From assembly GCA_000621985.1 (NCBI GenBank), contig JHWW01000002.1, positions 1-64,000 of the forward strand: a stretch of 64,000 nucleotides of DNA. Direction: 5' to 3'. Of the stretch, positions 1 to 64,000 are shown one piece after another. The number at the start of each line of letters is the position of its first letter. Position 1 is the stretch's first letter. The position numbers and the translations under genes are program-made. The notes under the pieces were generated by a model. That model was not told where the DNA came from. It saw only the letters and a list, made by a program, of their open reading frames with translations, and did not search any database. The DNA is from Lachnospiraceae bacterium V9D3004 (GTDB lineage Bacteria; Bacillota; Clostridia; Lachnospirales; Lachnospiraceae).

Positions 1-355
1 CAAAGAGGCAGATCTTAAATGCTATAGTCTTTGCAGATTTTCAAATGGAAAAGTATATAACTCAGATCTATCTGCATCTTATAACATAGGAAGCAGATAT
101 TATGTACGAGAAATATTAAAATCCTTGCCTGCGAAGGAGAGGTTGGAACTTGAGGCAAAAGCACCTCAGGTCACCAGGAGAAGCACCTGCACATTATCTA
201 CACTAATTAACCTGAATGCGGAGCTTATGTCTATTGTGGTATAAGTATCTGAGTTTGGGTTGTATCTGTAGTAATGTAGTTCCCGTCTTCTAAAGAGACT
301 ACGTGTAGAAATACATTTATGGGAAGCACGCGACTTCAGTCGTGTGAGGTTTCAC
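1..355 (+). mobile_element. 3' part of an IS200/IS605-family element (tnpB end plus right end)
   Basis: The window opens inside a TnpB-like gene whose stop is at 242-244 and which is followed by a subterminal hairpin (327-346) and the sequence AGGTTTCAC at 347-355, the form typical of IS605-group right ends. Only the right part is in the window, so I cannot say whether a TnpA gene is present or whether the element is mobile. Right boundary near 355 is by analogy with known elements, not by an empty-site comparison. Confidence 0.7.
2..244 (+). CDS. tnpB: TnpB-like RNA-guided nuclease/IS605 OrfB, C-terminal 80 residues (cut by window edge)
   Basis: An open frame runs in from the left edge and stops at TAA 242-244. 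The visible protein contains SDLSASYNIGSRY, equivalent to the RuvC-III motif DxNAAxNI of TnpB proteins, with the aspartate thought to be catalytic, followed by REILKSLP and RRSTCTLSTLINLNAEL, a tail I recognise from TnpB-type proteins of Lachnospiraceae. A zinc-finger pair is not clearly present in the visible part (C and C around residues 7 and 11). TnpB proteins are RNA-guided DNA endonucleases that help the element persist at its donor site. The N-terminal two thirds lie outside the window, so intactness is unknown. Confidence 0.75.
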   Translation, partial: KEADLKCYSLCRFSNGKVYNSDLSASYNIGSRYYVREILKSLPAKERLELEAKAPQVTRRSTCTLSTLINLNAELMSIVV

Positions 356-371
356 GTGGGGAATATATGTA
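245..371 (+). ncRNA. Candidate omega RNA (reRNA) with guide just past the element end
   Basis: TnpB guide RNAs derive from the tnpB 3' end through the element right end, with the guide formed by the flanking host DNA. Here the segment holds a hairpin arm pair GTAGT 276-280/ACTAC 298-302, a near-perfect terminal hairpin CACGCGAC/GTCGTGTG with TTCA loop at 327-346, and a possible pseudoknot between TTCCC 280-284 and GGGAA 321-325. If the end is at 355, the guide would be about 356-371. The structure is read by eye; no expression evidence. Confidence 0.5.
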
Positions 372-382
372 GTAAATTAGCA

Positions 383-494
383 GCTGTTAGGGAATTAATG
401 GTTGTTAGGGATGTGTGGTTGTCGGGAATTAACGGTTGTCAGGGATGTGTGGTTGTCGGGAATTAACGGTTGTCAGGGATGAGCGGTTGTCAGG
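383..494 (+). repeat. Degenerate tandem repeat, 34-bp period built of two 17-bp halves
   Basis: GGGAATTAA recurs at 390, 424 and 458, exactly 34 bp apart, and within each period the halves GGTTGTCGGGAATTAAC and GGTTGTCAGGGATGTGT are themselves related. The array ends in the AGGAGA ribosome site of the following esterase gene, so the gene's leader is made of repeat. No spacer variation of CRISPR type. Confidence 0.85.
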
Positions 495-502
495 AGAATT
501 AT

Positions 503-1129
503 ATGGAAATCATGGAATATGGTAACGGATCATCTGATATTGTTCTTGTTCAGATGGTCGATGGGCATGATCATAAGATTATAGAGCGAGAATATGAATT
601 GATCCGCGAGAGCACAGATGTCGATTTTTTACTGCGGGCCTGTGCAGTCAGTAACTGGAATGCGGATCTTTCGCCATGGAAAGCGCCGGCAGTATTCGGC
701 AAAGAAGATTTTGGCGGCATGGCAGAGGAGACACTTGACGCAGTATTGGATATATGCGCCGACAATACAAAGATGTATTACATAGGCGGATATTCACTGG
801 CGGGCCTGTTCGCGTTATGGAGTGCTTACCGTACCGATATATTCAGGGGAGTTGCAGCGGCATCACCCTCAATATGGTTTCCCGGTTTTAGCGATCACAT
901 GGCTTCACATGATATAACATGCGAACGTGTTTACCTAAGTCTCGGCGATAGGGAAGCGAAGGTACGTAATCCTGTCGTGGCATCGGTTGCAGGAAAGATC
1001 CGGGAAGCTTATGATCTGCTTCGGGACAGGAATATTACTTGCATCCTTGAATGGAACGAAGGTAATCACTTTCGTGAACCGGATGTAAGATGCGCCAGGG
1101 CTTTCTCATGGGTGTTACAGGCAGATTGA
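503..1129 (+). CDS. Alpha/beta-hydrolase, putative esterase family
   Basis: A 208-residue cytoplasmic hydrolase. The nucleophile elbow GGYSLAG puts Ser98 in a GxSxG motif; SPSIWF (121-126) is the strand/loop typical of the esterase D/Fes (PF00756-like) group; Asp149 (SLGDRE) and His189 (GNHF) fit as the other two triad members. The natural substrate cannot be read from sequence. I chose ATG 503 because AGGAGA (492-497) lies 5 bases upstream; in-frame TTG 470 and ATG 479 lie inside the upstream tandem repeat without a ribosome site. It has no signal peptide and stands alone: the next gene is convergent, 33 bp away. Confidence 0.75.
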   Translation: MEIMEYGNGSSDIVLVQMVDGHDHKIIEREYELIRESTDVDFLLRACAVSNWNADLSPWKAPAVFGKEDFGGMAEETLDAVLDICADNTKMYYIGGYSLAGLFALWSAYRTDIFRGVAAASPSIWFPGFSDHMASHDITCERVYLSLGDREAKVRNPVVASVAGKIREAYDLLRDRNITCILEWNEGNHFREPDVRCARAFSWVLQAD

Positions 1130-1162
1130 CATGTCAGCTTAAACTGTATCCTGCTTATTTCT

Positions 1163-1786
1163 TCATCCGGTTTTCTCTATGATCATATCCGATAATGCAT
1201 ATTGAACCAGATTATCGGGATCCGAGTAAGGATTGATCCAGTCTTCGATCCTGTCTGACGGCATAATCAACGGCATTCGGTCGTGTATTGCTGCAAGTTC
1301 GGCGGTTGGTTCTTTGGTAAGAACAACGAAGACCGGGTATCCGTTTTCGATACGATAAAGTCCGCAGAGCCAGGTTATGGTACAGCCTGCAGGTTGGATT
1401 GCATACTTGTCACCGGTTTTTACTTTCCCGTCAGGACTTTTATAGTGCTGCCATTCATAGTAGAAGGATGCAGGTATTATGCACCTCATGGACTTCCATG
1501 CAGATCTGAAGGTTGGCTTGCTTCCGGCCGATTCTACGCGTGCATTGAAAAGAGTGCGCTTATTATCTTTCATAGCGAATCCCCATTGCATCGGGAATAC
1601 GGTTTTCAGACCTTTTGAATTAGGGGCAATGACCGGAACAATATCCGTAGGTCGCACTTCGCCGTCCGTGACTATGGGTCTGCCATGAGTATCAAGGAAT
1701 CTGGCAGCGAGCGCAGAACGGGATGCGGCATCGGATATATATTTTAATTCGGGCAGATCATATTCAAGGGCGTATCTTGTACACAT
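1163..1786 (-). CDS. SRAP-domain DNA-protein crosslink protein (YedK/HMCES family)
   Basis: A 207-residue SOS-response-associated peptidase family protein. These proteins use the N-terminal cysteine, exposed after Met removal, to form a stable thiazolidine crosslink with abasic sites in single-stranded DNA. All expected residues are visible: Cys2 (MCTRY), Asn81 (NARVES), Glu85, Glu111 (YYEWQ) and His168 (HDRMP). The start at 1786 is set by Cys2 and by AAGGAGA just upstream; a longer in-frame extension would bury the cysteine and inactivate the protein. It is the last gene of the LexA-controlled operon, overlapping the 3' end of the YolD-like gene by 23 bp, consistent with translational coupling. 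Confidence 0.9.
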   Translation of the reverse strand: MCTRYALEYDLPELKYISDAASRSALAARFLDTHGRPIVTDGEVRPTDIVPVIAPNSKGLKTVFPMQWGFAMKDNKRTLFNARVESAGSKPTFRSAWKSMRCIIPASFYYEWQHYKSPDGKVKTGDKYAIQPAGCTITWLCGLYRIENGYPVFVVLTKEPTAELAAIHDRMPLIMPSDRIEDWINPYSDPDNLVQYALSDMIIEKTG

Positions 1787-1985
1787 GTTTTTCTCCTTTA
1801 ACATTATGTTCAGCCTTCGACAACTCATCACTGAATCCCTTAAGGGCATCAAACGGGCTGAATATCTTGGCGCGTTTTGATAGTGGCATGGGGGGATGTT
1901 TGATGTAAAAGCTGTCATATTTTTCATGCACCGGTTTCCCTTTTTCATATGCTTTACGGTATCTGAATTCCTCTTTCACTGTCAT
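1764..1985 (-). CDS. YolD-like small protein
   Basis: A 73-residue protein with the segment HPPMPLSKRAKIFSPFDALKG, matching the YolD-like family motif HPxMxxxxRAxxFxPFxAL. YolD-like proteins are commonly encoded with Y-family polymerases in Firmicutes and are suspected to act with them like a UmuD-type partner; the exact role is not established. It starts 2 bp after the polymerase stop codon and overlaps the SRAP gene at its end, so the three genes are almost certainly one transcript. Confidence 0.8.
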   Translation of the reverse strand: MTVKEEFRYRKAYEKGKPVHEKYDSFYIKHPPMPLSKRAKIFSPFDALKGFSDELSKAEHNVKGEKHVYKIRP

Positions 1986-1987
1986 CC

Positions 1988-3394
1988 CTAGGCTCTGTGA
2001 CCTCCAATCTGATTATTTCTTTCGATAGCGGTGGCTCCCTCAAGTAAATTAGTACCCTTAATAACGGCATTGGCTCCGTATTTTGTTCTGACTTCAAGGA
2101 GAGCGGCCTGAAGCTGCTTTTCTTTGGACAGGGCTTCATAATCGGTAAAAAGATCCATCTGATATATTCCGTTATCTGATGTGACTTCACATGCACATAC
2201 GCCGAGTCGTCTGAAGAGGAGTCTGTGGTCACATTTTTTCTTAATATCACGCATGACCGGTTCTATCACCCGTCCCGGTGTGTAGGTCGCAGCAGTTAAT
2301 CTTACGGTTCCGGTAGAATGCGCAGGATGAAGTCTTCCGTACCAGTCGATGGATAGCCTGCCGTCGTAATCCGGACAATATTCCAGACTTTTGTAATCGT
2401 AGCTTATCCACCATGTGAATATGGAGGAGATCAGTTTCTTCCTATACATGTCACAGCATAGCATATCGATCATCTCGGTAAAGACCACACATGCTTCGTC
2501 ATACTTGTACGGACGGGGTAGAACCTGTCCGTTTGAGAGAGAATGACTGTCACTTTTATAATGCTTGATATCGTACATGGTTACGGGTTCGATTCCCCAG
2601 GCATGATCGATCAGGATCTCGGCGTCGATGCCGAAGGTCTTGTAAAACCATTCTTCATCCCACAGGGAACGTTCGGCAATGTCACCCATGGTATACATGT
2701 AATTCCTTTCCAGTCTGCCTGCTTTGCCGCCGCCTATCTGCCAGAAATCTGTGAGAGGCTTGTGTTCCCACAGAAGATACTTGTATGAATCTTCCGTAAG
2801 AGATGCTATCCGGACCCCGTCTTTGTCTGCAGGGGATCTCTTGGCAACTATATCCATTGCTACTTTTGCAAGATACAGATTGGTTCCGATACCGACGGTT
2901 GCTGTAATACCGGTGTTCTTAAGTACATCCCTGATCATTGTGAGAGCCATGTAATGAGCAGGAGAGTTGCCGGATCTTTCGGCAGCCTTTTCATAGAAAT
3001 GAAGGTAAGGCGTACAGTCGATAAAGCATTCGTCAATGCTGTATACATGTACATCGTCAGGAGATACATATCTCAGGTAGATCCCATATATTCCGGCTGA
3101 GACTTCTTCGTACAAGGCCATACGCGGAACAGCTGTGATATAAAATATCCGGGTGTGATGTGCCTGCTCATATGTCTTTATTGCCCGCTTTGCTTCAAAG
3201 AGCCTTGGTCTTCCCGGAACACCGATCGCTTTGAGGGCGGGTGAAACGGCAAGGCATATAGTCTGGTCGGATCTTGAGGCATCTGCCACAAGCAGATTGG
3301 CCTTAAGCGGATCGAGTCCTCTTGCGACGCACTCCACGGAAGCATAGAAACTTTTCATGTCTATGGCGATGTAGGTTCTTGGCTTAGTATTCAT
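1988..3394 (-). CDS. Y-family DNA polymerase (DinB/UmuC-like, translesion synthesis)
   Basis: A 468-residue error-prone polymerase. Catalytic carboxylates are in AIDMKSFYASVEC (Asp12) and YSIDECFID (Asp121, Glu122); TVGIGTNLYLAKVA and the HhH-like thumb (LTDFWQIGGGKAGRL) follow, with a little-finger region and a C-terminal QMDLF (residues about 415-419) that resembles a beta-clamp binding motif. Firmicute relatives are annotated as UV-repair polymerase UvrX/YqjW or Pol IV. Start 3394 gives the usual family N-terminus; the longer frame to 3433 would read through the promoter. No ribosome site precedes 3394, see the promoter entry. First gene of the polymerase/YolD-like/SRAP operon. Confidence 0.9.
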   Translation of the reverse strand: MNTKPRTYIAIDMKSFYASVECVARGLDPLKANLLVADASRSDQTICLAVSPALKAIGVPGRPRLFEAKRAIKTYEQAHHTRIFYITAVPRMALYEEVSAGIYGIYLRYVSPDDVHVYSIDECFIDCTPYLHFYEKAAERSGNSPAHYMALTMIRDVLKNTGITATVGIGTNLYLAKVAMDIVAKRSPADKDGVRIASLTEDSYKYLLWEHKPLTDFWQIGGGKAGRLERNYMYTMGDIAERSLWDEEWFYKTFGIDAEILIDHAWGIEPVTMYDIKHYKSDSHSLSNGQVLPRPYKYDEACVVFTEMIDMLCCDMYRKKLISSIFTWWISYDYKSLEYCPDYDGRLSIDWYGRLHPAHSTGTVRLTAATYTPGRVIEPVMRDIKKKCDHRLLFRRLGVCACEVTSDNGIYQMDLFTDYEALSKEKQLQAALLEVRTKYGANAVIKGTNLLEGATAIERNNQIGGHRA

Positions 3395-3403
3395 GGTATG
3401 TTG

Positions 3404-3433
3404 ATTATAACAAACATATGTTCGATTAGTCAA
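3404..3433 (-). promoter_or_regulatory. SigA promoter with a LexA (SOS) box in its spacer
   Basis: On the minus strand TTGACT (3433-3428), an 18-bp spacer and TATAAT (3409-3404). The spacer holds CGAACATATGTTTG (3424-3411), an almost perfect Gram-positive LexA box (CGAACRNRYGTTYC). Binding would block polymerase directly, so the operon should be induced by DNA damage. The -10 ends only 9 bases before the start codon, so the message would be leaderless or nearly so. Confidence 0.88.
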
Positions 3434-3445
3434 GAGGAAATTTAC

Positions 3446-3492
3446 TTGACAAAAAATAAACGGACGTTTATAATGTAGTAAACGATCGTTTA
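3446..3492 (+). promoter_or_regulatory. Consensus promoter with twin TetR-type operators (autoregulation)
   Basis: TTGACA 3446-3451, 17-bp spacer, TATAAT 3469-3474. Two palindromes of the form TAAACGnnCGTTTA occupy 3457-3470 (over the -10) and 3479-3492 (over the transcription start), with centres 22 bp apart, i.e. about two helical turns and on the same DNA face. They precede a TetR gene, so self-repression is the natural reading. The -35 is only 12 bp from the -35 of the opposing SOS promoter. Confidence 0.88.
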
Positions 3493-3499
3493 TTTACAA

Positions 3500-3540
3500 C
3501 ACAAACCAGACAAGAGTGTGTCGTGCTTGCACGAACACAC
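3500..3540 (+). repeat. Dispersed hairpin repeat, copy 1 (in tetR leader)
   Basis: The core 3516-3540 folds as GTGTGTCGTGC/GCACGAACACAC with one bulge, extended by AAGAG 3512-3516/CTCTT 3541-3545. A second copy lies at 18491-18531: 23 of 25 core bases agree and weaker similarity extends 16 bp upstream. It lies in the untranslated leader of tetR. Function unknown. Confidence 0.7.
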
Positions 3541-3559
3541 CTCTTACAGGGAGGGGAAC

Positions 3560-3622
3560 ATGGGGCACGAAGTGCGGAATGTTAGCAATTATTTAACAGG
3601 AGATGTATATGAAGACAAATAA
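3560..3622 (+). CDS. Possible 20-residue leader peptide overlapping tetR
   Basis: ATG 3560 follows AGGGAGGGG (3548-3556) at good spacing and opens a frame of 20 codons (MGHEVRNVSNYLTGDVYEDK) that stops at 3620-3622, inside the tetR coding region that begins at 3609. The overlap could couple translation of the two frames. No homology recognised; it may simply be chance, but the ribosome site is stronger than many in the window. Confidence 0.35.
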   Translation: MGHEVRNVSNYLTGDVYEDK

Positions 3623-4247
3623 AGAAGAGATAATGCTTATTGCACTAAAACTGTTCGCAGAGAGGGGATTTGAAGCAGTGTCCACAAGTATGATCGCCGG
3701 TGAGATCGGGATCACCAAGGGGGCGTTGTATCGTCATTTCAAGAGCAAGCAGGAGATATATGACAGTATTATCGCCAAGATGTTCGAACAGGATGAAAAG
3801 CAGGCAGACGATAACGGCGTGCCTGTGAAAGAATACGAGGATGACGCCGAAAGCTACGGAAGAACTTCGCTTGCCAATCTGTGTGAATTTGTGAACAGTC
3901 AGTACATTTATTGGACTGAAGATGAATTTGCAGTGGCGTTCAGAAGGATGATCACGTTAGCGCAGTTCAAAAATGATGAGATGAATAAGCTCTATCAGGA
4001 CGTACTCGTATCAGGTCCGGTAAAATATTCAGAAGATCTGTTCAGTGAGATGATAAAGACCGGAAAGCTTAATGCCGAAGCAAAAAAAACAGGTGCAAAG
4101 AATCTTGCGCTACAGCTGTATGCGCCGCTTTTACTGTCTGTTCAGATGTTCGACGCAGGTGAAAAAAACAGTGATGAGATAAAAGAAAATCTGCGGGCAA
4201 TAACAGATGATTTTGCAAAAAGATGGGGGAAGAATAAAGCGGAATAA
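3609..4247 (+). CDS. TetR/AcrR-family transcriptional regulator
   Basis: A 212-residue regulator. Residues about 5-55 form the TetR helix-turn-helix (ALKLFAERGFEAVSTSMIAG, then GITKGALYRHFKSKQEIYD). The C-terminal ligand domain (to about 205) is divergent, and the inducer cannot be inferred. Start 3609 is preferred over ATG 3603 because AGGAG (3598-3602) is 6 bases from 3609 but abuts 3603. Its promoter carries two matching palindromes, so it very likely represses itself; the two GNAT genes downstream on the same strand (gaps of 62 and 81 bp) may be co-regulated. The 4248-4309 gap is an almost pure purine, A-rich tract. Confidence 0.9.
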   Translation: MKTNKEEIMLIALKLFAERGFEAVSTSMIAGEIGITKGALYRHFKSKQEIYDSIIAKMFEQDEKQADDNGVPVKEYEDDAESYGRTSLANLCEFVNSQYIYWTEDEFAVAFRRMITLAQFKNDEMNKLYQDVLVSGPVKYSEDLFSEMIKTGKLNAEAKKTGAKNLALQLYAPLLLSVQMFDAGEKNSDEIKENLRAITDDFAKRWGKNKAE

Positions 4248-4309
4248 GAAAAAACAATGAGAAAAAAATAAGAAAAAAGAAATAAAAAATAACGGGGGAA
4301 GAGAAAATC

Positions 4310-4960
4310 ATGTGTAAAGATTATACTATACGTTTGGAAAAAAAAGAAGATTACAGAGCAGTCGAAAATCTTGTCAGGGAGTCTTTTTGGAATGTATATC
4401 GTCCGGGATGCAGCGAACATTACGTGATACATGTGTTAAGGGATGATCCTGCATTTGTTAAGAAACTTGATTTTGTGATGGAAAAAAATGATGACTCCGG
4501 CGAAACTCATGAAAAATATCTTATCGGACAGAATATGTTCATGAAGACGATCATAGAGGCTGACGACGGAAGAACAATCCCTGTACTCACTATGGGACCG
4601 ATAGGAATAACACCGGAACTTAAACGTAAAGGATACGGGAAAGCACTTCTTGATCATTCCCTTGAGAAGGCTGCAGATATGGGCTTTGGAGCAGTTTTAT
4701 TTGAAGGAAATATCGGATTCTACGGTAAGAGCGGATTTGATTACGCAAGCAAGTTTGGAATCCGTTATCACGATCTGCCTGAGGATGCTGATTCATCATT
4801 TTTCCTGTGCAGGGAACTGATACCGGGATATCTTGATGATGTGACCGGAGTGTATCAGACGCCGCAGGGATATTATGTGAAAGACGAGGATGTGGAAGAA
4901 TTCGATAAGGAATTCCCGCCAAAAGAAAAAAAGAAGCTGCCGGGCCAGATATTCGGATAG
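4310..4960 (+). CDS. GNAT-family N-acetyltransferase (YhbS-like)
   Basis: A 216-residue acetyltransferase. The acetyl-CoA pyrophosphate-binding signature is GITPELKRKGYGKALL (Arg/Gly-x-Gly form) at about residues 100-115, followed by LEKAADMGFGAVLFEG and NIGFYGKSGFDYASKFGI, the usual GNAT motif B region of the YhbS/COG3153-like subgroup. Acceptor unknown; family members modify small molecules or proteins. GGGGGAAGAG upstream of ATG 4310 supports the start. The C-terminal lysine-rich tail (PPKEKKKLPGQ) is unusual but short. Second gene after tetR. Confidence 0.85.
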   Translation: MCKDYTIRLEKKEDYRAVENLVRESFWNVYRPGCSEHYVIHVLRDDPAFVKKLDFVMEKNDDSGETHEKYLIGQNMFMKTIIEADDGRTIPVLTMGPIGITPELKRKGYGKALLDHSLEKAADMGFGAVLFEGNIGFYGKSGFDYASKFGIRYHDLPEDADSSFFLCRELIPGYLDDVTGVYQTPQGYYVKDEDVEEFDKEFPPKEKKKLPGQIFG

Positions 4961-5041
4961 AATTTTTATAGCAATTATACTCTTGCGATACAGTGAAACA
5001 GGGGAGTATAATGGGTATAACAGCTTGCAGGAGGAACGGGA

Positions 5042-5533
5042 ATGGAATATACGGAACTTGATATAAATGATGAAAAAGGTATAAGCGCCATGTCTGCCAT
5101 GGCAACAAAGATAGTAAAGGAACATTATGATCCTATTATCGGAAAAGAACAGAATGACTACATGATCGCATTGTTCCAGTCTGAGGACGCCATAAGATCG
5201 CAGCTTGAAAGCGGATACAGATATTATTTTGTGAAGGATGGGGAGCGGACGATAGGATTCATGGCATTTTATCCGAGGGGTGACGCAATGTACCTGAGTA
5301 AATTCTATCTGTATAAAAATGAACGTGGCAAGGGTTATTCCCGTCATATGTTTGAATATATAATGGCGGCTGCGGATAAAGAGGGCCTTGCCGGAGTTGA
5401 GCTTAATGTCAACAGAGGGAATCCGACCTGTAAGATATATGAAAGCCTTGGATTAAAGATCATACGGAATGAGAAGAATGATATTGGAAACGGATTCTAT
5501 ATGGATGACTATGTGTACAGGATAGATCTGTAA
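5042..5533 (+). CDS. GNAT-family N-acetyltransferase
   Basis: A 163-residue single-domain GNAT protein with YLSKFYLYKNERGKGYSRHM (motif A, with ERGKGYS as the pyrophosphate loop) at about residues 83-102 and ELNVNRGNPTCKIYESLGLK (motif B) at about 119-138. Substrate not inferable. GCAGGAGGAACGG upstream of ATG 5042 is a strong ribosome site. It follows the other GNAT by 81 bp and precedes a small ORF by 20 bp. Confidence 0.85.
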   Translation: MEYTELDINDEKGISAMSAMATKIVKEHYDPIIGKEQNDYMIALFQSEDAIRSQLESGYRYYFVKDGERTIGFMAFYPRGDAMYLSKFYLYKNERGKGYSRHMFEYIMAAADKEGLAGVELNVNRGNPTCKIYESLGLKIIRNEKNDIGNGFYMDDYVYRIDL

Positions 5534-5553
5534 GAGGAATGTGAGGTGTTGTT

Positions 5554-5724
5554 ATGGAAACATGGTACTATGAGGTTGTAAGTATAGACGGGGATTATGC
5601 CAATCTCAGAAGAACAGACATAGAGTCTGATGATCAAAAGCTTGTGGCAAGGGCGCTGCTTCCGCCTGAGATCGTTGAAGGAAGCAAGGTAAAATATGAA
5701 TTGATGCAGTATGTGATGGAGTAG
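5554..5724 (+). CDS. Small DUF3006-like protein
   Basis: A 56-residue frame from ATG 5554 to TAG 5722-5724. The pattern YYEVVSIDGDYANLRR, later ALLPPEIVEGSKVKYEL, recalls DUF3006-type proteins (DRIEGDxAVLE ... LPxGVKEGDV), a short beta-barrel fold of unknown function; this assignment is by eye and tentative. Its first 24 bases and the upstream 18 bases are duplicated at 6888-6929 after the HD gene, where the copy is broken. It lies between the GNAT gene and the ArsC-like gene in a likely operon (18-bp gap to the latter). Confidence 0.6.
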   Translation: METWYYEVVSIDGDYANLRRTDIESDDQKLVARALLPPEIVEGSKVKYELMQYVME

Positions 5725-5742
5725 ACAAAGGGGATATAAAAT

Positions 5743-6093
5743 ATGATCAAAGTATATTGCTATTCAAGATGTACCACTTGTAAAAAGGCATTGAAATGGC
5801 TGGATGAAAAAAATGTGGAGTATCAGCTTGCAGACATTAAGGAAGATCATCCGGATGAGAAGACTATCAGGGAGCTTCACAAAAAAAGCGGTCTGCCGTT
5901 AAAAAGATTCTTCAACACAAGCGGACAGCTCTACAGGGAGATGGGTCTTTCCAAGAAGCTTGCGGACATGTCGGAAGATGAAATGTATAAGCTTCTTGCA
6001 TCTGACGGCATGATGGTCAAGAGACCGTTACTTATTAACGGCGACAAGGTTCTCACCGGATTTAAAGAAGCTGAATGGGAAGAGATGATTTGA
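5743..6093 (+). CDS. ArsC/Spx-family thioredoxin-fold protein
   Basis: A 116-residue protein of the arsenate reductase/Spx superfamily. The CxxC redox pair is Cys10-Thr-Thr-Cys13 (YSRCTTCKKALKWL), and the family block KRPLLINGDKVLTGFKEAEW (about 93-112) is intact. Absence of arsenic genes nearby and the CxxC form argue for the YffB/Spx-like branch rather than a dedicated arsenate reductase. Function in vivo unknown; Spx members sense thiol stress by acting on RNA polymerase, while others act as glutaredoxin-like reductases. Last gene of the tetR-side run; next comes a remnant region. Confidence 0.8.
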   Translation: MIKVYCYSRCTTCKKALKWLDEKNVEYQLADIKEDHPDEKTIRELHKKSGLPLKRFFNTSGQLYREMGLSKKLADMSEDEMYKLLASDGMMVKRPLLINGDKVLTGFKEAEWEEMI

Positions 6094-6132
6094 AATAAAA
6101 ATGTTCATACTGCTATTGACATACTCAAAACA

Positions 6133-6342
6133 TCACTTCTCAATCAGATTCTCCATATCACAACCAAGGATTTTGGCAAGGCGGTATATAGTATCCGCAC
6201 TTGCCTTATTTATATTTTTATTACGTCGTTCATACATCTGGATAGAGCGAAGGCTTACGCCGGAACGTTTTGCCAGTTTCGCCTGTGTTAAGCCGTATAA
6301 TTTTCTATAGCGTTTTAAGTTGGTTTCGGAATAATAGTTGAT
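6133..6342 (-). pseudogene. XRE-type HTH regulator remnant without a start codon
   Basis: On the minus strand a stop-free stretch of 69 codons reads LKRYRKLYGLTQAKLAKRSG, then VSLRSIQMYERRNKNINKAS and ADTIYRLAKILGCDMENLIEK, a clear Cro/CI helix-turn-helix. Upstream of it the frame hits a stop (6345-6343) and no ATG, GTG or TTG precedes the HTH; no ribosome site is visible either. It therefore looks 5'-truncated. Proteins of this short type often act as antitoxins or small regulators in Clostridia; no toxin gene is adjacent. Confidence 0.7.
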
Positions 6343-6360
6343 TCAAAGGAAATAAATAAA

Positions 6361-6389
6361 GTGACAACAAATTATTTTTGTTTTATAAT
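6361..6389 (+). promoter_or_regulatory. Promoter of the HD-domain gene
   Basis: GTGACA (6361-6366), 17-bp spacer, TATAAT (6384-6389), 45 bp ahead of the HD gene start. The -35 differs from consensus at one base. Confidence 0.6.
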
Positions 6390-6434
6390 TATGGGGTAAT
6401 ATTTTTATATAGGATAAATATTTGGGGAGATTAT

Positions 6435-6896
6435 ATGAGCAGATTAAAGGAACTTAGAAAATATGTGAATGAAGAAATCAACAAAATGGAAGATAAGGAT
6501 AAACGTACAAGCGCCATTGCACACCTGTACGGCGTATCTCTTGCAGCGACCATGATCGCAAAAAAACGCGGGCTTGATCCGGAGATAGCATCAATGGCGG
6601 CGATGATGCATGATCTTCATGCTTACAAAACCGGTTCTTATGACGATCACGCTCATAAGGGTGCGGAACTTGCCGGACAGATTCTTGACAGACTGCAACT
6701 GACCGATGATTCCGAGACAGAGATGATCTGTTCCGCAATATATCATCATGACGATAAGCTTGTGACGGACAGCCCGATGGACGAGGTGCTTAAGGATGCA
6801 GATGTGATCCATCATTGCATGAATGATCTGTCAAAGGCTATAAAAGAAAAAGAGCAGGCAAGATATGATAAATTGTGTGAAGAATTCGGAATGTGA
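6435..6896 (+). CDS. HD-domain hydrolase
   Basis: A 153-residue metal-dependent phosphohydrolase of the HD superfamily. Metal ligands are visible as His30 (AHLYGVS), His59-Asp60 (MMHDLHAY) and a later Asp in LKDADVIHH; the YHHDDK segment lies between. The substrate (nucleotide, phosphate ester) cannot be told. Start 6435 is chosen because GGGGAGA (6424-6430) precedes it; an in-frame ATG at 6378 overlaps the promoter. The last three codons and stop (GGAATGTGA) lie within the 42-bp direct repeat shared with the DUF3006-like gene region, so the gene's end may have been formed by that duplication. Confidence 0.8.
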   Translation: MSRLKELRKYVNEEINKMEDKDKRTSAIAHLYGVSLAATMIAKKRGLDPEIASMAAMMHDLHAYKTGSYDDHAHKGAELAGQILDRLQLTDDSETEMICSAIYHHDDKLVTDSPMDEVLKDADVIHHCMNDLSKAIKEKEQARYDKLCEEFGM

Positions 6897-6905
6897 GGTG
6901 TTGTT

Positions 6906-6959
6906 ATGGAAAAATGGTATTATGAGGTTAGAAATATACCATTTTTTGATGCACAATAG
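6906..6959 (+). pseudogene. Truncated second copy of the small DUF3006-like gene
   Basis: Bases 6888-6929 repeat 5536-5577 with 40 of 42 identical, including the ribosome site and first eight codons (MEKWYYEV). After that the sequence diverges and the frame stops at 6957-6959 after 17 residues. It is best explained as the stub of a duplicated or recombined gene. Confidence 0.7.
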
Positions 6960-6982
6960 TAGGTATAGCTTTTAGTTTAAAT

Positions 6983-7051
6983 GTTGTATACTATAGAAAA
7001 CGCAGTAAATTGACGCAATTGCAATTAGCGGAATTGTTTGATGCCTCATAG
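6983..7051 (+). pseudogene. XRE-type HTH fragment
   Basis: The frame reads VVYYRKRSKLTQLQLAELFD then a stop at 7049-7051. RKxxxLTQxQLAELF is the first half of a Cro/CI helix-turn-helix; the recognition helix and the rest are gone and no start codon precedes it. Second eroded regulator within 1 kb. Confidence 0.5.
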
Positions 7052-7083
7052 AATATCAAAAAAAGGAATGGAAGGTATAACCC

Positions 7084-7548
7084 ATGCAGATATATGTTGA
7101 CGCAGATGCATGTCCGGTGATCGATATAGTTGAACGGATTGCAGAAAATCACGGTATTCCCGTCGCACTTCTTTGTGACACCAACCATATCATTGCTTCT
7201 GACTACAGTGAGGTGATCGTAGTAGGTGCAGGTGCGGATGCCGTTGACTTTAAGCTTATAAGCCTTTGCGGGGAGGGTGACATTGTTGTCACACAGGATT
7301 ACGGAGTAGCGGCGATGGCTCTCGGAAAATCTGCATATGCAATACATCAGTCGGGCAGGTGGTATACGAATGATAATATTGACAGGATGCTTATGGAGAG
7401 GCATCTGAACAAAAAAGCCAGAAGGAGTTCACATAAGAATCATATCAAAGGTCCTGCAAAGCGCACAGCTGAAGATGATGAGAGATTTGAACAGTCGTTT
7501 GAGAAGCTTATTCAGCAAGCTTACACGATGATTGACCGCTTTTCTTGA
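7084..7548 (+). CDS. YaiI/YqxD family protein (UPF0178, DUF188)
   Basis: A 154-residue protein of a widely conserved, uncharacterised family related to PIN-like/NYN nucleases. The family opening YVDADACPVIDIVERIA and the block VTQDYGVAAMALGKSAYAIH are intact, as is the RHLNKKARRSSHKNHIKGPA region. Conserved aspartates (Asp5, Asp7 and the Asp of TQDYG) fit a metal site, but activity is unproven. GGAATGGAAGG upstream supports ATG 7084. Followed by a 7-bp stem hairpin (7547-7578) without a T-run. Confidence 0.85.
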   Translation: MQIYVDADACPVIDIVERIAENHGIPVALLCDTNHIIASDYSEVIVVGAGADAVDFKLISLCGEGDIVVTQDYGVAAMALGKSAYAIHQSGRWYTNDNIDRMLMERHLNKKARRSSHKNHIKGPAKRTAEDDERFEQSFEKLIQQAYTMIDRFS

Positions 7549-7655
7549 CTGCCACAACACCAAATGATGCCGGCAGTCGAAAAGGGAGTAAATACAGCGA
7601 TTGAAAACTTTAAAAACGGGGCAAATGATATATTGAATAACAGGAGGGGTTAGAC

Positions 7656-9410
7656 ATGACGCAAAAAAAATACCGGTTTACTGACATTGACGGGCTTAGG
7701 TCGGTCATAGGATACATTCAAGGTGATGAAGATTATAAGAGTGCATCGGGAGTGTTGTTTCAGCTTTATAATCCGCGTTTGAATATTGACGAGGAAGTGA
7801 TGGTTGAGATAATTAGTAACGCTTTCCCGGATGCATGTATTACAGGCGTGACTTCGGCCAATATTGCCGGCGATAAGCTTGATCTTGGTGAGTTCCCTGT
7901 TGAACTTTCCATGACATGTTTTAAGGAAACCACGCTTATTCAATATGATTTTGATATGTCACAGACAACTTCATTTGAAGCGGGAAGATATATGAACCGG
8001 GTTCTAGAAGAGCAGAGTGATATCAAATGTCTCCAGATAGTTTATGCATCAAACACCAATCCTGTAAGCACATTCATGAGAGAATTCAAACATCATCACA
8101 TACCAAAATTTGGTATCAAAGCCGGGCAGACCATTGTAAAAGAAAATCAGGCTCATGCGTATGGAAGAAAAGTATATGATAATGCATTTGTTGTGGTGGC
8201 ATTTATCAGCAGATCTTTGAAGATATATATGGATAATAATCTTGGGTGGACGCCTATCGGAATAGAAATGACACTTACCGAAACTACAAGAGATATAGTT
8301 ATAAATGAGATCGACAAGAGGCCTGCTGCCGAGATTTTTTCAAAATATCTGAAGGTAGCTACCAATGAGTATTTCGGGCAGAATGTCTGCGAATTTCCTT
8401 TGATCATAAAACGGAATAATTTCAAGATGGCCAGAGTTCCCGTGTCATGCGATGAAAACGGCTCTGTATATTTTACTTCGGATATACATAAAGGAGACCG
8501 GTTCAGATTGTCTTATGCAGACGCAAACAGGCTGATGTCACTGTCGGCGGAATCTGCGGACGAACTGAAAGAGTTTGAACCTGAAGCGGTTTATCTGTAT
8601 GAATGCGGTAACAGAGTGCGTTTTCTGGGGACTGATTTTTTAAAGGAACGAAATCTGTATCAGAAGAATCATCCAAACCTTTCGTCGGTGACAGGATTTG
8701 CGGAACTTTTTGTAACTCCCGAAGGTGAGGGAGGAGATCTGAACAGTACTTTGGTTGCCATAGGCTTAAAGGAAGATGAAAATGCTGAAGACAGGATAGT
8801 GATCAAAAGGTCAGCCAGCGAAGCGGACGACAGCGCATACAACAACGCTGAGATACCATTTATTGACAGAATCCTTAATTTTCTCGAGAGCACTTCAAAA
8901 GAACTTGACGCCCTTAATAAGGAGCTTGGCAAAAAGGTCTACACCGATCAGCTCACGCAGGTTTATAATCGTTGGGAACTTGAAAAGAAAGTACGCGAAG
9001 CTATCGATATATCCGATGAAAATCACAGATATGGATTGTTATTTATCGATATCGATCATTTTAAAGCGGTAAATGATAATTTCGGACATGACACAGGTGA
9101 TTCGGTTCTTTTGGGTGTTGCCAATATAATAAGAGATTTTCAAAAGGAAGGACATGCATTCGGCCGTTGGGGCGGAGAAGAATTCATATATGTTGTAAGG
9201 AATACCGATGAAAAAGAATTGACCGAGCTGGCGGAAAGCATAAGAAAGAGGATCGATGAAAACAGTTTTGTCACTGTAAGACATCTTACTATAAGTATAG
9301 GAATCACGCTTACGGAACCGGGGGATACGCCGGAAAGCTTCATTAAAAGAGCAGACAATGCGCTCTATGAGGCAAAGGAGACAGGCAGAAATAAAGTTGT
9401 GAAGATGTAG
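7656..9410 (+). CDS. FIST-domain sensory diguanylate cyclase (FIST_N-FIST_C-GGDEF)
   Basis: A soluble 584-residue protein. Residues about 40-230 match FIST_N (FPDACITGVTSANIAGDKLD; HHIPKFGIKAGQ), about 235-375 FIST_C (SKYLKVATNEYFGQNVCEFP), and about 425-584 a GGDEF cyclase domain with an intact RWGGEEF active loop and LLFIDIDHFKAVNDNFGHD. The RxxD product-inhibition site expected five residues before GGEEF is absent (KEGH instead). FIST domains are believed to bind small ligands such as amino acids; so this should make cyclic-di-GMP in response to a metabolite. AGGAGGGG precedes ATG 7656. The SDR gene follows by 18 bp and may be co-transcribed. A related FIST protein with an EAL output lies at 35570. 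Confidence 0.88.
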   Translation: MTQKKYRFTDIDGLRSVIGYIQGDEDYKSASGVLFQLYNPRLNIDEEVMVEIISNAFPDACITGVTSANIAGDKLDLGEFPVELSMTCFKETTLIQYDFDMSQTTSFEAGRYMNRVLEEQSDIKCLQIVYASNTNPVSTFMREFKHHHIPKFGIKAGQTIVKENQAHAYGRKVYDNAFVVVAFISRSLKIYMDNNLGWTPIGIEMTLTETTRDIVINEIDKRPAAEIFSKYLKVATNEYFGQNVCEFPLIIKRNNFKMARVPVSCDENGSVYFTSDIHKGDRFRLSYADANRLMSLSAESADELKEFEPEAVYLYECGNRVRFLGTDFLKERNLYQKNHPNLSSVTGFAELFVTPEGEGGDLNSTLVAIGLKEDENAEDRIVIKRSASEADDSAYNNAEIPFIDRILNFLESTSKELDALNKELGKKVYTDQLTQVYNRWELEKKVREAIDISDENHRYGLLFIDIDHFKAVNDNFGHDTGDSVLLGVANIIRDFQKEGHAFGRWGGEEFIYVVRNTDEKELTELAESIRKRIDENSFVTVRHLTISIGITLTEPGDTPESFIKRADNALYEAKETGRNKVVKM

Positions 9411-9428
9411 ATTACGGAGGTATAGCAT

Positions 9429-10460
9429 ATGAAGGCATTATTTATCGGGGGAACAGGACAGATCAGTACCGCAGTTGTAAAGAGACTGGCAGAGGAGCTT
9501 GATTGGGAAGTATGGGTGCTTAACAGAGGAAAGAGAAATGTTAAGCTGCCTCCCGGAGTTCATCAGATAATTGCGGATATTAATGATGAGAAGGATGTCG
9601 CGGAGAAGATTAAGGATCTGTATTTTGATTCAATATGTGAATTCATCGGATTCAGACCGGAAGATGTGGCGAGGGATTACAGGCTGTTTAATGGAAAGAC
9701 AAGACAGTACATATATACAAGTTCTGCTTCCGCATATAATAAACCGGCGGCAGGTTATGTCATTACTGAAGGAACGACGCTTGCCAATCCATACTGGCAA
9801 TATTCAAGAGACAAGATCGAATGTGAAGAATATCTTATGAGAATGTACCGCGAAGAAGGATTCCCGGTAACGATCGTCAGGCCGAGCCATACTTATGATG
9901 AGAAAAATATTCCTCTCGGCGTTCATGGAAAGAACGGATACTGGCAGGTGATCAAACGAATGCTTGCTGGAAAGCCGGTGATAATTCAGGGAGACGGAAC
10001 TTCACTCTGGACAGTTACGTTCAACAGTGATTTTGCGATCGGATACACAGGACTTATGGGTAATCCTCATGCGATCGGAGAAGCATTTCAGATAACCGGA
10101 GACGAGACACTTACATGGAATCAGATCTATCAGACCGTTGCGGATGCACTGGGTGTCGAGCTTAAGGCATATCATGTATCTTCTGATTTTCTGGCAGCTG
10201 TCGGGGATTCCTACGGATATGATCTTGAGGGAAGTCTTATCGGTGATAAGGCGGTTTCTGTGGTATTCGATAACAGTAAGCTGAAGCGTGCGGTTCCGGA
10301 TATGAGGACGACGGTAAGATTCGATCAGGGCGTAAGACGGTCATTGGATTACATCATGGCTCATCCCGAAGAATGTCAGAAAGAAGATCCTGAATTCGAC
10401 AAATGGTGCGATAAGGTTATAGAAGTGTTGGAGAGAGCAAAGCGAGAGATGCAGGTATAA
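9429..10460 (+). CDS. Extended SDR / NAD-dependent epimerase-dehydratase
   Basis: A 343-residue Rossmann-fold oxidoreductase. The nucleotide loop is GGTGQIS (7-13); the catalytic pair is Tyr125-x-x-x-Lys129 (YSRDK) after the strand YIYTSSASAY. Extended SDR features (IVRPSHTYDE; WTVTFNSDFAIGYTGLMGNP) suggest a nucleotide-sugar or related substrate; the exact reaction is not inferable. ACGGAGG lies upstream of ATG 9429. Linked to the FIST-GGDEF gene by an 18-bp gap, no known functional tie. Confidence 0.82.
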   Translation: MKALFIGGTGQISTAVVKRLAEELDWEVWVLNRGKRNVKLPPGVHQIIADINDEKDVAEKIKDLYFDSICEFIGFRPEDVARDYRLFNGKTRQYIYTSSASAYNKPAAGYVITEGTTLANPYWQYSRDKIECEEYLMRMYREEGFPVTIVRPSHTYDEKNIPLGVHGKNGYWQVIKRMLAGKPVIIQGDGTSLWTVTFNSDFAIGYTGLMGNPHAIGEAFQITGDETLTWNQIYQTVADALGVELKAYHVSSDFLAAVGDSYGYDLEGSLIGDKAVSVVFDNSKLKRAVPDMRTTVRFDQGVRRSLDYIMAHPEECQKEDPEFDKWCDKVIEVLERAKREMQV

Positions 10461-10485
10461 TATCTCTAAAATCTCAAATTTCCTC

Positions 10486-10527
10486 TTGACAAATTATATT
10501 TGACGCAATATAATGTAGTCAAACATA
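10486..10527 (+). promoter_or_regulatory. Consensus promoter covered by an OhrR-type inverted repeat
   Basis: TTGACA 10486-10491, 17-bp spacer, TATAAT 10509-10514. Arms TATATTTGAC (10495-10504) and GTCAAACATA (10518-10527) are inverted with 9 of 10 matching, and the repeat is centred on the -10. The OhrR-like gene two positions down is the obvious candidate repressor; oxidation of its cysteine would relieve repression. Confidence 0.75.
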
Positions 10528-10592
10528 AGAAAAAACCCAAAAACGCAAACCCTAACAATCAAACTACAAACATTTAAAAGGAGGACAAGACT

Positions 10593-11135
10593 ATGGGATT
10601 TTATGATCAGAGTGTTATGACGGCAACAGGTGAGGAGATATCAATGAAGGAATATGAAGGCAAGGTGGTCCTTATTGTTAATACCGCAACGGGATGCGGC
10701 TTTACTCCTCATTACAAGGACATTGAAGATATGTATGAGAAGTATCATGATAAAGGATTTGAAGTAATTGATGTTCCATGCAATCAGTTTGCGGGACAGA
10801 CTCCGGGAACGGATGATGAGATTCATGAATTCTGTACATTAAAGTACAACACGCAGTTCCCGCAGATGAAGAAATCCGATGTTAACGGTGAAGATGCAAT
10901 TCCATTATTCAAATATCTGAAAGAACAGAAGGGTTTTGAAGGTTTCGGTAAGGGACCCAAGGCTCTCGCCATGAAGGCAATGCTTTCAAAGATCGATAAG
11001 GATTATAAGAATAATCCGGAGATCAAGTGGAATTTTACCAAGTTTATAGTTGACCGAAACGGTAATGTTGTGGCAAGATTCGAGCCTACGGCAAAGATGT
11101 CTGATGTAGACAAATGTGTGGCTGACCTGATATGA
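10593..11135 (+). CDS. Glutathione peroxidase-family thiol peroxidase
   Basis: A 180-residue cytosolic peroxidase (GPx/BsaA type). The peroxidatic cysteine is Cys35 in NTATGCGFTPHY; Gln and Trp partners are in PCNQFAGQ and IKWNFTKF; the probable resolving cysteine is in HEFCTLKYNTQFP. Bacterial members reduce organic and hydrogen peroxide using thioredoxin rather than glutathione. AAAAGGAGGAC precedes ATG 10593. It is the first gene behind the inverted-repeat promoter and is followed by ohrR, so a peroxide-inducible unit is likely. Confidence 0.92.
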   Translation: MGFYDQSVMTATGEEISMKEYEGKVVLIVNTATGCGFTPHYKDIEDMYEKYHDKGFEVIDVPCNQFAGQTPGTDDEIHEFCTLKYNTQFPQMKKSDVNGEDAIPLFKYLKEQKGFEGFGKGPKALAMKAMLSKIDKDYKNNPEIKWNFTKFIVDRNGNVVARFEPTAKMSDVDKCVADLI

Positions 11136-11183
11136 TAAATTATACGGACAGTTACATTAATATTAAAAAAGGATGGAAAAAAC

Positions 11184-11615
11184 ATGGCACAGGAATATGA
11201 TCAGCTTTTGCTGAAAAATCAATTATGTTTTCCGCTATATGCATGCGGAAGAAAGATTGTAAACTCTTACACGCCATACCTGAAACCGCTCGGACTTACG
11301 TATACGCAATATGTTGTTTTTATGGTATTATGGGAGAAAGAGAGTCTGAATGTGGGACAGCTCGGTAGCACACTTCATCTGGATGCCGGCACTCTCACGC
11401 CACTCTTAAAGAATCTTGAAAAGGCAGGATATGTGACAAGAACACGTTCAAAAGAAGACGAACGGGTCACTATAGTCAGCATAACAGATAAGGGTAACGA
11501 ACTCAAAGAATTATGCAAAGATATTCCATTGGAACTGGCTAAGAAAGGCTCATCCCTGACCGAAAAAGAAGCAAGGGAATTATACACTTTACTGTACAAA
11601 TTTCTTGAATCGTAG
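11184..11615 (+). CDS. ohrR: MarR-family organic peroxide sensor (OhrR-like)
   Basis: A 143-residue winged-helix repressor. The N-terminal block LLLKNQLCFPLYACGRKI places Cys15 where OhrR has its reactive cysteine, and TPYLKPLGLTYTQYVVFMVL continues the OhrR pattern; the wing is RSKEDERVTIVSITDKG. OhrR proteins lose DNA binding when the cysteine is oxidised by organic hydroperoxides. There is a second cysteine (Cys22). It sits 48 bp after the peroxidase and probably represses the shared promoter at 10486-10527. OhrR is usually paired with ohrA; here the partner is a GPx, which is a variation on the theme. Confidence 0.88.
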   Translation: MAQEYDQLLLKNQLCFPLYACGRKIVNSYTPYLKPLGLTYTQYVVFMVLWEKESLNVGQLGSTLHLDAGTLTPLLKNLEKAGYVTRTRSKEDERVTIVSITDKGNELKELCKDIPLELAKKGSSLTEKEARELYTLLYKFLES

Positions 11616-11688
11616 AAAATTGCGATGCAACAATCGGTAATGATCCGGTATTTGATGCCGGAAAAATGAACTAAGCGGAGGTATATAT

Positions 11689-12882
11689 ATGCAGTACAGA
11701 AAAGACAAATACGGCAACGATATCTCAATTCTCGGCTATGGTTGTATGCGATTTACCAGAAAGGGTAATCAGATCAATTACGAAAAAGCTGAAGAAGAGA
11801 TCATGAAGGCTTACGAACTTGGTGTGAATTACTTCGATACTGCATATATTTACCCCGGTAGTGAAGAAGTGCTCGGAAGGGTGCTTAAAGATAATAATAT
11901 CAGGGATAAAGTCAATATCGCAACAAAACTGCCGCAATATATGATAACCGACAGTAAGGGTATCAATAAATATTTTACCGAGGAATTAAAACGTCTCCGG
12001 ACGGATCATATTGATTATTATCTTATGCATCATCTTACTGATATCGAACAGTGGAAAAGGTTAAAAGATATCGGAATAGTAAAGTGGATAGAAGACAAGA
12101 AAAATAGCGGCGAGATCAGAAATATAGGATTTTCCTATCATGGAAATACCGATAATTTTCTTAAGATACTCGGTGATTATGACTGGGATTTCTGCCAGAT
12201 ACAATATAATTATCTTGACAGGACAACACAGGCCGGAGAAAAAGGTCTTAAGGCTGCGAACGAAAAAGGGATCCCTGTAGTTATAATGGAACCTCTTCGC
12301 GGAGGTAAGCTTGTTAATATGCTGCCTGAAGAAGCAAAGAAGGAGTTTACAGACAGCGGAAGAAACTGGTCTCCTGCAGAGTGGGGACTTAGATGGCTTT
12401 ATAACCAGCCGGAAGTGACCTGTGTATTATCCGGAATGAATTCCATTGAGATGGTTGAGGAGAATTGTATAACGGCAAGTGATGCTACGGCGGGAAAATT
12501 AACCGATGATGATCAGGAGATCCTCAATAAAGTTGTAAGCATAATAAATAAAAAAGAAAAAGTCGGCTGTACCGGCTGCAGATATTGCATGCCATGTCCG
12601 AAAGGTGTTGATATTCCGGGGACATTTGCATGCTATAATACAATGTATACCGAGAGAAAAAAAGAGGGACGTTTCCAGTATGCCCAGACTGTTGCGCTCA
12701 CAAGAGAACCTTCATTTGCAAGTCAGTGTGTGGGTTGTGGCATGTGTGAGAAAAAATGTCCCCAGAGTATAAATATACGCGAAAAACTAAAAGAAGCAGA
12801 CAAAGCTCTGAGACCTTTGCACTATAAGATAGGGATTAATATAGCCAGAAAATACATGTTTAGAAAAACAAAGAAAAAATAA
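11689..12882 (+). CDS. Aldo/keto reductase with C-terminal 2x[4Fe-4S] domain
   Basis: A 397-residue fusion. Residues 1-285 form an aldo/keto reductase barrel with Asp50, Tyr55 (YFDTAYIYPGSE), Lys80 and His114/115 as the catalytic set. The C-terminus holds two Fe-S motifs, CTGCRYCMPCPKGVDIP and CVGCGMCEKKCPQSINI, with a GTFACYN segment between them. Such proteins are common in anaerobic Clostridia and are thought to use ferredoxin-like electron transfer; substrate unknown. AGCGGAGG precedes ATG 11689. The radical SAM gene begins 9 bp after its stop, so they are one unit. Confidence 0.88.
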   Translation: MQYRKDKYGNDISILGYGCMRFTRKGNQINYEKAEEEIMKAYELGVNYFDTAYIYPGSEEVLGRVLKDNNIRDKVNIATKLPQYMITDSKGINKYFTEELKRLRTDHIDYYLMHHLTDIEQWKRLKDIGIVKWIEDKKNSGEIRNIGFSYHGNTDNFLKILGDYDWDFCQIQYNYLDRTTQAGEKGLKAANEKGIPVVIMEPLRGGKLVNMLPEEAKKEFTDSGRNWSPAEWGLRWLYNQPEVTCVLSGMNSIEMVEENCITASDATAGKLTDDDQEILNKVVSIINKKEKVGCTGCRYCMPCPKGVDIPGTFACYNTMYTERKKEGRFQYAQTVALTREPSFASQCVGCGMCEKKCPQSINIREKLKEADKALRPLHYKIGINIARKYMFRKTKKK

Positions 12883-12891
12883 GGAGTACTG

Positions 12892-13980
12892 ATGAAAAAA
12901 GATTTTGACATTCAATCATATATGACTGCCGGTGTTGAGCGCGTGGTTAAAGATGCGCTTAAGGCAACTCTTAAGAATCCGAAAGAAGCCGCATTCATGA
13001 TGAGATTTGCTGCTGCAAGTAAAAAAGCATCGGCAAAAAGGGCAAAAAGCGAAGCGGAAGGTACGCATATACCACCGTTTCTTATTGCAAGCATTACATC
13101 GCAGTGTAATCTTCACTGTGCAGGATGCTATTCCCGTTCGAATCACGCAACAAATGACTGTGCCGCACATGACCAGCTTTCGGATGAAGAGTGGAGCAGG
13201 ATATTTGAAGAGGCGGATGAACTTGGAGTAAGTTTTATACTACTTGCAGGCGGTGAGCCGCTTATGAGAAAAGATGTAATAGAAGCTGCAGGAAAGAAAA
13301 AAGATATCCTGTTTCCAATATTCACTAATGGTGTATTTATTGACGATAACTATTACGGGATGTTTGATAAATACAGAAATCTGATCCCGATAATGAGTAT
13401 TGAAGGCGGAAAAAAATCCACGGATGCAAGACGCGGCGAGGGAATATATGATCTACTGATCGGGAACATGGACAGATTCAATGAAAAAGGACTTGTTTAC
13501 GGTTGTTCGGTAACGGTCACTACTGAGAATATTGAGGATGTTATGTCCGAAGAATTCATATCATCTCTTTCAGAACGTGGCTGTAAGGCAGTAATTTTTG
13601 TGGAGTATGTTCCCGTAACAAAAGAAAGCAAAGAACTTGCCATCGGTGATGCCGAAAGAGAATTTTTTTCAAAGAAACTAAAGAAGCACCGTGAAAGCAA
13701 CGAAGAGATGGTCTTTGTATCATTTCCGGGAGATGAGAAGAGTTCGGGTGGATGTATTGCAGCAGGCAGAGGATTCTTCCATATCAATTCACATGGAGGA
13801 GCGGAGCCTTGTCCTTTTTCACCGTATTCGGATATTAATGTTCGTGACACATCACTTCGTGAAGCTGTGGAATCAAAGCTTTTCAGAGCCCTTAGGGATA
13901 CTGATATATTAAATGATGACCATAACGGAGGCTGTGTATTATTTGAAAAACGTGAGCAGGTTGAAAGGATGATAATGTAA
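12892..13980 (+). CDS. Radical SAM protein with SPASM-like C-terminus
   Basis: A 362-residue radical SAM enzyme: Cys72-x3-Cys76-x2-Cys79 (CNLHCAGC) ligates the [4Fe-4S] cluster, and LLAGGEPLMRKDV is the SAM-binding GGE motif. The C-terminal third has scattered cysteines (GGCIAAGRGF, AEPCPFSPYSD, GGCVLFE) like a reduced SPASM domain, so a peptide- or protein-modifying role is possible but not shown; no precursor peptide gene is evident nearby. The N-terminal 60 residues are lysine-rich and helical. AAGGAGTACTG precedes ATG 12892. The 9-bp gap to the Fe-S reductase suggests that the two act together. Confidence 0.85.
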   Translation: MKKDFDIQSYMTAGVERVVKDALKATLKNPKEAAFMMRFAAASKKASAKRAKSEAEGTHIPPFLIASITSQCNLHCAGCYSRSNHATNDCAAHDQLSDEEWSRIFEEADELGVSFILLAGGEPLMRKDVIEAAGKKKDILFPIFTNGVFIDDNYYGMFDKYRNLIPIMSIEGGKKSTDARRGEGIYDLLIGNMDRFNEKGLVYGCSVTVTTENIEDVMSEEFISSLSERGCKAVIFVEYVPVTKESKELAIGDAEREFFSKKLKKHRESNEEMVFVSFPGDEKSSGGCIAAGRGFFHINSHGGAEPCPFSPYSDINVRDTSLREAVESKLFRALRDTDILNDDHNGGCVLFEKREQVERMIM

Positions 13981-14001
13981 CAACAAGAGGGAGGCCTACA
14001 C

Positions 14002-14703
14002 ATGAATACCGGAATACATAATGGAAAAAAAATCAGTTACTTACTGAAAATAATTGTGTTCATTTCTGCTGCCTTTGGCGTATTTTTAAGCTCTTACGCA
14101 GGCAGGAATTCATTCATGGGCGGTGCCGGAGTATTCATGTTTTTTACCATTCAGTCCAATATTGCGATCGCACTTATCTGTGCAGTGGGACTATATCTGC
14201 AGACGAGGGAACGCAATGAGAACAAAGTCTGGTATATTATAAGATTTGTGGGAACCGTTGCAATAACACTGACCGGTTTCGTATTTGTCGTAGTGCTTTC
14301 ACCTACTCTCGGAGCGGGTGCATGGAATATACAGAATGTGCTTACACATGTTGTGGTTCCTATAGCTGCAGTAGCTGTTTTTTTCGTGGAATCATCTGAT
14401 GTAAGAATTAAAAAAATTAATGTGTTGTATGTGACTGTTCCTCCGTTGCTTTATGCTGTATATGCGGGGATAGGATATGTACAGGGATGGAAATTTTATG
14501 AAGATAAGAATTATCCATATTTCTTTTTAAACTGGGGCAGTCCTGCCGGAGCATTCGGCTTTACCGATGAATTGCCGTTCATGGGATGCGTATGGTGGAT
14601 GCTGATACTTACGGTATTTTTGATCGGCGTTGGATTATGTTATCTGGTCATGGCCGATAAGATAAATGATAAAAGGCAGGTTGGCGATCGTGAAAAAAAT
14701 TGA
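14002..14703 (+). CDS. Six-TM membrane protein (Pr6Pr-like)
   Basis: A 233-residue integral membrane protein with about six hydrophobic spans (roughly 11-31, 40-63, 76-100, 112-132, 142-161, 197-219). FFTIQSNIAI and the NVLTHVVVPI/NYPYFFLNW segments fit the Pr6Pr family of unknown function. AGAGGGAGG precedes ATG 14002. It follows the radical SAM gene by 21 bp and its end overlaps the deacylase gene start by 14 bp. Confidence 0.72.
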   Translation: MNTGIHNGKKISYLLKIIVFISAAFGVFLSSYAGRNSFMGGAGVFMFFTIQSNIAIALICAVGLYLQTRERNENKVWYIIRFVGTVAITLTGFVFVVVLSPTLGAGAWNIQNVLTHVVVPIAAVAVFFVESSDVRIKKINVLYVTVPPLLYAVYAGIGYVQGWKFYEDKNYPYFFLNWGSPAGAFGFTDELPFMGCVWWMLILTVFLIGVGLCYLVMADKINDKRQVGDREKN

Positions 14704-15166
14704 GAAAACGAACGTAATGAGAGTTCTTGACGCAAAAAAGATATCATATGAAAGCCATTCGTATGAACCGGATGCTACCATGAGCGGTGAAGAGATCGCA
14801 GGTATCCTTGGTGAGAATCCCGATAAAGTATTCAAGACACTGGTCACTCAGGGGAAGAGCGGAGCCTATTATGTATTTGTCGTTCCCGTCAAAGAAGAAC
14901 TTGATCTGAAAAAAGCAGCGAAGGCATCCGGCGAGAAAGCGATCAGTATGATAAAACAAAAGGAGCTTCTTCCTCTTACCGGATATGTTCACGGAGGATG
15001 TTCTCCTATAGGAATGAAGAAACCTTTTCCGACATTTATACATGAGACCGCACCGGACTTTGATAAGGTTTTTGTCAGTGCAGGTAAAGTCGGTTTTCAG
15101 ATAGAACTTGCACCGAATGATCTGATAGAGGTTGCCGGTTGTAAAGTGGCTGATATCATTTTGTGA
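14690..15166 (+). CDS. ybaK: Cys-tRNA(Pro)/Cys-tRNA(Cys) deacylase (YbaK/EbsC)
   Basis: A 158-residue trans-editing protein that hydrolyses mischarged aminoacyl-tRNA. The family opening KKIEKTNVMRVLDAKKISYE, the catalytic-lysine region NPDKVFKTLVTQG, and GYVHGGCSPIGMKKPFPTFI are intact. I prefer GTG 14690, which gives the usual N-terminus and has AAAGGCAGG about 10 bases upstream; an in-frame ATG at 14666 has no better ribosome site. It is the last gene of the redox/radical-SAM run and its start overlaps the membrane protein gene. Confidence 0.88.
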   Translation: MKKIEKTNVMRVLDAKKISYESHSYEPDATMSGEEIAGILGENPDKVFKTLVTQGKSGAYYVFVVPVKEELDLKKAAKASGEKAISMIKQKELLPLTGYVHGGCSPIGMKKPFPTFIHETAPDFDKVFVSAGKVGFQIELAPNDLIEVAGCKVADIIL

Positions 15167-15175
15167 GCATGATAC

Positions 15176-15272
15176 TGCTATTTACAGTTCCTCACGCCCT
15201 TAACCCATAGCCCATTTGCTTCGCAGCTGTCGCATCTTCGATGCTTGTGACTACGGGGCGTGGGTGATAGCA
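15176..15272 (+). other. Long imperfect inverted repeat / structured element
   Basis: Outer arms TGCTAT (15176-15181) and ATAGCA (15267-15272), middle arms CACGCCC (15193-15199) and GGGCGTG (15256-15262), and an inner hairpin GCATC/GATGC with TTC loop (15232-15244) give a three-tier stem over 97 bases just after the deacylase gene. It is GC-rich compared with its flanks and is followed by A-rich, not T-rich, sequence, so it is not a plain terminator for the plus strand. It could be an RNA element or a small non-autonomous repeat. Confidence 0.5.
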
Positions 15273-15292
15273 ACATAAAAATAAAAAAACTC

Positions 15293-15345
15293 TTGACAAG
15301 TTAGCAGACTCTAACTATACTGTTTAATGGTTAGATGATGCTAAC
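15293..15345 (+). promoter_or_regulatory. feo promoter P1 with two DtxR-type operators
   Basis: TTGACA 15293-15298, 17-bp spacer, TATACT 15316-15321. Operator 1, GTTAGCAGACTCTAAC (15300-15315), fills the spacer; operator 2, GTTAGATGATGCTAAC (15330-15345), lies just after the start point. GTTAG-N6-CTAAC is the arm spacing and sequence of DtxR/IdeR-family iron boxes, so repression by Fe2+-bound repressor is the likely control. Confidence 0.85.
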
Positions 15346-15396
15346 TGTTTTGTTGCGTAAAGATAAATGTGTCTGTGGCAACCGCGCCGGGCGCAG

Positions 15397-15424
15397 AGAG
15401 TTTCGTAAATCGAAACTCTTTATT
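15397..15424 (+). terminator. Leader hairpin, possible attenuator; shared repeat copy 1
   Basis: AGAGTTTCG (15397-15405) pairs perfectly with CGAAACTCT (15411-15419) around TAAAT, then TTTATT. It sits in the feo leader between P1 and the downstream operators. Bases 15401-15424 match 22203-22226 at 23 of 24 positions, so it is also a dispersed repeat. The T-run is weak, so termination efficiency is uncertain. Confidence 0.5.
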
Positions 15425-15435
15425 ATTGACATTGA

Positions 15436-15485
15436 GTTAGCGTATACTAACCGAATATTTTGATCCGTAGTTAGTATATACTAAC
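15436..15485 (+). promoter_or_regulatory. Two further DtxR-type operators ahead of feoA
   Basis: GTTAGCGTATACTAAC (15436-15451) and the perfect palindrome GTTAGTATATACTAAC (15470-15485) lie 34 bp apart, ahead of the first feoA. A TTGACA at 15426-15431 suggests a second promoter, but no -10 sits at good spacing, so I claim only the operators. Confidence 0.8.
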
Positions 15486-15519
15486 CAGACAATAATTATA
15501 TGAAAATGGGGGGAATGTT

Positions 15520-15732
15520 ATGATGCCTCTGATATATGCGGAAACGGGACAGCCTCAGATCATTAAAAAAATCGGTGGAAATCCTGAAGTTAAGAAGCAT
15601 CTTGAGGATCTTGGCTTTAATGTGGGAGGAGAAGTAAGTGTCATAAGCTCGCTTGGTGGAAACCTGATCGTTAAGGTAAAGGAAAGCAGAGTGGCTGTAA
15701 GTGATGAAATGGCAAGAAAAATAATGATATAA
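15520..15732 (+). CDS. feoA: FeoA-family ferrous iron transport protein (first)
   Basis: A 70-residue SH3-like FeoA protein: GQPQIIKKIGGNPEVKKHLE, then DLGFNVGGEVSVISSLGGNL. FeoA is a small cytosolic partner of the FeoB permease. ATG 15520 or the directly following ATG 15523 could start it; GGGGGGAATGTT lies upstream. First gene of feoA-feoA-feoB, behind four DtxR-like boxes; two feoA genes in tandem are common in Clostridia. Confidence 0.92.
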   Translation: MMPLIYAETGQPQIIKKIGGNPEVKKHLEDLGFNVGGEVSVISSLGGNLIVKVKESRVAVSDEMARKIMI

Positions 15733-15749
15733 GGCAGGAGGAATATGAA

Positions 15750-15977
15750 GTGAAAACATTAAGAGATGCGAAGGTCGGAGAATCTGTAAAGGTAGTCAGG
15801 CTCCATGGTGAAGGTGCGGTAAAACGCAGGATAATGGATATGGGAATAACCAAAAATACTGCAATCTATGTACGCAAAGTAGCACCGCTCGGCGATCCTA
15901 TTGAAGTTACGGTAAGAAATTATGAACTGTCTCTTCGTAAGGCGGATGCCGAGATGATAGAAGTAGAGGAGGCGTGA
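15750..15977 (+). CDS. feoA: FeoA-family ferrous iron transport protein (second)
   Basis: A 75-residue FeoA: TLRDAKVGESVKVVRLHGEG, then RRIMDMGITKNTAIYVRKVA and APLGDPIEVTVRNYELSLRK, a more canonical member than its neighbour. AGGAGG (15736-15741) is 8 bases from GTG 15750. The nearer ATG 15745 reads ATGAAGTGA, a two-codon frame overlapping the GTG, so it cannot be the start. Its end lies just before the feoB start. Confidence 0.92.
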   Translation: MKTLRDAKVGESVKVVRLHGEGAVKRRIMDMGITKNTAIYVRKVAPLGDPIEVTVRNYELSLRKADAEMIEVEEA

Positions 15978-15982
15978 GAAAA

Positions 15983-18382
15983 ATGGGTATACGTATTGCA
16001 CTTGCAGGTAATCCTAACAGCGGAAAGACAACTCTGTTCAACGCACTTACCGGTTCCAATCAGTTTGTTGGAAACTGGCCGGGAGTAACGGTTGAGAAAA
16101 AGGAAGGAAAGCTCAAGAAACATGATGATGTGATCATTACCGATCTCCCGGGTATATATTCATTGTCACCGTATACACTCGAAGAGGTTGTGGCAAGAAA
16201 TTATCTTATAAATGAACGTCCGGATGCTATACTTAATATTGTTGACGGAACCAATCTCGAGAGAAATCTGTATCTGACCACGCAGCTTACCGAGCTTGGA
16301 ATACCGGTTGTTGTTGCGGTAAATATGATGGATATAGTTAAAAAGAACGGCGATCAGATCAATATCGGCGACCTTTCCAATAAACTTGGCTGCAAAGTAC
16401 TTGATATATCGGCTCTTAAAGGTGATAAGACTATGGATGCTGCAGAAGCAGCCATAGCTGCGGCAAAGAGCGGAAAGACCGTGCCGCTTCATACTTTCTC
16501 GGGACCTGTAGAGCATGCGATCGCTCACATAGAAGAAGCTGTTGTTCATGATATGCCTGAAGAGCAGCAGAGATGGTACGCTATCAAGATATTTGAGAGA
16601 GATGATAAAGTGCTTGAACAGATGAAGATATCATCTGACACTATGCAACATATCGAGAATGATATCAAGGCAGCGGAAACAGAACTTGACGATGATTCCG
16701 AGAGTATCATTACCAATGAAAGATACATCTATATTGCGGAAGTGATCAAATCCTGCTACAAAAAGAAGAACGCAGGATCACTTACAGCTTCCGACAAGAT
16801 AGATAAGATAGTTACGAATCGTTTGCTCGGTCTCCCGATATTTGTGGCAATAATGTACATCGTATACTGGGTTGCCATGGTTGGAGTCGGAGCTCCGGCA
16901 ACTGACTGGGCAAATGACGGCCTCTTTGGAGACGGTTTCCATCTGTTTGGAATTGATGACGGATATGGTGATGTATCGGAAGAATATGCTGATGCTGCCG
17001 CGATAGTAGATGGTTACGATGCATATGTGGAAGAAAATGGAAGTGCCCCTAAAGATGAATTCACATATGAGGTTGAAGATGACGAAACTCTTGAGATAAC
17101 GGAAGAAACAGCAAGCCTTGCAGACTATGAGGAAGCTGTCAAGACAGTTGAAGAGATCGGTGACGAACCTGATCCTGCCGATTACGGAGTGTGGGTACCA
17201 AGTATACCGGCGCTTGTTGAGTCGGGACTTGATGCAATGGATACCGCAGACTGGCTTAAAGGCCTGATCCTTGACGGTATTGTTGCCGGTGTCGGAGCTG
17301 TACTCGGATTTGTTCCTCAGATGCTTGTTCTTTTCCTGATGCTCGCATTCCTTGAAGCCTGCGGATATATGGCACGTATTGCCTTTGTACTTGACCGTGT
17401 ATTCAGAAAGTTCGGTCTCTCCGGCAAATCATTTATTCCAATGCTCATAGGAGTTGGATGCGGCGTTCCGGGAATCATGGCAAGCAGAACTATTGAAAAT
17501 GAACGTGACAGGCGAATGACTATCATGACAACCACATTCATTCCCTGCGGTGCCAAGGTTCCGTTTATTGCAATGATCGCAGGTGCGATCTTTGAAGGTT
17601 CGGCATGGATATCCACATCGGCATATTTTATCGGTATGGCAGCGATAATCATATCAGGTATCATGCTTAAGAAGACGAAGATGTTCGCGGGTGATCCGGC
17701 ACCGTTTGTAATGGAGCTTCCCGCATATCATCTGCCTACCGTCGGTAATGTATTAAGATCCATGTGGGAGCGCGGATGGTCATTTATCAAAAAAGCCGGT
17801 ACTATAATTCTTCTTTCGACTATAGTTATCTGGTTCACAAGTTTTTTTGGATTCGCTGATGACGGTTTCCGCATGCTGGAAGAAGATGAACTTGAATTCT
17901 CACTTCTTGCAAATGTCGGAAATGCAATAGCATGGATATTCGCACCTCTCGGATGGGGCAACTGGCAGGCAGCCGTTGCATCAATAACAGGACTTGTTGC
18001 GAAGGAGAATATCGTCGGAACGATGGGTATTCTCTATGGCGGCGGAGATATGACTGCATGGCAGGCGCTTGCTGCAGCATTTACAGGTATTACCGGATTC
18101 TCATTCCTCGTATTCAATCTCCTCTGTGCACCGTGTTTTGCGGCTATCGGTGCCATCAAGCGTGAGATGAACAATGCGAAGTGGACATGGTTTGCTATTG
18201 CTTACCAGTGTGGATTTGCATATCTTGTCGCACTTATGATCAACCAGTTCGGTGGATTATTTACGGGCGATGTCAATCCGGTCGGACTGATATTTGCGAT
18301 CGTCGCTCTTGTTGGAATCTTATATATGCTTTTCTTTAAGAAATATAAAGAGGCTGATAAGCTTACTGTCAACCTGAAATAA
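15983..18382 (+). CDS. feoB: FeoB ferrous iron transporter with GTPase domain and acidic insert
   Basis: A 799-residue Fe2+ permease. The N-terminal G domain has G1 GNPNSGKTT (9-17), G3 DLPG and G4 NMMD, then a helical spacer and the membrane core with the duplicated gate motifs (GVGCGVPGIMASRTIENERD; FIPCGAKVPFIAMIAG). Between the first membrane span and the core, residues about 313-402 form a highly acidic insert (EEYADAAAIVDGYDAYVEEN, EVEDDETLEITEETASLADY) that is much longer than in E. coli FeoB and is predicted outside the membrane; an iron-capturing or regulatory role is only a guess. AGAGGAGG (15965-15972) favours ATG 15983 over GTG 15974. Confidence 0.95.
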   Translation: MGIRIALAGNPNSGKTTLFNALTGSNQFVGNWPGVTVEKKEGKLKKHDDVIITDLPGIYSLSPYTLEEVVARNYLINERPDAILNIVDGTNLERNLYLTTQLTELGIPVVVAVNMMDIVKKNGDQINIGDLSNKLGCKVLDISALKGDKTMDAAEAAIAAAKSGKTVPLHTFSGPVEHAIAHIEEAVVHDMPEEQQRWYAIKIFERDDKVLEQMKISSDTMQHIENDIKAAETELDDDSESIITNERYIYIAEVIKSCYKKKNAGSLTASDKIDKIVTNRLLGLPIFVAIMYIVYWVAMVGVGAPATDWANDGLFGDGFHLFGIDDGYGDVSEEYADAAAIVDGYDAYVEENGSAPKDEFTYEVEDDETLEITEETASLADYEEAVKTVEEIGDEPDPADYGVWVPSIPALVESGLDAMDTADWLKGLILDGIVAGVGAVLGFVPQMLVLFLMLAFLEACGYMARIAFVLDRVFRKFGLSGKSFIPMLIGVGCGVPGIMASRTIENERDRRMTIMTTTFIPCGAKVPFIAMIAGAIFEGSAWISTSAYFIGMAAIIISGIMLKKTKMFAGDPAPFVMELPAYHLPTVGNVLRSMWERGWSFIKKAGTIILLSTIVIWFTSFFGFADDGFRMLEEDELEFSLLANVGNAIAWIFAPLGWGNWQAAVASITGLVAKENIVGTMGILYGGGDMTAWQALAAAFTGITGFSFLVFNLLCAPCFAAIGAIKREMNNAKWTWFAIAYQCGFAYLVALMINQFGGLFTGDVNPVGLIFAIVALVGILYMLFFKKYKEADKLTVNLK

Positions 18383-18434
18383 AAAATCAAAATACCCCGC
18401 CCATCTTGGACAAACTGTCTAAAACGAAGTTAAG

Positions 18435-18467
18435 AATACCCCGTGGCTTGGCCGCGGGGTATTTGAC
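18435..18467 (+). terminator. Terminator after feoB
   Basis: AATACCCCG (18435-18443) pairs with CGGGGTATT (18455-18463), with inner pairing of GGC/GCC, followed by TGACTTT. A second AATACCCCGC occurs at about 18389, possibly an alternative arm. Confidence 0.75.
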
Positions 18468-18490
18468 TTTATTACTCTTGATATTTGTCG

Positions 18491-18531
18491 CACCAACCCG
18501 GTAAGCGTGTGTCATTCTTGCACGAACACAC
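18491..18531 (+). repeat. Dispersed hairpin repeat, copy 2 (between feoB and the SNF2 gene)
   Basis: Core 18507-18531 matches 3516-3540 at 23 of 25 bases (GTGTGTC ... CTTGCACGAACACAC), with partial similarity continuing to 18491. The stem GTGTGT/ACACAC is retained though the inner pairs are weaker than in copy 1. The region 18383-18663 otherwise holds the feoB terminator and a promoter. Confidence 0.7.
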
Positions 18532-18568
18532 ATTTGTCAACTTCACACATAAGGACACACATAATGTC

Positions 18569-18597
18569 TTGAAAAATTATCGATTAGCGAATATACT
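18569..18597 (+). promoter_or_regulatory. Promoter of the SNF2/cyclase operon
   Basis: TTGAAA (18569-18574), 17-bp spacer, TATACT (18592-18597), about 67 bp ahead of the proposed SNF2 start. Confidence 0.7.
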
Positions 18598-18663
18598 GTA
18601 GTTATTACAAAAAAAATGACCGGGTGATGAACATATGCCCGTCATGTAGTGATGGTGACTGAT

Positions 18664-20808
18664 ATGGCCAGAAAATATTCCAAAAGTGATGCTTCCCGAT
18701 TAAAGAGGGAGCATGAAGCAATATTGAATGAATTAAGGGCTGCCACAGGAAAGCCGGAGCAGTATTCCGGAATGATCAAAAATGCTGCTGATGCTCTTGT
18801 AGCTGATGAAGTTGCAAATATCCTGAAAAATATCCCTGTAGAAGAATTGAACAGGGATAAGGGCGGTTTAAGGATCAAGAGCCTTCGTGATGCCGGATAT
18901 GAGAATATTGCTGATATTATGAATGCGAATGTTCATGCTCTTGAGGCGATTAACGGTATAAGCGCAGATGCATCTTATACAATAAAACGTATTGCACAAA
19001 ATATTGCTGATGAAGCGGGAAAAGGTACCAGGATAAGACTTAATGCCGACTCAAAGAATCCCAAGAGTACAGCGCTTGTATCTTTACTTTACAGATACAT
19101 GACATTTAGTAAAACTGCTTCGGATGCGGATAATATGCTTCGTGAAAATGAACAACAGGTGAAACGTGCTCTCACTGACATGGATCCTTTGACGGGTACG
19201 ATTAAGTGGTTTTTTGCGACTACCGCGGTAAGAGGGCAGGCAGAAAATGCTTTTGCATATCTAAGCGGAATGCTCGATGCCGAATACGGAACATCGGCAA
19301 GGAATATAACAGGATTCATAAGGAATACCGAAACGGCCGATGACGGAACCTCATGGAACGATTTCAAAGAAAGATCAATAGAATATTTTACAACATTAGA
19401 GAATGTATATCCCGGAATCTTAAGTGATTCAGATGAAGTGTACGGTCTTCCGGAGGATCTTGCAAGAGAGGTTCAGGAAGAAAGCTTTTATACCGATGGT
19501 CTTTTATGCACTTTACGTCGATATCAGGAATGGGGAGTTAAGTACACGCTTCATGAAGAGCGTGTGCTGTTAGGTGATGAGATGGGACTCGGAAAGACGG
19601 TTCAGGCCATTGCTTCCATGGTTTCTCTTAAGAATACCGGCGCAACTCATTTTATAGTTGTATGTCCGGCCAGCGTTATCACAAACTGGTGCAGAGAGAT
19701 AGTAAAACACAGCACATTGTCTGTAACGAAAGTACACGGCCCGTCAAGAGAAAATGCGCTTAATGAATGGATTGATAACGGCGGAGTGGCTGTGACGACC
19801 TATGAGACAACCGGATATTTTAATTTTTCGGATGATTTCAGGTTTACGATGCTGGTCGTTGATGAAGCTCATTATATCAAGAATCCCGATGCGGCAAGAA
19901 GTAAGAATGTGAAGAAGATATGTGAGCATGCGGACAGAATGTTATTCATGACAGGAACGGCACTTGAGAATAAGGTTGATGAGATGATATCTCTTATAGA
20001 TATTCTTAAACCCGATATAGCACGTTCCGTAAAAAGCAAAGCATTCATGGCGTCGGCACCACAGTTCAGGGATCTTGTCTCACCGGTGTATTACAGAAGA
20101 AAACGTGAACAGGTATTAACGGAACTTCCTGAATTAATAGAAAAAAAAGAATGGTGTACGATGACGCCCAAAGAAGAGGAGATATACGAGGAAACCGTAT
20201 TCTTAAGGAACTTTATGGCCATGAGGCGTGTCTCATGGAATGCGGATGATATCAACGATTCCTCCAAGGCAAAACGTCTGCTTGAGATTGTTGAAGATGC
20301 AAAAGAAGATGACAGAAAAGTTATCGTATTTTCATATTTTCTGGATGTTATAAAAGTGGTATGTGACCTTTTGGGTGATGTTTGTACGGAGCCTATAAAC
20401 GGATCCGTATCACCTGCAAGGCGCCAGGAGATCATCGATGAATTCGATAAGGCACCGGCGGGAACGGTTCTTCCCGCACAGATTCAGTCCGGAGGTACAG
20501 GGCTTAACATTCAGTCAGCCAGCGTAGTCGTATTATGCGAACCGCAATATAAGCCTTCTATCGAGAATCAGGCGATCTCAAGAGCATACAGAATGGGTCA
20601 GGCAAGGAATGTTCTTGTTTTCAGGTTGTTATGTGACGATACGGTTGATGAACGCATATTGGAGATTCTTGACAGAAAGCAGGCTGAATTTGATGCATTT
20701 GCGGACAGCTCTGTTGCAGCTGCTGAGAGCATCGAGCTTGATGAAACGACATTCGGTGATATAATTGAAGAAGAGATAAAGCGAATCAAAGAAAAGAACG
20801 CATTGTAG
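18664..20808 (+). CDS. SNF2-family ATPase with N-terminal HhH segment
   Basis: A 714-residue SWI2/SNF2-type DNA translocase. Residues about 70-115 (IKSLRDAGYENIADIMNANV, then ALEAINGISADASYTIKRIA) read as a helix-hairpin-helix DNA-binding pair. The helicase core starts near 280 (RRYQEWGVKYTLHEERVLLG): Walker A GDEMGLGKT about 302, DEAH box VVDEAHYIKNP about 400, then the C-terminal lobe with SGGTGLNIQSASVVVLCEP and QAISRAYRMGQARNV (arginine-finger motif VI). Such proteins remodel protein-DNA complexes; in bacteria the RapA and defence types differ from this one. Start is uncertain: GTG 18649 and ATG 18652 are also in frame, but only 18664 has a GGTGA at fair spacing. The cyclase gene follows 18 bp later. 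Confidence 0.85.
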   Translation: MARKYSKSDASRLKREHEAILNELRAATGKPEQYSGMIKNAADALVADEVANILKNIPVEELNRDKGGLRIKSLRDAGYENIADIMNANVHALEAINGISADASYTIKRIAQNIADEAGKGTRIRLNADSKNPKSTALVSLLYRYMTFSKTASDADNMLRENEQQVKRALTDMDPLTGTIKWFFATTAVRGQAENAFAYLSGMLDAEYGTSARNITGFIRNTETADDGTSWNDFKERSIEYFTTLENVYPGILSDSDEVYGLPEDLAREVQEESFYTDGLLCTLRRYQEWGVKYTLHEERVLLGDEMGLGKTVQAIASMVSLKNTGATHFIVVCPASVITNWCREIVKHSTLSVTKVHGPSRENALNEWIDNGGVAVTTYETTGYFNFSDDFRFTMLVVDEAHYIKNPDAARSKNVKKICEHADRMLFMTGTALENKVDEMISLIDILKPDIARSVKSKAFMASAPQFRDLVSPVYYRRKREQVLTELPELIEKKEWCTMTPKEEEIYEETVFLRNFMAMRRVSWNADDINDSSKAKRLLEIVEDAKEDDRKVIVFSYFLDVIKVVCDLLGDVCTEPINGSVSPARRQEIIDEFDKAPAGTVLPAQIQSGGTGLNIQSASVVVLCEPQYKPSIENQAISRAYRMGQARNVLVFRLLCDDTVDERILEILDRKQAEFDAFADSSVAAAESIELDETTFGDIIEEEIKRIKEKNAL

Positions 20809-20826
20809 TATTAAGGAGGTTTTGAG

Positions 20827-22170
20827 GTGACAGATAAGAAGGAGAAGGGAATATCACTTAGAAGTATTCATATCTGGCTCGTAGTAATAATGGTTTTAAT
20901 GGCGGGTGTGGTTGCGTATTCCACAAGCAGACTTATATCTACGTTCAACAGTCTTACAGATGCTTCAGATGAGCATCTTGAACTTGAAAAAGCGGCACAC
21001 GAGCTAATGGATGCATCGGATTATCTCACTGAAAATGTACAGAGATTCACCATAGACGGGGATATGGTTTTTCTTGAGCAGTATTTTGAAGAGGCACTTG
21101 AAACGAACAGGCGTGAAGAAGCTCTTAAAAAAATGGATGTGGGTGAAAAGACATCGGAGGCTCATACACGTCTTAAAGAAGCCGTGGATAATTCCATAAA
21201 GCTTATGGATCGTGAATATTATGCCATGAAGCTAGTTATAGAAGCAAAAGGTTATACCGAATATCCGGATGTTCTTAAAAGTGTAAAGCTTTCAGATGAA
21301 GATAAGGCTCTGTCATCGGATGATAAAATGAGACGTGCGACCGAGTTTGTGTTGGACAGTGAATATTATGAACAGAAGAATAAGATAAGAACGAATATGC
21401 AGGAAAGTCTTGAAGAAGTCGATAAGTTGATGTTCACTGCGGAAGGATCCGAATTCTCAGCACTTAAACTCGAGATCATTATTGTACGTATTGTAATTGT
21501 GATCCAGACTCTTATCATTATCTTTATAGTGTGGCTTACTGCAAGGCTTGGTATCAATCCGGTGCTTAAGGCTGTGGATAAGATCAAAGAGGATTGTCCG
21601 ATCCCTGAGACAGGCGCCAATGAATTCAGATATCTGGCCAAGGCATATAATAAGATGTATGCCAGGTACAGGACAAGTCTTGAACAATTGGAATTCAAGG
21701 CTTCACATGATGAACTGACGGGAGCATATAACCGTGCCGGATACGAACTGTTAATGTCCGGCATCGATCTTGACAGAACATGCATGATGCTTTTGGATGT
21801 AGATAATTTTAAGAATATTAATGATACAAACGGGCACGAAACCGGCGACAAAGTGCTTATAAAGCTGGTTCAGATCCTTAAAAAAATATTCCGTGACGGT
21901 GATCATGTGTGTCGTATCGGAGGCGATGAATTCGTCGTGCTCATGGAACATTCCACGGGAATGGATCGTGAGATGTTGGAAGCGAAGATGGATCAGATCA
22001 ATAAGGAACTGGAGAACACGGATGACGGGCTGCCGCCTATATCGATCAGTGTCGGTGTTGTTCATGGAAAAGAAGCTACCGATGTTAATAATCTTTTTGA
22101 AAAAACAGATGCTGCAATGTATGAATCAAAGAAAAAAGGAAAGCATACATACACGTTTTATTCGAAATGA
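20827..22170 (+). CDS. Membrane-bound diguanylate cyclase (extracytoplasmic sensor-GGDEF)
   Basis: A 447-residue protein: TM1 about 17-38 (IWLVVIMVLMAGVVAYSTS), a helical extracytoplasmic sensor of about 180 residues (four-helix-bundle style), TM2 about 220-240 (IIVRIVIVIQTLIIIFIVWL), a HAMP-like linker and a GGDEF domain about 290-445. The active loop is intact (CRIGGDEFVVL), as is LLDVDNFKNINDTNGHETGD; the RxxD inhibition site is present as RDGD five residues before the loop, so product feedback is expected. AAGGAGG precedes GTG 20827. Transcribed with the SNF2 gene and ended by a strong terminator. Confidence 0.9.
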   Translation: MTDKKEKGISLRSIHIWLVVIMVLMAGVVAYSTSRLISTFNSLTDASDEHLELEKAAHELMDASDYLTENVQRFTIDGDMVFLEQYFEEALETNRREEALKKMDVGEKTSEAHTRLKEAVDNSIKLMDREYYAMKLVIEAKGYTEYPDVLKSVKLSDEDKALSSDDKMRRATEFVLDSEYYEQKNKIRTNMQESLEEVDKLMFTAEGSEFSALKLEIIIVRIVIVIQTLIIIFIVWLTARLGINPVLKAVDKIKEDCPIPETGANEFRYLAKAYNKMYARYRTSLEQLEFKASHDELTGAYNRAGYELLMSGIDLDRTCMMLLDVDNFKNINDTNGHETGDKVLIKLVQILKKIFRDGDHVCRIGGDEFVVLMEHSTGMDREMLEAKMDQINKELENTDDGLPPISISVGVVHGKEATDVNNLFEKTDAAMYESKKKGKHTYTFYSK

Positions 22171-22174
22171 TGAA

Positions 22175-22205
22175 CCGGGGTGCAGGAAAGCACCCCGGAT
22201 TTTTT
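22175..22205 (+). terminator. Strong terminator after the cyclase gene
   Basis: CCGGGGTGC (22175-22183) pairs perfectly with GCACCCCGG (22190-22198) around AGGAAA, followed by ATTTTTT. Confidence 0.92.
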
Positions 22206-22226
22206 CGTAAAGCGAAACTCTTTATT
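22203..22226 (+). repeat. Dispersed short hairpin repeat, copy 2
   Basis: TTTCGTAAAGCGAAACTC plus TTTATT matches 15401-15424 with one mismatch. The small stem is TTTCG/CGAAA. It directly follows the terminator and overlaps the last codons of the minus-strand GAF-GGDEF gene. Confidence 0.6.
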
Positions 22227-23661
22227 CCTTATGTGATGTGTATTTTTTTCTGCGATCCTTATCAGCATGAATACGATAATATTCTTCCTTGTCCCTGTAC
22301 ATGTTGTCGTCGGCGATCTGCATGGCCTTATTGATATCATATGTACCTGTGCAGTAAGTTGTACCGATGGCAAAGCTTACATTAGTTGTATTATCGGAGA
22401 GCTCTCGAAGTTTTTCAACATTCATCGAGAGTTCTTCTTTTGTGATGTACGGACAGAAGACTACGAATTCGTCTCCGCCGGATCTGTATATCTCATATCC
22501 TTCGAATACTGCTTTCAGAATATCAGCGGCATTAACAAGCAGCTTATCGCCTGCATCGTGTCCTTCATTATCATTCACGGTTTTCAACCCATTAAGATCC
22601 GCAAAAGCAATACCCATCGGAGATGGCAGTAAAGTCCCTTTTGAAGAGAGATCATCAAGTCGTTCATTTAATGCATTCCTGTTATTAAGTTGAGTCAGAC
22701 CGTCAACGAGACTCTTGAATTCCAGTTGTGACAAGAGCTGGTGATTTGCAATATCTGCAGCGATCAGGAAGGTGGTTAGTTCCAGGGTTTCTTTTATTTG
22801 CATGAGCTTTGAAGTGTCAAAATTCGCGGCTCTGACAAATCCGACAAGTGTCTGATTATATCTGATCGCAAACAGTATCAGATTATTTATGCCGTGAGTA
22901 TGCAGTGATTTATACCAGACCGGGTCACGTTCTTCAAGCAGTGAGATGTCTTCAAGCAGCAGACAGTCGCTTAGATCAAGATCCTCTTCCCAGGCTTCGG
23001 CAACTTCAAAAGGAGTACGATTCATTTCTTTGGCATAGTTCTCAAGATATTCGTTGTGAACACCGGTTTCATTAATGTAGCAGCATTTATGTTTGTTCTT
23101 ATCAATGGTGTAGATTGAACACTTTTCGGCACCGCAATAATCTTTGATCACCGTGATCGCAGCCGCCATAGCCTGATAGAAGTCTGATGTTTCATGAAGT
23201 TTGATGCTGATATTCATAACCGCGTTGGCAACATCGGGTGATTTTTGTGACATGGAATCGGTCTCCACAACATCCGAAAATGTTATTATGTACAGACAAT
23301 ATACAGTCCGGGTATTGTTATCATTATTGTAGGAATCATCTGTATCGTCTTTTTTCGGCTCCTTTACGGGAATATAGAATCCCTTAAGCCAGATGCCTCT
23401 TGCATTCACGTAGGAATACAAAGGTTCGGTTGAACTTGCACATCTGTATACGAAGCTTTCAAAATTAACGTCCTTCCAATAATGATAGTATGGGATGCCC
23501 GGATAGAATTCAGGTGCATCCGGAGTCATCTTAAGCATTATCTCATTTTTCTTGTTGAAAGCCATAAGACGTATCTCGCTGTAACTGCCATCCGGAAGAA
23601 TATCAAATGAGAACAGACTTGCATATCCGTCAATTCCTTCGATCCAAGATTCGTACCACAT
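22222..23661 (-). CDS. GAF-GGDEF diguanylate cyclase (soluble)
   Basis: A 479-residue protein without membrane spans. Residues 1-150 form an unrecognised N-terminal domain (YESWIEGIDGYASLFSFDIL), about 160-330 fits a GAF fold (DYCGAEKCSIYTIDKNKHKC ... NNLILFAIRYNQTLVGFVRA), and 345-465 a GGDEF domain with intact SGGDEF loop and MGIAFADLNGLKTVNDNEGH. No RxxD site precedes the loop. AGGGAGGG before ATG 23661 sets the start; the longer frame to 23787 crosses the promoter. Divergent from the HD-GYP gene at 23810, giving a make/break pair for cyclic-di-GMP. Confidence 0.88.
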   Translation of the reverse strand: MWYESWIEGIDGYASLFSFDILPDGSYSEIRLMAFNKKNEIMLKMTPDAPEFYPGIPYYHYWKDVNFESFVYRCASSTEPLYSYVNARGIWLKGFYIPVKEPKKDDTDDSYNNDNNTRTVYCLYIITFSDVVETDSMSQKSPDVANAVMNISIKLHETSDFYQAMAAAITVIKDYCGAEKCSIYTIDKNKHKCCYINETGVHNEYLENYAKEMNRTPFEVAEAWEEDLDLSDCLLLEDISLLEERDPVWYKSLHTHGINNLILFAIRYNQTLVGFVRAANFDTSKLMQIKETLELTTFLIAADIANHQLLSQLEFKSLVDGLTQLNNRNALNERLDDLSSKGTLLPSPMGIAFADLNGLKTVNDNEGHDAGDKLLVNAADILKAVFEGYEIYRSGGDEFVVFCPYITKEELSMNVEKLRELSDNTTNVSFAIGTTYCTGTYDINKAMQIADDNMYRDKEEYYRIHADKDRRKKYTSHKE

Positions 23662-23686
23662 ATAAAACCCTCCCTTATACATTACC

Positions 23687-23715
23687 ATTATACTCCTTAT
23701 GTCGCATAAAAACAA
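23687..23715 (-). promoter_or_regulatory. Promoter of the GAF-GGDEF gene
   Basis: Minus strand TTGTTT (23715-23710), 17-bp spacer, TATAAT (23692-23687), 26 bp from the start codon. Confidence 0.7.
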
Positions 23716-23720
23716 ATTAT

Positions 23721-23749
23721 TTGCATGATAATTGCATACATGGTAAAAT
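23721..23749 (+). promoter_or_regulatory. Promoter of the HD-GYP gene
   Basis: TTGCAT (23721-23726), 17-bp spacer, TAAAAT (23744-23749). Its -35 lies 5 bp from the -35 of the opposing promoter, so the two could not easily be occupied at once. Confidence 0.65.
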
Positions 23750-23809
23750 GTAATGTAGGAAAGAACGGTGATAACCCGAATGTTCAAAGCGTTATAAGGG
23801 GTATTGGTT

Positions 23810-25495
23810 ATGTTGTTTTATTACGATTTGGTATTTCTTCTTGCATTGGTTCTTACATATATATATACATTCATGTGGCGCAGACATTTTGATGTCCATA
23901 TCGCGATGCTGTACATTCTGACATGTATTGTCAATCTCGGATACATGCTTGGTGCTCACAGCTCGACTCTTGAGGAGGCTCTTTTAGCCAATAAGATCAC
24001 TTATCTTGCAGGATGTTATCTTATGCTTTTTGCAATGCTTGCAATTCTTTCTCTTTGCAGGTTCAGAATAAGAAAAGTCATAAGCCTGTTTTTTGTATCA
24101 TTTTCAACGATAATTTATCTGTGTCAGCTTACTTCCGGATATTCGGACATATTTTACAAGAGCGTATCTTTGGGATACAGGAACGGCGTTCCTTATCTGA
24201 TCAAAGTGTACGGTTTTACTCATACATTATATCAGGTAATGCTGATCATTTATTATTTTATTATGATATGGGCTATCGTATATACATATGTTCGTAAGAA
24301 GCAGGTTCCTCAAAGGATCCTGAGGCTTATAACTTTGACTGTAACTACGGCTCTTATATGTTATTTCCTTGGATCAAAGCTTATTCCCGGAGTCGACCTT
24401 ATGCCATTGTCATATGATCTGGGAATTCTCATATATCTGTTCATTGTTAACAGGGCATCAATGTATGAGATAAATGAATCTGCGGTCGATTCTCTTGTGC
24501 AAAAGGGTGAGACGGGTTTTATATCGTTTGATTATCACTTCAGATATCTCGGAAGTAATGATACGGCAAAAGAATTCTTCCCCGAACTTAAGAATATTAT
24601 GCTGGAAGATCATCTGACGGACATTATACCGATCAAGTATGATCTGGAACGATGGGTTGAGGATTATTCCGAAGATGAAAGCAAAGATGTCATATTATAC
24701 GAAAAGAACGGGATGTATTACAATATCAGGATCGCTCACCTCTATAACGGTTCTATGATACCTTCAGGTTATCAGTTATTTATTACCGACGATACCAAAA
24801 ATCAAAAATATATATCACTTCTCAATTCTTTCAATACTGAGCTTAAGGCGGAAGTTACCGAGAAGACAAAAAGTATTGTGGCAATACATGATAATTTTAT
24901 TCTCGGAATGGCAACCATTGTTGAAAGCCGCGACAACTCGACTGGCGGTCACATTCGAAGAACAAGTGATGTTGTCCGTATACTGGTTGAGACAATGAAA
25001 GATATGAAAGTATTCGACCTTACGGATGATTTCTGTGAAAAAGTCATCAAAACGGCTCCTTTGCATGATATAGGAAAGATTGCTGTCAATGATGCGATAC
25101 TTAGAAAACCCGGCAAGTTTACTCCTGAAGAATTCGAAGAGATGAAGAAGCACAGTTCGGAAGGTGCAAGAGTACTGAATGAGATACTTATCGATGACGA
25201 CGAAGAATTCAAGCAGATAGCCGAGAATATTGCTCATTATCATCATGAAAGATGGGATGGAAGCGGATATCCCGAAGGACTGGCAGGAGAGGATATTCCA
25301 CTTGAAGCGCGTATCATGGCCGTTGCCGATGTTTATGACGCACTGGTAAGCAGAAGAGTATATAAGAAGGCATTTTCATTTGATGAGGCTCATGAGATCA
25401 TTATGAAAGGCATGGGAAGCCAGTTTGATAAGAGACTTGAACCGTGTTATCTGAAGGCACGGGAAAGACTTGAGATGTACTATAGTATTATATGA
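23810..25495 (+). CDS. 7TM-sensor HD-GYP cyclic-di-GMP phosphodiesterase
   Basis: A 561-residue protein. Residues 1-215 carry seven hydrophobic spans resembling the 7TM N-terminal module of some histidine kinases; about 225-335 is PAS-like; a short coiled coil (LNTELKAEVTEKTKSIVAIH) leads to an HD-GYP domain from about 365. HD metal ligands are in APLHDIGKI, and the signature HHERWDGSGYPEGLAGEDIP is complete, as is RIMAVADVYDALVSRRVYK. HD-GYP domains hydrolyse cyclic-di-GMP to pGpG/GMP. AAGGGG 8 bases upstream supports ATG 23810 over TTG 23804. Convergent with the chemoreceptor gene; a bidirectional terminator separates them. Confidence 0.92.
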   Translation: MLFYYDLVFLLALVLTYIYTFMWRRHFDVHIAMLYILTCIVNLGYMLGAHSSTLEEALLANKITYLAGCYLMLFAMLAILSLCRFRIRKVISLFFVSFSTIIYLCQLTSGYSDIFYKSVSLGYRNGVPYLIKVYGFTHTLYQVMLIIYYFIMIWAIVYTYVRKKQVPQRILRLITLTVTTALICYFLGSKLIPGVDLMPLSYDLGILIYLFIVNRASMYEINESAVDSLVQKGETGFISFDYHFRYLGSNDTAKEFFPELKNIMLEDHLTDIIPIKYDLERWVEDYSEDESKDVILYEKNGMYYNIRIAHLYNGSMIPSGYQLFITDDTKNQKYISLLNSFNTELKAEVTEKTKSIVAIHDNFILGMATIVESRDNSTGGHIRRTSDVVRILVETMKDMKVFDLTDDFCEKVIKTAPLHDIGKIAVNDAILRKPGKFTPEEFEEMKKHSSEGARVLNEILIDDDEEFKQIAENIAHYHHERWDGSGYPEGLAGEDIPLEARIMAVADVYDALVSRRVYKKAFSFDEAHEIIMKGMGSQFDKRLEPCYLKARERLEMYYSII

Positions 25496-25515
25496 TGAAT
25501 AAAAAAAACAATTAC

Positions 25516-25554
25516 AAAAACGAGTAGGATTGAACTTTACCCTACTCGTTTTTG
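25516..25554. terminator. Bidirectional terminator between HD-GYP and chemoreceptor genes
   Basis: ACGAGTAGG (25520-25528) pairs perfectly with CCTACTCGT (25541-25549); an A-run precedes and a T-run follows, so it can stop transcription from both convergent genes. Confidence 0.92.
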
Positions 25555-25597
25555 CTTGTAAAAATATATGTATTTATTACTGTAATTATGTCGCTTA

Positions 25598-27343
25598 TCA
25601 GATCTTGAACATTGCAACATTCTCTCTGAGTTCTTCGGCAATATGCTTAAGGTTCTCAGCCTGCTCAACAACATTGACCATGTTGGAATCGAGCATTGTG
25701 AGTGATGCGCTTGTCTCTTCTGTAGATGCTGCATTCTCTTCGGATACGGATGAAAGAGATTCCACAGAATCAATGATCGAATTCTTGTTATCATCGAGTG
25801 ACTGAACAAGACTTACTATCTGATTATTACCGGATTCCGTATCATGAAGCATAGCGATCATCTCCTGGAATGATGCACTCATGCTGTTAAGAGCATCAGC
25901 TTCTTTCTCAGTGGCAATTCTGATATCTTCGGTAAGTGACTTGTTCTGCTCGGAAAGATCGGTGATCTTCTTAAGCATCTCGGTTATCTCATTAGCTGCG
26001 TCATTGGACTTCTCAGCAAGTTCTTTGATGTTATCAGCAACAACTGCAAATCCTTTACCTGCCTCACCGGCTCTTGCAGCTTCGATTGAAGCATTAAGTG
26101 CAAGAAGGTTTGTCTGGTTGGCAATTGATATAATAAGTTCTGCAGCCTGACTTATCTGGGTTACAACAACTGCGGTTTCGTTAACTGATTCTGATACGTG
26201 TTCGGCTTTCTGTCTTGTATGCTGTCCTGATTCAGCAAGTTCACCAAGCTGATCCTGAACTCTTGCGGATTCTTCCATAACTGTACGTCCGTTCTCTAAG
26301 TTGGAGTTTGCTGCTCCGAGAACATCCTCAACAGCATTTCCGATATTTATAGTCATATTGGAAGTGAACTGTACATCGTTTGCCATTGCCGTTGCACCAT
26401 CGGCAAGATCCGATACTGCCTGATTGATATCTGCTGTAGCCTGCTGACTGTTGGATATCTTTTCCTGTGCTTCTGTAGCACCGTCATCAACGCCCTGAGC
26501 ATTCTGTACGATCTTGCTTATAGCAGCATGAAGATTCTGTCTCATGCTCTCTGCAGATCTTGCAATTCCCTTGAATTCCTTAATAGGTGATGATGTGTCG
26601 ATATGTGTTACAAAATCGCCTGTTGCCATATTATCGATAGAATCAGCTGTTCTCTTAACGCCCTTAGACAATGCTCTGGCAGTAAGTATAACGAGCAAAA
26701 TGATGATGACGATCACAACACCGAAGATAATACTTATGGTAATTATACTTTTCTGAAGTCCTGTTCTGGCATAACCCTCTTCCAGTTCAGCCCATTTTTC
26801 TACGATATCGGTCATATCAGATATTGCATCACGTGCTAAATTGAAATCTGAATTGAATGCTGTCCAGTCACCTGTATCAGTATCAAAATCATAAGTTGAC
26901 AGCCAATGTGCATAAGCAGTTTCGAATTCCTCCTCGAGCTGCTTGATATTCTTTCCGTTATCAAGTGTTGTTCCGGTATAAAGCAACTCATTACCTTTAG
27001 CGATTTCCATGGATTCGTGAACTCTGTCTAAGACCTGTTGTTTATTTTCTTTATAGTCGTTAAGCATATCGGCAAGATGCTCTTCAAGTCCCGGAATCTG
27101 CTTCATGTCATAGTACTGAATTCCTCCGACCAGTGCCTGGTACAGATCACGGTCAGCGTTAACAAGATTGGAATTAACCTTATATAGTGTGTCGAAGTAT
27201 AGTTTTTCGCCGTCATTATACGTTTTGTTCGTTGTTATACCCATAAGTATTACAGATACAACCAGACATATGATGGTTGGTGTTACGAGCATGATCAATG
27301 CTGCCATGAATGAAAGATTTGATTTTGCAAATAATTTTCTCAT
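25598..27343 (-). CDS. Methyl-accepting chemotaxis protein
   Basis: A 581-residue chemoreceptor: TM1 about 12-35, a helical ligand domain to about 190, TM2 about 193-217 ([19 protein letters not shown]), HAMP about 218-270, and a long signalling coiled coil with the conserved hairpin tip [16 protein letters not shown]. It should signal to CheA/CheW; none of the che genes is in this window. GGGAGGAG before ATG 27343 sets the start; the longer frame to 27397 overlaps the promoter leader. No C-terminal CheR pentapeptide. Ligand unknown. Confidence 0.95.
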
Positions 27344-27397
27344 AGATTTGACTCCTCCCTGATGATGTGTATATGATAAAATTAAAAGTATAAACAT

Positions 27398-27426
27398 ATT
27401 ATAAACTAAAAATCAAATATTGTCAA
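27398..27426 (-). promoter_or_regulatory. Chemoreceptor gene promoter
   Basis: Minus strand TTGACA (27426-27421), exactly 17 bp, TATAAT (27403-27398): a perfect sigma-A promoter rather than a motility-sigma one. Confidence 0.85.
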
Positions 27427-27461
27427 AGTATATCCGCAAAGATTTACAGAATTTTGTAGTA

Positions 27462-27490
27462 TTGTTATAAATGATCGTATAATGTATAAT
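27462..27490 (+). promoter_or_regulatory. Promoter of the alpha/beta-hydrolase gene
   Basis: TTGTTA (27462-27467), 17-bp spacer, TATAAT (27485-27490). Another TATAAT at 27478-27483 could act with TTGTAG (27454-27459, 18-bp spacer). Confidence 0.65.
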
Positions 27491-27600
27491 GACATGTAAG
27501 ACAATATATGAAAAAAGACAGCTGAACAGTTACAATACATTATTAAATGACTAATACGGGAACCCGGAATATCCCGGAGTATATAAGGAGGAGAACGAGC

Positions 27601-28434
27601 ATGGCATATATTCGGGTAAATAATTATATTAAGTTATATTATGAAGAATACGGAACCGGTGACAGGGTTATAATATCAGCCCAGGCGGGATTCTATCCCG
27701 AAGGATTGCAGCAGGCCATGGCGAAGAGAGGTTATCATGTGTATTGCCTGACACTTCGCGGGTTTGCACCGTCGTCGTATATTACCGAAGATTATGGGGA
27801 TTCATGGTATGATGTATTTGCGGATGATGTTATATGTCTTGCCGACAGTCTCGGGATTAAGAAGTTTAGCTATATGGGAGCTTCGCACGGTGCAGGTGTA
27901 GGATGGCATCTTGTTATAAGACATCCGGACAGAGTGTCTGCTTTTGTTGCAGTCGTTCCCGGTCCACACAGTCTGAAGGAAGGTTCGATGTCTTACAGAC
28001 AGATGATGATGAAGGGCATCATTACCAAGATACCTCCTTTTGACCCACCAATCGACAATGATCCGGCGCGTGATGTACGAAGGAGAAGACGTGAAGAGAA
28101 GATAAGTGATCTTCCTGAAGCCGATCCGCGTGAGAAGAACATAGATTACGGGAGACCGCTTATGAGATGCGGCAGTGAGGAAAAGTTATGTGAGATGCTT
28201 TCGGGTATTATGACACCGACCATCATACTCGGAGGAACAGAGGATCCCATCAATACGCCGGAACTTATGATGCGTACCGCAGGCTGTCTGCCTCATTGCA
28301 AACTGGTTATGTATTCTAATTGCGGACACAACATAGATACGGATATTACGGAAGAATTGACGGAAGAAGCAGACCGTTTCATTATCAGTACGGAAGCGGG
28401 CGGAAAGTGGTATGCTCCTGTTGAAGAGTCTTAA
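27601..28434 (+). CDS. Alpha/beta-fold hydrolase
   Basis: A 277-residue cytosolic hydrolase. The nucleophile elbow is GASHGAG (GxSxG), about residue 95; the acid is probably the Asp of GGTEDPINTPEL and the histidine that of NCGHNIDTDI. A basic segment (DVRRRRREEK) lies in the lid region. Substrate not inferable. AAGGAGGAG precedes ATG 27601; the in-frame ATG 27547 lacks a site. Independently transcribed between the chemoreceptor and the metal transporter. Confidence 0.82.
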   Translation: MAYIRVNNYIKLYYEEYGTGDRVIISAQAGFYPEGLQQAMAKRGYHVYCLTLRGFAPSSYITEDYGDSWYDVFADDVICLADSLGIKKFSYMGASHGAGVGWHLVIRHPDRVSAFVAVVPGPHSLKEGSMSYRQMMMKGIITKIPPFDPPIDNDPARDVRRRRREEKISDLPEADPREKNIDYGRPLMRCGSEEKLCEMLSGIMTPTIILGGTEDPINTPELMMRTAGCLPHCKLVMYSNCGHNIDTDITEELTEEADRFIISTEAGGKWYAPVEES

Positions 28435-28448
28435 TAGTAGTAACATGC

Positions 28449-28498
28449 TTGACAAACCATAACAATAATGATATTGTATTTGCGAACGTGTTGCAAAT
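28449..28498 (+). promoter_or_regulatory. Promoter and candidate metal-repressor box of the zinc/manganese transporter
   Basis: TTGACA (28449-28454), 17-bp spacer, TATTGT (28472-28477), followed at once by ATTTGC (28478-28483) and its inverted partner GCAAAT (28493-28498) with 9 bp between. The repeat covers the start point, as expected for a repressor such as Zur or MntR; which one cannot be told. Confidence 0.6.
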
Positions 28499-28518
28499 GT
28501 TGTTTTTTGGAGAATGAG

Positions 28519-29502
28519 ATGAAAAAGAAACTTCTATATACAATATCATTATTGTTTTGTATTTTATTTATCGGGGCATGTACGTCCGGTCCGTCATCGC
28601 TATCAGGTGATGCAAAATACAGTATCGTATGTTCATTTTTCCCGGAATATGAATGGGTAAAGGAACTTATTAAAGGAAATGAGAAAGATTACGAGATCAC
28701 AATGCTACTTGATAATGGAATAGATATCCACAGTTATCAGCCATCCACGGGGGATATAGTAAAGATATCTTCCGCCGATCTTTTCATATATGTGGGCGGT
28801 GAATCCGATTCATGGGCCACTGATGCATTGGCTGAAGCTGTTAATAAGAATATGCATGTTGTCAATCTGATGGAGACAGTCGGGGATTCTGTAAGAGAAG
28901 AGGAAATTATGGAAGGAATGGAAGGATCGGAGGATACTTCGGAAGATGAGAGTGAAGAAGAGCCCGAATATGATGAGCATGTGTGGTTGTCGCTCATCAA
29001 TACGAAGAAGATAGTATCATCCATAAAAGAGGCGCTTTGTGATATTGATGCAGCTAATTCGGGTATATATAATTCCAATGCCGAAGAATATAATAAGAAG
29101 CTTGACGAACTTGATTCAGAGTATAAAGAAGTGTTTAAGACTGAGAAAAAGCACACACTTTTGTTCGGTGACAGATTCCCGTTCAGATATATGTTTGATG
29201 ATTACGGGATTGAATATTATGCGGCATTCCCGGGTTGTTCCGCCGAGACGGAGGCAAGCTTTAAGACGGTAACATATCTTGCGGGAAAAGTTGAGGAACT
29301 GGGACTTTCAAGTGTTCTTGTCACGGAGACATCCGATAAGAAGATGGCTCAGACGATAATCGACAATACAGAAAGTAAGGATCAGGATATTCTCGTGCTC
29401 GATTCCATGCAGTCGAAGACATTACAGGATATTGAAAAAGGAACGACTTATCTCGGCATTATGCAAGAAAACCTTAATATATTAAAAAAAGCTATACAGT
29501 GA
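28519..29502 (+). CDS. znuA: Metal ABC transporter lipoprotein (ZnuA/AdcA-like)
   Basis: A 327-residue cluster A-I substrate-binding lipoprotein with lipobox FIGAC (Cys21). Metal ligands His71 (IDIHSYQPS) and His154 (EYDEHVW) are present, preceded by a very acidic loop (about 133-152, many Glu/Asp) where ZnuA has a His-rich loop. The third histidine expected in xxHDAFGYF is replaced: the equivalent segment reads LLFGDRFPFRYMF, a variant I associate with clostridial members; a nearby aspartate may substitute. Zn2+ is most likely, Mn2+ possible. GGAGA precedes ATG 28519. First gene of the znuA-znuC-znuB operon. Confidence 0.88.
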   Translation: MKKKLLYTISLLFCILFIGACTSGPSSLSGDAKYSIVCSFFPEYEWVKELIKGNEKDYEITMLLDNGIDIHSYQPSTGDIVKISSADLFIYVGGESDSWATDALAEAVNKNMHVVNLMETVGDSVREEEIMEGMEGSEDTSEDESEEEPEYDEHVWLSLINTKKIVSSIKEALCDIDAANSGIYNSNAEEYNKKLDELDSEYKEVFKTEKKHTLLFGDRFPFRYMFDDYGIEYYAAFPGCSAETEASFKTVTYLAGKVEELGLSSVLVTETSDKKMAQTIIDNTESKDQDILVLDSMQSKTLQDIEKGTTYLGIMQENLNILKKAIQ

Positions 29503-29523
29503 TTTTTACGGGGAGGCATTAAT

Positions 29524-30240
29524 ATGTCTGTTTTATGTGTTGATAATATATCCATAGGATATGAAGGAACGGCTGTTGCAAGCAATATTAGTTTTTCCGT
29601 GGAAGCCGGAGAGTATCTTTGTATCGTCGGTGAAAACGGTGCCGGTAAGAGTACTCTTTTAAAGACGCTTCTTCATATACAGAAACCCCTTGAAGGTAAT
29701 ATTACATACGAAAAAGAAGGAATAGGATATCTTCCGCAGCAATCCGTTATACAGAGGGATTTTCCTGCGTCGGTCTGGGAGATAGTATTATCGGGCAATC
29801 TGGCAAGACTCGGCAGAAGGCCTTTCTTTTCTTCCGCAGAAAAGAAGAATACAAAGATCAACATGGAACGTATGGGAATATGGGATATAAGAAAGAAAAG
29901 CTACAGGAATCTTTCGGGAGGACAGCAGCAGAGAGTTCTGCTCGCCAGAGCATTATGCGCTTCTTCGGATATATTGTTCCTTGATGAACCGGTCAGCGGG
30001 CTTGATCCCAGAGTTACGGTGGAATTCTACGAACTTCTCAAGAAGATAAATAATGAAGGTATGACTGTGATAATGGTATCACATGACATCAATGCAGCAA
30101 TAGAATATGCAGATCATATATTTCATATAGGAAGAGATTATGTGTTCTACGGAACAACCGAAGAATATCTGGACAGTGAAGCTGCCGGGTACATGGGGTT
30201 AAGAAAAGGCAGATCGGAGGAATCAATATGCGGAATATGA
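29524..30240 (+). CDS. znuC: Metal ABC transporter ATP-binding protein (ZnuC-like)
   Basis: A 238-residue ABC ATPase: Walker A GENGAGKST (about 38-46), Q-loop YLPQQSVI, signature LSGGQQQRV, Walker B ILFLDEP and switch His in MVSHDINA. It powers uptake with the ZnuB permease. GGGGAGG precedes ATG 29524; its end overlaps znuB by 13 bp. Confidence 0.92.
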   Translation: MSVLCVDNISIGYEGTAVASNISFSVEAGEYLCIVGENGAGKSTLLKTLLHIQKPLEGNITYEKEGIGYLPQQSVIQRDFPASVWEIVLSGNLARLGRRPFFSSAEKKNTKINMERMGIWDIRKKSYRNLSGGQQQRVLLARALCASSDILFLDEPVSGLDPRVTVEFYELLKKINNEGMTVIMVSHDINAAIEYADHIFHIGRDYVFYGTTEEYLDSEAAGYMGLRKGRSEESICGI

Positions 30241-31067
30241 TCGATACACTTGTATATTATTTTCAATTTCCGTTTGTATGGTACGCCCTTATTGTAGGCG
30301 TACTTATTGCGTTGTGCGCATCGCTTCTCGGAGTAACGCTTGTACTTAAGCGGTACTCTTTTATAGGTGACGGTCTGTCGCATGTTGCTTTCGGTGCCAT
30401 GGCTGTAGCTTCGGTGCTCAATCTCGCTGACAATACGATCCTTACTCTTCCGGTAACGGTGATAGTGGCTGTATTATTGTTAAAAGCCGGACAGAATACC
30501 AATATAAAAGGTGACGCTGTAATAGCGGTAGTTTCTGTCGGTGCGCTTGCTTTGGGATACATGATGATGAACGTTTTTTCTACTTCTGCCAATGTGTCCG
30601 GTGATGTATGCAGTACCTTGTTCGGATCGGCATCTATATTGACGCTTACCGGAACAGAGGTTATAATATGCGTAATACTGTCGGTATTTGTAATTGGGGT
30701 TTACATATTATTTTACAACAGGATATTTGCGGTAACATTTGATGAGAATTTTGCAAGAGCTACAGGAACGGGTGTGAACAGATATAATCTTCTTGTTGCA
30801 GTCATTATTGCAGTCATTATCGTGCTTGGAATGAACCTTGCGGGTTCACTTCTTATATCGGCTCTCATAATATTCCCGGCATTGTCAGCCATGAGTATTC
30901 TGCACAACTTCAGGGGTGTGGTCGTATGTTCGGCAATAATATCCGTAGTATGCGCAGTGGTCGGAATGATCGCTTCAATATTGTTTGAAACTCCCACAGG
31001 TTCAACAATAGTGATATGCGATATGGTTGTGTATGCGGTATGTTACCTGTTACGATTCAGGCAGTAG
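30228..31067 (+). CDS. znuB: Metal ABC transporter permease (ZnuB-like)
   Basis: A 279-residue ABC-3 family permease with about eight membrane spans; RYSFIGDGLSHVAFGAMAVA is the conserved region contacting the ATPase, and GSLLISALIIFPALSAMSIL is the core pore segment. CGGAGGA six bases upstream favours ATG 30228, which overlaps znuC. No terminator is visible between its stop and sbcD (58 bp). Confidence 0.92.
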   Translation: MRNMIDTLVYYFQFPFVWYALIVGVLIALCASLLGVTLVLKRYSFIGDGLSHVAFGAMAVASVLNLADNTILTLPVTVIVAVLLLKAGQNTNIKGDAVIAVVSVGALALGYMMMNVFSTSANVSGDVCSTLFGSASILTLTGTEVIICVILSVFVIGVYILFYNRIFAVTFDENFARATGTGVNRYNLLVAVIIAVIIVLGMNLAGSLLISALIIFPALSAMSILHNFRGVVVCSAIISVVCAVVGMIASILFETPTGSTIVICDMVVYAVCYLLRFRQ

Positions 31068-31125
31068 TTCGGGACGTATTTTACAGGTCCTCGAACGACT
31101 ATAATAAGAACAGGACGGTAAGCAT

Positions 31126-32283
31126 ATGGTATTATTGCATCTCGGAGATATTCATTTTGGTAAGTCACTTTGCGGGTTTGATCTTATTGATGATCAAAGA
31201 TATATACTCGATCAGATCCTTAATATGATTGAGGATAAAAAAGTTGATGCGGTTCTTATTGCGGGTGATGTTTATGACAGAGCGATCCCAAGTGAGGCCG
31301 CGACCAATCTGTTGAATGATTTTCTTAATCAGCTTGTAAAAAGATCTGTTACCGTATTCATGATAAGCGGTAATCACGATTCCGATGAACGTCTTAATTT
31401 CGGAAGTGAATTATTCAGAACCAATAATATATATATTTCTTCAGTGTTCAGAGGAAGCATGTTCAGTCAGACCCTGCGGGATGAATACGGCGAGGTCTGT
31501 ATATGGCTGCTTCCTTTTGTTAAAGCTTCTCAGGTGAAACGTTATTATCCCGATTCGAAGATAGAATCCTATGACGATGCCGTAAGGACAATAATTGAAA
31601 ATGAACAGATTGACAATGACAAAAGGAATGTCATCATTGCTCATCAGTTCGTTGCGGGAAAACATGCGGATCCGGTAACTGCGGGTTCCGAGAGCGTAGC
31701 GGTTCAGAATGTAGGACTTGTTGAAAAGATAAGCTGCAGTTGTTTTGATCCTTTTGATTATGTGGCTCTCGGTCATATTCATTCCGCTCAGTCGGTCGGA
31801 AGAGATACAGTCAGATATTCGGGATCGCCCCTTAAGTATTCTCTGAGTGAGATCAATAATGAAAAATCCGTTCCCGTGATCACGCTCAAGGAAAAAGGAG
31901 ATGTCGGGATCGAGCTGGTGCCGCTTAAACCAAAGAGGGATGTTCGTCATATCAAAGGAAAGATGAACATACTTCTTGATAAGGTTAATGTGGTCGATAC
32001 CGATGATTATATGTATGTTACTCTTACGGATGAGGATGTTATAGAAGATGTAATGGGAATATTCAGAAAGACATATCCGAACACCGTTAAGATCGATTAT
32101 GACAATTCACACACAAGGGAAATGGAGAAGATTGACATTACGGAGATATCGGGTAATAAGACATATGAAGAGATCGTAAGTGAATTCTACAATTATGTAT
32201 TCGGTACGGACATAACCGAAGAAGAGATGTCTGTCATGAAAGAAGCAGCAAAGGAGGCCGGGATTATAGATGAAACCAATTAA
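31126..32283 (+). CDS. sbcD: SbcD (Mre11-like) nuclease subunit
   Basis: A 385-residue calcineurin-like phosphoesterase. Metal-binding motifs in order: GDIHFG (about 7-12), AGDVYDR, SGNHDSDER, AHQF and LGHIHSAQ. With SbcC it cleaves hairpins and processes double-strand breaks and covalently blocked ends. AGGACGG precedes ATG 31126. Its last 14 bp overlap sbcC, so translation is coupled. Confidence 0.95.
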   Translation: MVLLHLGDIHFGKSLCGFDLIDDQRYILDQILNMIEDKKVDAVLIAGDVYDRAIPSEAATNLLNDFLNQLVKRSVTVFMISGNHDSDERLNFGSELFRTNNIYISSVFRGSMFSQTLRDEYGEVCIWLLPFVKASQVKRYYPDSKIESYDDAVRTIIENEQIDNDKRNVIIAHQFVAGKHADPVTAGSESVAVQNVGLVEKISCSCFDPFDYVALGHIHSAQSVGRDTVRYSGSPLKYSLSEINNEKSVPVITLKEKGDVGIELVPLKPKRDVRHIKGKMNILLDKVNVVDTDDYMYVTLTDEDVIEDVMGIFRKTYPNTVKIDYDNSHTREMEKIDITEISGNKTYEEIVSEFYNYVFGTDITEEEMSVMKEAAKEAGIIDETN

Positions 32284-35200
32284 ACTTATCATAAGCGCAT
32301 TCGGGCCGTATGCGGATAAAATGCCGGCCATAGAATTCGGAGATTTTGAAGAAAAAGGGTATTTTCTCATATCAGGCGATACCGGTGCGGGAAAAACAAT
32401 GATCTTTGATGCAATGTGTTTTGCCTTATACGGGGAGACAAGCGGACATGACAGGGATAAAGGAAGATTAAAGAGTGAATATGCGGATTCCGGAACAGAC
32501 AGTTATGTCGACTTTTATTTCTCGCACGGAGGAAAAGAATATCATATCTTAAGAAAACCCGCATACGATAGGATCAATAACAGAGGCAATATAACAAATG
32601 AACCGGAAAAAGTCATATTCTATTATCCCGACGGCAGTACTGTTGAAGGGAAAAGAAGGGTTGACGGAACTAAGGATGAACCCGGTATCGTTAAAGAATT
32701 GCTCCATATTGATTATAATCAGTTCTCTCAGATCGCTATGATCGCACAGGGCGAATTCAGAAGTCTTCTTAATGCGAAGACAGATAAGCGTACCGAGATC
32801 TTAAGGACAATATTTAATACAGGGTCTTATAAGAATATCGAATACAGATTAAAAGACAGAAAGAGTAAGAGTGAGGAAGAAAAATATAATCTGTCGGAAC
32901 GTATGAAACAGCACTTTGATGATGTTACTGCTGATGAAAATGATGAGATCGCTTCTGAACTTGCAGGGATGAAAGAAAAAACAGACGGGTTCAAAACTAT
33001 CTGGAATCTTGAAGAGATAATTGAACTGACCAAAAGGGTGATCGAAGCAGATAAAGTAAAGACAGATCCTCTTAATAATACTCTTAAAGAAGCTGAAAAT
33101 GAACTTGAAAAATACAGGATAAAGTTTGCAAGCGCAAAAGAAAATAATGATAAGATAAGAAATCTTAACGATCTGATCAAAGAAAAAGAATCACTTGAAG
33201 CAAAAAAACAGTCAATTGACGATCTTTTTTTGCTTCTTGACAGACAAAAGGCTTCTTTAAAAGTATATCCCGAATATAAAAACTGGGAATCACAGAAGAA
33301 TAAACTTGAAGACATAAAAATACAGATCAAAGAACGTAAAGAAGCTCTTGAAAAAGCCATAGAGGAAGAAAAACTGGCGACAGATATGAATAAGGAAGCC
33401 GAAAAACGACGTGATGAGGCTGAAGGATTACGTAAAAAAGCAGAGAAGATCGATGAAGATAAAAATAAATACGAACTGAGAGAAAAATACACGAACAGAC
33501 TTGAAAATCTTGACAGGGAATTAAGCGATACGGATAAAAAAACTGAAACAGTTAAAAATGAAAAAGAGTTGTTGAATAAACGGACAGAACAGTTAAAAGA
33601 AACGATCGAAGCATTAAAAGACAGTCCCGTTAAATATTCGGAAACAAATGCACAAAAAGAAAAACTTGAGACTCTGTCGGATAGTATTGACAGGCTTGCA
33701 AATGATCGTGTCAGGGAAAGGAACAATAAAAAAACAGATCTTCTTAATAAGCAGACATTATATGAGAAGAGCAGAAGAGAATATGATGAAGTTATGGAAG
33801 AATATAATACTGCCGAAAAGCAGAGTGAATATTCGCGTGCCGGGATTCTTGCCGCAAAACTTAAAGAAGGCGAAAAATGTCCCGTGTGCGGATCTACTCA
33901 TCATCCCGATCCGGCAAAACTTACCGATACGGATATAACCGATGAGGATTTAAAAAAACTCAAAGAAAAAAAAGAAGCATTGGAAAAAAAGAAGACTGAT
34001 CATATGACAGACGCCAAATCTGCCAATGAAGCATATATACAGTATGAGGAATCTTTAAGTAATGAGATTACAGAATGTATTAAAGACTGCAATAAAAAAA
34101 CAGGAAGCAATATCGGTTTTGAAGGTGATATCGAATATCTTATTGCAAAGCTTGCCGAAGTAAGATCAATAACGGAAAAAATGATCGCAGATAATGAAGC
34201 ACTGCTTAGTAAATATTCCGATGACAGTGCCATGCTTGAAAGATCGCAGGAAAAACTAAAATACTGTGAAGGCGCTGGAATGGATGAACTGAATAAAAGA
34301 GAAGAAGAACTGACTAAAAACAGACAGAATCTTGATAAAGAGAGAATATCGATCGTAACCGAACTGAAAAACCTTGAAGGACTTGGATATGCCGATTGGA
34401 AAACGGCAGAATCGGAGCGTAGCGAAGCATATATCACCTGTAATAAAATTATAGATATGATAAATGAAACCGAAAAAAGAAAACAGGAAGCAGGTAAAAT
34501 TGTTACAGCGATCAGATCGGCTGCCATTGAGCAGGAAAATAATAAAAGTCAACAGGAAAAAGAAGAGGCTGTGCTTAAGGAAGCGTTTGAAAATGAACTT
34601 AAAGCAAGGAATTTTCAGTCGGCAGATGAGATGAAGATGTATTATGTAAGTGAAGAAGATATAAAAGACGAAGAAGAAAAGATCGGTAAGTATAAAGAAT
34701 TGGTTTTGGCTAACAGGACAAAGCTCGAACAGGCAGAAAAAGAAGCAGACGGAAAAACTTATATAGACATTGAAGAATTGAAAGCCGAATGTGACGAACG
34801 CGAAACAAACGTAAAGAAAATCAGGGCAGACATCAATAAGATCGAAAACAGGATAATAATAAATCAGCAAAAACTCGAGGCCATAATTTCCAATGTGGAA
34901 AGATACAAAAAAGTCAGTCATGAAAACAATATTTATACCAGATTATACAATCTTGTTTCCGGGCAAAAAACAGGTAACCTTAAGATCACGCTCGAACAAT
35001 ACATACAGGCGGCTGGCTTTGAAGGTATCATAAAAGCAGCCAACAGGCGTCTTGGCCCGATGAGTGACGGTCAGTTTGAGCTGTTTAGAAAGGAGGATGC
35101 TTCGGGAAAACAGAGCAATACATTTCTTGACCTTGAGGTGCTCGATAATTATACCGGACACAGAAGACCGGTATGTAATCTGTCAGGAGGAGAGAGTTTT

Positions 35201-35476
35201 AAGGCATCCTTAAGTCTGGCGCTCGGACTGTCTGATACCGTCTCGTCGAATATGGGAGGTATACAGATGGATGCATTGTTCATTGACGAAGGTTTCGGTA
35301 CCCTCGACAGACGCTCCATAGAAAGTGCCATGAATATAATAATCAATCTCTCCGGAAAGAATAAGCTTGTCGGGATAATCAGTCACAGAGAGGAACTGAA
35401 AGAAACCGTCACACAGCAGATAATTGTAAAAAAGACAAGAGAAGGAAGCAGATTTGAAGTGGATAGGGGTTTGTGA
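32270..35476 (+). CDS. sbcC: SbcC (Rad50-like) ATPase subunit
   Basis: A 1068-residue SMC-like ATPase: Walker A GDTGAGKT (about 36-43), Q-loop region AMIAQGEFRSLL, two long Lys/Glu-rich coiled-coil arms meeting at the zinc hook CPVC (about residue 537), then signature LSGGESFKASLSLALG and Walker B ALFIDEGFGTLD near the C-terminus. It forms the SbcCD nuclease with the product of the overlapping upstream gene. GGAGGCC precedes ATG 32270. The coiled-coil part is A-rich and produces long spurious open frames on the other strand. Confidence 0.95.
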   Translation: MKPIKLIISAFGPYADKMPAIEFGDFEEKGYFLISGDTGAGKTMIFDAMCFALYGETSGHDRDKGRLKSEYADSGTDSYVDFYFSHGGKEYHILRKPAYDRINNRGNITNEPEKVIFYYPDGSTVEGKRRVDGTKDEPGIVKELLHIDYNQFSQIAMIAQGEFRSLLNAKTDKRTEILRTIFNTGSYKNIEYRLKDRKSKSEEEKYNLSERMKQHFDDVTADENDEIASELAGMKEKTDGFKTIWNLEEIIELTKRVIEADKVKTDPLNNTLKEAENELEKYRIKFASAKENNDKIRNLNDLIKEKESLEAKKQSIDDLFLLLDRQKASLKVYPEYKNWESQKNKLEDIKIQIKERKEALEKAIEEEKLATDMNKEAEKRRDEAEGLRKKAEKIDEDKNKYELREKYTNRLENLDRELSDTDKKTETVKNEKELLNKRTEQLKETIEALKDSPVKYSETNAQKEKLETLSDSIDRLANDRVRERNNKKTDLLNKQTLYEKSRREYDEVMEEYNTAEKQSEYSRAGILAAKLKEGEKCPVCGSTHHPDPAKLTDTDITDEDLKKLKEKKEALEKKKTDHMTDAKSANEAYIQYEESLSNEITECIKDCNKKTGSNIGFEGDIEYLIAKLAEVRSITEKMIADNEALLSKYSDDSAMLERSQEKLKYCEGAGMDELNKREEELTKNRQNLDKERISIVTELKNLEGLGYADWKTAESERSEAYITCNKIIDMINETEKRKQEAGKIVTAIRSAAIEQENNKSQQEKEEAVLKEAFENELKARNFQSADEMKMYYVSEEDIKDEEEKIGKYKELVLANRTKLEQAEKEADGKTYIDIEELKAECDERETNVKKIRADINKIENRIIINQQKLEAIISNVERYKKVSHENNIYTRLYNLVSGQKTGNLKITLEQYIQAAGFEGIIKAANRRLGPMSDGQFELFRKEDASGKQSNTFLDLEVLDNYTGHRRPVCNLSGGESFKASLSLALGLSDTVSSNMGGIQMDALFIDEGFGTLDRRSIESAMNIIINLSGKNKLVGIISHREELKETVTQQIIVKKTREGSRFEVDRGL

Positions 35477-35569
35477 TGAAAAAAACGAATATATGAATAG
35501 AACAGTGATGAAATATGTGTTATAATTATATGATACCTGTTTGAAATGTCTTATAGGGGGGAGCAGTAT

Positions 35570-38179
35570 ATGTTTACATGGAATTTTCAATATGTTTCCA
35601 AAGCAAAGCTTGCTGATACATTTAATCAGTTAATGCTTAATTATCATAAAGGAGATATTCTTATACGTATCCATACAGCCATTCATCTTGAGGAAGAGGC
35701 TGTCGAACTTGCACGCTTCATTAAGAATATTGTTCCCGGTGCGCAGATATTCGGAACAAGTACATCCGCTGTCATTAACTGGGGAAGAGTGGCAAGAAAC
35801 CAGTGTGTTGTATCGGTTACGCAGATGTCGGGAGGTCATGTGAAAGCCATGCTGCTTCCCACATATGACGAAGAGGGAAGAGTTCCGCTTCCGGTTGATA
35901 CATTATGTAAGAATGTAAAAGATGCTGTGATCGATGAGGATACGAAGCTGATGCTCACATTTCTCACCGGCAAATACCAGAATGTATATAAGTTTGTTGA
36001 ACGATGTAATGATTACTTCCCCGGAGTCCAGATGATAGGAGGGCTTGCCAATACTTCCGATATCAATCTGAGAAAATTCCTTGATTCGGGTTTTGTATTC
36101 AATGAAAACGGCTGGTCGGATAAAGGAATAGTACTTGCCGCGATAAGCGGAAAGAATGTGGAAAGCTACAGTTCTTACGCGACTGGCGTACAGGTTATCG
36201 GTGAAGAACTCGAGATAACCGACACATTCGGTACCTGCATTCTGTCCATTGACGGAAAAGATGCGGCAACGGAATACCGAAGGGGCGTAGGCGACGAATT
36301 AAAGGAACGGCCGGAACTAACGAATCTTTTCCCGTTTGTATATTCGGATGCCGCCGATATACCGATATTCGTAAGATTCTCCGATGATCATAGTATCAAT
36401 GATGTATTTCCGGAGGATAACCCGGTTAATGATGAAGCGTACAAAAAGCATCCCGGAATAGACGGTACAAAAAAGATTGAGATGATCAACGCCAATCACA
36501 ATGTGGAAGTTGGCAAAAAGATCAAGAGAGCATTCATATATGATGGAAAGATAATCTCTGACAACAGGGCATTGTTCAGACGAATTGAGAACTTCGAAAA
36601 AGCCGAGACGATATTCGGCTATTCATGTATTGCAAGATCAATGATATATTCCAACTGCGTTAAGTGGGAGTTGTCCGCGTATGAGAATTCCAATATGTGC
36701 GGCTGTATCACCGAAGGTGAGATAGCTCATATGAACGGAAAGAATACATTTGCAAACTGTTCTTTCGTTGTGTCGGTCATGGGTGAGGAAGAAGCTACGC
36801 AGGAATACAATCCATATGTTTTTTCGCACACGGATTCGCTGTCAAATGATAATCAGGAACTCATCAGGTATCTTATGGATATCGAGAGAAAGTTTGAGCA
36901 GAATGAGGATTCGGCTTCGGCAGACAGCCTGAAAGAATTCGTTAGAGACTGTGAGATCAAGCTGTTATATTCGGAGAATGAGGATATTCCGAATGCGGCA
37001 GCAATGAATATAGATATCAATCTCAGAGGTTATGACAGGATATGTATTATTAATGTTACGGATATCACGAGTATGAGGACTGTATTCTCCGAGCAGCAGA
37101 TACAGCTTACTTACAGGAATTATATCAATAAATGTTATGTATTTTCAAAGTCAAGAAATTATCACATGTACATACTCGATAACTGGCAGATAGCCATAGG
37201 AGCACCATCATATATGGTCTCACTTGATGAATTCGAGAATAATATGAAGCTGCTTCAGAAAGAATTATTCGAATATTCCGAAAAATATATAGCCATAGTT
37301 CCGATATTCTGTGTGATCAATGACTGTACTGTTGACAATTACAAGTCGCTCTATAATTCTGCAAGACTTGAAATGTTGAATAAGAATATTCAATTCCACG
37401 TTTGCGATTCAATGTCGGATCAGCTTGATGAGGACAGTATACGTGAAAGATATCACATGGTAAATGTGATCAATTATGCCATTGCAAATGACAGGGTTGT
37501 TCCCTATTTTCAGGGAATTCATGATAACAAGAAGAATAAGATACATCATTTTGAATCACTGATGCGTCTTGCGGATGAAAACGGTAAGATATATTATCCA
37601 AACAGCTTCCTTGATGTTGCCCGTTCATTCGGAATGCTGTACGATTCACTGTCAATGATCATGATCAGAAAGGTATTCGAAAAGTTCAGAAAAAGCGACA
37701 AGAGCGTAAGCATTAATCTTGGAATAAGAGACATAAAGAACAGTGAGATGCTTGAATATATATTTGACTTTCTTGCAAATGTCAGACATCCTGAGAATTT
37801 TGTCTTCGAGATACTTGAGAATGAGGACATCGGAGATTACGATATGATGGTAAGCTTCGTTAACAGGATCCATGAGCTTGGAGGTCTTGTATCAATAGAT
37901 GATTTCGGAAGCGGATATTCCAATCTGCAGCACATATTAAGTATAAGTTCGGATTTTATTAAGATTGACGGTTCTATCATAAAGAACTGCTGTGAGGATC
38001 ATGATTCGGAGAATCTGATCGCTCTCATAACCGGGTGGAGGAGTCTTAATTCCAGAAAGATCAAGATCATTGCCGAATATGTCGAGAATGAAAACATCCA
38101 GAATCTTCTCAAAAGTTACGGAGTGGATTATTCGCAAGGTTATCTTTTTGCTAAACCGACACCGGATATTGATGTCTGA
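35570..38179 (+). CDS. FIST - degenerate GGDEF - EAL protein
   Basis: An 869-residue soluble protein. Residues about 20-215 are FIST_N (GAQIFGTSTSAVINWGRVAR; YFPGVQMIGGLANTSDINLR) and about 215-400 FIST_C. Residues about 480-610 look like a GGDEF fold that has lost its signature (DRICIINVTDITSMRTVF ... NWQIAIGAP). Residues about 620-869 are an EAL domain: FESLMRL in place of EALxR keeps the metal Glu; SINLG, FEILEN, SIDDFGSGYSNL, FIKIDGS, IAEYVE and YSQGYLFAKP retain the other key positions, so hydrolysis of cyclic-di-GMP is plausible. GGGGGGAG favours ATG 35570 over 35546. The LacI-type sensor gene starts 14 bp after its stop. Confidence 0.85.
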   Translation: MFTWNFQYVSKAKLADTFNQLMLNYHKGDILIRIHTAIHLEEEAVELARFIKNIVPGAQIFGTSTSAVINWGRVARNQCVVSVTQMSGGHVKAMLLPTYDEEGRVPLPVDTLCKNVKDAVIDEDTKLMLTFLTGKYQNVYKFVERCNDYFPGVQMIGGLANTSDINLRKFLDSGFVFNENGWSDKGIVLAAISGKNVESYSSYATGVQVIGEELEITDTFGTCILSIDGKDAATEYRRGVGDELKERPELTNLFPFVYSDAADIPIFVRFSDDHSINDVFPEDNPVNDEAYKKHPGIDGTKKIEMINANHNVEVGKKIKRAFIYDGKIISDNRALFRRIENFEKAETIFGYSCIARSMIYSNCVKWELSAYENSNMCGCITEGEIAHMNGKNTFANCSFVVSVMGEEEATQEYNPYVFSHTDSLSNDNQELIRYLMDIERKFEQNEDSASADSLKEFVRDCEIKLLYSENEDIPNAAAMNIDINLRGYDRICIINVTDITSMRTVFSEQQIQLTYRNYINKCYVFSKSRNYHMYILDNWQIAIGAPSYMVSLDEFENNMKLLQKELFEYSEKYIAIVPIFCVINDCTVDNYKSLYNSARLEMLNKNIQFHVCDSMSDQLDEDSIRERYHMVNVINYAIANDRVVPYFQGIHDNKKNKIHHFESLMRLADENGKIYYPNSFLDVARSFGMLYDSLSMIMIRKVFEKFRKSDKSVSINLGIRDIKNSEMLEYIFDFLANVRHPENFVFEILENEDIGDYDMMVSFVNRIHELGGLVSIDDFGSGYSNLQHILSISSDFIKIDGSIIKNCCEDHDSENLIALITGWRSLNSRKIKIIAEYVENENIQNLLKSYGVDYSQGYLFAKPTPDIDV

Positions 38180-38193
38180 TACGGAGGTTTCTT

Positions 38194-39930
38194 ATGTATG
38201 ATGAAAAAAAGACGGTAATCGGATTTATGACGGATAACATATATTCCGATTTTGCCAAGGAGATCGCATCCAGTATCGTAAGAGCTCTTCCCCAGAACAG
38301 GAATATCAGGCTGATAATGATAGCGGGAATGAAAAACGAGAGCGAAGATGTGATGGATAATAAATATTGTTATGATCTGGTATACAATTCCATCTATCGC
38401 CTGACGGAAATGTGTAAGCTTGACGGGCTTATCATAACCATGGGAAGTAAAAGGATCGAGGATATTTACTCGGACACCCGGGCAGTGGATATTTTTAAAG
38501 ATATTCCCAAAGTATATATCTCATCATATTTTGATGATGAGATAACAGTCAATTACAATAATGAGACAGGAATAAGGGAAGCACTCAACTGTCTTGTTAA
38601 TGTCAATGGTTTTTCAAAGATATGCATGCTCGGAGGAAGAGAAGACCACAGGGATTCCAATGAGAGAAAACGTATTTTTATGAAATGTCTTGAGGAAAAC
38701 AGGATCACATTTCAGGAAAAGAATTATGAAAGAACCGATATGTCATCAAAGTGTCACGAAGCGGCAAGAAGGCTCCTTGACAACAATCCTGATGCGGAAG
38801 CAATATTCTGTGTTAATGATGATGTCGCAAAAGGATTATACGAAGTAATGGGTAAAAGAGGACTCGTGCCCGGAAAAGACATATATGTTTTCGGTTTTGA
38901 CAATACCCATTCGGCCTCGGAGATGTTGCCTTCGCTCACATCGATAGGTTCTGATGCAGATGCGATCGGACAAAAGGCCGTTAAGCTTTTGTTTGATAAG
39001 ATGAGCGGAAAAAAGGTAAGATCGGTAGTTCTTCCGACAAGACTTTACGGCAGGGATTCCTTCACATATCGGATGTATGAATATACTACCTTGGAGATGG
39101 TCAATGTAGATAAGGCTTTCATATACAGAATGTTCGATGACTGTTTCTACAGATACAGAGGTGACAGACCGGACAGGACTGCTATTAATCTCAGGCGTCT
39201 GTTTTTCGAATTCATATCCAGAATGCTGTATGCGATGAAGAAAAAATATATGGACGTGGAAGAATTCGAAGAGATAGGAAGAATGATCGACATATTCTTT
39301 GATAACGGTGCCATGGAATATACCGATGCGTCAAAGCTTATCGCAAGTATTGAGAAGTTGCAGGGAAGCGTGAACGGCATACAAAAATCAATTGCCGCAA
39401 ACGTCATGAACAACAGACTGTTCCTAAGAATGAAAGACAGGGCGATCAAGGCCCAGTGGAACACGAGAATAAAGGAAAAGACAATATACGCTGAGATAAG
39501 AAGGAATATGCAGGATTTCCTTGTTGAAACAATGGACTTCCAGAACGAGGAAGAGGAAGCACTTAACAATGTTGTAAAGAATTTCGGTAAGCTCGGACTA
39601 AGGAATGCCGCATTTTACATGTATGAATCAACGGTTGAATATAAATATGGAAAGAAAGCATCATTTCCGGGACTTATCAGGTTGAAATGCGTGACAAAAG
39701 GCGGAGAACTGTTCGTTATGTCAAGAGACAGGCAGGAATGCCCGGTCAGCAGCATCTTTCTTCGAGAAGAACTGTCGCCGTTATGTAAAGGATTCGTGGC
39801 ATTTCCCATATTCTATTGCCAATACATATACGGAATACTTGTATGTGAGCTTACAGCCGACATGATCGGAAACGGAGAATATGTAGCAGGACAGCTTGGA
39901 AGGGTGATTTATAACAACGTGAAACACTAA
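38194..39930 (+). CDS. Soluble LacI-type ligand-binding protein with C-terminal GAF-like domain, no HTH
   Basis: A 578-residue protein. Residues 1-290 match the periplasmic-binding-protein-like sensor of LacI regulators (VIGFMTDNIYSDFAKEIASS; CKLDGLIITMG; CMLGGREDH; AEAIFCVNDDVAKGLYEVMG; GKDIYVFGFDNT; PSLTSIGSDADAIGQKAVKL). There is no helix-turn-helix before it and no signal peptide. Residues about 300-420 are helical, and about 425-578 look GAF-like (NFGKLGLRNAAFYMYEST; FPIFYCQYIYGILVCEL). No GGDEF, EAL or kinase motif is present. It is probably a cytosolic sugar or metabolite sensor acting through a partner, most likely the FIST-EAL protein encoded 14 bp upstream. ACGGAGG precedes ATG 38194. 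Confidence 0.75.
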   Translation: MYDEKKTVIGFMTDNIYSDFAKEIASSIVRALPQNRNIRLIMIAGMKNESEDVMDNKYCYDLVYNSIYRLTEMCKLDGLIITMGSKRIEDIYSDTRAVDIFKDIPKVYISSYFDDEITVNYNNETGIREALNCLVNVNGFSKICMLGGREDHRDSNERKRIFMKCLEENRITFQEKNYERTDMSSKCHEAARRLLDNNPDAEAIFCVNDDVAKGLYEVMGKRGLVPGKDIYVFGFDNTHSASEMLPSLTSIGSDADAIGQKAVKLLFDKMSGKKVRSVVLPTRLYGRDSFTYRMYEYTTLEMVNVDKAFIYRMFDDCFYRYRGDRPDRTAINLRRLFFEFISRMLYAMKKKYMDVEEFEEIGRMIDIFFDNGAMEYTDASKLIASIEKLQGSVNGIQKSIAANVMNNRLFLRMKDRAIKAQWNTRIKEKTIYAEIRRNMQDFLVETMDFQNEEEEALNNVVKNFGKLGLRNAAFYMYESTVEYKYGKKASFPGLIRLKCVTKGGELFVMSRDRQECPVSSIFLREELSPLCKGFVAFPIFYCQYIYGILVCELTADMIGNGEYVAGQLGRVIYNNVKH

Positions 39931-39953
39931 GTGTTGCAACCTATAAATTATCA

Positions 39954-39982
39954 TTGAAAATAAAAATCAGTTGTGATAGAAT
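39954..39982 (+). promoter_or_regulatory. glmM promoter
   Basis: TTGAAA (39954-39959), 17-bp spacer, TAGAAT (39977-39982), 34 bp before the glmM start. Confidence 0.7.
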
Positions 39983-40016
39983 AACTCTAATTGAGTATTT
40001 TGGAGGAAGTCAGGTA

Positions 40017-41372
40017 ATGAAGTATTTTGGTACAGACGGCTTCAGAGGAGAAGCCAATGTTACTCTTAATGTTATGCATGCATACAAGGTCGGAAGATTT
40101 CTTGGTAATTATTTCCAGAAGGGTGACGGAACAAGACCGGGTATAGTTATAGGAAAGGATACAAGACGTTCGAGCTACATGTTTGAAGATGCGCTGTCAG
40201 CCGGTCTTACGGCAAGCGGTGCGGATGTATATCTTCTTCATGTAACAACAACTCCCAGTGTATCTTATGTAGTAAGAACCGAAGGGTTTGACTGTGGTAT
40301 CATGATATCGGCCAGCCATAATCCGTACTACGATAACGGGATCAAGATCATCAACGGAATGGGACATAAGCTTGAGGCCGAAGTGGAAGAAAAGATAGAA
40401 GAATACATAGACAGCGAGACTGATACAATACCTCTTGCCACCAGAGATAATATAGGAAGGACTATAGACTATTCCATAGGAAGACACAGATATATAGGCT
40501 TTCTTATCTCACTTGCAAAGAGGTCATTTAAAGATAAGAATATCGCACTTGACTGTTCGAACGGTTCGGCATCGGCGGTGGCAAAGGGAGTGTTCGATGC
40601 ACTCGGAGCAAGAACGCACGTTATCAATGCGGAGCCGGACGGAACCAATATCAATAAGAACTGCGGTTCAACTCATATAGAAGTGCTTATGGATTATGTA
40701 AAGGAGATACGTGCCGATATCGGTTTTGCATTTGACGGTGACGCCGACAGATGTCTTGCCGTGGATGAAAACGGTAATCTCGTTGACGGCGATATGATAA
40801 TGTACATATGCGGCTGTTATCTCAGTGAAAGAGGAGAACTTGATAACAATACCGTTGTTACGACCGTGATGTCGAATATTGGTTTATATAAGGCATTCGA
40901 TGCCAAAGGAATATCATATGAGAAGACTGCCGTAGGTGATAAGTATGTATATGAGAACATGCTGGCCAATAATCACTCGCTCGGAGGAGAACAGTCGGGT
41001 CACATAATTTTCAGTAAATATGCGGCTACAGGTGACGGTATTCTTACCGCGCTCATGATAATGGAAGCAATGCTTGAGAAGAAGACAAGATTGTCGGAAC
41101 TTACCAAGGGATTAAGAATATACCCGCAGCTTCTTGTTAATGTCAGGGTTAAGGATAAAGTTGCGGCGCTTGAAGATGAGGATGTCATAAGGGCAGCGAA
41201 GGAAGTTGAAGAAGAACTCGGATCCGACGGAAGACTTCTTCTTCGTACAAGCGGAACAGAGCCTTTGGTCAGAGTCATGGTTGAAGCGGAGACAGAAGAG
41301 GACTGTAAGAAATATACAGGAAAGATCGTGGATGTTATTAAGAAAAACGGACACGAGGATGACACAGAATGA
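40017..41372 (+). CDS. glmM: Phosphoglucosamine mutase
   Basis: A 451-residue enzyme that converts glucosamine-6-phosphate to glucosamine-1-phosphate for UDP-GlcNAc and peptidoglycan synthesis. Features: KYFGTDGFRGEAN start; active phosphoserine in ISASHNPYYDNGIK; metal loop FDGDADRC; sugar loop GGEQSGHI; phosphate loop RTSGTEPLVRVM. GlmM is preferred over other hexosephosphate mutases because of the GTDGFRG opening and length. TGGAGGAAG upstream and this motif fix ATG 40017; an upstream in-frame ATG (39954) lies in the promoter. Confidence 0.92.
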   Translation: MKYFGTDGFRGEANVTLNVMHAYKVGRFLGNYFQKGDGTRPGIVIGKDTRRSSYMFEDALSAGLTASGADVYLLHVTTTPSVSYVVRTEGFDCGIMISASHNPYYDNGIKIINGMGHKLEAEVEEKIEEYIDSETDTIPLATRDNIGRTIDYSIGRHRYIGFLISLAKRSFKDKNIALDCSNGSASAVAKGVFDALGARTHVINAEPDGTNINKNCGSTHIEVLMDYVKEIRADIGFAFDGDADRCLAVDENGNLVDGDMIMYICGCYLSERGELDNNTVVTTVMSNIGLYKAFDAKGISYEKTAVGDKYVYENMLANNHSLGGEQSGHIIFSKYAATGDGILTALMIMEAMLEKKTRLSELTKGLRIYPQLLVNVRVKDKVAALEDEDVIRAAKEVEEELGSDGRLLLRTSGTEPLVRVMVEAETEEDCKKYTGKIVDVIKKNGHEDDTE

Positions 41373-41416
41373 TAATATGATGATTCCGAAGAGTTTGTTT
41401 TGACGGAGGATGATCA

Positions 41417-42571
41417 ATGAGAGAAGGCGCATTTAAGACAGGCAAATACCGTAATGTATTTGCGGAACTCGGAATAAGCCAGACCGATATAGATAAGAAG
41501 ATCAGGGATTCTTTTCATACGGTATTCTATGGAAATGATGATGAGAGATTCTTCCATACCGTGGGAGATGACATGGGTTATTTCGAGGATACCGGTAATA
41601 ATGATGCAAGAACCGAAGGCATGTCATACGGAATGATGATGTGTGTCCAGATGGATATGAAGGAAGAATTCGACCGTTTCTGGAAATGGTCGAAGACATA
41701 TATGTTTAATCCCGAAGGTAAGCATAAGGGATACTTTGCATGGTCATGCAAGACAACCGGAGAAAGAAACAGCGACGGTCCCGCACCTGACGGAGAAGAA
41801 TTCTATGCAATGGCGCTGTTCTTCGCATCCCACAGATGGGGTGACGGAGAAGGGATATTCAATTATTCTAAAGAGGCAAGGGAGATTCTTCATGCAGCGA
41901 TCCATAACGGTGAAGACAATGAAGCAAGACCCATGTGGAGAAAAGATAACCATCTGATAATGTTCGTTCCGGGAAGTTCATGGACAGATCCGTCTTATCA
42001 TCTGCCACATTTTTATGAATTATTCGCATTATGGGCCGATGAAGAAGACAGACCTTTCTGGAAAGAGGCAGCAAAGGCGAGCAGGGAATATCTTAAGACA
42101 TCATGTCATCCGGTTACGGGACTTGCACCGGAATATGCAAATTACGACGGAAGTCCTTATGTCGGTGATGAGAATTTTCTGAAATGGTTCGGCAGCAGAC
42201 ATGACTGGTTCTACAGTGATGCATACAGGGTTGCTGCCAATATAGGACTTGATTACGAATGGTTTGCCGCAGATGAATGGAACTGCGACAATGCCGATAA
42301 GATACAGAAGTTCTTCAGCGAGAATGTTCCGGACGGTAATTATATGACTTATGAGATAGACGGAACGGTGATAGATAAACCGGCGCTTCATCCGGTGGGG
42401 ATCATAGCAACCAATGCAATGGCTTCACTTGCTGCGAAGGGCGAATATGCAAAGGAATGGGTAAGACTGTTCTGGAATACGCCTCTTAGGACCGGCGTCA
42501 GAAGATATTATGACAACTGTCTGTATCTGTTTGCGCTACTTGCGCTCAGCGGAAACTACCGTATATGGTGA
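41417..42571 (+). CDS. GH8 reducing-end xylose-releasing exo-oligoxylanase
   Basis: A 384-residue (alpha/alpha)6-barrel glycosidase of the Rex branch of GH8, which trims xylose from the reducing end of short xylo-oligosaccharides. The general acid is Glu67 (ARTEGMSYGMMM), the subsite motif PAPDGEEFYAMALFFASHRW is intact, and the likely base is Asp268 (FYSDAYRVAANIGLDYEW). There is no signal peptide, consistent with cytosolic action on imported oligomers. CGGAGG precedes ATG 41417. It lies 44 bp after glmM; other xylan genes are not in the window. Confidence 0.9.
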   Translation: MREGAFKTGKYRNVFAELGISQTDIDKKIRDSFHTVFYGNDDERFFHTVGDDMGYFEDTGNNDARTEGMSYGMMMCVQMDMKEEFDRFWKWSKTYMFNPEGKHKGYFAWSCKTTGERNSDGPAPDGEEFYAMALFFASHRWGDGEGIFNYSKEAREILHAAIHNGEDNEARPMWRKDNHLIMFVPGSSWTDPSYHLPHFYELFALWADEEDRPFWKEAAKASREYLKTSCHPVTGLAPEYANYDGSPYVGDENFLKWFGSRHDWFYSDAYRVAANIGLDYEWFAADEWNCDNADKIQKFFSENVPDGNYMTYEIDGTVIDKPALHPVGIIATNAMASLAAKGEYAKEWVRLFWNTPLRTGVRRYYDNCLYLFALLALSGNYRIW

Positions 42572-42583
42572 AAACCTTACGGA

Positions 42584-42613
42584 TTAGAATATTTTATATA
42601 TAATTAATATAAT
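42584..42613 (+). promoter_or_regulatory. tig promoter
   Basis: TTAGAA (42584-42589), 18-bp spacer, TATAAT (42608-42613), 19 bp before the tig start. The -35 is weak; no CIRCE or CtsR-like repeat is visible nearby. Confidence 0.5.
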
Positions 42614-42632
42614 GCTTTAGGAGGAATTAAGA

Positions 42633-43919
42633 ATGAGTTTAAAGGTTGAGAAGTTGGAAAAGGGAATGGCAAAGCTTACTATAGAGGTTTCGGCTGAGAA
42701 GTTTGAAGAAGCCATGAAGTCAGCATATAAGAAGAATGCCGGCAAATATAATGTGCAGGGATTCCGTAGGGGCAAAGTTCCTATGAAAGTCATCGAGAAG
42801 ATGTACGGACCGGAAGCATTCTATGAGGATGCTGCCAATATAATCATCCCGGATGCGTATGAAGAGGAGCTTAAAGACAGTGATGTTGAGCCTGTTGCAA
42901 GACCGACAATTGATGTTGAGCAGATTGAGAAAGGCAAATCTTTCATATTCACAGCTACCGTAGCTATCAAGCCGGAAGTAAAACTCGGACAGTACAAGGG
43001 AATAGAAGTAGAGGTTGAGAAAGCAATCGTTACGGAAGATGATATAATGAATTCCCTTAAGGAAGAGCAGGAGAAGAATGCAAGTATCGAGACTGTTGAA
43101 GACAGGGCAGCCGAACTTAATGATACTGTTACTATCGACTTTGAGGGATTTGTTGACGGTGAGGCATTTGAAGGCGGAAAGGGAAGCGATTATCCGCTTG
43201 TTCTCGGCAGTCATTCATTTATCGATACATTCGAAGATCAGCTTGTTGGCAAGAATGTAGGCGACGAAGTTGATGTCAATGTAACATTCCCTGAGGATTA
43301 CCATCAGGATTCACTTGCAGGCAAACCTGCATTGTTCAAAGTAAAGGTTAACAAGATCGAGCAGAAGATCCTTCCTGAGATCGATGATGAGCTTGCTCAG
43401 GATGTATCCGAATTTGATACACTTGATGAATACAAGGCTGATATCAGAGCAAAGCTTATGGAGAAGAAAGAGAATGAGATCAAGGCCGGTAAGGAAGATA
43501 AGGTTATAGAGAAGATCATCGAAGGTGCCGAGATGGAGATCGCTGATGATATGATCATGGCACAGGTTCAGAATATGATGAGAGAATATGCACAGAATCT
43601 TCAGATGCAGGGAATCAATTTCCAGCAGTATATGTCGCTTACAGGCAATACACCGGAGAAAATGACAGAGCAGCTTAAGCCGCAGGCAGAAAAGCGTATC
43701 AAGTCAAGACTTGTGCTTGAAGCGGTTGCAGCAGCAGAAGAGTTTGATGCTACCGATGAGGAGATTGATGACAAGATCAAAGAACTTGCCGATATGTACG
43801 GTATGGAGATCGACAAGGTAAGAGAGACTTTCGGTGAAGAAGGAATCAAACAGATGAAGGAAGACATCAAAGTTGAGAAAGCTGTTGATTTTGTAAGAGA
43901 TTCAGCTAAAGAGATCTGA
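42633..43919 (+). CDS. tig: Trigger factor
   Basis: A 428-residue ribosome-associated chaperone and prolyl isomerase. The ribosome-binding loop is in VQGFRRGKVPMKVIEKMYG (about 42-60); the FKBP domain spans about 150-240 (NDTVTIDFEGFVDGEAFEGG; LVLGSHSFIDTFEDQLVG); the rest is the helical arm domain. TTAGGAGG precedes ATG 42633. Heads the tig-clpP-clpX-lon-engB cluster, a gene order conserved in Clostridia. Confidence 0.96.
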   Translation: MSLKVEKLEKGMAKLTIEVSAEKFEEAMKSAYKKNAGKYNVQGFRRGKVPMKVIEKMYGPEAFYEDAANIIIPDAYEEELKDSDVEPVARPTIDVEQIEKGKSFIFTATVAIKPEVKLGQYKGIEVEVEKAIVTEDDIMNSLKEEQEKNASIETVEDRAAELNDTVTIDFEGFVDGEAFEGGKGSDYPLVLGSHSFIDTFEDQLVGKNVGDEVDVNVTFPEDYHQDSLAGKPALFKVKVNKIEQKILPEIDDELAQDVSEFDTLDEYKADIRAKLMEKKENEIKAGKEDKVIEKIIEGAEMEIADDMIMAQVQNMMREYAQNLQMQGINFQQYMSLTGNTPEKMTEQLKPQAEKRIKSRLVLEAVAAAEEFDATDEEIDDKIKELADMYGMEIDKVRETFGEEGIKQMKEDIKVEKAVDFVRDSAKEI

Positions 43920-43988
43920 TAGTTGTGCAGGTATACGACATGAAGGCATAATATCAGCATAGAATGATTAGAGTCGGAGGTTATGACT

Positions 43989-44594
43989 ATGAGTTTAGTA
44001 CCTTATGTAATAGAGCAGACGAGCAGAGGCGAACGTTCATACGACATTTTTTCAAGATTGTTAAAAGAAAGAATTATATTTCTCGGAGAAGAAGTAACCG
44101 ACGCTACTGCAAGTATCGTAACAGCCCAGTTACTGTTCCTTGAGTCCGAGGATCCGGATAAGGATATCAATCTGTATATCAACAGTCCGGGAGGTTCAGT
44201 AACAGCAGGTATGGCTATATATGATACGATGAATTATATCAAATGCGACGTATCCACGATATGTGTGGGTCTTGCAGCCAGCATGGGAGCATTCCTTCTT
44301 GCGGGCGGAGCAAAGGGCAAGCGTTTTGCACTCCCCAATTCGGAGATCATGATACATCAGCCTTCAGGCGGTGCAAGAGGTCAGGCTACGGAGATAAAGA
44401 TCGTTGCAGAGAATATTCTTAAGATAAAAGCAAGACTTAACAGGATCCTTTCCGAGAATACAGGAAAACCTCTTGAGCAGGTAGAGATCGATACGGAGAG
44501 AGATAACTATATGACTGCCGAAGAGGCTCTTGAATACGGTCTTGTTGACAGCATAATCACCAACAGGGTTAATGCTGAAGAAGGCAAGAAATGA
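43989..44594 (+). CDS. clpP: ATP-dependent Clp protease proteolytic subunit
   Basis: A 201-residue serine peptidase. Nucleophile Ser in [14 protein letters not shown], His in [17 protein letters not shown] and Asp in the [18 protein letters not shown] region. It forms the two-ring degradative chamber fed by ClpX, encoded next. GGAGG (43976-43980) is 8 bases from ATG 43989 and only 2 from ATG 43983, so the shorter start is chosen. Confidence 0.96.
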
Positions 44595-44629
44595 TCAGTT
44601 AGTTTTAATAGTTTAATGAGGTATATATA

Positions 44630-45877
44630 ATGGCAGGAAAAGATGATAATGAAAAGCAGCTGAGATGTTCTTTCTGCAATAAGCCCCAGGAAAAGGTAAG
44701 AAAGCTTATTGCCGGAGACGGGGTATATATATGCGATGAATGTGTTGAAGTATGTGCTGAGATAATTGAAGATGAATTATACAGCAATCCTTATGAGGAC
44801 GAATCATCATTAAAGGAAGAGATCAATCTCCTTAAGCCAAAGGAGATCAAAGATTTTCTCGATGAATATGTCATCGGACAGGAAGACGCAAAAAAAGCTC
44901 TGGCTGTTTCGGTATATAACCATTATAAGAGAGTTCTTGCGGGCAAGAATCTTGATGTTGAATTACAAAAAAGCAATATTATTATGGTAGGACCTACCGG
45001 ATCGGGTAAGACTTATCTTGCACAGACACTTGCAAAGCTTCTTAATGTTCCTTTTGCGATCGCCGATGCGACGGCACTTACAGAGGCCGGTTATGTAGGT
45101 GAGGATGTTGAGAATATCCTTCTTAAGATAATACAGGCTGCCGACTATAATATCGATAAGGCCGAGTATGGAATAATATATATCGATGAGGTTGATAAGA
45201 TCACCAGAAAATCAGAGAATACTTCGATAACAAGAGATGTATCCGGAGAGGGTGTACAGCAGGCACTTCTCAAGATACTTGAGGGCACGGTTGCAAGCGT
45301 TCCGCCTCAGGGAGGAAGAAAACATCCGCATCAGGAATTTATCCAGATAGATACGTCCAATATATTATTTATATGCGGCGGTGCATTCGACGGACTCGAG
45401 AAGATAATTGCTTCACGTGTAGGCAAGAAGTCGATCGGTTTCAATGCGCAGATCGGTAAAGAATACGAAAAAGACGAGAATATCGGAGAATTGTTCAGAC
45501 AGGTTCTTCCGCAGGATTTTGTCAAATTCGGCATGATCCCCGAATTTGTCGGAAGAGTTCCCGTGACCGTTGGTCTCGACAGACTTGATGAAGAGGCTCT
45601 TAAGAGAATACTTACAGAGCCCAAGAATTCACTTGTGAAGCAATATAAGAAGTTATTTGAGCTTGATGATATCGAGCTTGAATTCGACGATGAAGCCATA
45701 AATATGATCGCTAAGAACTCGGTTGAGCGTAAGACCGGAGCGAGAGGCTTACGTGCGATCATCGAGAATGCGATGATGGATGTAATGTATGAGCTTCCGT
45801 CGGATGAAAATGTCAAGAAATGTTTTATTACCAAGGAAGTAATTGAAGGTACGGGAAAACCTGTGCTTGAACAATAA
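44630..45877 (+). CDS. clpX: ClpX unfoldase
   Basis: A 415-residue AAA+ unfoldase. N-terminal zinc domain with [17 protein letters not shown] and CDECVEVC; Walker A GPTGSGKT, Walker [11 protein letters not shown], pore loop GYVGEDVEN, and sensor-2 KTGARGLR. The ClpP-docking loop is IGF (SIGFNAQIG). Gap of 35 bp from clpP. Delivers tagged substrates to ClpP. Confidence 0.97.
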
Positions 45878-45913
45878 TGATAATAATGGTAAAAGCTACC
45901 TGGAGATGATTTA

Positions 45914-48226
45914 ATGAGTGACATTAATGTCGCATTACCGGTTGTAATTATGGATGACTTCGTTGTTTTTCCGGAAACGGTCATCCATTTTGATATAAGA
46001 GGAAGATTCAATCTTGCGGCTGTTGAGCTGGCTCTTGCTGCCAACAAGCCGGTTGTTTTGATGTCAAAAAATTATGATCCAGATTCAGGTGAAGACGTGA
46101 TAGGAACGCTTGCGGAAGTAAGACAGCTTCTTAAAGTGTCTTCACATGTTATGCGTGTCATGTTATACGGTAAAGAACGTGTAATGATCGATTCATTTAA
46201 GACCGGAGATAAGATATGTTCGGCAAAGGTGAGTCCGCTTGTGCATGACGACGATAGTAATGACGAAGAAGGAAAGATGGAAGAGGATGTGATCATAAGG
46301 CTTCTTAAGGAAGTGTTCGAAGAATATGACCGTTCTTGTGTGAATGTCAATGATAAAGTTCTTTTAAAGATCAAAAAGTGTAATGACCTTGATAATCTGA
46401 TCGACATCATTGCATCAAATATCAATCTCGATTATGAAGAAAAATATAAGCTTCTTGTTATAATAGATCCTAAGGAAAGATGCAGATATCTTATGGACAG
46501 ATTATCTTACGAGATCAATCTGGCCGGTATGAGAGACGAGTACAGAAACAAATTCAAGGCAGCTGTCGACAATAATCAGAAAGAGTATTATCTCAGGGAA
46601 CAGCTTAAGGTAATAAGGGAAGAACTCGGTGATTCCGATACGGGCAGTGAGGCTGATGAATACATAGAAAAATGCAACGCTCTTAATGCATCCGAAGAAG
46701 TAAAAGAAAAGATACTTGAAGAGATCAGAAGATTCAAGATGGTATCTGCCAATTCATCGGAAAGTTCTGTGATAAGAACTTACATAGAGACTCTTCTCGG
46801 ACTTCCGTGGGACAATGAGAGCGAGGATAACAATGATATAGAAAATGCCGGAAAGGTTCTTGAAAAGAATCACTACGGACTTACAAAAGTAAAAGAAAGA
46901 ATACTTGAATATCTTGCAGTAAGACAGCTTGCGGGCAAAGGAGACGTTCCCATCATATGTCTTGTGGGCCCTCCGGGAACAGGTAAGACTTCCATTGCAA
47001 AATCCGTAGCCGAATCACTTGGCAAAAAATATATCAGAATATGTCTTGGCGGCGTCAGGGACGAAGCTGAGATCAGAGGTCACAGAAAAACTTATGTTGG
47101 AGCTATGCCGGGCAGGATAATCATGGCGCTTAAGAAAGCAAAGACGGGTAATCCGCTTATTCTGCTCGATGAGATAGACAAAGTGAGCAATGATTATAAA
47201 GGAGATACATTCTCGGCGTTACTTGAGGTGCTCGATCCCGAGCAGAACGAATTCTTCACGGATCATTATGTTGAAGTTCCCGTGGATCTGTCAAAGGTGC
47301 TGTTCATATGTACGGCAAATACAACATCCACTATTCCGGGACCTCTTCTTGACCGTATGGAGATAATTGAAGTATCGGGTTATACCGAGAATGAAAAATA
47401 TCACATTGCAAAGAAGCACCTTGTATCCAAGCAAAAGAAAAAGAACGGTATCGGTACTTCGGAGCTGAAGATATCGGATTCGGCGATACGAAGCATGATA
47501 ACAGGTTATACGAGAGAAGCCGGTGTAAGAAGCCTTGAGAGGACTATAGCCAGAATATGCAGAAAGGCAGCAAAGCAGATCGTATCCGGCGAAAAAGAAA
47601 AAGTCAGTGTAACGGGAAAGAATATTGAAGAATATCTCGGTAAGGTAAAATATGAGATAGATTATGTAGGTAAAAACGCTCAGGTAGGCGTGGTAAGAGG
47701 GCTTGCATGGACAAGTGTCGGCGGCGATACACTTGAGATAGAAGTTAATATAATGCCCGGTAAGGGAGAGCTCCTTATTACCGGAAAATTAGGCGATGTA
47801 ATGAAAGAATCGGCATCGGCTGCTGTCACGTATGTTCGTTCGCTCAGTGAACGGTACAATATTGCCGATGATTACTACAGCAAACACGACATTCATATAC
47901 ACGTGCCGGAAGGAGCCGTTCCTAAGGACGGACCTTCGGCCGGAATAACCATGGCCACGGCTGTTTTGTCTGCTGTTACGGATCATCCTGTAAAAGCCGA
48001 AGTTGCCATGACCGGTGAAGTGACTTTAAGGGGAAGAGTTCTTCCCATAGGCGGTCTTAAAGAAAAATTACTTGCTGCCTGCAACGCGGGCATCAAAACG
48101 GTAATTGTTCCGGAACGTAACAGAAAGACCATCAGTGAACTTGAAGAAGAGGTAACGGGCGGACTTAATATCGTATATGCCGACAGCATGGAAGAAGTGG
48201 CCAGACAGGCTATAGTATGGAGATAA
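45914..48226 (+). CDS. lon: Lon protease
   Basis: A 770-residue LonA protease. N-terminal substrate domain 1-200, AAA+ module with Walker A GPPGTGKTS and Walker B LILLDEIDK, and a C-terminal protease domain with catalytic Ser in PKDGPSAGITMATA and Lys in GGLKEKLLAA. Starts 36 bp after clpX (CCTGGAGATG upstream) and ends 3 bp before engB. Degrades damaged proteins and specific regulators. Confidence 0.97.
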   Translation: MSDINVALPVVIMDDFVVFPETVIHFDIRGRFNLAAVELALAANKPVVLMSKNYDPDSGEDVIGTLAEVRQLLKVSSHVMRVMLYGKERVMIDSFKTGDKICSAKVSPLVHDDDSNDEEGKMEEDVIIRLLKEVFEEYDRSCVNVNDKVLLKIKKCNDLDNLIDIIASNINLDYEEKYKLLVIIDPKERCRYLMDRLSYEINLAGMRDEYRNKFKAAVDNNQKEYYLREQLKVIREELGDSDTGSEADEYIEKCNALNASEEVKEKILEEIRRFKMVSANSSESSVIRTYIETLLGLPWDNESEDNNDIENAGKVLEKNHYGLTKVKERILEYLAVRQLAGKGDVPIICLVGPPGTGKTSIAKSVAESLGKKYIRICLGGVRDEAEIRGHRKTYVGAMPGRIIMALKKAKTGNPLILLDEIDKVSNDYKGDTFSALLEVLDPEQNEFFTDHYVEVPVDLSKVLFICTANTTSTIPGPLLDRMEIIEVSGYTENEKYHIAKKHLVSKQKKKNGIGTSELKISDSAIRSMITGYTREAGVRSLERTIARICRKAAKQIVSGEKEKVSVTGKNIEEYLGKVKYEIDYVGKNAQVGVVRGLAWTSVGGDTLEIEVNIMPGKGELLITGKLGDVMKESASAAVTYVRSLSERYNIADDYYSKHDIHIHVPEGAVPKDGPSAGITMATAVLSAVTDHPVKAEVAMTGEVTLRGRVLPIGGLKEKLLAACNAGIKTVIVPERNRKTISELEEEVTGGLNIVYADSMEEVARQAIVWR

Positions 48227-48229
48227 TTA

Positions 48230-48862
48230 ATGAAACTTAAAAAGATAGAACTTGAGACAGTGTGTGGTATCACAAGCACATTGCCCGATAACAGGCTGGT
48301 TGAGCTTGCATTTATCGGCAGATCCAATGTTGGTAAATCTTCACTGATCAATACAATGCTTAACAGGAAATCGCTTGCGAGAACATCTTCTCAGCCCGGT
48401 AAGACACAGACGATCAATTATTATAATATAAATGACAGTTTTTATCTTGTAGATCTTCCGGGGTACGGTTATGCCAAAGTATCTAAAGAATTAAAAGAAA
48501 AATGGAAAAAAATGACAATGAAGTACTTCAATACATCAAAAGCACTTCGCGTTGTATTTCAACTGATCGATATTAGGCATGATCCCACCGAAAATGATGT
48601 CGCAATGTATAATGATCTTCTGGATTCCGGTTTTTGTCCGATAATAATTGCCACCAAAGCCGATAAGATCAAGAAAAGCGGCATAGTTCGGGCAACGGAA
48701 GTTATAGAAAAAAAACTGGATGCGGTTGAAGGAACACCCGTGATCCCTTTTTCGGCTGTGACCGGAGACGGCAGAGACGAGATATGGGAATATATAGAGG
48801 AGTATGTTGAAGAGTACAAGGATGAAGTTTTTCAGCGTACAGATGACAACGACATCATATGA
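48230..48862 (+). CDS. engB: Ribosome biogenesis GTPase EngB (YsxC/YihA)
   Basis: A 210-residue small GTPase needed for 50S assembly. G1 GRSNVGKSS, G2 TSSQPGKTQTIN, G3 DLPGYG, G4 TKADK and G5 SAVTG are all present. The gene follows lon by 3 bp, in the conserved order. The C-terminal tail (QRTDDNDII) is acidic. No hairpin terminator is obvious after its stop, only a T-run about 48880-48888. Confidence 0.96.
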   Translation: MKLKKIELETVCGITSTLPDNRLVELAFIGRSNVGKSSLINTMLNRKSLARTSSQPGKTQTINYYNINDSFYLVDLPGYGYAKVSKELKEKWKKMTMKYFNTSKALRVVFQLIDIRHDPTENDVAMYNDLLDSGFCPIIIATKADKIKKSGIVRATEVIEKKLDAVEGTPVIPFSAVTGDGRDEIWEYIEEYVEEYKDEVFQRTDDNDII

Positions 48863-48923
48863 AAAGAGTATGAGCTATATTTTTTTTAGTGAGTGACCAG
48901 ATTTTGATTGGAGATGAAATAAT

Positions 48924-50831
48924 TTGAGATTACCTGATGGAAAGACAACATGGAAAAAAATACGTTATATTTTGTTGGCATGGTTTATATTCGTGACGGT
49001 ATCCGTAACGGGCAGTGTGGCATATGCTGCCTACGAAGATGTTACGAAGAGCGGGGTAACAGATAGTAAGTCGGATGATAATGAAAATGACGAGGAGAAT
49101 TTTGAGGATAGGGAATATCTTACTTCAAAAGATTTCGATAAGCTTAAAATATCATTTGAAAAAGAGTCTTATGCGGTAGTAACATATGATACGATCAAAG
49201 TTAATGTAAAGACTAACATTCCTGACAAATTCTGCCATATAAGCTATGGCATATCGTCACATTACATATCTATAGATGAGTATAGCAACAGTCTTACACT
49301 TGACGTAAGAGGAAGCTATGAAGGCGAGAGTACGCTCTCTGTATACGCAGCTGTGGATTATTGTGACAGTCGCGGAGAATACAAGGGATGCAAAACATTT
49401 AGTGCCGATGTAAAGGTCAAAGTACTTGATTACACTGATCATGAACTTACCATTGGTGAGCAGTTCAGACCCGAATACAGGGATTATGACGAATATAAAG
49501 ATATGAAATATGAATTCGACAAGCCGGGAATAGCAGTGATCGCCGATGACGATACGATAACTGCTGCCACAGAGGGCTACACAAGAATATATCTTACCGA
49601 TGGAAAAGATAAGAGGATATATGTGGGCGCCATAACAGTAAGAGGAACCGGAATGGCTATGTCGGAAACGACTGTTACAAGAGCTCTCGGAAGTATTCCT
49701 TATGCTTTGTCTGTAATTAACATGACGCCGGGAACAGTGACATGGAGCACCTCCAATGCACTTGTTGCGGTAGTTGATTCATGGGGTGTTGTCACTCCCT
49801 GCGCATCGGGAGAAGCAGTCATTACGGCAACGCATAAGACGCTTACAGGCATAGAAACTTCATACACATGTGTATTCAAGGTAACAAGTCCCGTGTTAAG
49901 CGTTAATGTCTGCAATGTAGCCAAGAATCATTCGATGGAGCTTACGGTAATGGGAACAACAGGTGTCGCAACATGGACATCTTCCGATAAGAATGTTGTA
50001 TCGGTTTATTCATCCGGATATGCTTCAAGATACATATACAACGATATACTTAACAATTCGTCGGCAACCAATCCTTCAGCAACCATATACGGCAATAAAA
50101 AGGGTACTGCCCAGATAACAGTGCAGATAGACGGTATCACGCTTGTATGTACGGTCACGGTTACAAATCCGAAACTTAACAAATCATTTTATCTTGTTAC
50201 CAAAGGAACAAAACAGACATTAAAGATCAATGGAATCAATGCCGCAAGTACAATAAAATATCAGTCAAGTGATCCGAAGGTTGTTACCGTAACGGATAAG
50301 GGTGTCATAAAAGCAAAGAAAACCGGATTTGCCGTTATAGACATTGAAGTGGATAATGCAGTGATAACCGCATCGATAAATGTCGGAAGCGTAAAAGCGG
50401 TCAAAGCCGTTAATAATGCATTAAAAGTAGAAGGAGCCACATACAGTCAGGCACGCCGTATGCAGAAAGGATATTATGACTGTTCATCGCTTGTATGGAG
50501 ATGTTATTCGCCTCTTGGAATGTATTTCGGAGACAGGCATTATGCGCCGGTTGCTGCCAATGAAGCAAGATATCTTGCGAATCATAAGAAGACGGTTCCG
50601 GTAAAATACGTCAAAAATCTTAAGAAACTTCGTCCGGGAGACCTCTTTTTCTTCAAAAGAAGTTCAAACGGAAGATATAAGAATATATATCATGTCGCGA
50701 TATATATGGGCCGTGAAGGAAACGGTAATTATTCATACGGAAAGATAATACATGCTGACGGAACGAAAGTATCTCAGTGGTACATGTACAATGAGAGTAA
50801 TATCGTGGTTGTGGGAAGACCGTTCAGTTAA
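48924..50831 (+). CDS. Secreted Big_2-repeat NlpC/P60 cell-wall hydrolase
   Basis: A 635-residue exported protein: positively charged start and hydrophobic core (YILLAWFIFVTVSVTGSVAY) form a signal peptide, followed by an acidic linker, a beta-rich N-region, and three Big_2-like immunoglobulin repeats (about 235-330, 330-415 and 415-490; each ends in patterns like KAKKTGFAVIDIEV). The C-terminal 140 residues are NlpC/P60: Cys519 (YYDCSSLVWRCY), His590 (HVAIYMGR) and a third polar residue near 610 (IIHADG). It should cut peptidoglycan stem peptides. Start is TTG 48924 with GGAGAT at 8 bases. Its stop is 3 bp from the stop of the convergent gene. Confidence 0.88.
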   Translation: MRLPDGKTTWKKIRYILLAWFIFVTVSVTGSVAYAAYEDVTKSGVTDSKSDDNENDEENFEDREYLTSKDFDKLKISFEKESYAVVTYDTIKVNVKTNIPDKFCHISYGISSHYISIDEYSNSLTLDVRGSYEGESTLSVYAAVDYCDSRGEYKGCKTFSADVKVKVLDYTDHELTIGEQFRPEYRDYDEYKDMKYEFDKPGIAVIADDDTITAATEGYTRIYLTDGKDKRIYVGAITVRGTGMAMSETTVTRALGSIPYALSVINMTPGTVTWSTSNALVAVVDSWGVVTPCASGEAVITATHKTLTGIETSYTCVFKVTSPVLSVNVCNVAKNHSMELTVMGTTGVATWTSSDKNVVSVYSSGYASRYIYNDILNNSSATNPSATIYGNKKGTAQITVQIDGITLVCTVTVTNPKLNKSFYLVTKGTKQTLKINGINAASTIKYQSSDPKVVTVTDKGVIKAKKTGFAVIDIEVDNAVITASINVGSVKAVKAVNNALKVEGATYSQARRMQKGYYDCSSLVWRCYSPLGMYFGDRHYAPVAANEARYLANHKKTVPVKYVKNLKKLRPGDLFFFKRSSNGRYKNIYHVAIYMGREGNGNYSYGKIIHADGTKVSQWYMYNESNIVVVGRPFS

Positions 50832-50834
50832 AGA

Positions 50835-51350
50835 TCATTTCATGAGTGTTTTTATAAGATAAGCGTAGATCTCACTGCTTTTTTCATTGAAACCGGAGCA
50901 CACCCGTCTTGCCTGCTCCTCGGTATTGACGCCGATCGATATTGAGGCGAGCAAAGAGTTTCGTTCGTATATGCTGCAGTGCGCGATGAATGCGCTTCCT
51001 GATTTTTCATAATCGGATTTTACAGAGAGCATTTCGACAATTTTGCCGGAGTGCTCTTTTAAGTATTCGCGGACATGATTTTTTAAAGTCGGTGATATCT
51101 CGTTATGGAAACAGTCCAAAGCATCGCGACCTTCACCTGTGATATCGTAATAGGTTGTTTTATATGTTGTGGAAGAGGTTATAAGTCCTTCCTCTTCAAG
51201 CTCACTGAATACGATCTGCAGGTTAAAATAATCTGTGAGATTCTCCTGCAGGATGAAGTCTGATATTATTGCGTTTGACAATGAAAAATCAACCGAATCC
51301 ATCATGTACAATATGAGTAGTTTATATATTGCATTTATTGAAGCTAACAT
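50835..51350 (-). CDS. DUF4364 winged-helix protein
   Basis: A 171-residue protein of the DUF4364 family, common in Clostridia. The N-terminal half looks like a PadR/MarR-type winged helix (NAIYKLLILYMMDSVDFSLS ... FNLQIVFSELEEEGLITSST ... YYDITGEGRDAL). Regulatory function is presumed, not shown. GGAGAAAAAC precedes ATG 51350; the longer frame to 51398 lacks a site. Ends tail-to-tail with the NlpC/P60 gene. Confidence 0.8.
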   Translation of the reverse strand: MLASINAIYKLLILYMMDSVDFSLSNAIISDFILQENLTDYFNLQIVFSELEEEGLITSSTTYKTTYYDITGEGRDALDCFHNEISPTLKNHVREYLKEHSGKIVEMLSVKSDYEKSGSAFIAHCSIYERNSLLASISIGVNTEEQARRVCSGFNEKSSEIYAYLIKTLMK

Positions 51351-51482
51351 GTTTTTCTCCTGTAATTGAACATTTTTACATTTTCCCGTGTGAAACATAG
51401 TGTGGATACATGAGGTTGCTTAAGAGTATCCGGACGTGTTTGCAAGGGATTATAATTGTTGATGTATGCCGATGTGATACGA

Positions 51483-52397
51483 TCAGATAAGCCTGCCCTG
51501 CCATGTGTTCCGTACCTTCAACTCATGGTTGATCCTGTTCAGCACGCCATGCTTGTTAAGACTCCATTCGGGTGCGATAAGAAGCTTTCTCGGGGCATCA
51601 CCTGTTACTCTGTGAATTATAACATGTTCGGGAATAATTTCAAGACAATGGATAATAATATCCGTATATTCTTCAAGAGTAAGAATGTGAATATCATTGA
51701 TCTCATCAGCAAGATCCGTTCCTTTCAATACGTGAAGGAGCTGAAGTTTTATTCCGTCAAGCGGGAGAGAAATGATGTGCTTTATTGTCTTTAACATGTC
51801 AGTTTCGGTTTCGCCCGGAAGTCCGATTATTACATGGGTTATTATCGTAAGCCCCGCATTTTTAAGTCTAATCACCGCGTCATCATATACATCCAATGTG
51901 TAGTGGCGGCGTATGTGATCTGCTGTTTTTTCGTGTATGGTCTGAAGTCCCAGTTCCACCCAGACAGGTTTTATATTATTAAGTTTTTTCAGTAGTTCCA
52001 TAACTTCCGCGGGTAGGCAGTCGGGTCTTGTCGCGATCGACAAACATACCACATCAGGATGCATTATGGCTTCGGTGAATAATCGTTCGAGATATTCGAC
52101 AGGGGCATATGTATTGGTATACGCCTGAAAATATGCTATGAATCTTCTGATACCGGGTTTGGTCTTATGAAGTGTGGTAATGGCATTGTCGATCTGAGAA
52201 GTTACGCTTTCAGACAAAGGGGCGGCATGATCACCCGAACCGCCTCTGCTGCAGAATATGCAGCCGCGGTCATCCAGTGTGCCGTCCCTGTTTGGACATG
52301 TCATTCCCCCGTTAAGGGCGATCTTGAATACTCTTTCGTTGTATTTTGATACGAGATAATGATTCAGTGAATTATATCTCATTCCGCTTTCATACAT
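51483..52397 (-). CDS. Radical SAM protein, YhcC/TIGR01212 family
   Basis: A 304-residue protein of a conserved radical SAM family of unknown reaction. RYNSLNHYLVSKYNERVFKI is the family opening; the cluster cysteines are in the motif starting at CPNRDG and ending GCIFC (about 33-48); later WVELGLQTIHEKTADHIRR and IGLPGETETDML are typical elongator-like radical SAM segments. Start 52397 has no clear ribosome site; ATG 52382 (MRYNSL) is an equally good alternative. It begins 4 bp after the malic enzyme stop, so translation probably depends on the upstream gene. Confidence 0.88.
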   Translation of the reverse strand: MYESGMRYNSLNHYLVSKYNERVFKIALNGGMTCPNRDGTLDDRGCIFCSRGGSGDHAAPLSESVTSQIDNAITTLHKTKPGIRRFIAYFQAYTNTYAPVEYLERLFTEAIMHPDVVCLSIATRPDCLPAEVMELLKKLNNIKPVWVELGLQTIHEKTADHIRRHYTLDVYDDAVIRLKNAGLTIITHVIIGLPGETETDMLKTIKHIISLPLDGIKLQLLHVLKGTDLADEINDIHILTLEEYTDIIIHCLEIIPEHVIIHRVTGDAPRKLLIAPEWSLNKHGVLNRINHELKVRNTWQGRLI

Positions 52398-52401
52398 AGT
52401 A

Positions 52402-53541
52402 TTATATATTACTTTTCACTGCTTCGCTTACTACATCGGCAACGCGGGGATCAAACGGTTGTGGCATTATGAAATCTTCGTTAAGTTCATCATCAGATAC
52501 AAGACCTGCTATTGCAAGTGCTGCGGCAAGTTTCATTTTCTCGGTTATCTGAGGTGCGCGACCTTCAAGTGCACCCTTGAATATTCCCGGAAATGCTACG
52601 ACATTATTAACCTGATTCGGAAAATCCGAACGGCCTGTTCCTACGATCCTTGCACCTGCTGCTTTGGCAATGTCAGGCATGATCTCGGGAACGGGATTGG
52701 CCATTGCAAGAATAATGGCATCCTTGTTCATGGTCTTAACCATATCTGCGGTCACAACTCCCGGAGCTGATACGCCTATGAAAATGTCTGCTCCAACAAG
52801 TGCATCTGCAAGAGTTCCGGATATATCTTCAAGGTTTGTTACCTTAAGCATCTCTTTTTTGATCTTGTTAAGACGCTCCGAAGAACTTGATACGATTCCT
52901 TTGCTGTCGCATATTATAAGATGTTTGAAGCCGTAGGAGAGCAGAAGTTTGGATATTGCTATTCCCGCTGCTCCGGAACCGTTAACGACGATGCGGCAGT
53001 CTTCTTTTTCTTTGCCTACGATCTTGAGAGCATTGATGATGGCTGAAAGAACGACTATTGCGGTTCCGTGCTGATCATCATGGAATACCGGGATATTAAG
53101 TCTTTCCTTGAGAGCTTCTTCAATCTCAAAGCATCTCGGTGCCGATATATCTTCAAGGTTGATTCCTCCGAAAGCAGGTGCTATGCGACATACTGTTTCG
53201 ATGATTTCTTCGGTATCCTGAGTGTCAAGACATATAGGGAAAGCATTAACTCCGCCGAATTCCTTGAAAAGTACAGCTTTTCCTTCCATTACCGGCATAG
53301 CGGCAAGAGGACCGATATTACCGAGTCCCAGAACGGCGCTTCCGTCGGAGACAACGGCGATTGTATTCGACTTGATCGTGTATTTGTACGCTGCCTGAGG
53401 ATCCTTAGCTATCACTTCACAGGGGATAGCAACGCCCGGTGTATAGGCTGTTGCAAGATCTTCCCTGGTCTTAACCTCACATTTTGCGGTTGTATCGATC
53501 TTACCATTCCATTCTTCATGTAACTTTAAAGCATCAGACAT
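52402..53541 (-). CDS. NAD(P)-dependent malic enzyme
   Basis: A 379-residue malate dehydrogenase (oxaloacetate-decarboxylating), short bacterial type without a phosphotransacetylase tail. Tyr/Lys catalytic region LATAYTPGVAIPC and GKAVLFKEFGGVNAFPIC; metal-binding acidic pair in GINLEDISAPRCFEIE and PVFHDDQHGTA; NAD loop NGSGAAGIAISKLL. It makes pyruvate from malate and reducing power. GAAAGGATG precedes ATG 53541. Followed at 4 bp by the radical SAM gene. Confidence 0.94.
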   Translation of the reverse strand: MSDALKLHEEWNGKIDTTAKCEVKTREDLATAYTPGVAIPCEVIAKDPQAAYKYTIKSNTIAVVSDGSAVLGLGNIGPLAAMPVMEGKAVLFKEFGGVNAFPICLDTQDTEEIIETVCRIAPAFGGINLEDISAPRCFEIEEALKERLNIPVFHDDQHGTAIVVLSAIINALKIVGKEKEDCRIVVNGSGAAGIAISKLLLSYGFKHLIICDSKGIVSSSSERLNKIKKEMLKVTNLEDISGTLADALVGADIFIGVSAPGVVTADMVKTMNKDAIILAMANPVPEIMPDIAKAAGARIVGTGRSDFPNQVNNVVAFPGIFKGALEGRAPQITEKMKLAAALAIAGLVSDDELNEDFIMPQPFDPRVADVVSEAVKSNI

Positions 53542-53679
53542 TTTTATTCATCCTTTCATATCTAATTTGATCATATACTGTATAATGCAGCGTTCCCGTA
53601 TGCCATGCGGCATCGGTTCGCGTACACAGTGAATGGTAACACGTATACTTTGTAAATGCAAATTATTTATTCTTTTTTC

Positions 53680-53708
53680 TTGAAATAAATAAGATATTTA
53701 TGTATACT
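53680..53708 (+). promoter_or_regulatory. Promoter of the Big_2-GDPD gene
   Basis: TTGAAA (53680-53685), 17-bp spacer, TATACT (53703-53708), 26 bp before the start codon. The 53542-53734 region also must hold the malic enzyme promoter, which I could not place confidently. Confidence 0.72.
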
Positions 53709-53734
53709 CAAGGTTGGCAAAGGAGATAATTTTA

Positions 53735-54871
53735 ATGTGTAACAGAAAAAACAGACGTTTTGCGAATATAATAAGGCTTATTACGATCTTAACGGCGGCT
53801 GTGATATTGCTGCCGTCATTTATCGATTCCGGGAATACGGTATCGGCCAAAGAAAAGAAAAAGCTGTACAGACAGAGTATAACTCTTGATTTCGGCGGCA
53901 GTAAGGTAATAAAGTTCAAGAAAGCCAAAGGAAAAGTAAAATGGTCCTCGGCTGATAAGAAGATCGCCGTCGTAAACAAAAAAGGTGTTGTAAGTGCGGT
54001 AAGTGAAGGTAAGACACGTATAACCGGTATATCGGATAAATATAAACTTGTATGTAAAGTAAATGTGAAAGATACTTCGGATATCAGATTTGCCGTAATA
54101 ACTCCGGAACCGGATCCCGTAGAGCCCATTCCCGAAGCGGGTATGGTTTCTGTTGTGACTCCCGTACCCGGAAGGATAATCATTCACAGGGGAATGAAAA
54201 GTACCGCGCCCGAGAATACGGTTGCATCTTTATTGGCCGCTGTAGAGAACGGATACAGGATAATAGAAGCCGATGTGAGATTTACTGCCGATAACGTGCC
54301 CGTTATAATCCATGACGCAACGATTGACAGAACTTCGGACGGAAGCGGAAATGTTAATGATCTGACTTATGAGTACCTCAATGAACATAATTTCGGAAAA
54401 AGAGGCGGCAAAGCCGGTTACAGGATAATGACACTGGAAACGCTGATCGCAATGTGCCGGTTATATACATGTAACGTGTACCTTGAGATAAAAGATGATT
54501 CGATAGACGGGCAAAAGGCCGAGCTGATCAATAGTATTATAGAAAAATATGATATGCTGAGGCGCATAACCTTCATTTCATTTCACAAGGACAATCTCGT
54601 AAAAATGCTCGAACGCATGCCTACGGCCAGATGCGGGTTTGTGATCTATGATATTGATAAAGATCTGGCTGATACCCTCGATGAATTGAGAAGCATATCT
54701 TGCGGTGAGTTATTTGCCGACTGCAAATATACATCTCCAACGTTAAATGAAGCCAATGCCCGGTTATTATCCGAAAGAGGTTATCCGCTTGAGGCGTGGA
54801 CATATTCTTCACCTCATATGATACCCAAAGAGCATATGTCATTTTTAACTGGATTTACTACGGATCTGTGA
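53735..54871 (+). CDS. Exported glycerophosphodiester phosphodiesterase with Big_2 domain
   Basis: A 378-residue protein. A signal peptide or anchor spans about 10-32 (IIRLITILTAAVILLPSFI); residues about 45-120 form a lysine-rich Big_2-like domain (KVKWSSADKKIAVVNKKGVV); a proline-rich linker (TPEPDPVEPIPE) leads to a GDPD barrel from about 147. Catalytic features: HRGMKSTAPENT, EADVRFTADNVPVIIHDATI, DRTSDG and YLEIKDD. It should release glycerol phosphate from deacylated lipids or teichoic-acid-like polymers outside the cell. AAAGGAG favours ATG 53735. Confidence 0.88.
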   Translation: MCNRKNRRFANIIRLITILTAAVILLPSFIDSGNTVSAKEKKKLYRQSITLDFGGSKVIKFKKAKGKVKWSSADKKIAVVNKKGVVSAVSEGKTRITGISDKYKLVCKVNVKDTSDIRFAVITPEPDPVEPIPEAGMVSVVTPVPGRIIIHRGMKSTAPENTVASLLAAVENGYRIIEADVRFTADNVPVIIHDATIDRTSDGSGNVNDLTYEYLNEHNFGKRGGKAGYRIMTLETLIAMCRLYTCNVYLEIKDDSIDGQKAELINSIIEKYDMLRRITFISFHKDNLVKMLERMPTARCGFVIYDIDKDLADTLDELRSISCGELFADCKYTSPTLNEANARLLSERGYPLEAWTYSSPHMIPKEHMSFLTGFTTDL

Positions 54872-54942
54872 AAAAGTAACATTTATTTACATATATTGGC
54901 TGGGACAAATAAAAAATTATGTTATTTATAATGTTATTTATA

Positions 54943-54971
54943 TTGAATTAATGATTTACGTATTGTATAAT
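54943..54971 (+). promoter_or_regulatory. Promoter of the degenerate-GGDEF/EAL gene
   Basis: TTGAAT (54943-54948), 17-bp spacer, TATAAT (54966-54971). Upstream 54872-54940 is very A/T-rich, like an UP element. Confidence 0.75.
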
Positions 54972-55014
54972 AGTTCGGTGGGAAGGAAAACATTTAGGTT
55001 CGGAGGAACATATT

Positions 55015-56289
55015 TTGGATGTAGTTAAAAAAGAAAAATTAACAGGTCTGCTGTATTTTGATTTTTTTAAAGAGGATGCACAGAGGAATATTGATGAGGG
55101 ATCAAAGAAACTCGTGCTGTTCTCGGTAAATATCAATGATTTCACATATATTAATCATAAATACGGATACATTGAAGGTGACAAGGTTCTTGTCACGGTA
55201 GCGGAATGGCTCGCGAAGAGCAATAACGTGATCGTAGCTTCGAGAGCTTATTCGGATCATTTTTTTGTTCTGGCGGATATGGAAGACAGGACTATTGCAC
55301 AGCTGGCTTCGGACGAAGAAGCAAAATGTGTTGAATTCGTAAGAAAGATGAGACAGGAGTACCCTCTTGCGGCTTTTGATATCAGCATGGGTATATACAT
55401 TGTGGAACCCGGAGAGAATATCTCGTCGGCGGTTGACAAGGTTGAGCTTGCAAGAAAATCAGAGAACAAACGTGACAACAAGAGAGTGGTCCCGTACAGG
55501 GAAGAGATGACAACCGAGGATCTTAATCGTAAGAGTGTTGTTCCGATGTTCAAGAATGCGATAGACGAGAACAGGATCATCGCATTTTATCAACCCAAGA
55601 TGGCTTCGACAGGACAGAAACTTGTGGGAGCCGAAGCACTGGCAAGGATCATAGATCCGGACGGTAATATATTATCACCGTACCAGTTTGTGGCACAGCT
55701 TGAAGAGACTTCGCTCATATGTGAGCTTGACCTTTATATACTTGAACAGGTTCATAAGGATATGATGGAATGGAAGAGTAAGGGACTTGATCTTATTCCG
55801 GTCAGTGTCAATCTTTCAAGAGTTGATTTTTACGATGATATGTTCCTTGACAAGATAAGAGATATTGTCGGAAGATATTCGATAGACCCTTATTATATCA
55901 TATTCGAAGTTACGGAAACCATGTTCTTTGATGATCTTGATTATATGATAGAACAGGTTAATAAGATCAAGGAGCTTGGCTACAGAGTCAGCCTTGATGA
56001 TTTCGGAAGCGGTTACAGTTCGCTCAGTATGGTGAGCAAGATCCCGGTAGATGAGATAAAGTTCGACAGAAGTTTTGTTCAGAACAGTCTCGACTCCGAT
56101 AAGGGTATTAAGATCATCAGTGGTCTTATCCATACCATTAAAGATGTTGACATGGAGATAATAGGTGAAGGAATTGAAAGTTCCGATGAAGAGCAGATCA
56201 TGAAGGATGCCGGCTGTGATGTCATACAGGGTTACCTTTACGATATGCCTCTCAAGATGGAAACTTTCGCCAACAAGTATCTTTGTTGA
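55015..56289 (+). CDS. Degenerate GGDEF - EAL cyclic-di-GMP phosphodiesterase
   Basis: A 424-residue soluble protein. Residues 1-165 have the GGDEF fold (FSVNINDFTYINHKYGYIEG) but the active loop reads SRAYSDHFFVLAD, so it cannot cyclise GTP; such domains often bind GTP as activators. Residues 175-424 are a complete EAL domain: FYQPKM, GAEALARI, VSVNLSR, FEVTET, SLDDFGSGYSSL, IKFDRSFV, GEGIES and VIQGYLY. TTG 55015 is the start, with GGAGGA 7 bases upstream. Monocistronic, with its own promoter and terminator. Confidence 0.92.
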   Translation: MDVVKKEKLTGLLYFDFFKEDAQRNIDEGSKKLVLFSVNINDFTYINHKYGYIEGDKVLVTVAEWLAKSNNVIVASRAYSDHFFVLADMEDRTIAQLASDEEAKCVEFVRKMRQEYPLAAFDISMGIYIVEPGENISSAVDKVELARKSENKRDNKRVVPYREEMTTEDLNRKSVVPMFKNAIDENRIIAFYQPKMASTGQKLVGAEALARIIDPDGNILSPYQFVAQLEETSLICELDLYILEQVHKDMMEWKSKGLDLIPVSVNLSRVDFYDDMFLDKIRDIVGRYSIDPYYIIFEVTETMFFDDLDYMIEQVNKIKELGYRVSLDDFGSGYSSLSMVSKIPVDEIKFDRSFVQNSLDSDKGIKIISGLIHTIKDVDMEIIGEGIESSDEEQIMKDAGCDVIQGYLYDMPLKMETFANKYLC

Positions 56290-56295
56290 TCATTC

Positions 56296-56323
56296 AAAGC
56301 CCTGCGTATAGCGGGGCTTTTTC
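56296..56323 (+). terminator. Terminator after the EAL gene
   Basis: AAAGCCCTGC (56296-56305) pairs with GCGGGGCTTT (56311-56320) around GTATA, one G-T pair, then TTC. Confidence 0.88.
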
Positions 56324-56359
56324 AACCCAAAATATCACTCAAAAAGCTGTTTATAATCA

Positions 56360-56389
56360 TTGACCTCACATAATGATTTCTGATATAAT
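56360..56389 (+). promoter_or_regulatory. Promoter of the secreted-protein cluster
   Basis: TTGACC (56360-56365), 18-bp spacer, TATAAT (56384-56389), 57 bp before the first start codon. Confidence 0.7.
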
Positions 56390-56446
56390 TTTCTAAATGT
56401 TGCTTTAAAGCGACACCAACATAATAATTCAAGGAGGTATCATTCA

Positions 56447-57190
56447 ATGTTAAGGGGAGTTATGTCCAGAATCGGCACCGCAGCTGTTTGTCTGTGTACA
56501 GTGTTTGCAGTTACCATGACAGCAAAGGCCGAAGACAGTGCAAAGATCGCCGTATCGGCAACATCCGCGGATCAGAAAGTTACAGTAGGACTCAGTGAGG
56601 CGTCATGGTACGGAAGTGACATGTCAGTTACATGCTATGCACCGGGTTATAACGCTGCCGGAAGCGTAGCGGACAATGCGCAGTATGTTGTATATCTTGA
56701 TCAGATCAAGGCTGCTGCAAGTTTCGCATTTACGATCAATAAGGGGACAGTATCGGGTAATTATAAGCTGATACTTGGCTGTAACGGTGCTAAGCTTGAG
56801 AAAGAATTCACGTTCGGGACCGGAAGTGGACAGAATCAGGTAACAACGACCAATACGCCGGGAAGTACAACTGCCGTTACAACACCGGTTAATAATACAG
56901 GATCGGATAAGTTAAAAGCACCTAAGGCAAAGGTTAAAGCCGGAAAGAAGAAGGCTACGGTATCATGGAATAAGATAAAAGGTGCAAAAGGTTATAAAAT
57001 ATATATGTCTTTGAAGAAGAACAAGGGATTCAAAGTTAAGGCTACGGTTAAGGCAAAGAAGACCAAGTGCGTGATAAAGAAGCTTAAAAAAGGAAAGACA
57101 TACTATTTTAAGGTTGCGGCATATAAAGGTTCCGGTAAGAAGACGGTTATCGGTAAGATGTCTAAAGCAGTCAAGGCTAAGATCAAGTAA
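56447..57190 (+). CDS. Secreted protein with C-terminal Fn3-like domain
   Basis: A 247-residue exported protein: signal peptide about 1-28 (CLCTVFAVTMTAKA), an N-terminal beta domain of about 95 residues with no recognised family, a Thr/Asn-rich linker (about 128-150), and a very lysine-rich Fn3-like domain (KAKVKAGKKKATVSWNKIKG ... KGKTYYFKVAAYKGSGKKTV). The basic Fn3 may bind wall polymers or acidic glycans. AAGGAGG precedes ATG 56447. The GH95 gene follows 23 bp later. Confidence 0.8.
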   Translation: MLRGVMSRIGTAAVCLCTVFAVTMTAKAEDSAKIAVSATSADQKVTVGLSEASWYGSDMSVTCYAPGYNAAGSVADNAQYVVYLDQIKAAASFAFTINKGTVSGNYKLILGCNGAKLEKEFTFGTGSGQNQVTTTNTPGSTTAVTTPVNNTGSDKLKAPKAKVKAGKKKATVSWNKIKGAKGYKIYMSLKKNKGFKVKATVKAKKTKCVIKKLKKGKTYYFKVAAYKGSGKKTVIGKMSKAVKAKIK

Positions 57191-57213
57191 TATACTATAG
57201 GAGGTATAAACAG

Positions 57214-60200
57214 ATGAAATTAATGAAGAGAAGCCTTGCATACATTCTGACTGCCGGTCTTACAATTACTTCAGTATCTGCTTTCGGCAGCATAATTGAC
57301 AGAGAGGAAACGGGTGGAATGTTCAGGGCAAGCGCAGCGAGCGAATGGAAATACGGATTAAACGGTGCAACGGGATTCAACGAGAATACATATAAGACAA
57401 TCCAAAAAGCGGCAACGAACGATAACTGGCGTGACGGTTCGGTTACGGCAAACGGTGAGATTGGATTTATCGAGAGCTGCGATCCGGATGAAGATGTATT
57501 CATTCTGAATAATACAAAGATCGTTCAGGACGGAACGGATATATATGAAACACCAGTAATAAGCGGCGTACTTGACGAGCAGAGAAAAGGTGCGATCGAG
57601 AGAGGCAAATTCCCATGGATAGATGCAGTCAGCTCTTATGCATCAAGCCAGTACGGAACAGGCTGGGGAACAACATGGCCGAGACCTTATCAGCCGGCAG
57701 CCCAGTACAGGATCAAGAATAACAGTTATACGAGCGCCAATTCGAACAACTATAACAGATATACGAACTATGAGACCGGTGAAGTTGGTGTTCAGTGGAA
57801 AGATGATTCGGGAAATGAGTGGAACAGACGCTCATTTGCATCAAGAAGCGATGATGTCATAGTTACATATATCGAGGCGCCTGAAGGACAGGATCTTGAT
57901 ATCACAATAAGTATGGATCATCTTGTTGAGATGCGTAACCAGGGAACAACTTACAGTACTCCCGAGACGGATTACGTGACTACAAGCGATGATAAAGGTT
58001 ATGGTTTCGGTATGGTTGCAAAATATCCGATCCAGAACCGTAAGGGCAGTAAGAATGTCAAAGAGACCAAGTTCGCAAGAGGCGGCTGGGGAACAGCTAC
58101 AAGGATCATAACAAGCGGTAATGTGGATTATGCCGCTGACAAGAGGAATGTAACCGTTCCGTCAAGTTTTAAGGGCGTTAGCGGTAACAATGTAAATGAT
58201 CCAAAGTTCACCATTACCGGAACCAAGTCTGTAATGCTCATCACCAAGGTTGACAGAATAGATGAAGGATGCAACAACGTAGGCGATGTAAAGGATAAGT
58301 TATATGACAGACTTCTTTCGGAAGTTGACGGCGTGATAGGCAAATATAACACAACATCAACAGAAGAAGGCTACAGCACCATACTTAAGCCTCATGTTGA
58401 CATTCACGGTGGAATGTTTAAGAATGTTAAGATAGATCTTTGCTCCACCGATGCGGAAAAAGAAGACAGAGAGCTCACCAATACCGAGCTTATTGCAAAG
58501 CAGAATGCCGATAAGGGAACGATCAACAAGGCATTTCTTGAGAGAATATACAATAACGGACGTTTCGGCGTTATATGTGCGCACGGATACGGTTCAACGA
58601 GGCTTGGTGCCATATGGAACGGAGCATTCAATCCCGACTGGAGCGGTGACTTCACTCTTGATGCCAATACCAATCTTCAGATATCGGGTATGAACACCGG
58701 TAACATGCGTGGCGCAGGCGACGGATATATCAACTTCATTGTAAGAATGGTTGAGGACTGGGTTGATGACGCAACGAACGTATATGGAATGACAGATGCT
58801 ATCAAGGCACCGCCGCGTGTGGACGGAACAGGCGAAGCCGGAAGCTATCATTTCATAGACGGATATCCTCATATATATGTTAACGGTATTACAGACTGGC
58901 TTATCATACCGATATTCGAATACTGGCAGTGTTACGGCAATCAGATGATACCGGTCGGCAAGGATGTTGACATGGATCGTAATAAGGAAGTGCTTGATCT
59001 GTCAGATGAGGATCTTGCAAGAATAGAATCTTCGGGTTATATGAATCTTGAAGAAGATGTTCTGTATCCTATGCTTAAGAAGACAATGAACTTCTGGCTT
59101 CAGTATGTTGATGAGAGATATTATACCGACGGTGACGGTGTTGAGCACGCAGATGACGGAACAACGATCAGTGATGCGATAGCGGCAGGCGACAAGAACT
59201 GCAAGTATATATACACACCGGGATATTCACCTGAGAATGCGCCTAAGGCAGACGGTGAGAACTCCAAGGGTTCTCTTGCATACAATACGACAATGGATAT
59301 AGCTGCTTCAAGAAGTACATTATCAATGGCAAGACAGCTTATTGATGTGGTCAATCCTTCAGATAAGGATGAACTCCTTGCAAAATGGGCTGATTTTGAG
59401 ACAAAGATACCTGATTATATGTATGCGGATACGGGAGAACTTAAAGAGTGGACCACACCTAAACTTGAAGATGCACATCATCACAGACATGTGAGTCACG
59501 CTTATGTTGCATGGCCTTCATACGATACGCAGTCTAATGAAGCGCTCAGAATAGGTGTTGTTAAGGCTATGGATGCACGTTCGGCTGCATTCAACGGTCA
59601 GGAGGCATCAGAGTCTCACGGACCGACACATAAGGCGCTTGTTGAAGCAAGACTCAAGAATGTATCGGGACTTGAGAACGTACTTATCTATCTGCTTACA
59701 AGCAATTATCAGTACTCATCAATGATGACGTCACATAATACGAACCACAGTTCAACATACTGTACCGACTCTGCATTCGGTATCATGGGTGCGGTAAATG
59801 AATCGCTTCTCTATTCCAACACAGGAGTGGTTGAGATTCTTCCGACGCTCCTTTCGGATGTATATAACGGAAGTATTACCGGACTTCGTGCAAGATGTAA
59901 TACACAGGTTGATATCAACTGGGATATAAATGCATGGAAAGCATCAGTTACACTCAATTCTGATGTTGATAATAACAATGTCAAGGTTAGATGCGGACTT
60001 GGATGGGCATCGGCAACGGTTAACGGTGTTAAGCAGAGTATACTTAATGACAATGACGGAATGCCTTATGTAGACCTTGTACTTAAAAAGGGTGTACCGG
60101 TTACGGTTGATTTCACACTTGATGATGTCGAGAAGCTCGTAGCTGATATAGACGTTGATGTAACTAAGACTGTTGATGTCGGAACTACAGTGAACGTATC

Positions 60201-60675
60201 TGCAAGAGATGCTTTCTCAAGAGATAAGAAAGACGGTGTTACATGGCATGCCATGACAACCGACGGTGCTGCAGCAGGCTCTGTGGCAGCAGACGGAACA
60301 TATACCGTGGATCAGACATATGCAGGAAAGTTCATAAAGTTATATGCAACTGACGGATCAATGAAGTCCAATGATATTATCCTTCATGTTGCCGGCGGCA
60401 GCACAATGAGCGTTAACGTTAATGAGGACGGCGAAGGTGCAGGCGTGTACATTGCCAATGACAAAACAGCAAAGAATGTTGAAGTGATCTTTGCAGCTTA
60501 TGATTCGACAGGCAAGCTTGCAGGCATGAACGCAAAAGATGTATCACTTGGATCGGGAGATTATAAGGTGGTTAAACTTCCGCAGACATGGGCAACAGGT
60601 AATTACACAACATATGCTTATGTATGGGATAAGACTACACAGTCACCTTATACCGACAAGATACCGGTAAAGTGA
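57214..60675 (+). CDS. Secreted GH95-family glycosidase with C-terminal Big-like domains
   Basis: An 1153-residue exported enzyme. Signal peptide about 1-24. GH95 landmarks: N-terminal super-beta-sandwich, then GVICAHGYGSTRLGAIWNGA, GDFTLDANTNLQISGMNT, HHHRHVSHAYVAWPSYDTQS, a TDSAFGIMGAVNESLLYS segment at the place of the usual DGNFG block, VVEILPTLL and ITGLRARCNTQVDINWD. GH95 enzymes are alpha-L-fucosidases or alpha-L-galactosidases, acting by inversion. By eye the usual Asn-x-Asn base-assisting pair appears as Asp-Ala-Asn and DGNFG is altered, so this is a divergent member whose activity is uncertain. Residues about 965-1065 are Big_2-like, then about 90 residues of beta structure. AGGAGG precedes ATG 57214. 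Confidence 0.8.
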   Translation: MKLMKRSLAYILTAGLTITSVSAFGSIIDREETGGMFRASAASEWKYGLNGATGFNENTYKTIQKAATNDNWRDGSVTANGEIGFIESCDPDEDVFILNNTKIVQDGTDIYETPVISGVLDEQRKGAIERGKFPWIDAVSSYASSQYGTGWGTTWPRPYQPAAQYRIKNNSYTSANSNNYNRYTNYETGEVGVQWKDDSGNEWNRRSFASRSDDVIVTYIEAPEGQDLDITISMDHLVEMRNQGTTYSTPETDYVTTSDDKGYGFGMVAKYPIQNRKGSKNVKETKFARGGWGTATRIITSGNVDYAADKRNVTVPSSFKGVSGNNVNDPKFTITGTKSVMLITKVDRIDEGCNNVGDVKDKLYDRLLSEVDGVIGKYNTTSTEEGYSTILKPHVDIHGGMFKNVKIDLCSTDAEKEDRELTNTELIAKQNADKGTINKAFLERIYNNGRFGVICAHGYGSTRLGAIWNGAFNPDWSGDFTLDANTNLQISGMNTGNMRGAGDGYINFIVRMVEDWVDDATNVYGMTDAIKAPPRVDGTGEAGSYHFIDGYPHIYVNGITDWLIIPIFEYWQCYGNQMIPVGKDVDMDRNKEVLDLSDEDLARIESSGYMNLEEDVLYPMLKKTMNFWLQYVDERYYTDGDGVEHADDGTTISDAIAAGDKNCKYIYTPGYSPENAPKADGENSKGSLAYNTTMDIAASRSTLSMARQLIDVVNPSDKDELLAKWADFETKIPDYMYADTGELKEWTTPKLEDAHHHRHVSHAYVAWPSYDTQSNEALRIGVVKAMDARSAAFNGQEASESHGPTHKALVEARLKNVSGLENVLIYLLTSNYQYSSMMTSHNTNHSSTYCTDSAFGIMGAVNESLLYSNTGVVEILPTLLSDVYNGSITGLRARCNTQVDINWDINAWKASVTLNSDVDNNNVKVRCGLGWASATVNGVKQSILNDNDGMPYVDLVLKKGVPVTVDFTLDDVEKLVADIDVDVTKTVDVGTTVNVSARDAFSRDKKDGVTWHAMTTDGAAAGSVAADGTYTVDQTYAGKFIKLYATDGSMKSNDIILHVAGGSTMSVNVNEDGEGAGVYIANDKTAKNVEVIFAAYDSTGKLAGMNAKDVSLGSGDYKVVKLPQTWATGNYTTYAYVWDKTTQSPYTDKIPVK

Positions 60676-60716
60676 TATAAAAAAACATAGTTATTATTCA
60701 AAGGGAGTATATTACA

Positions 60717-62123
60717 ATGAGGAAAGATGTAAAAAAACGCATTGTGGCAATGGCAGCAGGATTATCCATGGTTGCAGGAATGCTCGCAGTGACAGGCAAT
60801 GCAGACATAACAGATGCTGCAAAGAAAGCTAAACTTGGATTCACCAGAGTGAATCTCAAGGTTGGTGAAAAGAAGAAGATCACAATAAAGAATAAGGTTA
60901 AGAAGGCAACATATACTTATAAGTCTTCTGTACCTAAGAAAGCATCTGTAAGCAGCAAAGGTGTGATCACGGCAAAAGCTGTTGGAAAAGCCGAGATAAC
61001 CGTTAAGCAGAAGTATAAAAAGAAGATCTCAAAGATCGGTAAGATCACCGTAAATGTAAACGCGAAAGAAACTATTGCCATTATAACGGCTGCACCGCAG
61101 AACACTGCGACAGCGCAGAATCAGCCGGCAGGAACGGGACAGACGGCTCCTACTGCAGTACCGGCAACCAATGTACCGGCAGGACCGACTCAGGTAGCAG
61201 GTCCGACGACCAAACCTACACCGGAAGCTACTCCCGATGTATATACCAAAGAGGTACTCACTATTCACACAACGGATACTAACCTTTACAGTGTTGAAGG
61301 AAGCACCTGCAAGGTGGATATGCAGTATTTTACCGGTAGTTGCGAGGGTGATTATTTCAACGGTAACATTATAAGAGAGAGTTCCAACGTTATTAAGCGT
61401 TATAAGGAAGATTATAATGACGGTAAGACGATATCCACCGCGAGATATATCCTCAAAGGAAAAGATTCCGCTAATAAGGATTGCAGTATCTTTATAGAAG
61501 ATAACAGCATCGAATATATCGATGACAGTCATGTGGTAACCAAGCCTACCATCATTACAGACAGCAGCGACCTTGCATGGCTTCAGACAGCCGACATTCA
61601 GGGCCGTCTTGAAGATGACGGTGACGGCGACAAGACCATTCATGTTATGTGGAATGAATCAAATGATGAAAAGCTTCCTTATCCTGCAGTCAAGATGCCT
61701 GATTCATCGAAGAATTACAATAAAGAGATATTCACATTTACTATAGGTATCGGTGCATCTGACGGTGTTACCGGAGCTGACGGTGCATCTGCGTCAATGA
61801 TAAACTTCACATGTACGTCAAGCAGTGACACATTCAAAGGTAAAGGCGTTGATAACTTTGCTGATACGAGAAACCAGTTCAAAGGACAGGTTCAGACATT
61901 ATCGGCCCGTTATATCATGGAAGGACAGGATGATGATGGAAATGATTGCAAAGTCTATATCGAGAATAACGGAATAGACGATAACGGAATGGTTACGGAG
62001 CCTACTATCATAACAGATAATCCAAAGTGGGCATGGATCGAAACTGCACCGCTTCACGGAACCGTAAGCTGGTCTCCGGATCTTACTATCCATATGTGGA
62101 CTACTGCTGATGCCGCAAAATAA
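60717..62123 (+). CDS. Secreted Big_2 protein with two tandem DUF3237-like domains
   Basis: A 468-residue exported protein: signal peptide about 1-28, a lysine-rich Big_2 domain (about 35-120; KASVSSKGVITAKAVGKAEI), a Pro/Thr/Gln/Ala-rich linker (about 122-175), then two related beta domains of about 140 residues. Repeat marks: STARYILKGKDSANKDCSIF ... KPTIITDSSDLAWLQTADIQ and LSARYIMEGQDDDGNDCKVY ... EPTIITDNPKWAWIETAPLH. The LDARYxxxxxDG ... I pattern recalls DUF3237 barrels; assignment tentative. Probably a surface or carbohydrate-binding protein working with the GH95 enzyme 41 bp upstream. AAGGGAG precedes ATG 60717. Confidence 0.75.
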   Translation: MRKDVKKRIVAMAAGLSMVAGMLAVTGNADITDAAKKAKLGFTRVNLKVGEKKKITIKNKVKKATYTYKSSVPKKASVSSKGVITAKAVGKAEITVKQKYKKKISKIGKITVNVNAKETIAIITAAPQNTATAQNQPAGTGQTAPTAVPATNVPAGPTQVAGPTTKPTPEATPDVYTKEVLTIHTTDTNLYSVEGSTCKVDMQYFTGSCEGDYFNGNIIRESSNVIKRYKEDYNDGKTISTARYILKGKDSANKDCSIFIEDNSIEYIDDSHVVTKPTIITDSSDLAWLQTADIQGRLEDDGDGDKTIHVMWNESNDEKLPYPAVKMPDSSKNYNKEIFTFTIGIGASDGVTGADGASASMINFTCTSSSDTFKGKGVDNFADTRNQFKGQVQTLSARYIMEGQDDDGNDCKVYIENNGIDDNGMVTEPTIITDNPKWAWIETAPLHGTVSWSPDLTIHMWTTADAAK

Positions 62124-62315
62124 ATGCTCGATCTTCTGAAAATGCCACTTTATTAAATTTTAAGGATTTGATTATGACTATTTTAGGGAAATTGTGCTAT
62201 AATACAAGATGTATGTGACAATTCATCATTTAACACAATTCTTTGTATCACAACTGCAGCTGAGTCATGAACGATGTCTGCAGTAAAAAATAATATTTTA
62301 AGAGGAGGTTTTATC

Positions 62316-62519
62316 ATGGATAAAACGACAGCAATACTTATCACTATTTTCTTAGGCGGACTTGGTGTTCACAGATTTATGGCAGGCAAGACCGGAACAG
62401 GTATCATCTGGCTGTTAACAGGTGGATGTTTAGGTATCGGTTACATAATCGATGTAATCAAGGTTGCTCAGGGTAATTTCTTAAAAGCCGATGGAACACC
62501 GTGGGTTATTGATCAGTAA
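62316..62519 (+). CDS. TM2-domain membrane protein
   Basis: A 67-residue protein with two transmembrane helices joined by a short turn: TAILITIFLGGLGVHRFMAG and GIIWLLTGGCLGIGYIIDVI. The GxxGxHRFxxG pattern and the GGCxGIGYIID second half define the TM2 domain; function unknown. AGAGGAGG precedes ATG 62316; the longer frame from 62274 lacks a site. TATAAT at 62199-62204 may be its -10. The next gene begins 25 bp later. Confidence 0.88.
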   Translation: MDKTTAILITIFLGGLGVHRFMAGKTGTGIIWLLTGGCLGIGYIIDVIKVAQGNFLKADGTPWVIDQ

Positions 62520-62544
62520 TTCCCTTACCGGAAAGGAGTAATAA

Positions 62545-63303
62545 TTGGAAGCACAGGATAATATTACAGTGGAAAACGAAACGGATGTTGTTAATAACAA
62601 CAGTAAAGAGCCGGAGAATAAGACAGAAGCAAAGCTTGAGATACTGATCGCAATATTCCTCGGTATCACTGCATTGCTTACTGCATGGGCAACGTGGATC
62701 GGATCGCTTCACGGCGGTAATCAGTCAACCAATTATACAAAGAGCAATAATATTTCGACAGAAGGTAACTCATCATTCAATGAGGCATCGCAGGCTTTGA
62801 TGATGGACATGCTCACATGGAATAACATAATGGATTACAAACTTGAAGTTGAGATGGCTGAGAGTAAAGGTGATGAAGATACTGCGGAGTTGTATAATAC
62901 GAAGATTGATGCATTAAAGCTCAGCAGTTGCTCGGAAGATTTTCTGGCAGCAATAGAATGGGCTGAGAATGAGCTTGAGAATAATGACAATTATGTTACG
63001 CCGTTCCAGATGGAAGGCTTCATTGATTCATATTATGAAGATGCCAATGCACAGATTGAAGAAGCTCAGGTATTGCTTGAACAGGGACAGCAGGACAATA
63101 CAAACGGTGACAAGTTTGGTCTCGTTACTGTAATATACTCGCTTGTATTATTCCTTCTCGGAGTTGTTGGAATATTTAAGAGAATACCTAACCGTATGGT
63201 TGTATTCGGAATAGCAGTGGTATTTCTTGCGATCGCAACTGTATATATGTTGACGATCCCGTTGCCTACAGACTTCAGTTTCTTAGGTTACTTTACATCG
63301 TGA
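62545..63303 (+). CDS. Three-TM membrane protein of unknown function
   Basis: A 252-residue protein: a charged, Asn/Glu-rich N-terminus, TM1 about 29-51 (LEILIAIFLGITALLTAWAT), an extracytoplasmic or periplasmic-side helical domain of about 140 acidic residues, and TM2/TM3 about 191-212 and 217-238 (LVTVIYSLVLFLLGVVGIF; MVVFGIAVVFLAIATVYML). I do not recognise a family with confidence; the TM-helical-TM-TM layout resembles some DUF4337-like proteins. Start is TTG 62545 with AAAGGAG 7 bases upstream. Follows the TM2 gene, ended by a terminator. Confidence 0.75.
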   Translation: MEAQDNITVENETDVVNNNSKEPENKTEAKLEILIAIFLGITALLTAWATWIGSLHGGNQSTNYTKSNNISTEGNSSFNEASQALMMDMLTWNNIMDYKLEVEMAESKGDEDTAELYNTKIDALKLSSCSEDFLAAIEWAENELENNDNYVTPFQMEGFIDSYYEDANAQIEEAQVLLEQGQQDNTNGDKFGLVTVIYSLVLFLLGVVGIFKRIPNRMVVFGIAVVFLAIATVYMLTIPLPTDFSFLGYFTS

Positions 63304-63340
63304 TGAATTAATATTACTGCATTTTATTAAAATGATTATC

Positions 63341-63369
63341 ATACCCCGGCTGGTTACAGTCCGGGGTAT
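63341..63369 (+). terminator. Terminator after the three-TM gene
   Basis: ATACCCCGG (63341-63349) pairs perfectly with CCGGGGTAT (63361-63369); only TG follows, so the T-run is short. The arms resemble those of the feoB terminator. Confidence 0.7.
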
Positions 63370-63401
63370 TGTGCAATATAATCGGAAGGGGAGAATCCCG
63401 G

Positions 63402-64000
63402 GTGAACGATAAAAGCAAAACATACATTATGATCAGAACAGCTGTTATTGTGCTGTTATCAATAACAGTGAATTTTGCAGGAAGGGAATTTGCAAGTCAG
63501 ATGGAGTTGCCTGTGTGGCTTGACTCATTCGGAACAGTAGTATCGGCTTACCTGCTTGGACCGGTATGCGGTGCACTTGTCGGTGCATCAAGCAATATGG
63601 TAAGTACCATAATGAATGATTCCGAGCTGATATATTGCGTTACAAGTATATTTGTAGGATTAAGTGTGGGAATCGCTGCAAAGAAAAAATATTTCAATTC
63701 ATTTTTTCACGCAATGTCAATTGCCGGTATTGTTACGATCGCATCAACGTTGATATCCGTCTCTATAAGTCAGGGAATATACGGCGGCGAGATGGGTAAC
63801 ATATGGGGTAATGCGATCAGGGATTTTCTGTATGAAAAAGGGCTTCCGGAATTCTGGGGAGGACTCATCGCCGGATTATATCTTGAATTTCTGGATAAAC
63901 TTGTTGTAATAATGACTCTTTTCTATATCTTGTTTTTCTTCAGGTTGCGAAAAAAACATGATGAACCGGCAGACAGTGACATTGATGAAGTTGAAAAGCA
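63402..64000 (+). CDS. Membrane protein with ECF-S-like N-terminal region (cut by window edge)
   Basis: An open frame of 199 codons running off the right edge. GTG 63402 has AAGGGGAG 8 bases upstream. About five to six hydrophobic spans are visible (TAVIVLLSITVNFAGREF; LPVWLDSFGTVVSAYLLGPV then CGALVGASSNMVSTIMN; FVGLSVGIAA; SIAGIVTIASTLISVSI; LVVIMTLFYILFFF). The LPxWLDxFGTxxxAYxLGPVxGAxVG pattern resembles membrane sensor modules, related to ECF transporter S subunits, that precede signalling domains in Lachnospiraceae. A charged cytoplasmic tail begins at about residue 185, so a signalling domain may follow beyond the window. Confidence 0.7.
   Translation, partial: MNDKSKTYIMIRTAVIVLLSITVNFAGREFASQMELPVWLDSFGTVVSAYLLGPVCGALVGASSNMVSTIMNDSELIYCVTSIFVGLSVGIAAKKKYFNSFFHAMSIAGIVTIASTLISVSISQGIYGGEMGNIWGNAIRDFLYEKGLPEFWGGLIAGLYLEFLDKLVVIMTLFYILFFFRLRKKHDEPADSDIDEVEK

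Follow-up and report, generated by a model that had tools for sequence, protein, structure and literature searches.

Many rumen Clostridia carry a pair of adjacent genes in which a sensor protein probably controls the enzyme encoded beside it, given that the sensor usually has no output domain of its own and that the two genes stay together. The pair described here lies in a window of 64,000 nucleotides from Lachnospiraceae bacterium V9D3004 (Table 1), for which an initial annotation had proposed a two-part signalling unit. We hold with moderate confidence that the pair forms one unit, wherein a ligand-gated receptor (gene 2) acts in trans on a cyclic-di-GMP (c-di-GMP) phosphodiesterase (gene 1). 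Direct binding between the two proteins, the class of ligand, the direction of control and the activity of the enzyme are features that we infer.

Table 1. Positions of the two genes and their predicted domains in the window
Feature	Position	Strand	Basis
Gene 1: FIST / degenerate GGDEF / putative EAL c-di-GMP phosphodiesterase	35570..38179	+	869 aa from ATG 35570
FIST N domain	35696..36259	+	PF08495, E 2.8e-20
FIST_C domain	36482..36730	+	PF10442, E 2.4e-6, 28.1 bits vs cut-off 28.5
Degenerate GGDEF-like domain without GGDEF motif	36995..37411	+	Predicted elements 484-622; Foldseek
EAL domain	37469..38158	+	PF00563, E 1.4e-46
Gene 2: LacI-fold receptor lacking an HTH, a signal peptide and any recognised output	38194..39930	+	578 aa
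LacI/periplasmic-binding-protein ligand domain	38212..39048	+	PF13377, E 9.2e-22
Helical linker and long coiled-coil-like helix	39109..39531	+	Predicted helices between 307 and 446
GAF/PAS-like C-terminal domain	39532..39924	+	Predicted alpha/beta elements 453-577

The coordinates reported initially are correct, as is the spacing of 14 bp between the gene 1 stop (38179) and the gene 2 start (38194). The ATG at 35570 is most likely the start of gene 1, because an RBS-like GGGGGGAG is located upstream and the conserved MFTWN begins there. The program-called ORF opens further upstream, at 35546, and the EAL residues of gene 1 are numbered from that position below. The start of gene 2 is preceded by an RBS-like ACGGAGG.

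Conservation of the gene pair

We compared 80 loci that carry gene 1 in named genomes. In 78 of them gene 2 follows directly in the same orientation, at a median gap of 15 bp, and the genes touch or overlap in 11 of the 78. The gene 1 alignment covers 79 of the 80 further loci, at 51-72% identity to the window protein, and the pair is present in organisms such as Ruminococcus albus 8 (L088) and Eubacterium xylanophilum (L103). Even the genomes of the two exceptional loci carry a gene-2 orthologue: one (L101) has a solo gene 1 plus a full pair, and in the other (L097) the orthologue was not seen immediately downstream of gene 1. In a sample of 348 genomes from the family, gene 2 (E<1e-150) and a close gene 1 (E<1e-200) are confined to the same five genomes and are adjacent in each. 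A sample of 391 genomes from the class, which overlaps the family sample, includes three with both genes and none with only one (thresholds of E<=1e-100 and E<=1e-60). The search for conservation that the initial annotation had recommended thus largely failed to show the unlinked genes in relatives that it had named as a refutation, and its view that they are one unit agrees with how they behave across many genera, both in linkage (78/80) and in co-occurrence within the two samples. Beyond these loci, seven distant FIST-EAL proteins (29-35% identity) show no gene 2 in the flanks available, and two of the seven (L063 and L077) are at contig ends.

The surroundings of the pair vary. No neighbour family is more common than a generic ABC ATPase, which lies near 17 of 80 loci. 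The pairing itself, which recurs in 78 of 80, exceeds chance. Both genes are under purifying selection, with dN/dS values of 0.05-0.17 for gene 1 in all 13 close pairs and, where computable, of 0.04-0.22 for gene 2 in 12 of the 13, although several dS values exceed 1 and are hence rough. Twelve of the 13 pairs are GGDEF-less, and 11 of those were computable for gene 2. Purifying selection and conservation led us to reject the possibility that gene 2 is a pseudogene. Distances for gene 1 and gene 2 are correlated (r = 0.76, 72 pairs), but linked genes share history, and therefore we do not treat this likeness of gene trees as proof of contact. Residues specific to the paired clade (six in the helical part, four in the ligand domain, three each in the coiled coil and the GAF-like part, and one in the hinge) are too few for mapping an interface.

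Co-transcription without contact would also keep the genes together. By such an account, the two proteins are parallel inputs that are co-expressed from one operon without touching, and gene 2 instead associates, in heterodimers for instance, with the full-length receptor-cyclases of the LacI-GGDEF family elsewhere in the cell. In its favour, the host genome encodes related LacI-fold-GGDEF proteins (such as L008). Moreover, GGDEF-less sensors of the wider family are also found in other genomes away from EAL genes (L172 and L173), and therefore a missing output does not by itself imply a gene-1 partner. However, the three best paralogues of gene 2 in the host genome share only 22-24% identity with it, and gene 2 keeps its place next to gene 1 at 78 of the 80 loci while the other neighbours change. 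We consider this account rather unlikely.

The initial annotation had also read sugar sensing from the GH8 and glmM genes located downstream, and this suggestion did not survive. Protein and DNA-level searches with positive controls gave no match for sbcC, sbcD, glmM, GH8, tig or clpP in the flanks of the 80 loci, which reach up to 10 kb but are often ended by contig ends (at least 3 kb is available upstream in 52 of 80 and downstream in 56 of 80). Furthermore, glmM, GH8 and tig occur together without the pair in eight of nine congeners. On both grounds, we rejected GH8 and glmM as clues to the ligand. No functional theme emerged among 51 of the 68 listed downstream genes beyond an AI-2E-family transporter (7 of 51).

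Predicted features of the two proteins

The EAL domain of gene 1 is supported by its Pfam match, by a fold match (model pLDDT 87) and by a full set of expected catalytic residues. Specifically, E670, N724, E755, D785, D786, K806, E844 and Q864 are invariant among 80 sequences, and we take their catalytic roles to be those described for other EAL proteins. The initial annotation drew attention to ESL in place of EAL. Although ESL is indeed present, it is not a departure, since this is the family norm (ESL in 61 of 80 sequences, EAL in 17, and two unmatched by the search string). The window motif, ESLMR, satisfies the pattern ExLxR, and every one of the 80 sequences has E670, L672 and R674. We therefore rejected the idea that ESL marks a catalytic defect, given its frequency and the invariance of the expected catalytic residues.

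The middle region of gene 1 was initially described as a dead GGDEF domain. This description holds up, because Foldseek aligns the predicted structure with GGDEF-EAL tandems (~420 columns), yet none of the 80 gene-1 proteins checked contains a GGDEF-like motif. Likewise, Pfam gives no GGDEF match in gene 1, and the region has a GGDEF-like fold without the GGDEF or GGEEF motif of an active diguanylate cyclase. In the FIST part, a domain assigned by Pfam, H43 and H47 are 99% conserved among 72 sequences. FIST domains elsewhere are heme/NO sensors.

The structural matches of gene 1 also include LapD and FimX, which are regarded as c-di-GMP receptors that lack several EAL catalytic residues. This likeness is consistent with gene 1 binding c-di-GMP as a receptor without hydrolysing it, and with gene 2 tuning that binding, but every expected catalytic residue of gene 1 is invariant in 80 sequences, and thus we judge such a role to be improbable.

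For gene 2, the only Pfam matches above the cut-off are periplasmic-binding/LacI ligand domains, and the 50 structural matches listed by Foldseek are of the LacI type, including CelR, LacI, RbsR, PurR and CcpA. The protein is predicted to have a two-lobed ligand domain of the LacI/periplasmic-binding-protein type with a conserved pocket, wherein N123, R158, N208, D209 and D236 are at least 92% conserved among 72 sequences and presumably contact a sugar as in LacI. No LacI HTH was detected in any of the 73 gene-2 members scanned (E<=0.01), and no 19-residue stretch exceeding 1.6 on the Kyte-Doolittle scale occurs in the first 60 residues of any of 79 copies. Judged by these sequence features, gene 2 appears to be neither a LacI-family transcription factor, which would have an N-terminal HTH, nor a periplasmic solute-binding protein, which would have a signal peptide or lipobox. 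These results bear out its original description as a LacI-type ligand fold that resides in the cytosol without an HTH. As first described, the window copy also has no recognised output domain. Among 73 complete copies, 58 have no recognised output domain and 15 have a C-terminal GGDEF, and the GAF-like assignment is drawn solely from the order of predicted alpha/beta elements, with no Pfam match.

GGDEF domains fused to the sensor

In those other species, GGDEF is fused behind the GAF/PAS-like domain of gene 2. The occurrence of such fusions at the same locus (15 of 73) favours the initial proposal that a c-di-GMP enzyme is the natural target of the sensor. Parsimony requires four changes in GGDEF presence or absence within the clade.

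The fused C-termini are of dissimilar kinds, and therefore we do not favour a simple history in which a single ancestral GGDEF was lost along vertical lines of descent. The directly joined form (type A, L082 group) has a median identity of 33% to the GGDEF domains of the outgroup, which comprises eight LacI-fold-GGDEF receptor-cyclases of 755-776 aa from the family of the window, and shares 29% identity with types B and C. Type A may have been inherited, because it is about as near to the outgroup GGDEF as to any other. The two PAS-like types of GGDEF, B and C, share ~47% identity whereas their sensors share ~40-44%, and thus these two types may share one old fusion that was followed by losses.

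If the main role of gene 2 were to form half of a cyclase/phosphodiesterase pair with opposed activities, then GGDEF-less copies might be relics heading for loss. The 15 fused copies and the closeness of type A to the outgroup are compatible with this history, as is a GGDEF-type motif in 22 of 25 wider-family relatives read (the remaining three have GGDEY or SGDEF). However, the 58 GGDEF-less copies include deep branches of the tree, keep their full length and are under purifying selection, and we regard the relic explanation as very improbable.

Proposed function and comparison with known systems

In the receptor-phosphodiesterase unit that we favour, gene 2 would be a receptor, soluble in the cytosol, that folds shut on a small ligand, probably a sugar-like one. 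Its helical and GAF-like regions would relay the resulting change to gene 1, altering the rate at which the EAL domain hydrolyses c-di-GMP. The FIST domain of gene 1 could provide a second input, and the degenerate GGDEF of this protein probably serves in regulation or dimer formation. Where gene 2 bears GGDEF, one receptor might govern an opposed cyclase/phosphodiesterase set. In keeping with this reading, the host genome is rich in c-di-GMP enzymes, with 41 matches to GGDEF, of which 39 pass the cut-off, and 14 to EAL.

A broader proposal, which we advance tentatively as a possibility, is that the pair is a widespread and exchangeable split receptor of rumen fibre degraders. The LacI-type cytosolic receptor would combine two signals, namely a soluble sugar (or a comparable metabolite) and the FIST input of its partner, and would set c-di-GMP in trans via the phosphodiesterase, or also via its own cyclase where GGDEF is fused. 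If true, this would constitute a two-input coincidence switch for plant-fibre attachment, and a LacI-fold regulator that targets a second-messenger enzyme instead of DNA. The pair is a compact, apparently soluble two-protein system whose receptor, ligand and enzyme are amenable to test-tube study. In addition, sensors with and without GGDEF occur naturally next to the same phosphodiesterase, a series in which the switching of targets by sensor domains during evolution can be tested.

We found no published description of this gene pair among open-licence PMC papers. Its gene order and GGDEF-EAL make-up can be likened to those of NspS-MbaA, wherein periplasmic NspS acts on a membrane protein. 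According to the portions of the literature drawn on here, this system of Vibrio cholerae, with homologues in Sinorhizobium, resembles the mechanism proposed for ours in that a periplasmic-binding-protein receptor controls a c-di-GMP enzyme. In contrast, the present pair appears to consist of two soluble proteins of the cytosol, and its receptor has a LacI-type fold extended by helical and GAF-like regions.

Other systems share single features. As described in the sections of PMC8846402 used here, H-NOX of Shewanella woodyi and Legionella is a stand-alone sensor that acts on a separate cyclase/phosphodiesterase, which parallels the action proposed for gene 2, but it is a heme/NO sensor and has no LacI fold. 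The same sections describe CdpA of V. cholerae, a FIST-FIST_C phosphodiesterase inhibited by heme. Like gene 1, it combines FIST domains with EAL in a single protein, although no LacI-type partner is mentioned there. EIIAGlc of V. cholerae is a soluble sugar-metabolism protein that regulates a phosphodiesterase (PMC6877527, in part), but unlike gene 2 it is a PTS protein and not a LacI-type operon partner. The LacI-fold-GGDEF receptor-cyclases share the sensor architecture of gene 2 (full-length matches at 21-30% identity), whereas most gene-2 copies have no GGDEF domain and stay linked with a FIST-EAL gene. Periplas_BP, the LacI-fold domain, is listed in those sections of PMC8846402 as a putative and little-known sensor in c-di-GMP proteins.

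Layout and predicted architecture

The FIST-EAL gene (gene 1) and the LacI-fold receptor gene (gene 2) are separated by 14 bp in the window. The longest open frame of gene 1 starts at 35546, and its residue numbers are counted from there. Pfam recognizes FIST, FIST_C (marginally) and EAL domains in gene 1, and only periplasmic-binding-protein/LacI ligand families score above the cut-off in gene 2. Given that the N-terminus of gene 2 carries no hydrophobic stretch, its ligand is probably cytosolic.

AlphaFold2 models fed with natural alignments (mean pLDDT 88 and pTM 0.84 for gene 2; 87 and 0.62 for gene 1) were compared with known folds by Foldseek. The N-terminal part of gene 2 is modelled as a complete LacI-type ligand domain, and among the matches listed are a CelR-cellobiose complex, LacI and its ancestor, RbsR, PurR, CcpA and their kin. 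A helical region comes next, then a single long helix (400-446) and finally a small alpha/beta domain whose predicted order of elements is GAF/PAS-like, and which Pfam does not recognize. Gene 1 aligns with the GGDEF-EAL tandems DosP, PA0861, PA0575, MorA and LapD, several across about 420 columns, and its middle part, which has no Pfam assignment, is on this basis a predicted GGDEF-like fold. The GGDEF motif occurs in 0 of 80 gene 1 proteins, in keeping with the 'dead GGDEF' of the initial annotation. That annotation also treated ESL as a departure from EAL, a view we abandon: ESL is the majority form (61/80, with EAL in 17/80 and 2/80 unmatched by the search string), and the 80-sequence alignment shows no variation at E, L and R of ExLxR, nor at the residues that we take, from general knowledge of EAL domains, to be the usual catalytic ones.

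Coordinates of the gene pair and of features discussed with it
Feature	Location	Strand	Description
Gene 1	window 35570-38179	+	ATG to stop; 869 codons; RBS-like sequence before start
Gene 2	window 38194-39930	+	578 codons; RBS-like sequence before start
glmM, GH8 and trigger factor (tig) block	window 39954-43919		Kept in 8/9 congeners, independent of the pair
Further FIST protein	window 7656-9410		584 aa, with the top-scoring GGDEF domain of its genome
EAL gene and stand-alone FIST gene, same genome	C2:91204-92457 and C2:95075-95638		EAL gene with weak GGDEF match; FIST gene (about 400 aa) lies about 2.6 kb away
LacI-fold fusion, same genome (L006)	C2:235078		Receptor fused to apparent histidine kinase and receiver; 848-aa frame
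Distant FIST-EAL locus	L080:2129-8074		FIST-EAL gene, then TPR-GGDEF gene (1116 aa), another kind of sensor-cyclase neighbour
GGDEF-less gene 2 relatives	L172:7682-9493; L173:8662-10374		No EAL-like gene adjoining in stretch examined
GGDEF-bearing gene 2	L121:3250-5910		Motif DGDEF

Elsewhere in this genome, the EAL and FIST genes on C2 are possibly a second FIST/phosphodiesterase unit. The L006 product, whose domains were assigned by reading the sequence, reads as a sensor of the gene 2 type with a different output.

Conservation, neighbourhood and possible origin of the pair

The initial annotation had asked whether the pair is conserved, with unlinked genes in relatives counting against it. 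Named genomes were scanned with the N-terminal part of gene 1, and among the best 80 of 99 relatives, gene 2 lies directly downstream on the same strand in 78 loci, which upholds the pairing. The intergenic gap in these 78 has a median of 15 bp (range -26 to 78), and the genes touch or overlap in 11. Six of the 78 gene 2 copies are short, five truncated at contig ends and one (L140) by an early stop. Of the two exceptions, L101 lacks an adjoining gene 2 in a genome that holds a complete second pair elsewhere, and L097 has the two genes near the ends of separate contigs. A sample of 348 family genomes has gene 2 (E<1e-150) and close gene 1 (E<1e-200) in the identical five, always adjacent and in unchanged order; an overlapping sample of 391 class genomes yielded both in three and one alone in none. 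In G593, a genome of another family, the two matches are 27 bp apart. Close pairs gave gene 2 dN/dS values of 0.04-0.22 in 12 of the 13 (those computable), and similar gene 1 values in 13/13, several dS values exceeding 1.

No homologue of the window's sbcC, sbcD, glmM, GH8, trigger factor or clpP was found in the available flanks of the 80 loci (at least 3 kb upstream in 52, at least 3 kb downstream in 56), and the commonest neighbour family, a generic ABC ATPase, is near only 17. The genes glmM, GH8 and tig stand together in 8/9 congeners, with no pair within the stretch examined (5' of glmM, 1.3 kb in L178 and at least 6.7 kb in the others); in the ninth, glmM is present but GH8 is not. The earlier use of GH8 and glmM as a clue to sugar sensing is thus withdrawn. 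At ten loci (L112, L129, L137-L139, L141-L143, L152 and L160), the pair is followed closely, on the same strand, by a gene of one membrane-protein-like family. Pfam finds an AI-2E-family transporter in 7 of 51 downstream genes, probably members of this family, which is a possible hint to the ligand in one clade.

The 80 loci are assigned by NCBI to Lachnospiraceae (30), Oscillospiraceae (24), Eubacteriaceae (4) or no family (22). Record titles of 63 carry words (e.g. rumen, omasum) or series codes (e.g. RUG, RGIG, SIG, RUI) that we take to denote rumen or ruminant gut; the other 17 are mainly bins whose titles give no source. Among ten genomes of the genus, only that of the window has a gene 2 orthologue: eight congeners gave distant LacI-fold matches (best E 6.8e-21) and one gave none. 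Congener absence here refers to gene 2, gene 1 having been searched genome-wide in G007. Identity of the window's gene 1 is 70-72% to several proteins from Ruminococcus, against about 60% to many from Lachnospiraceae, and gene 2 is missing from the sampled congeners; the simplest reading would be that the pair has moved between families as a cassette.

Sensor output and its likely target

The ligand domain is present in 73/73 complete gene 2 proteins and an HTH in 0/73, as the initial annotation had it for the window. Its 'no output' fits the window's gene 2, which lacks GGDEF, and fails for the 15/73 copies that carry one. Our quick tree, which has SH-aLRT support only and a long-branch warning, needs four changes of GGDEF presence within the paired clade. 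The GGDEF-bearing C-terminal parts are of dissimilar kinds, namely a directly joined type (L082, L083, L089), a type with a PAS-like segment (the L105 and L110 groups, which share about 47% identity) and the L161 type. Fusion has therefore probably occurred repeatedly; even so, the directly joined type may be inherited, and the PAS-like type may have a single shared origin. Median identity to the GGDEF domains of eight outgroup receptor-cyclases is 27-33%. The motif is altered in L121 (DGDEF), where renewed loss is perhaps under way, and in L161 (GGDEV). Wider-family relatives have a GGDEF-type motif in 22/25, and GGDEY or SGDEF in the other three.

Within the pair, then, the cyclase is optional and the adjacent phosphodiesterase constant, which is the main argument that this enzyme is what the sensor controls. 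The best-supported reading is that the soluble receptor would act in trans on the predicted gene 1 phosphodiesterase. Gene 2 may instead partner other cyclases, as GGDEF-less solo sensors of the wider family occur apart from EAL genes; also against action in trans on gene 1, seven distant FIST-EAL proteins, two of them at contig ends, have no gene 2 in their available flanks. The ligand of the receptor is likely to be a sugar or a related polyol-like compound, since N123, R158, N208, D209 and D236, positions to which we assign pocket roles by analogy with LacI, are each at least 92% conserved across 72 copies.

In gene 1, H43 and H47 are 99% conserved. FIST domains of other proteins are described as binding heme and NO (PMC12570481, PMC8846402), and Vibrio cholerae CdpA as a FIST phosphodiesterase inhibited by heme (PMC8846402). 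We found no description, in the open-licence PMC literature, of a cytosolic LacI-type receptor as a conserved FIST-EAL operon partner. Control of cyclic-di-GMP enzymes in trans is already described for the sensor NspS with MbaA, for H-NOX partners (PMC8846402) and for the regulator EIIAGlc (PMC6877527), and what appears to be new here is the operon pairing of a cytosolic LacI-type receptor with a FIST-EAL protein.
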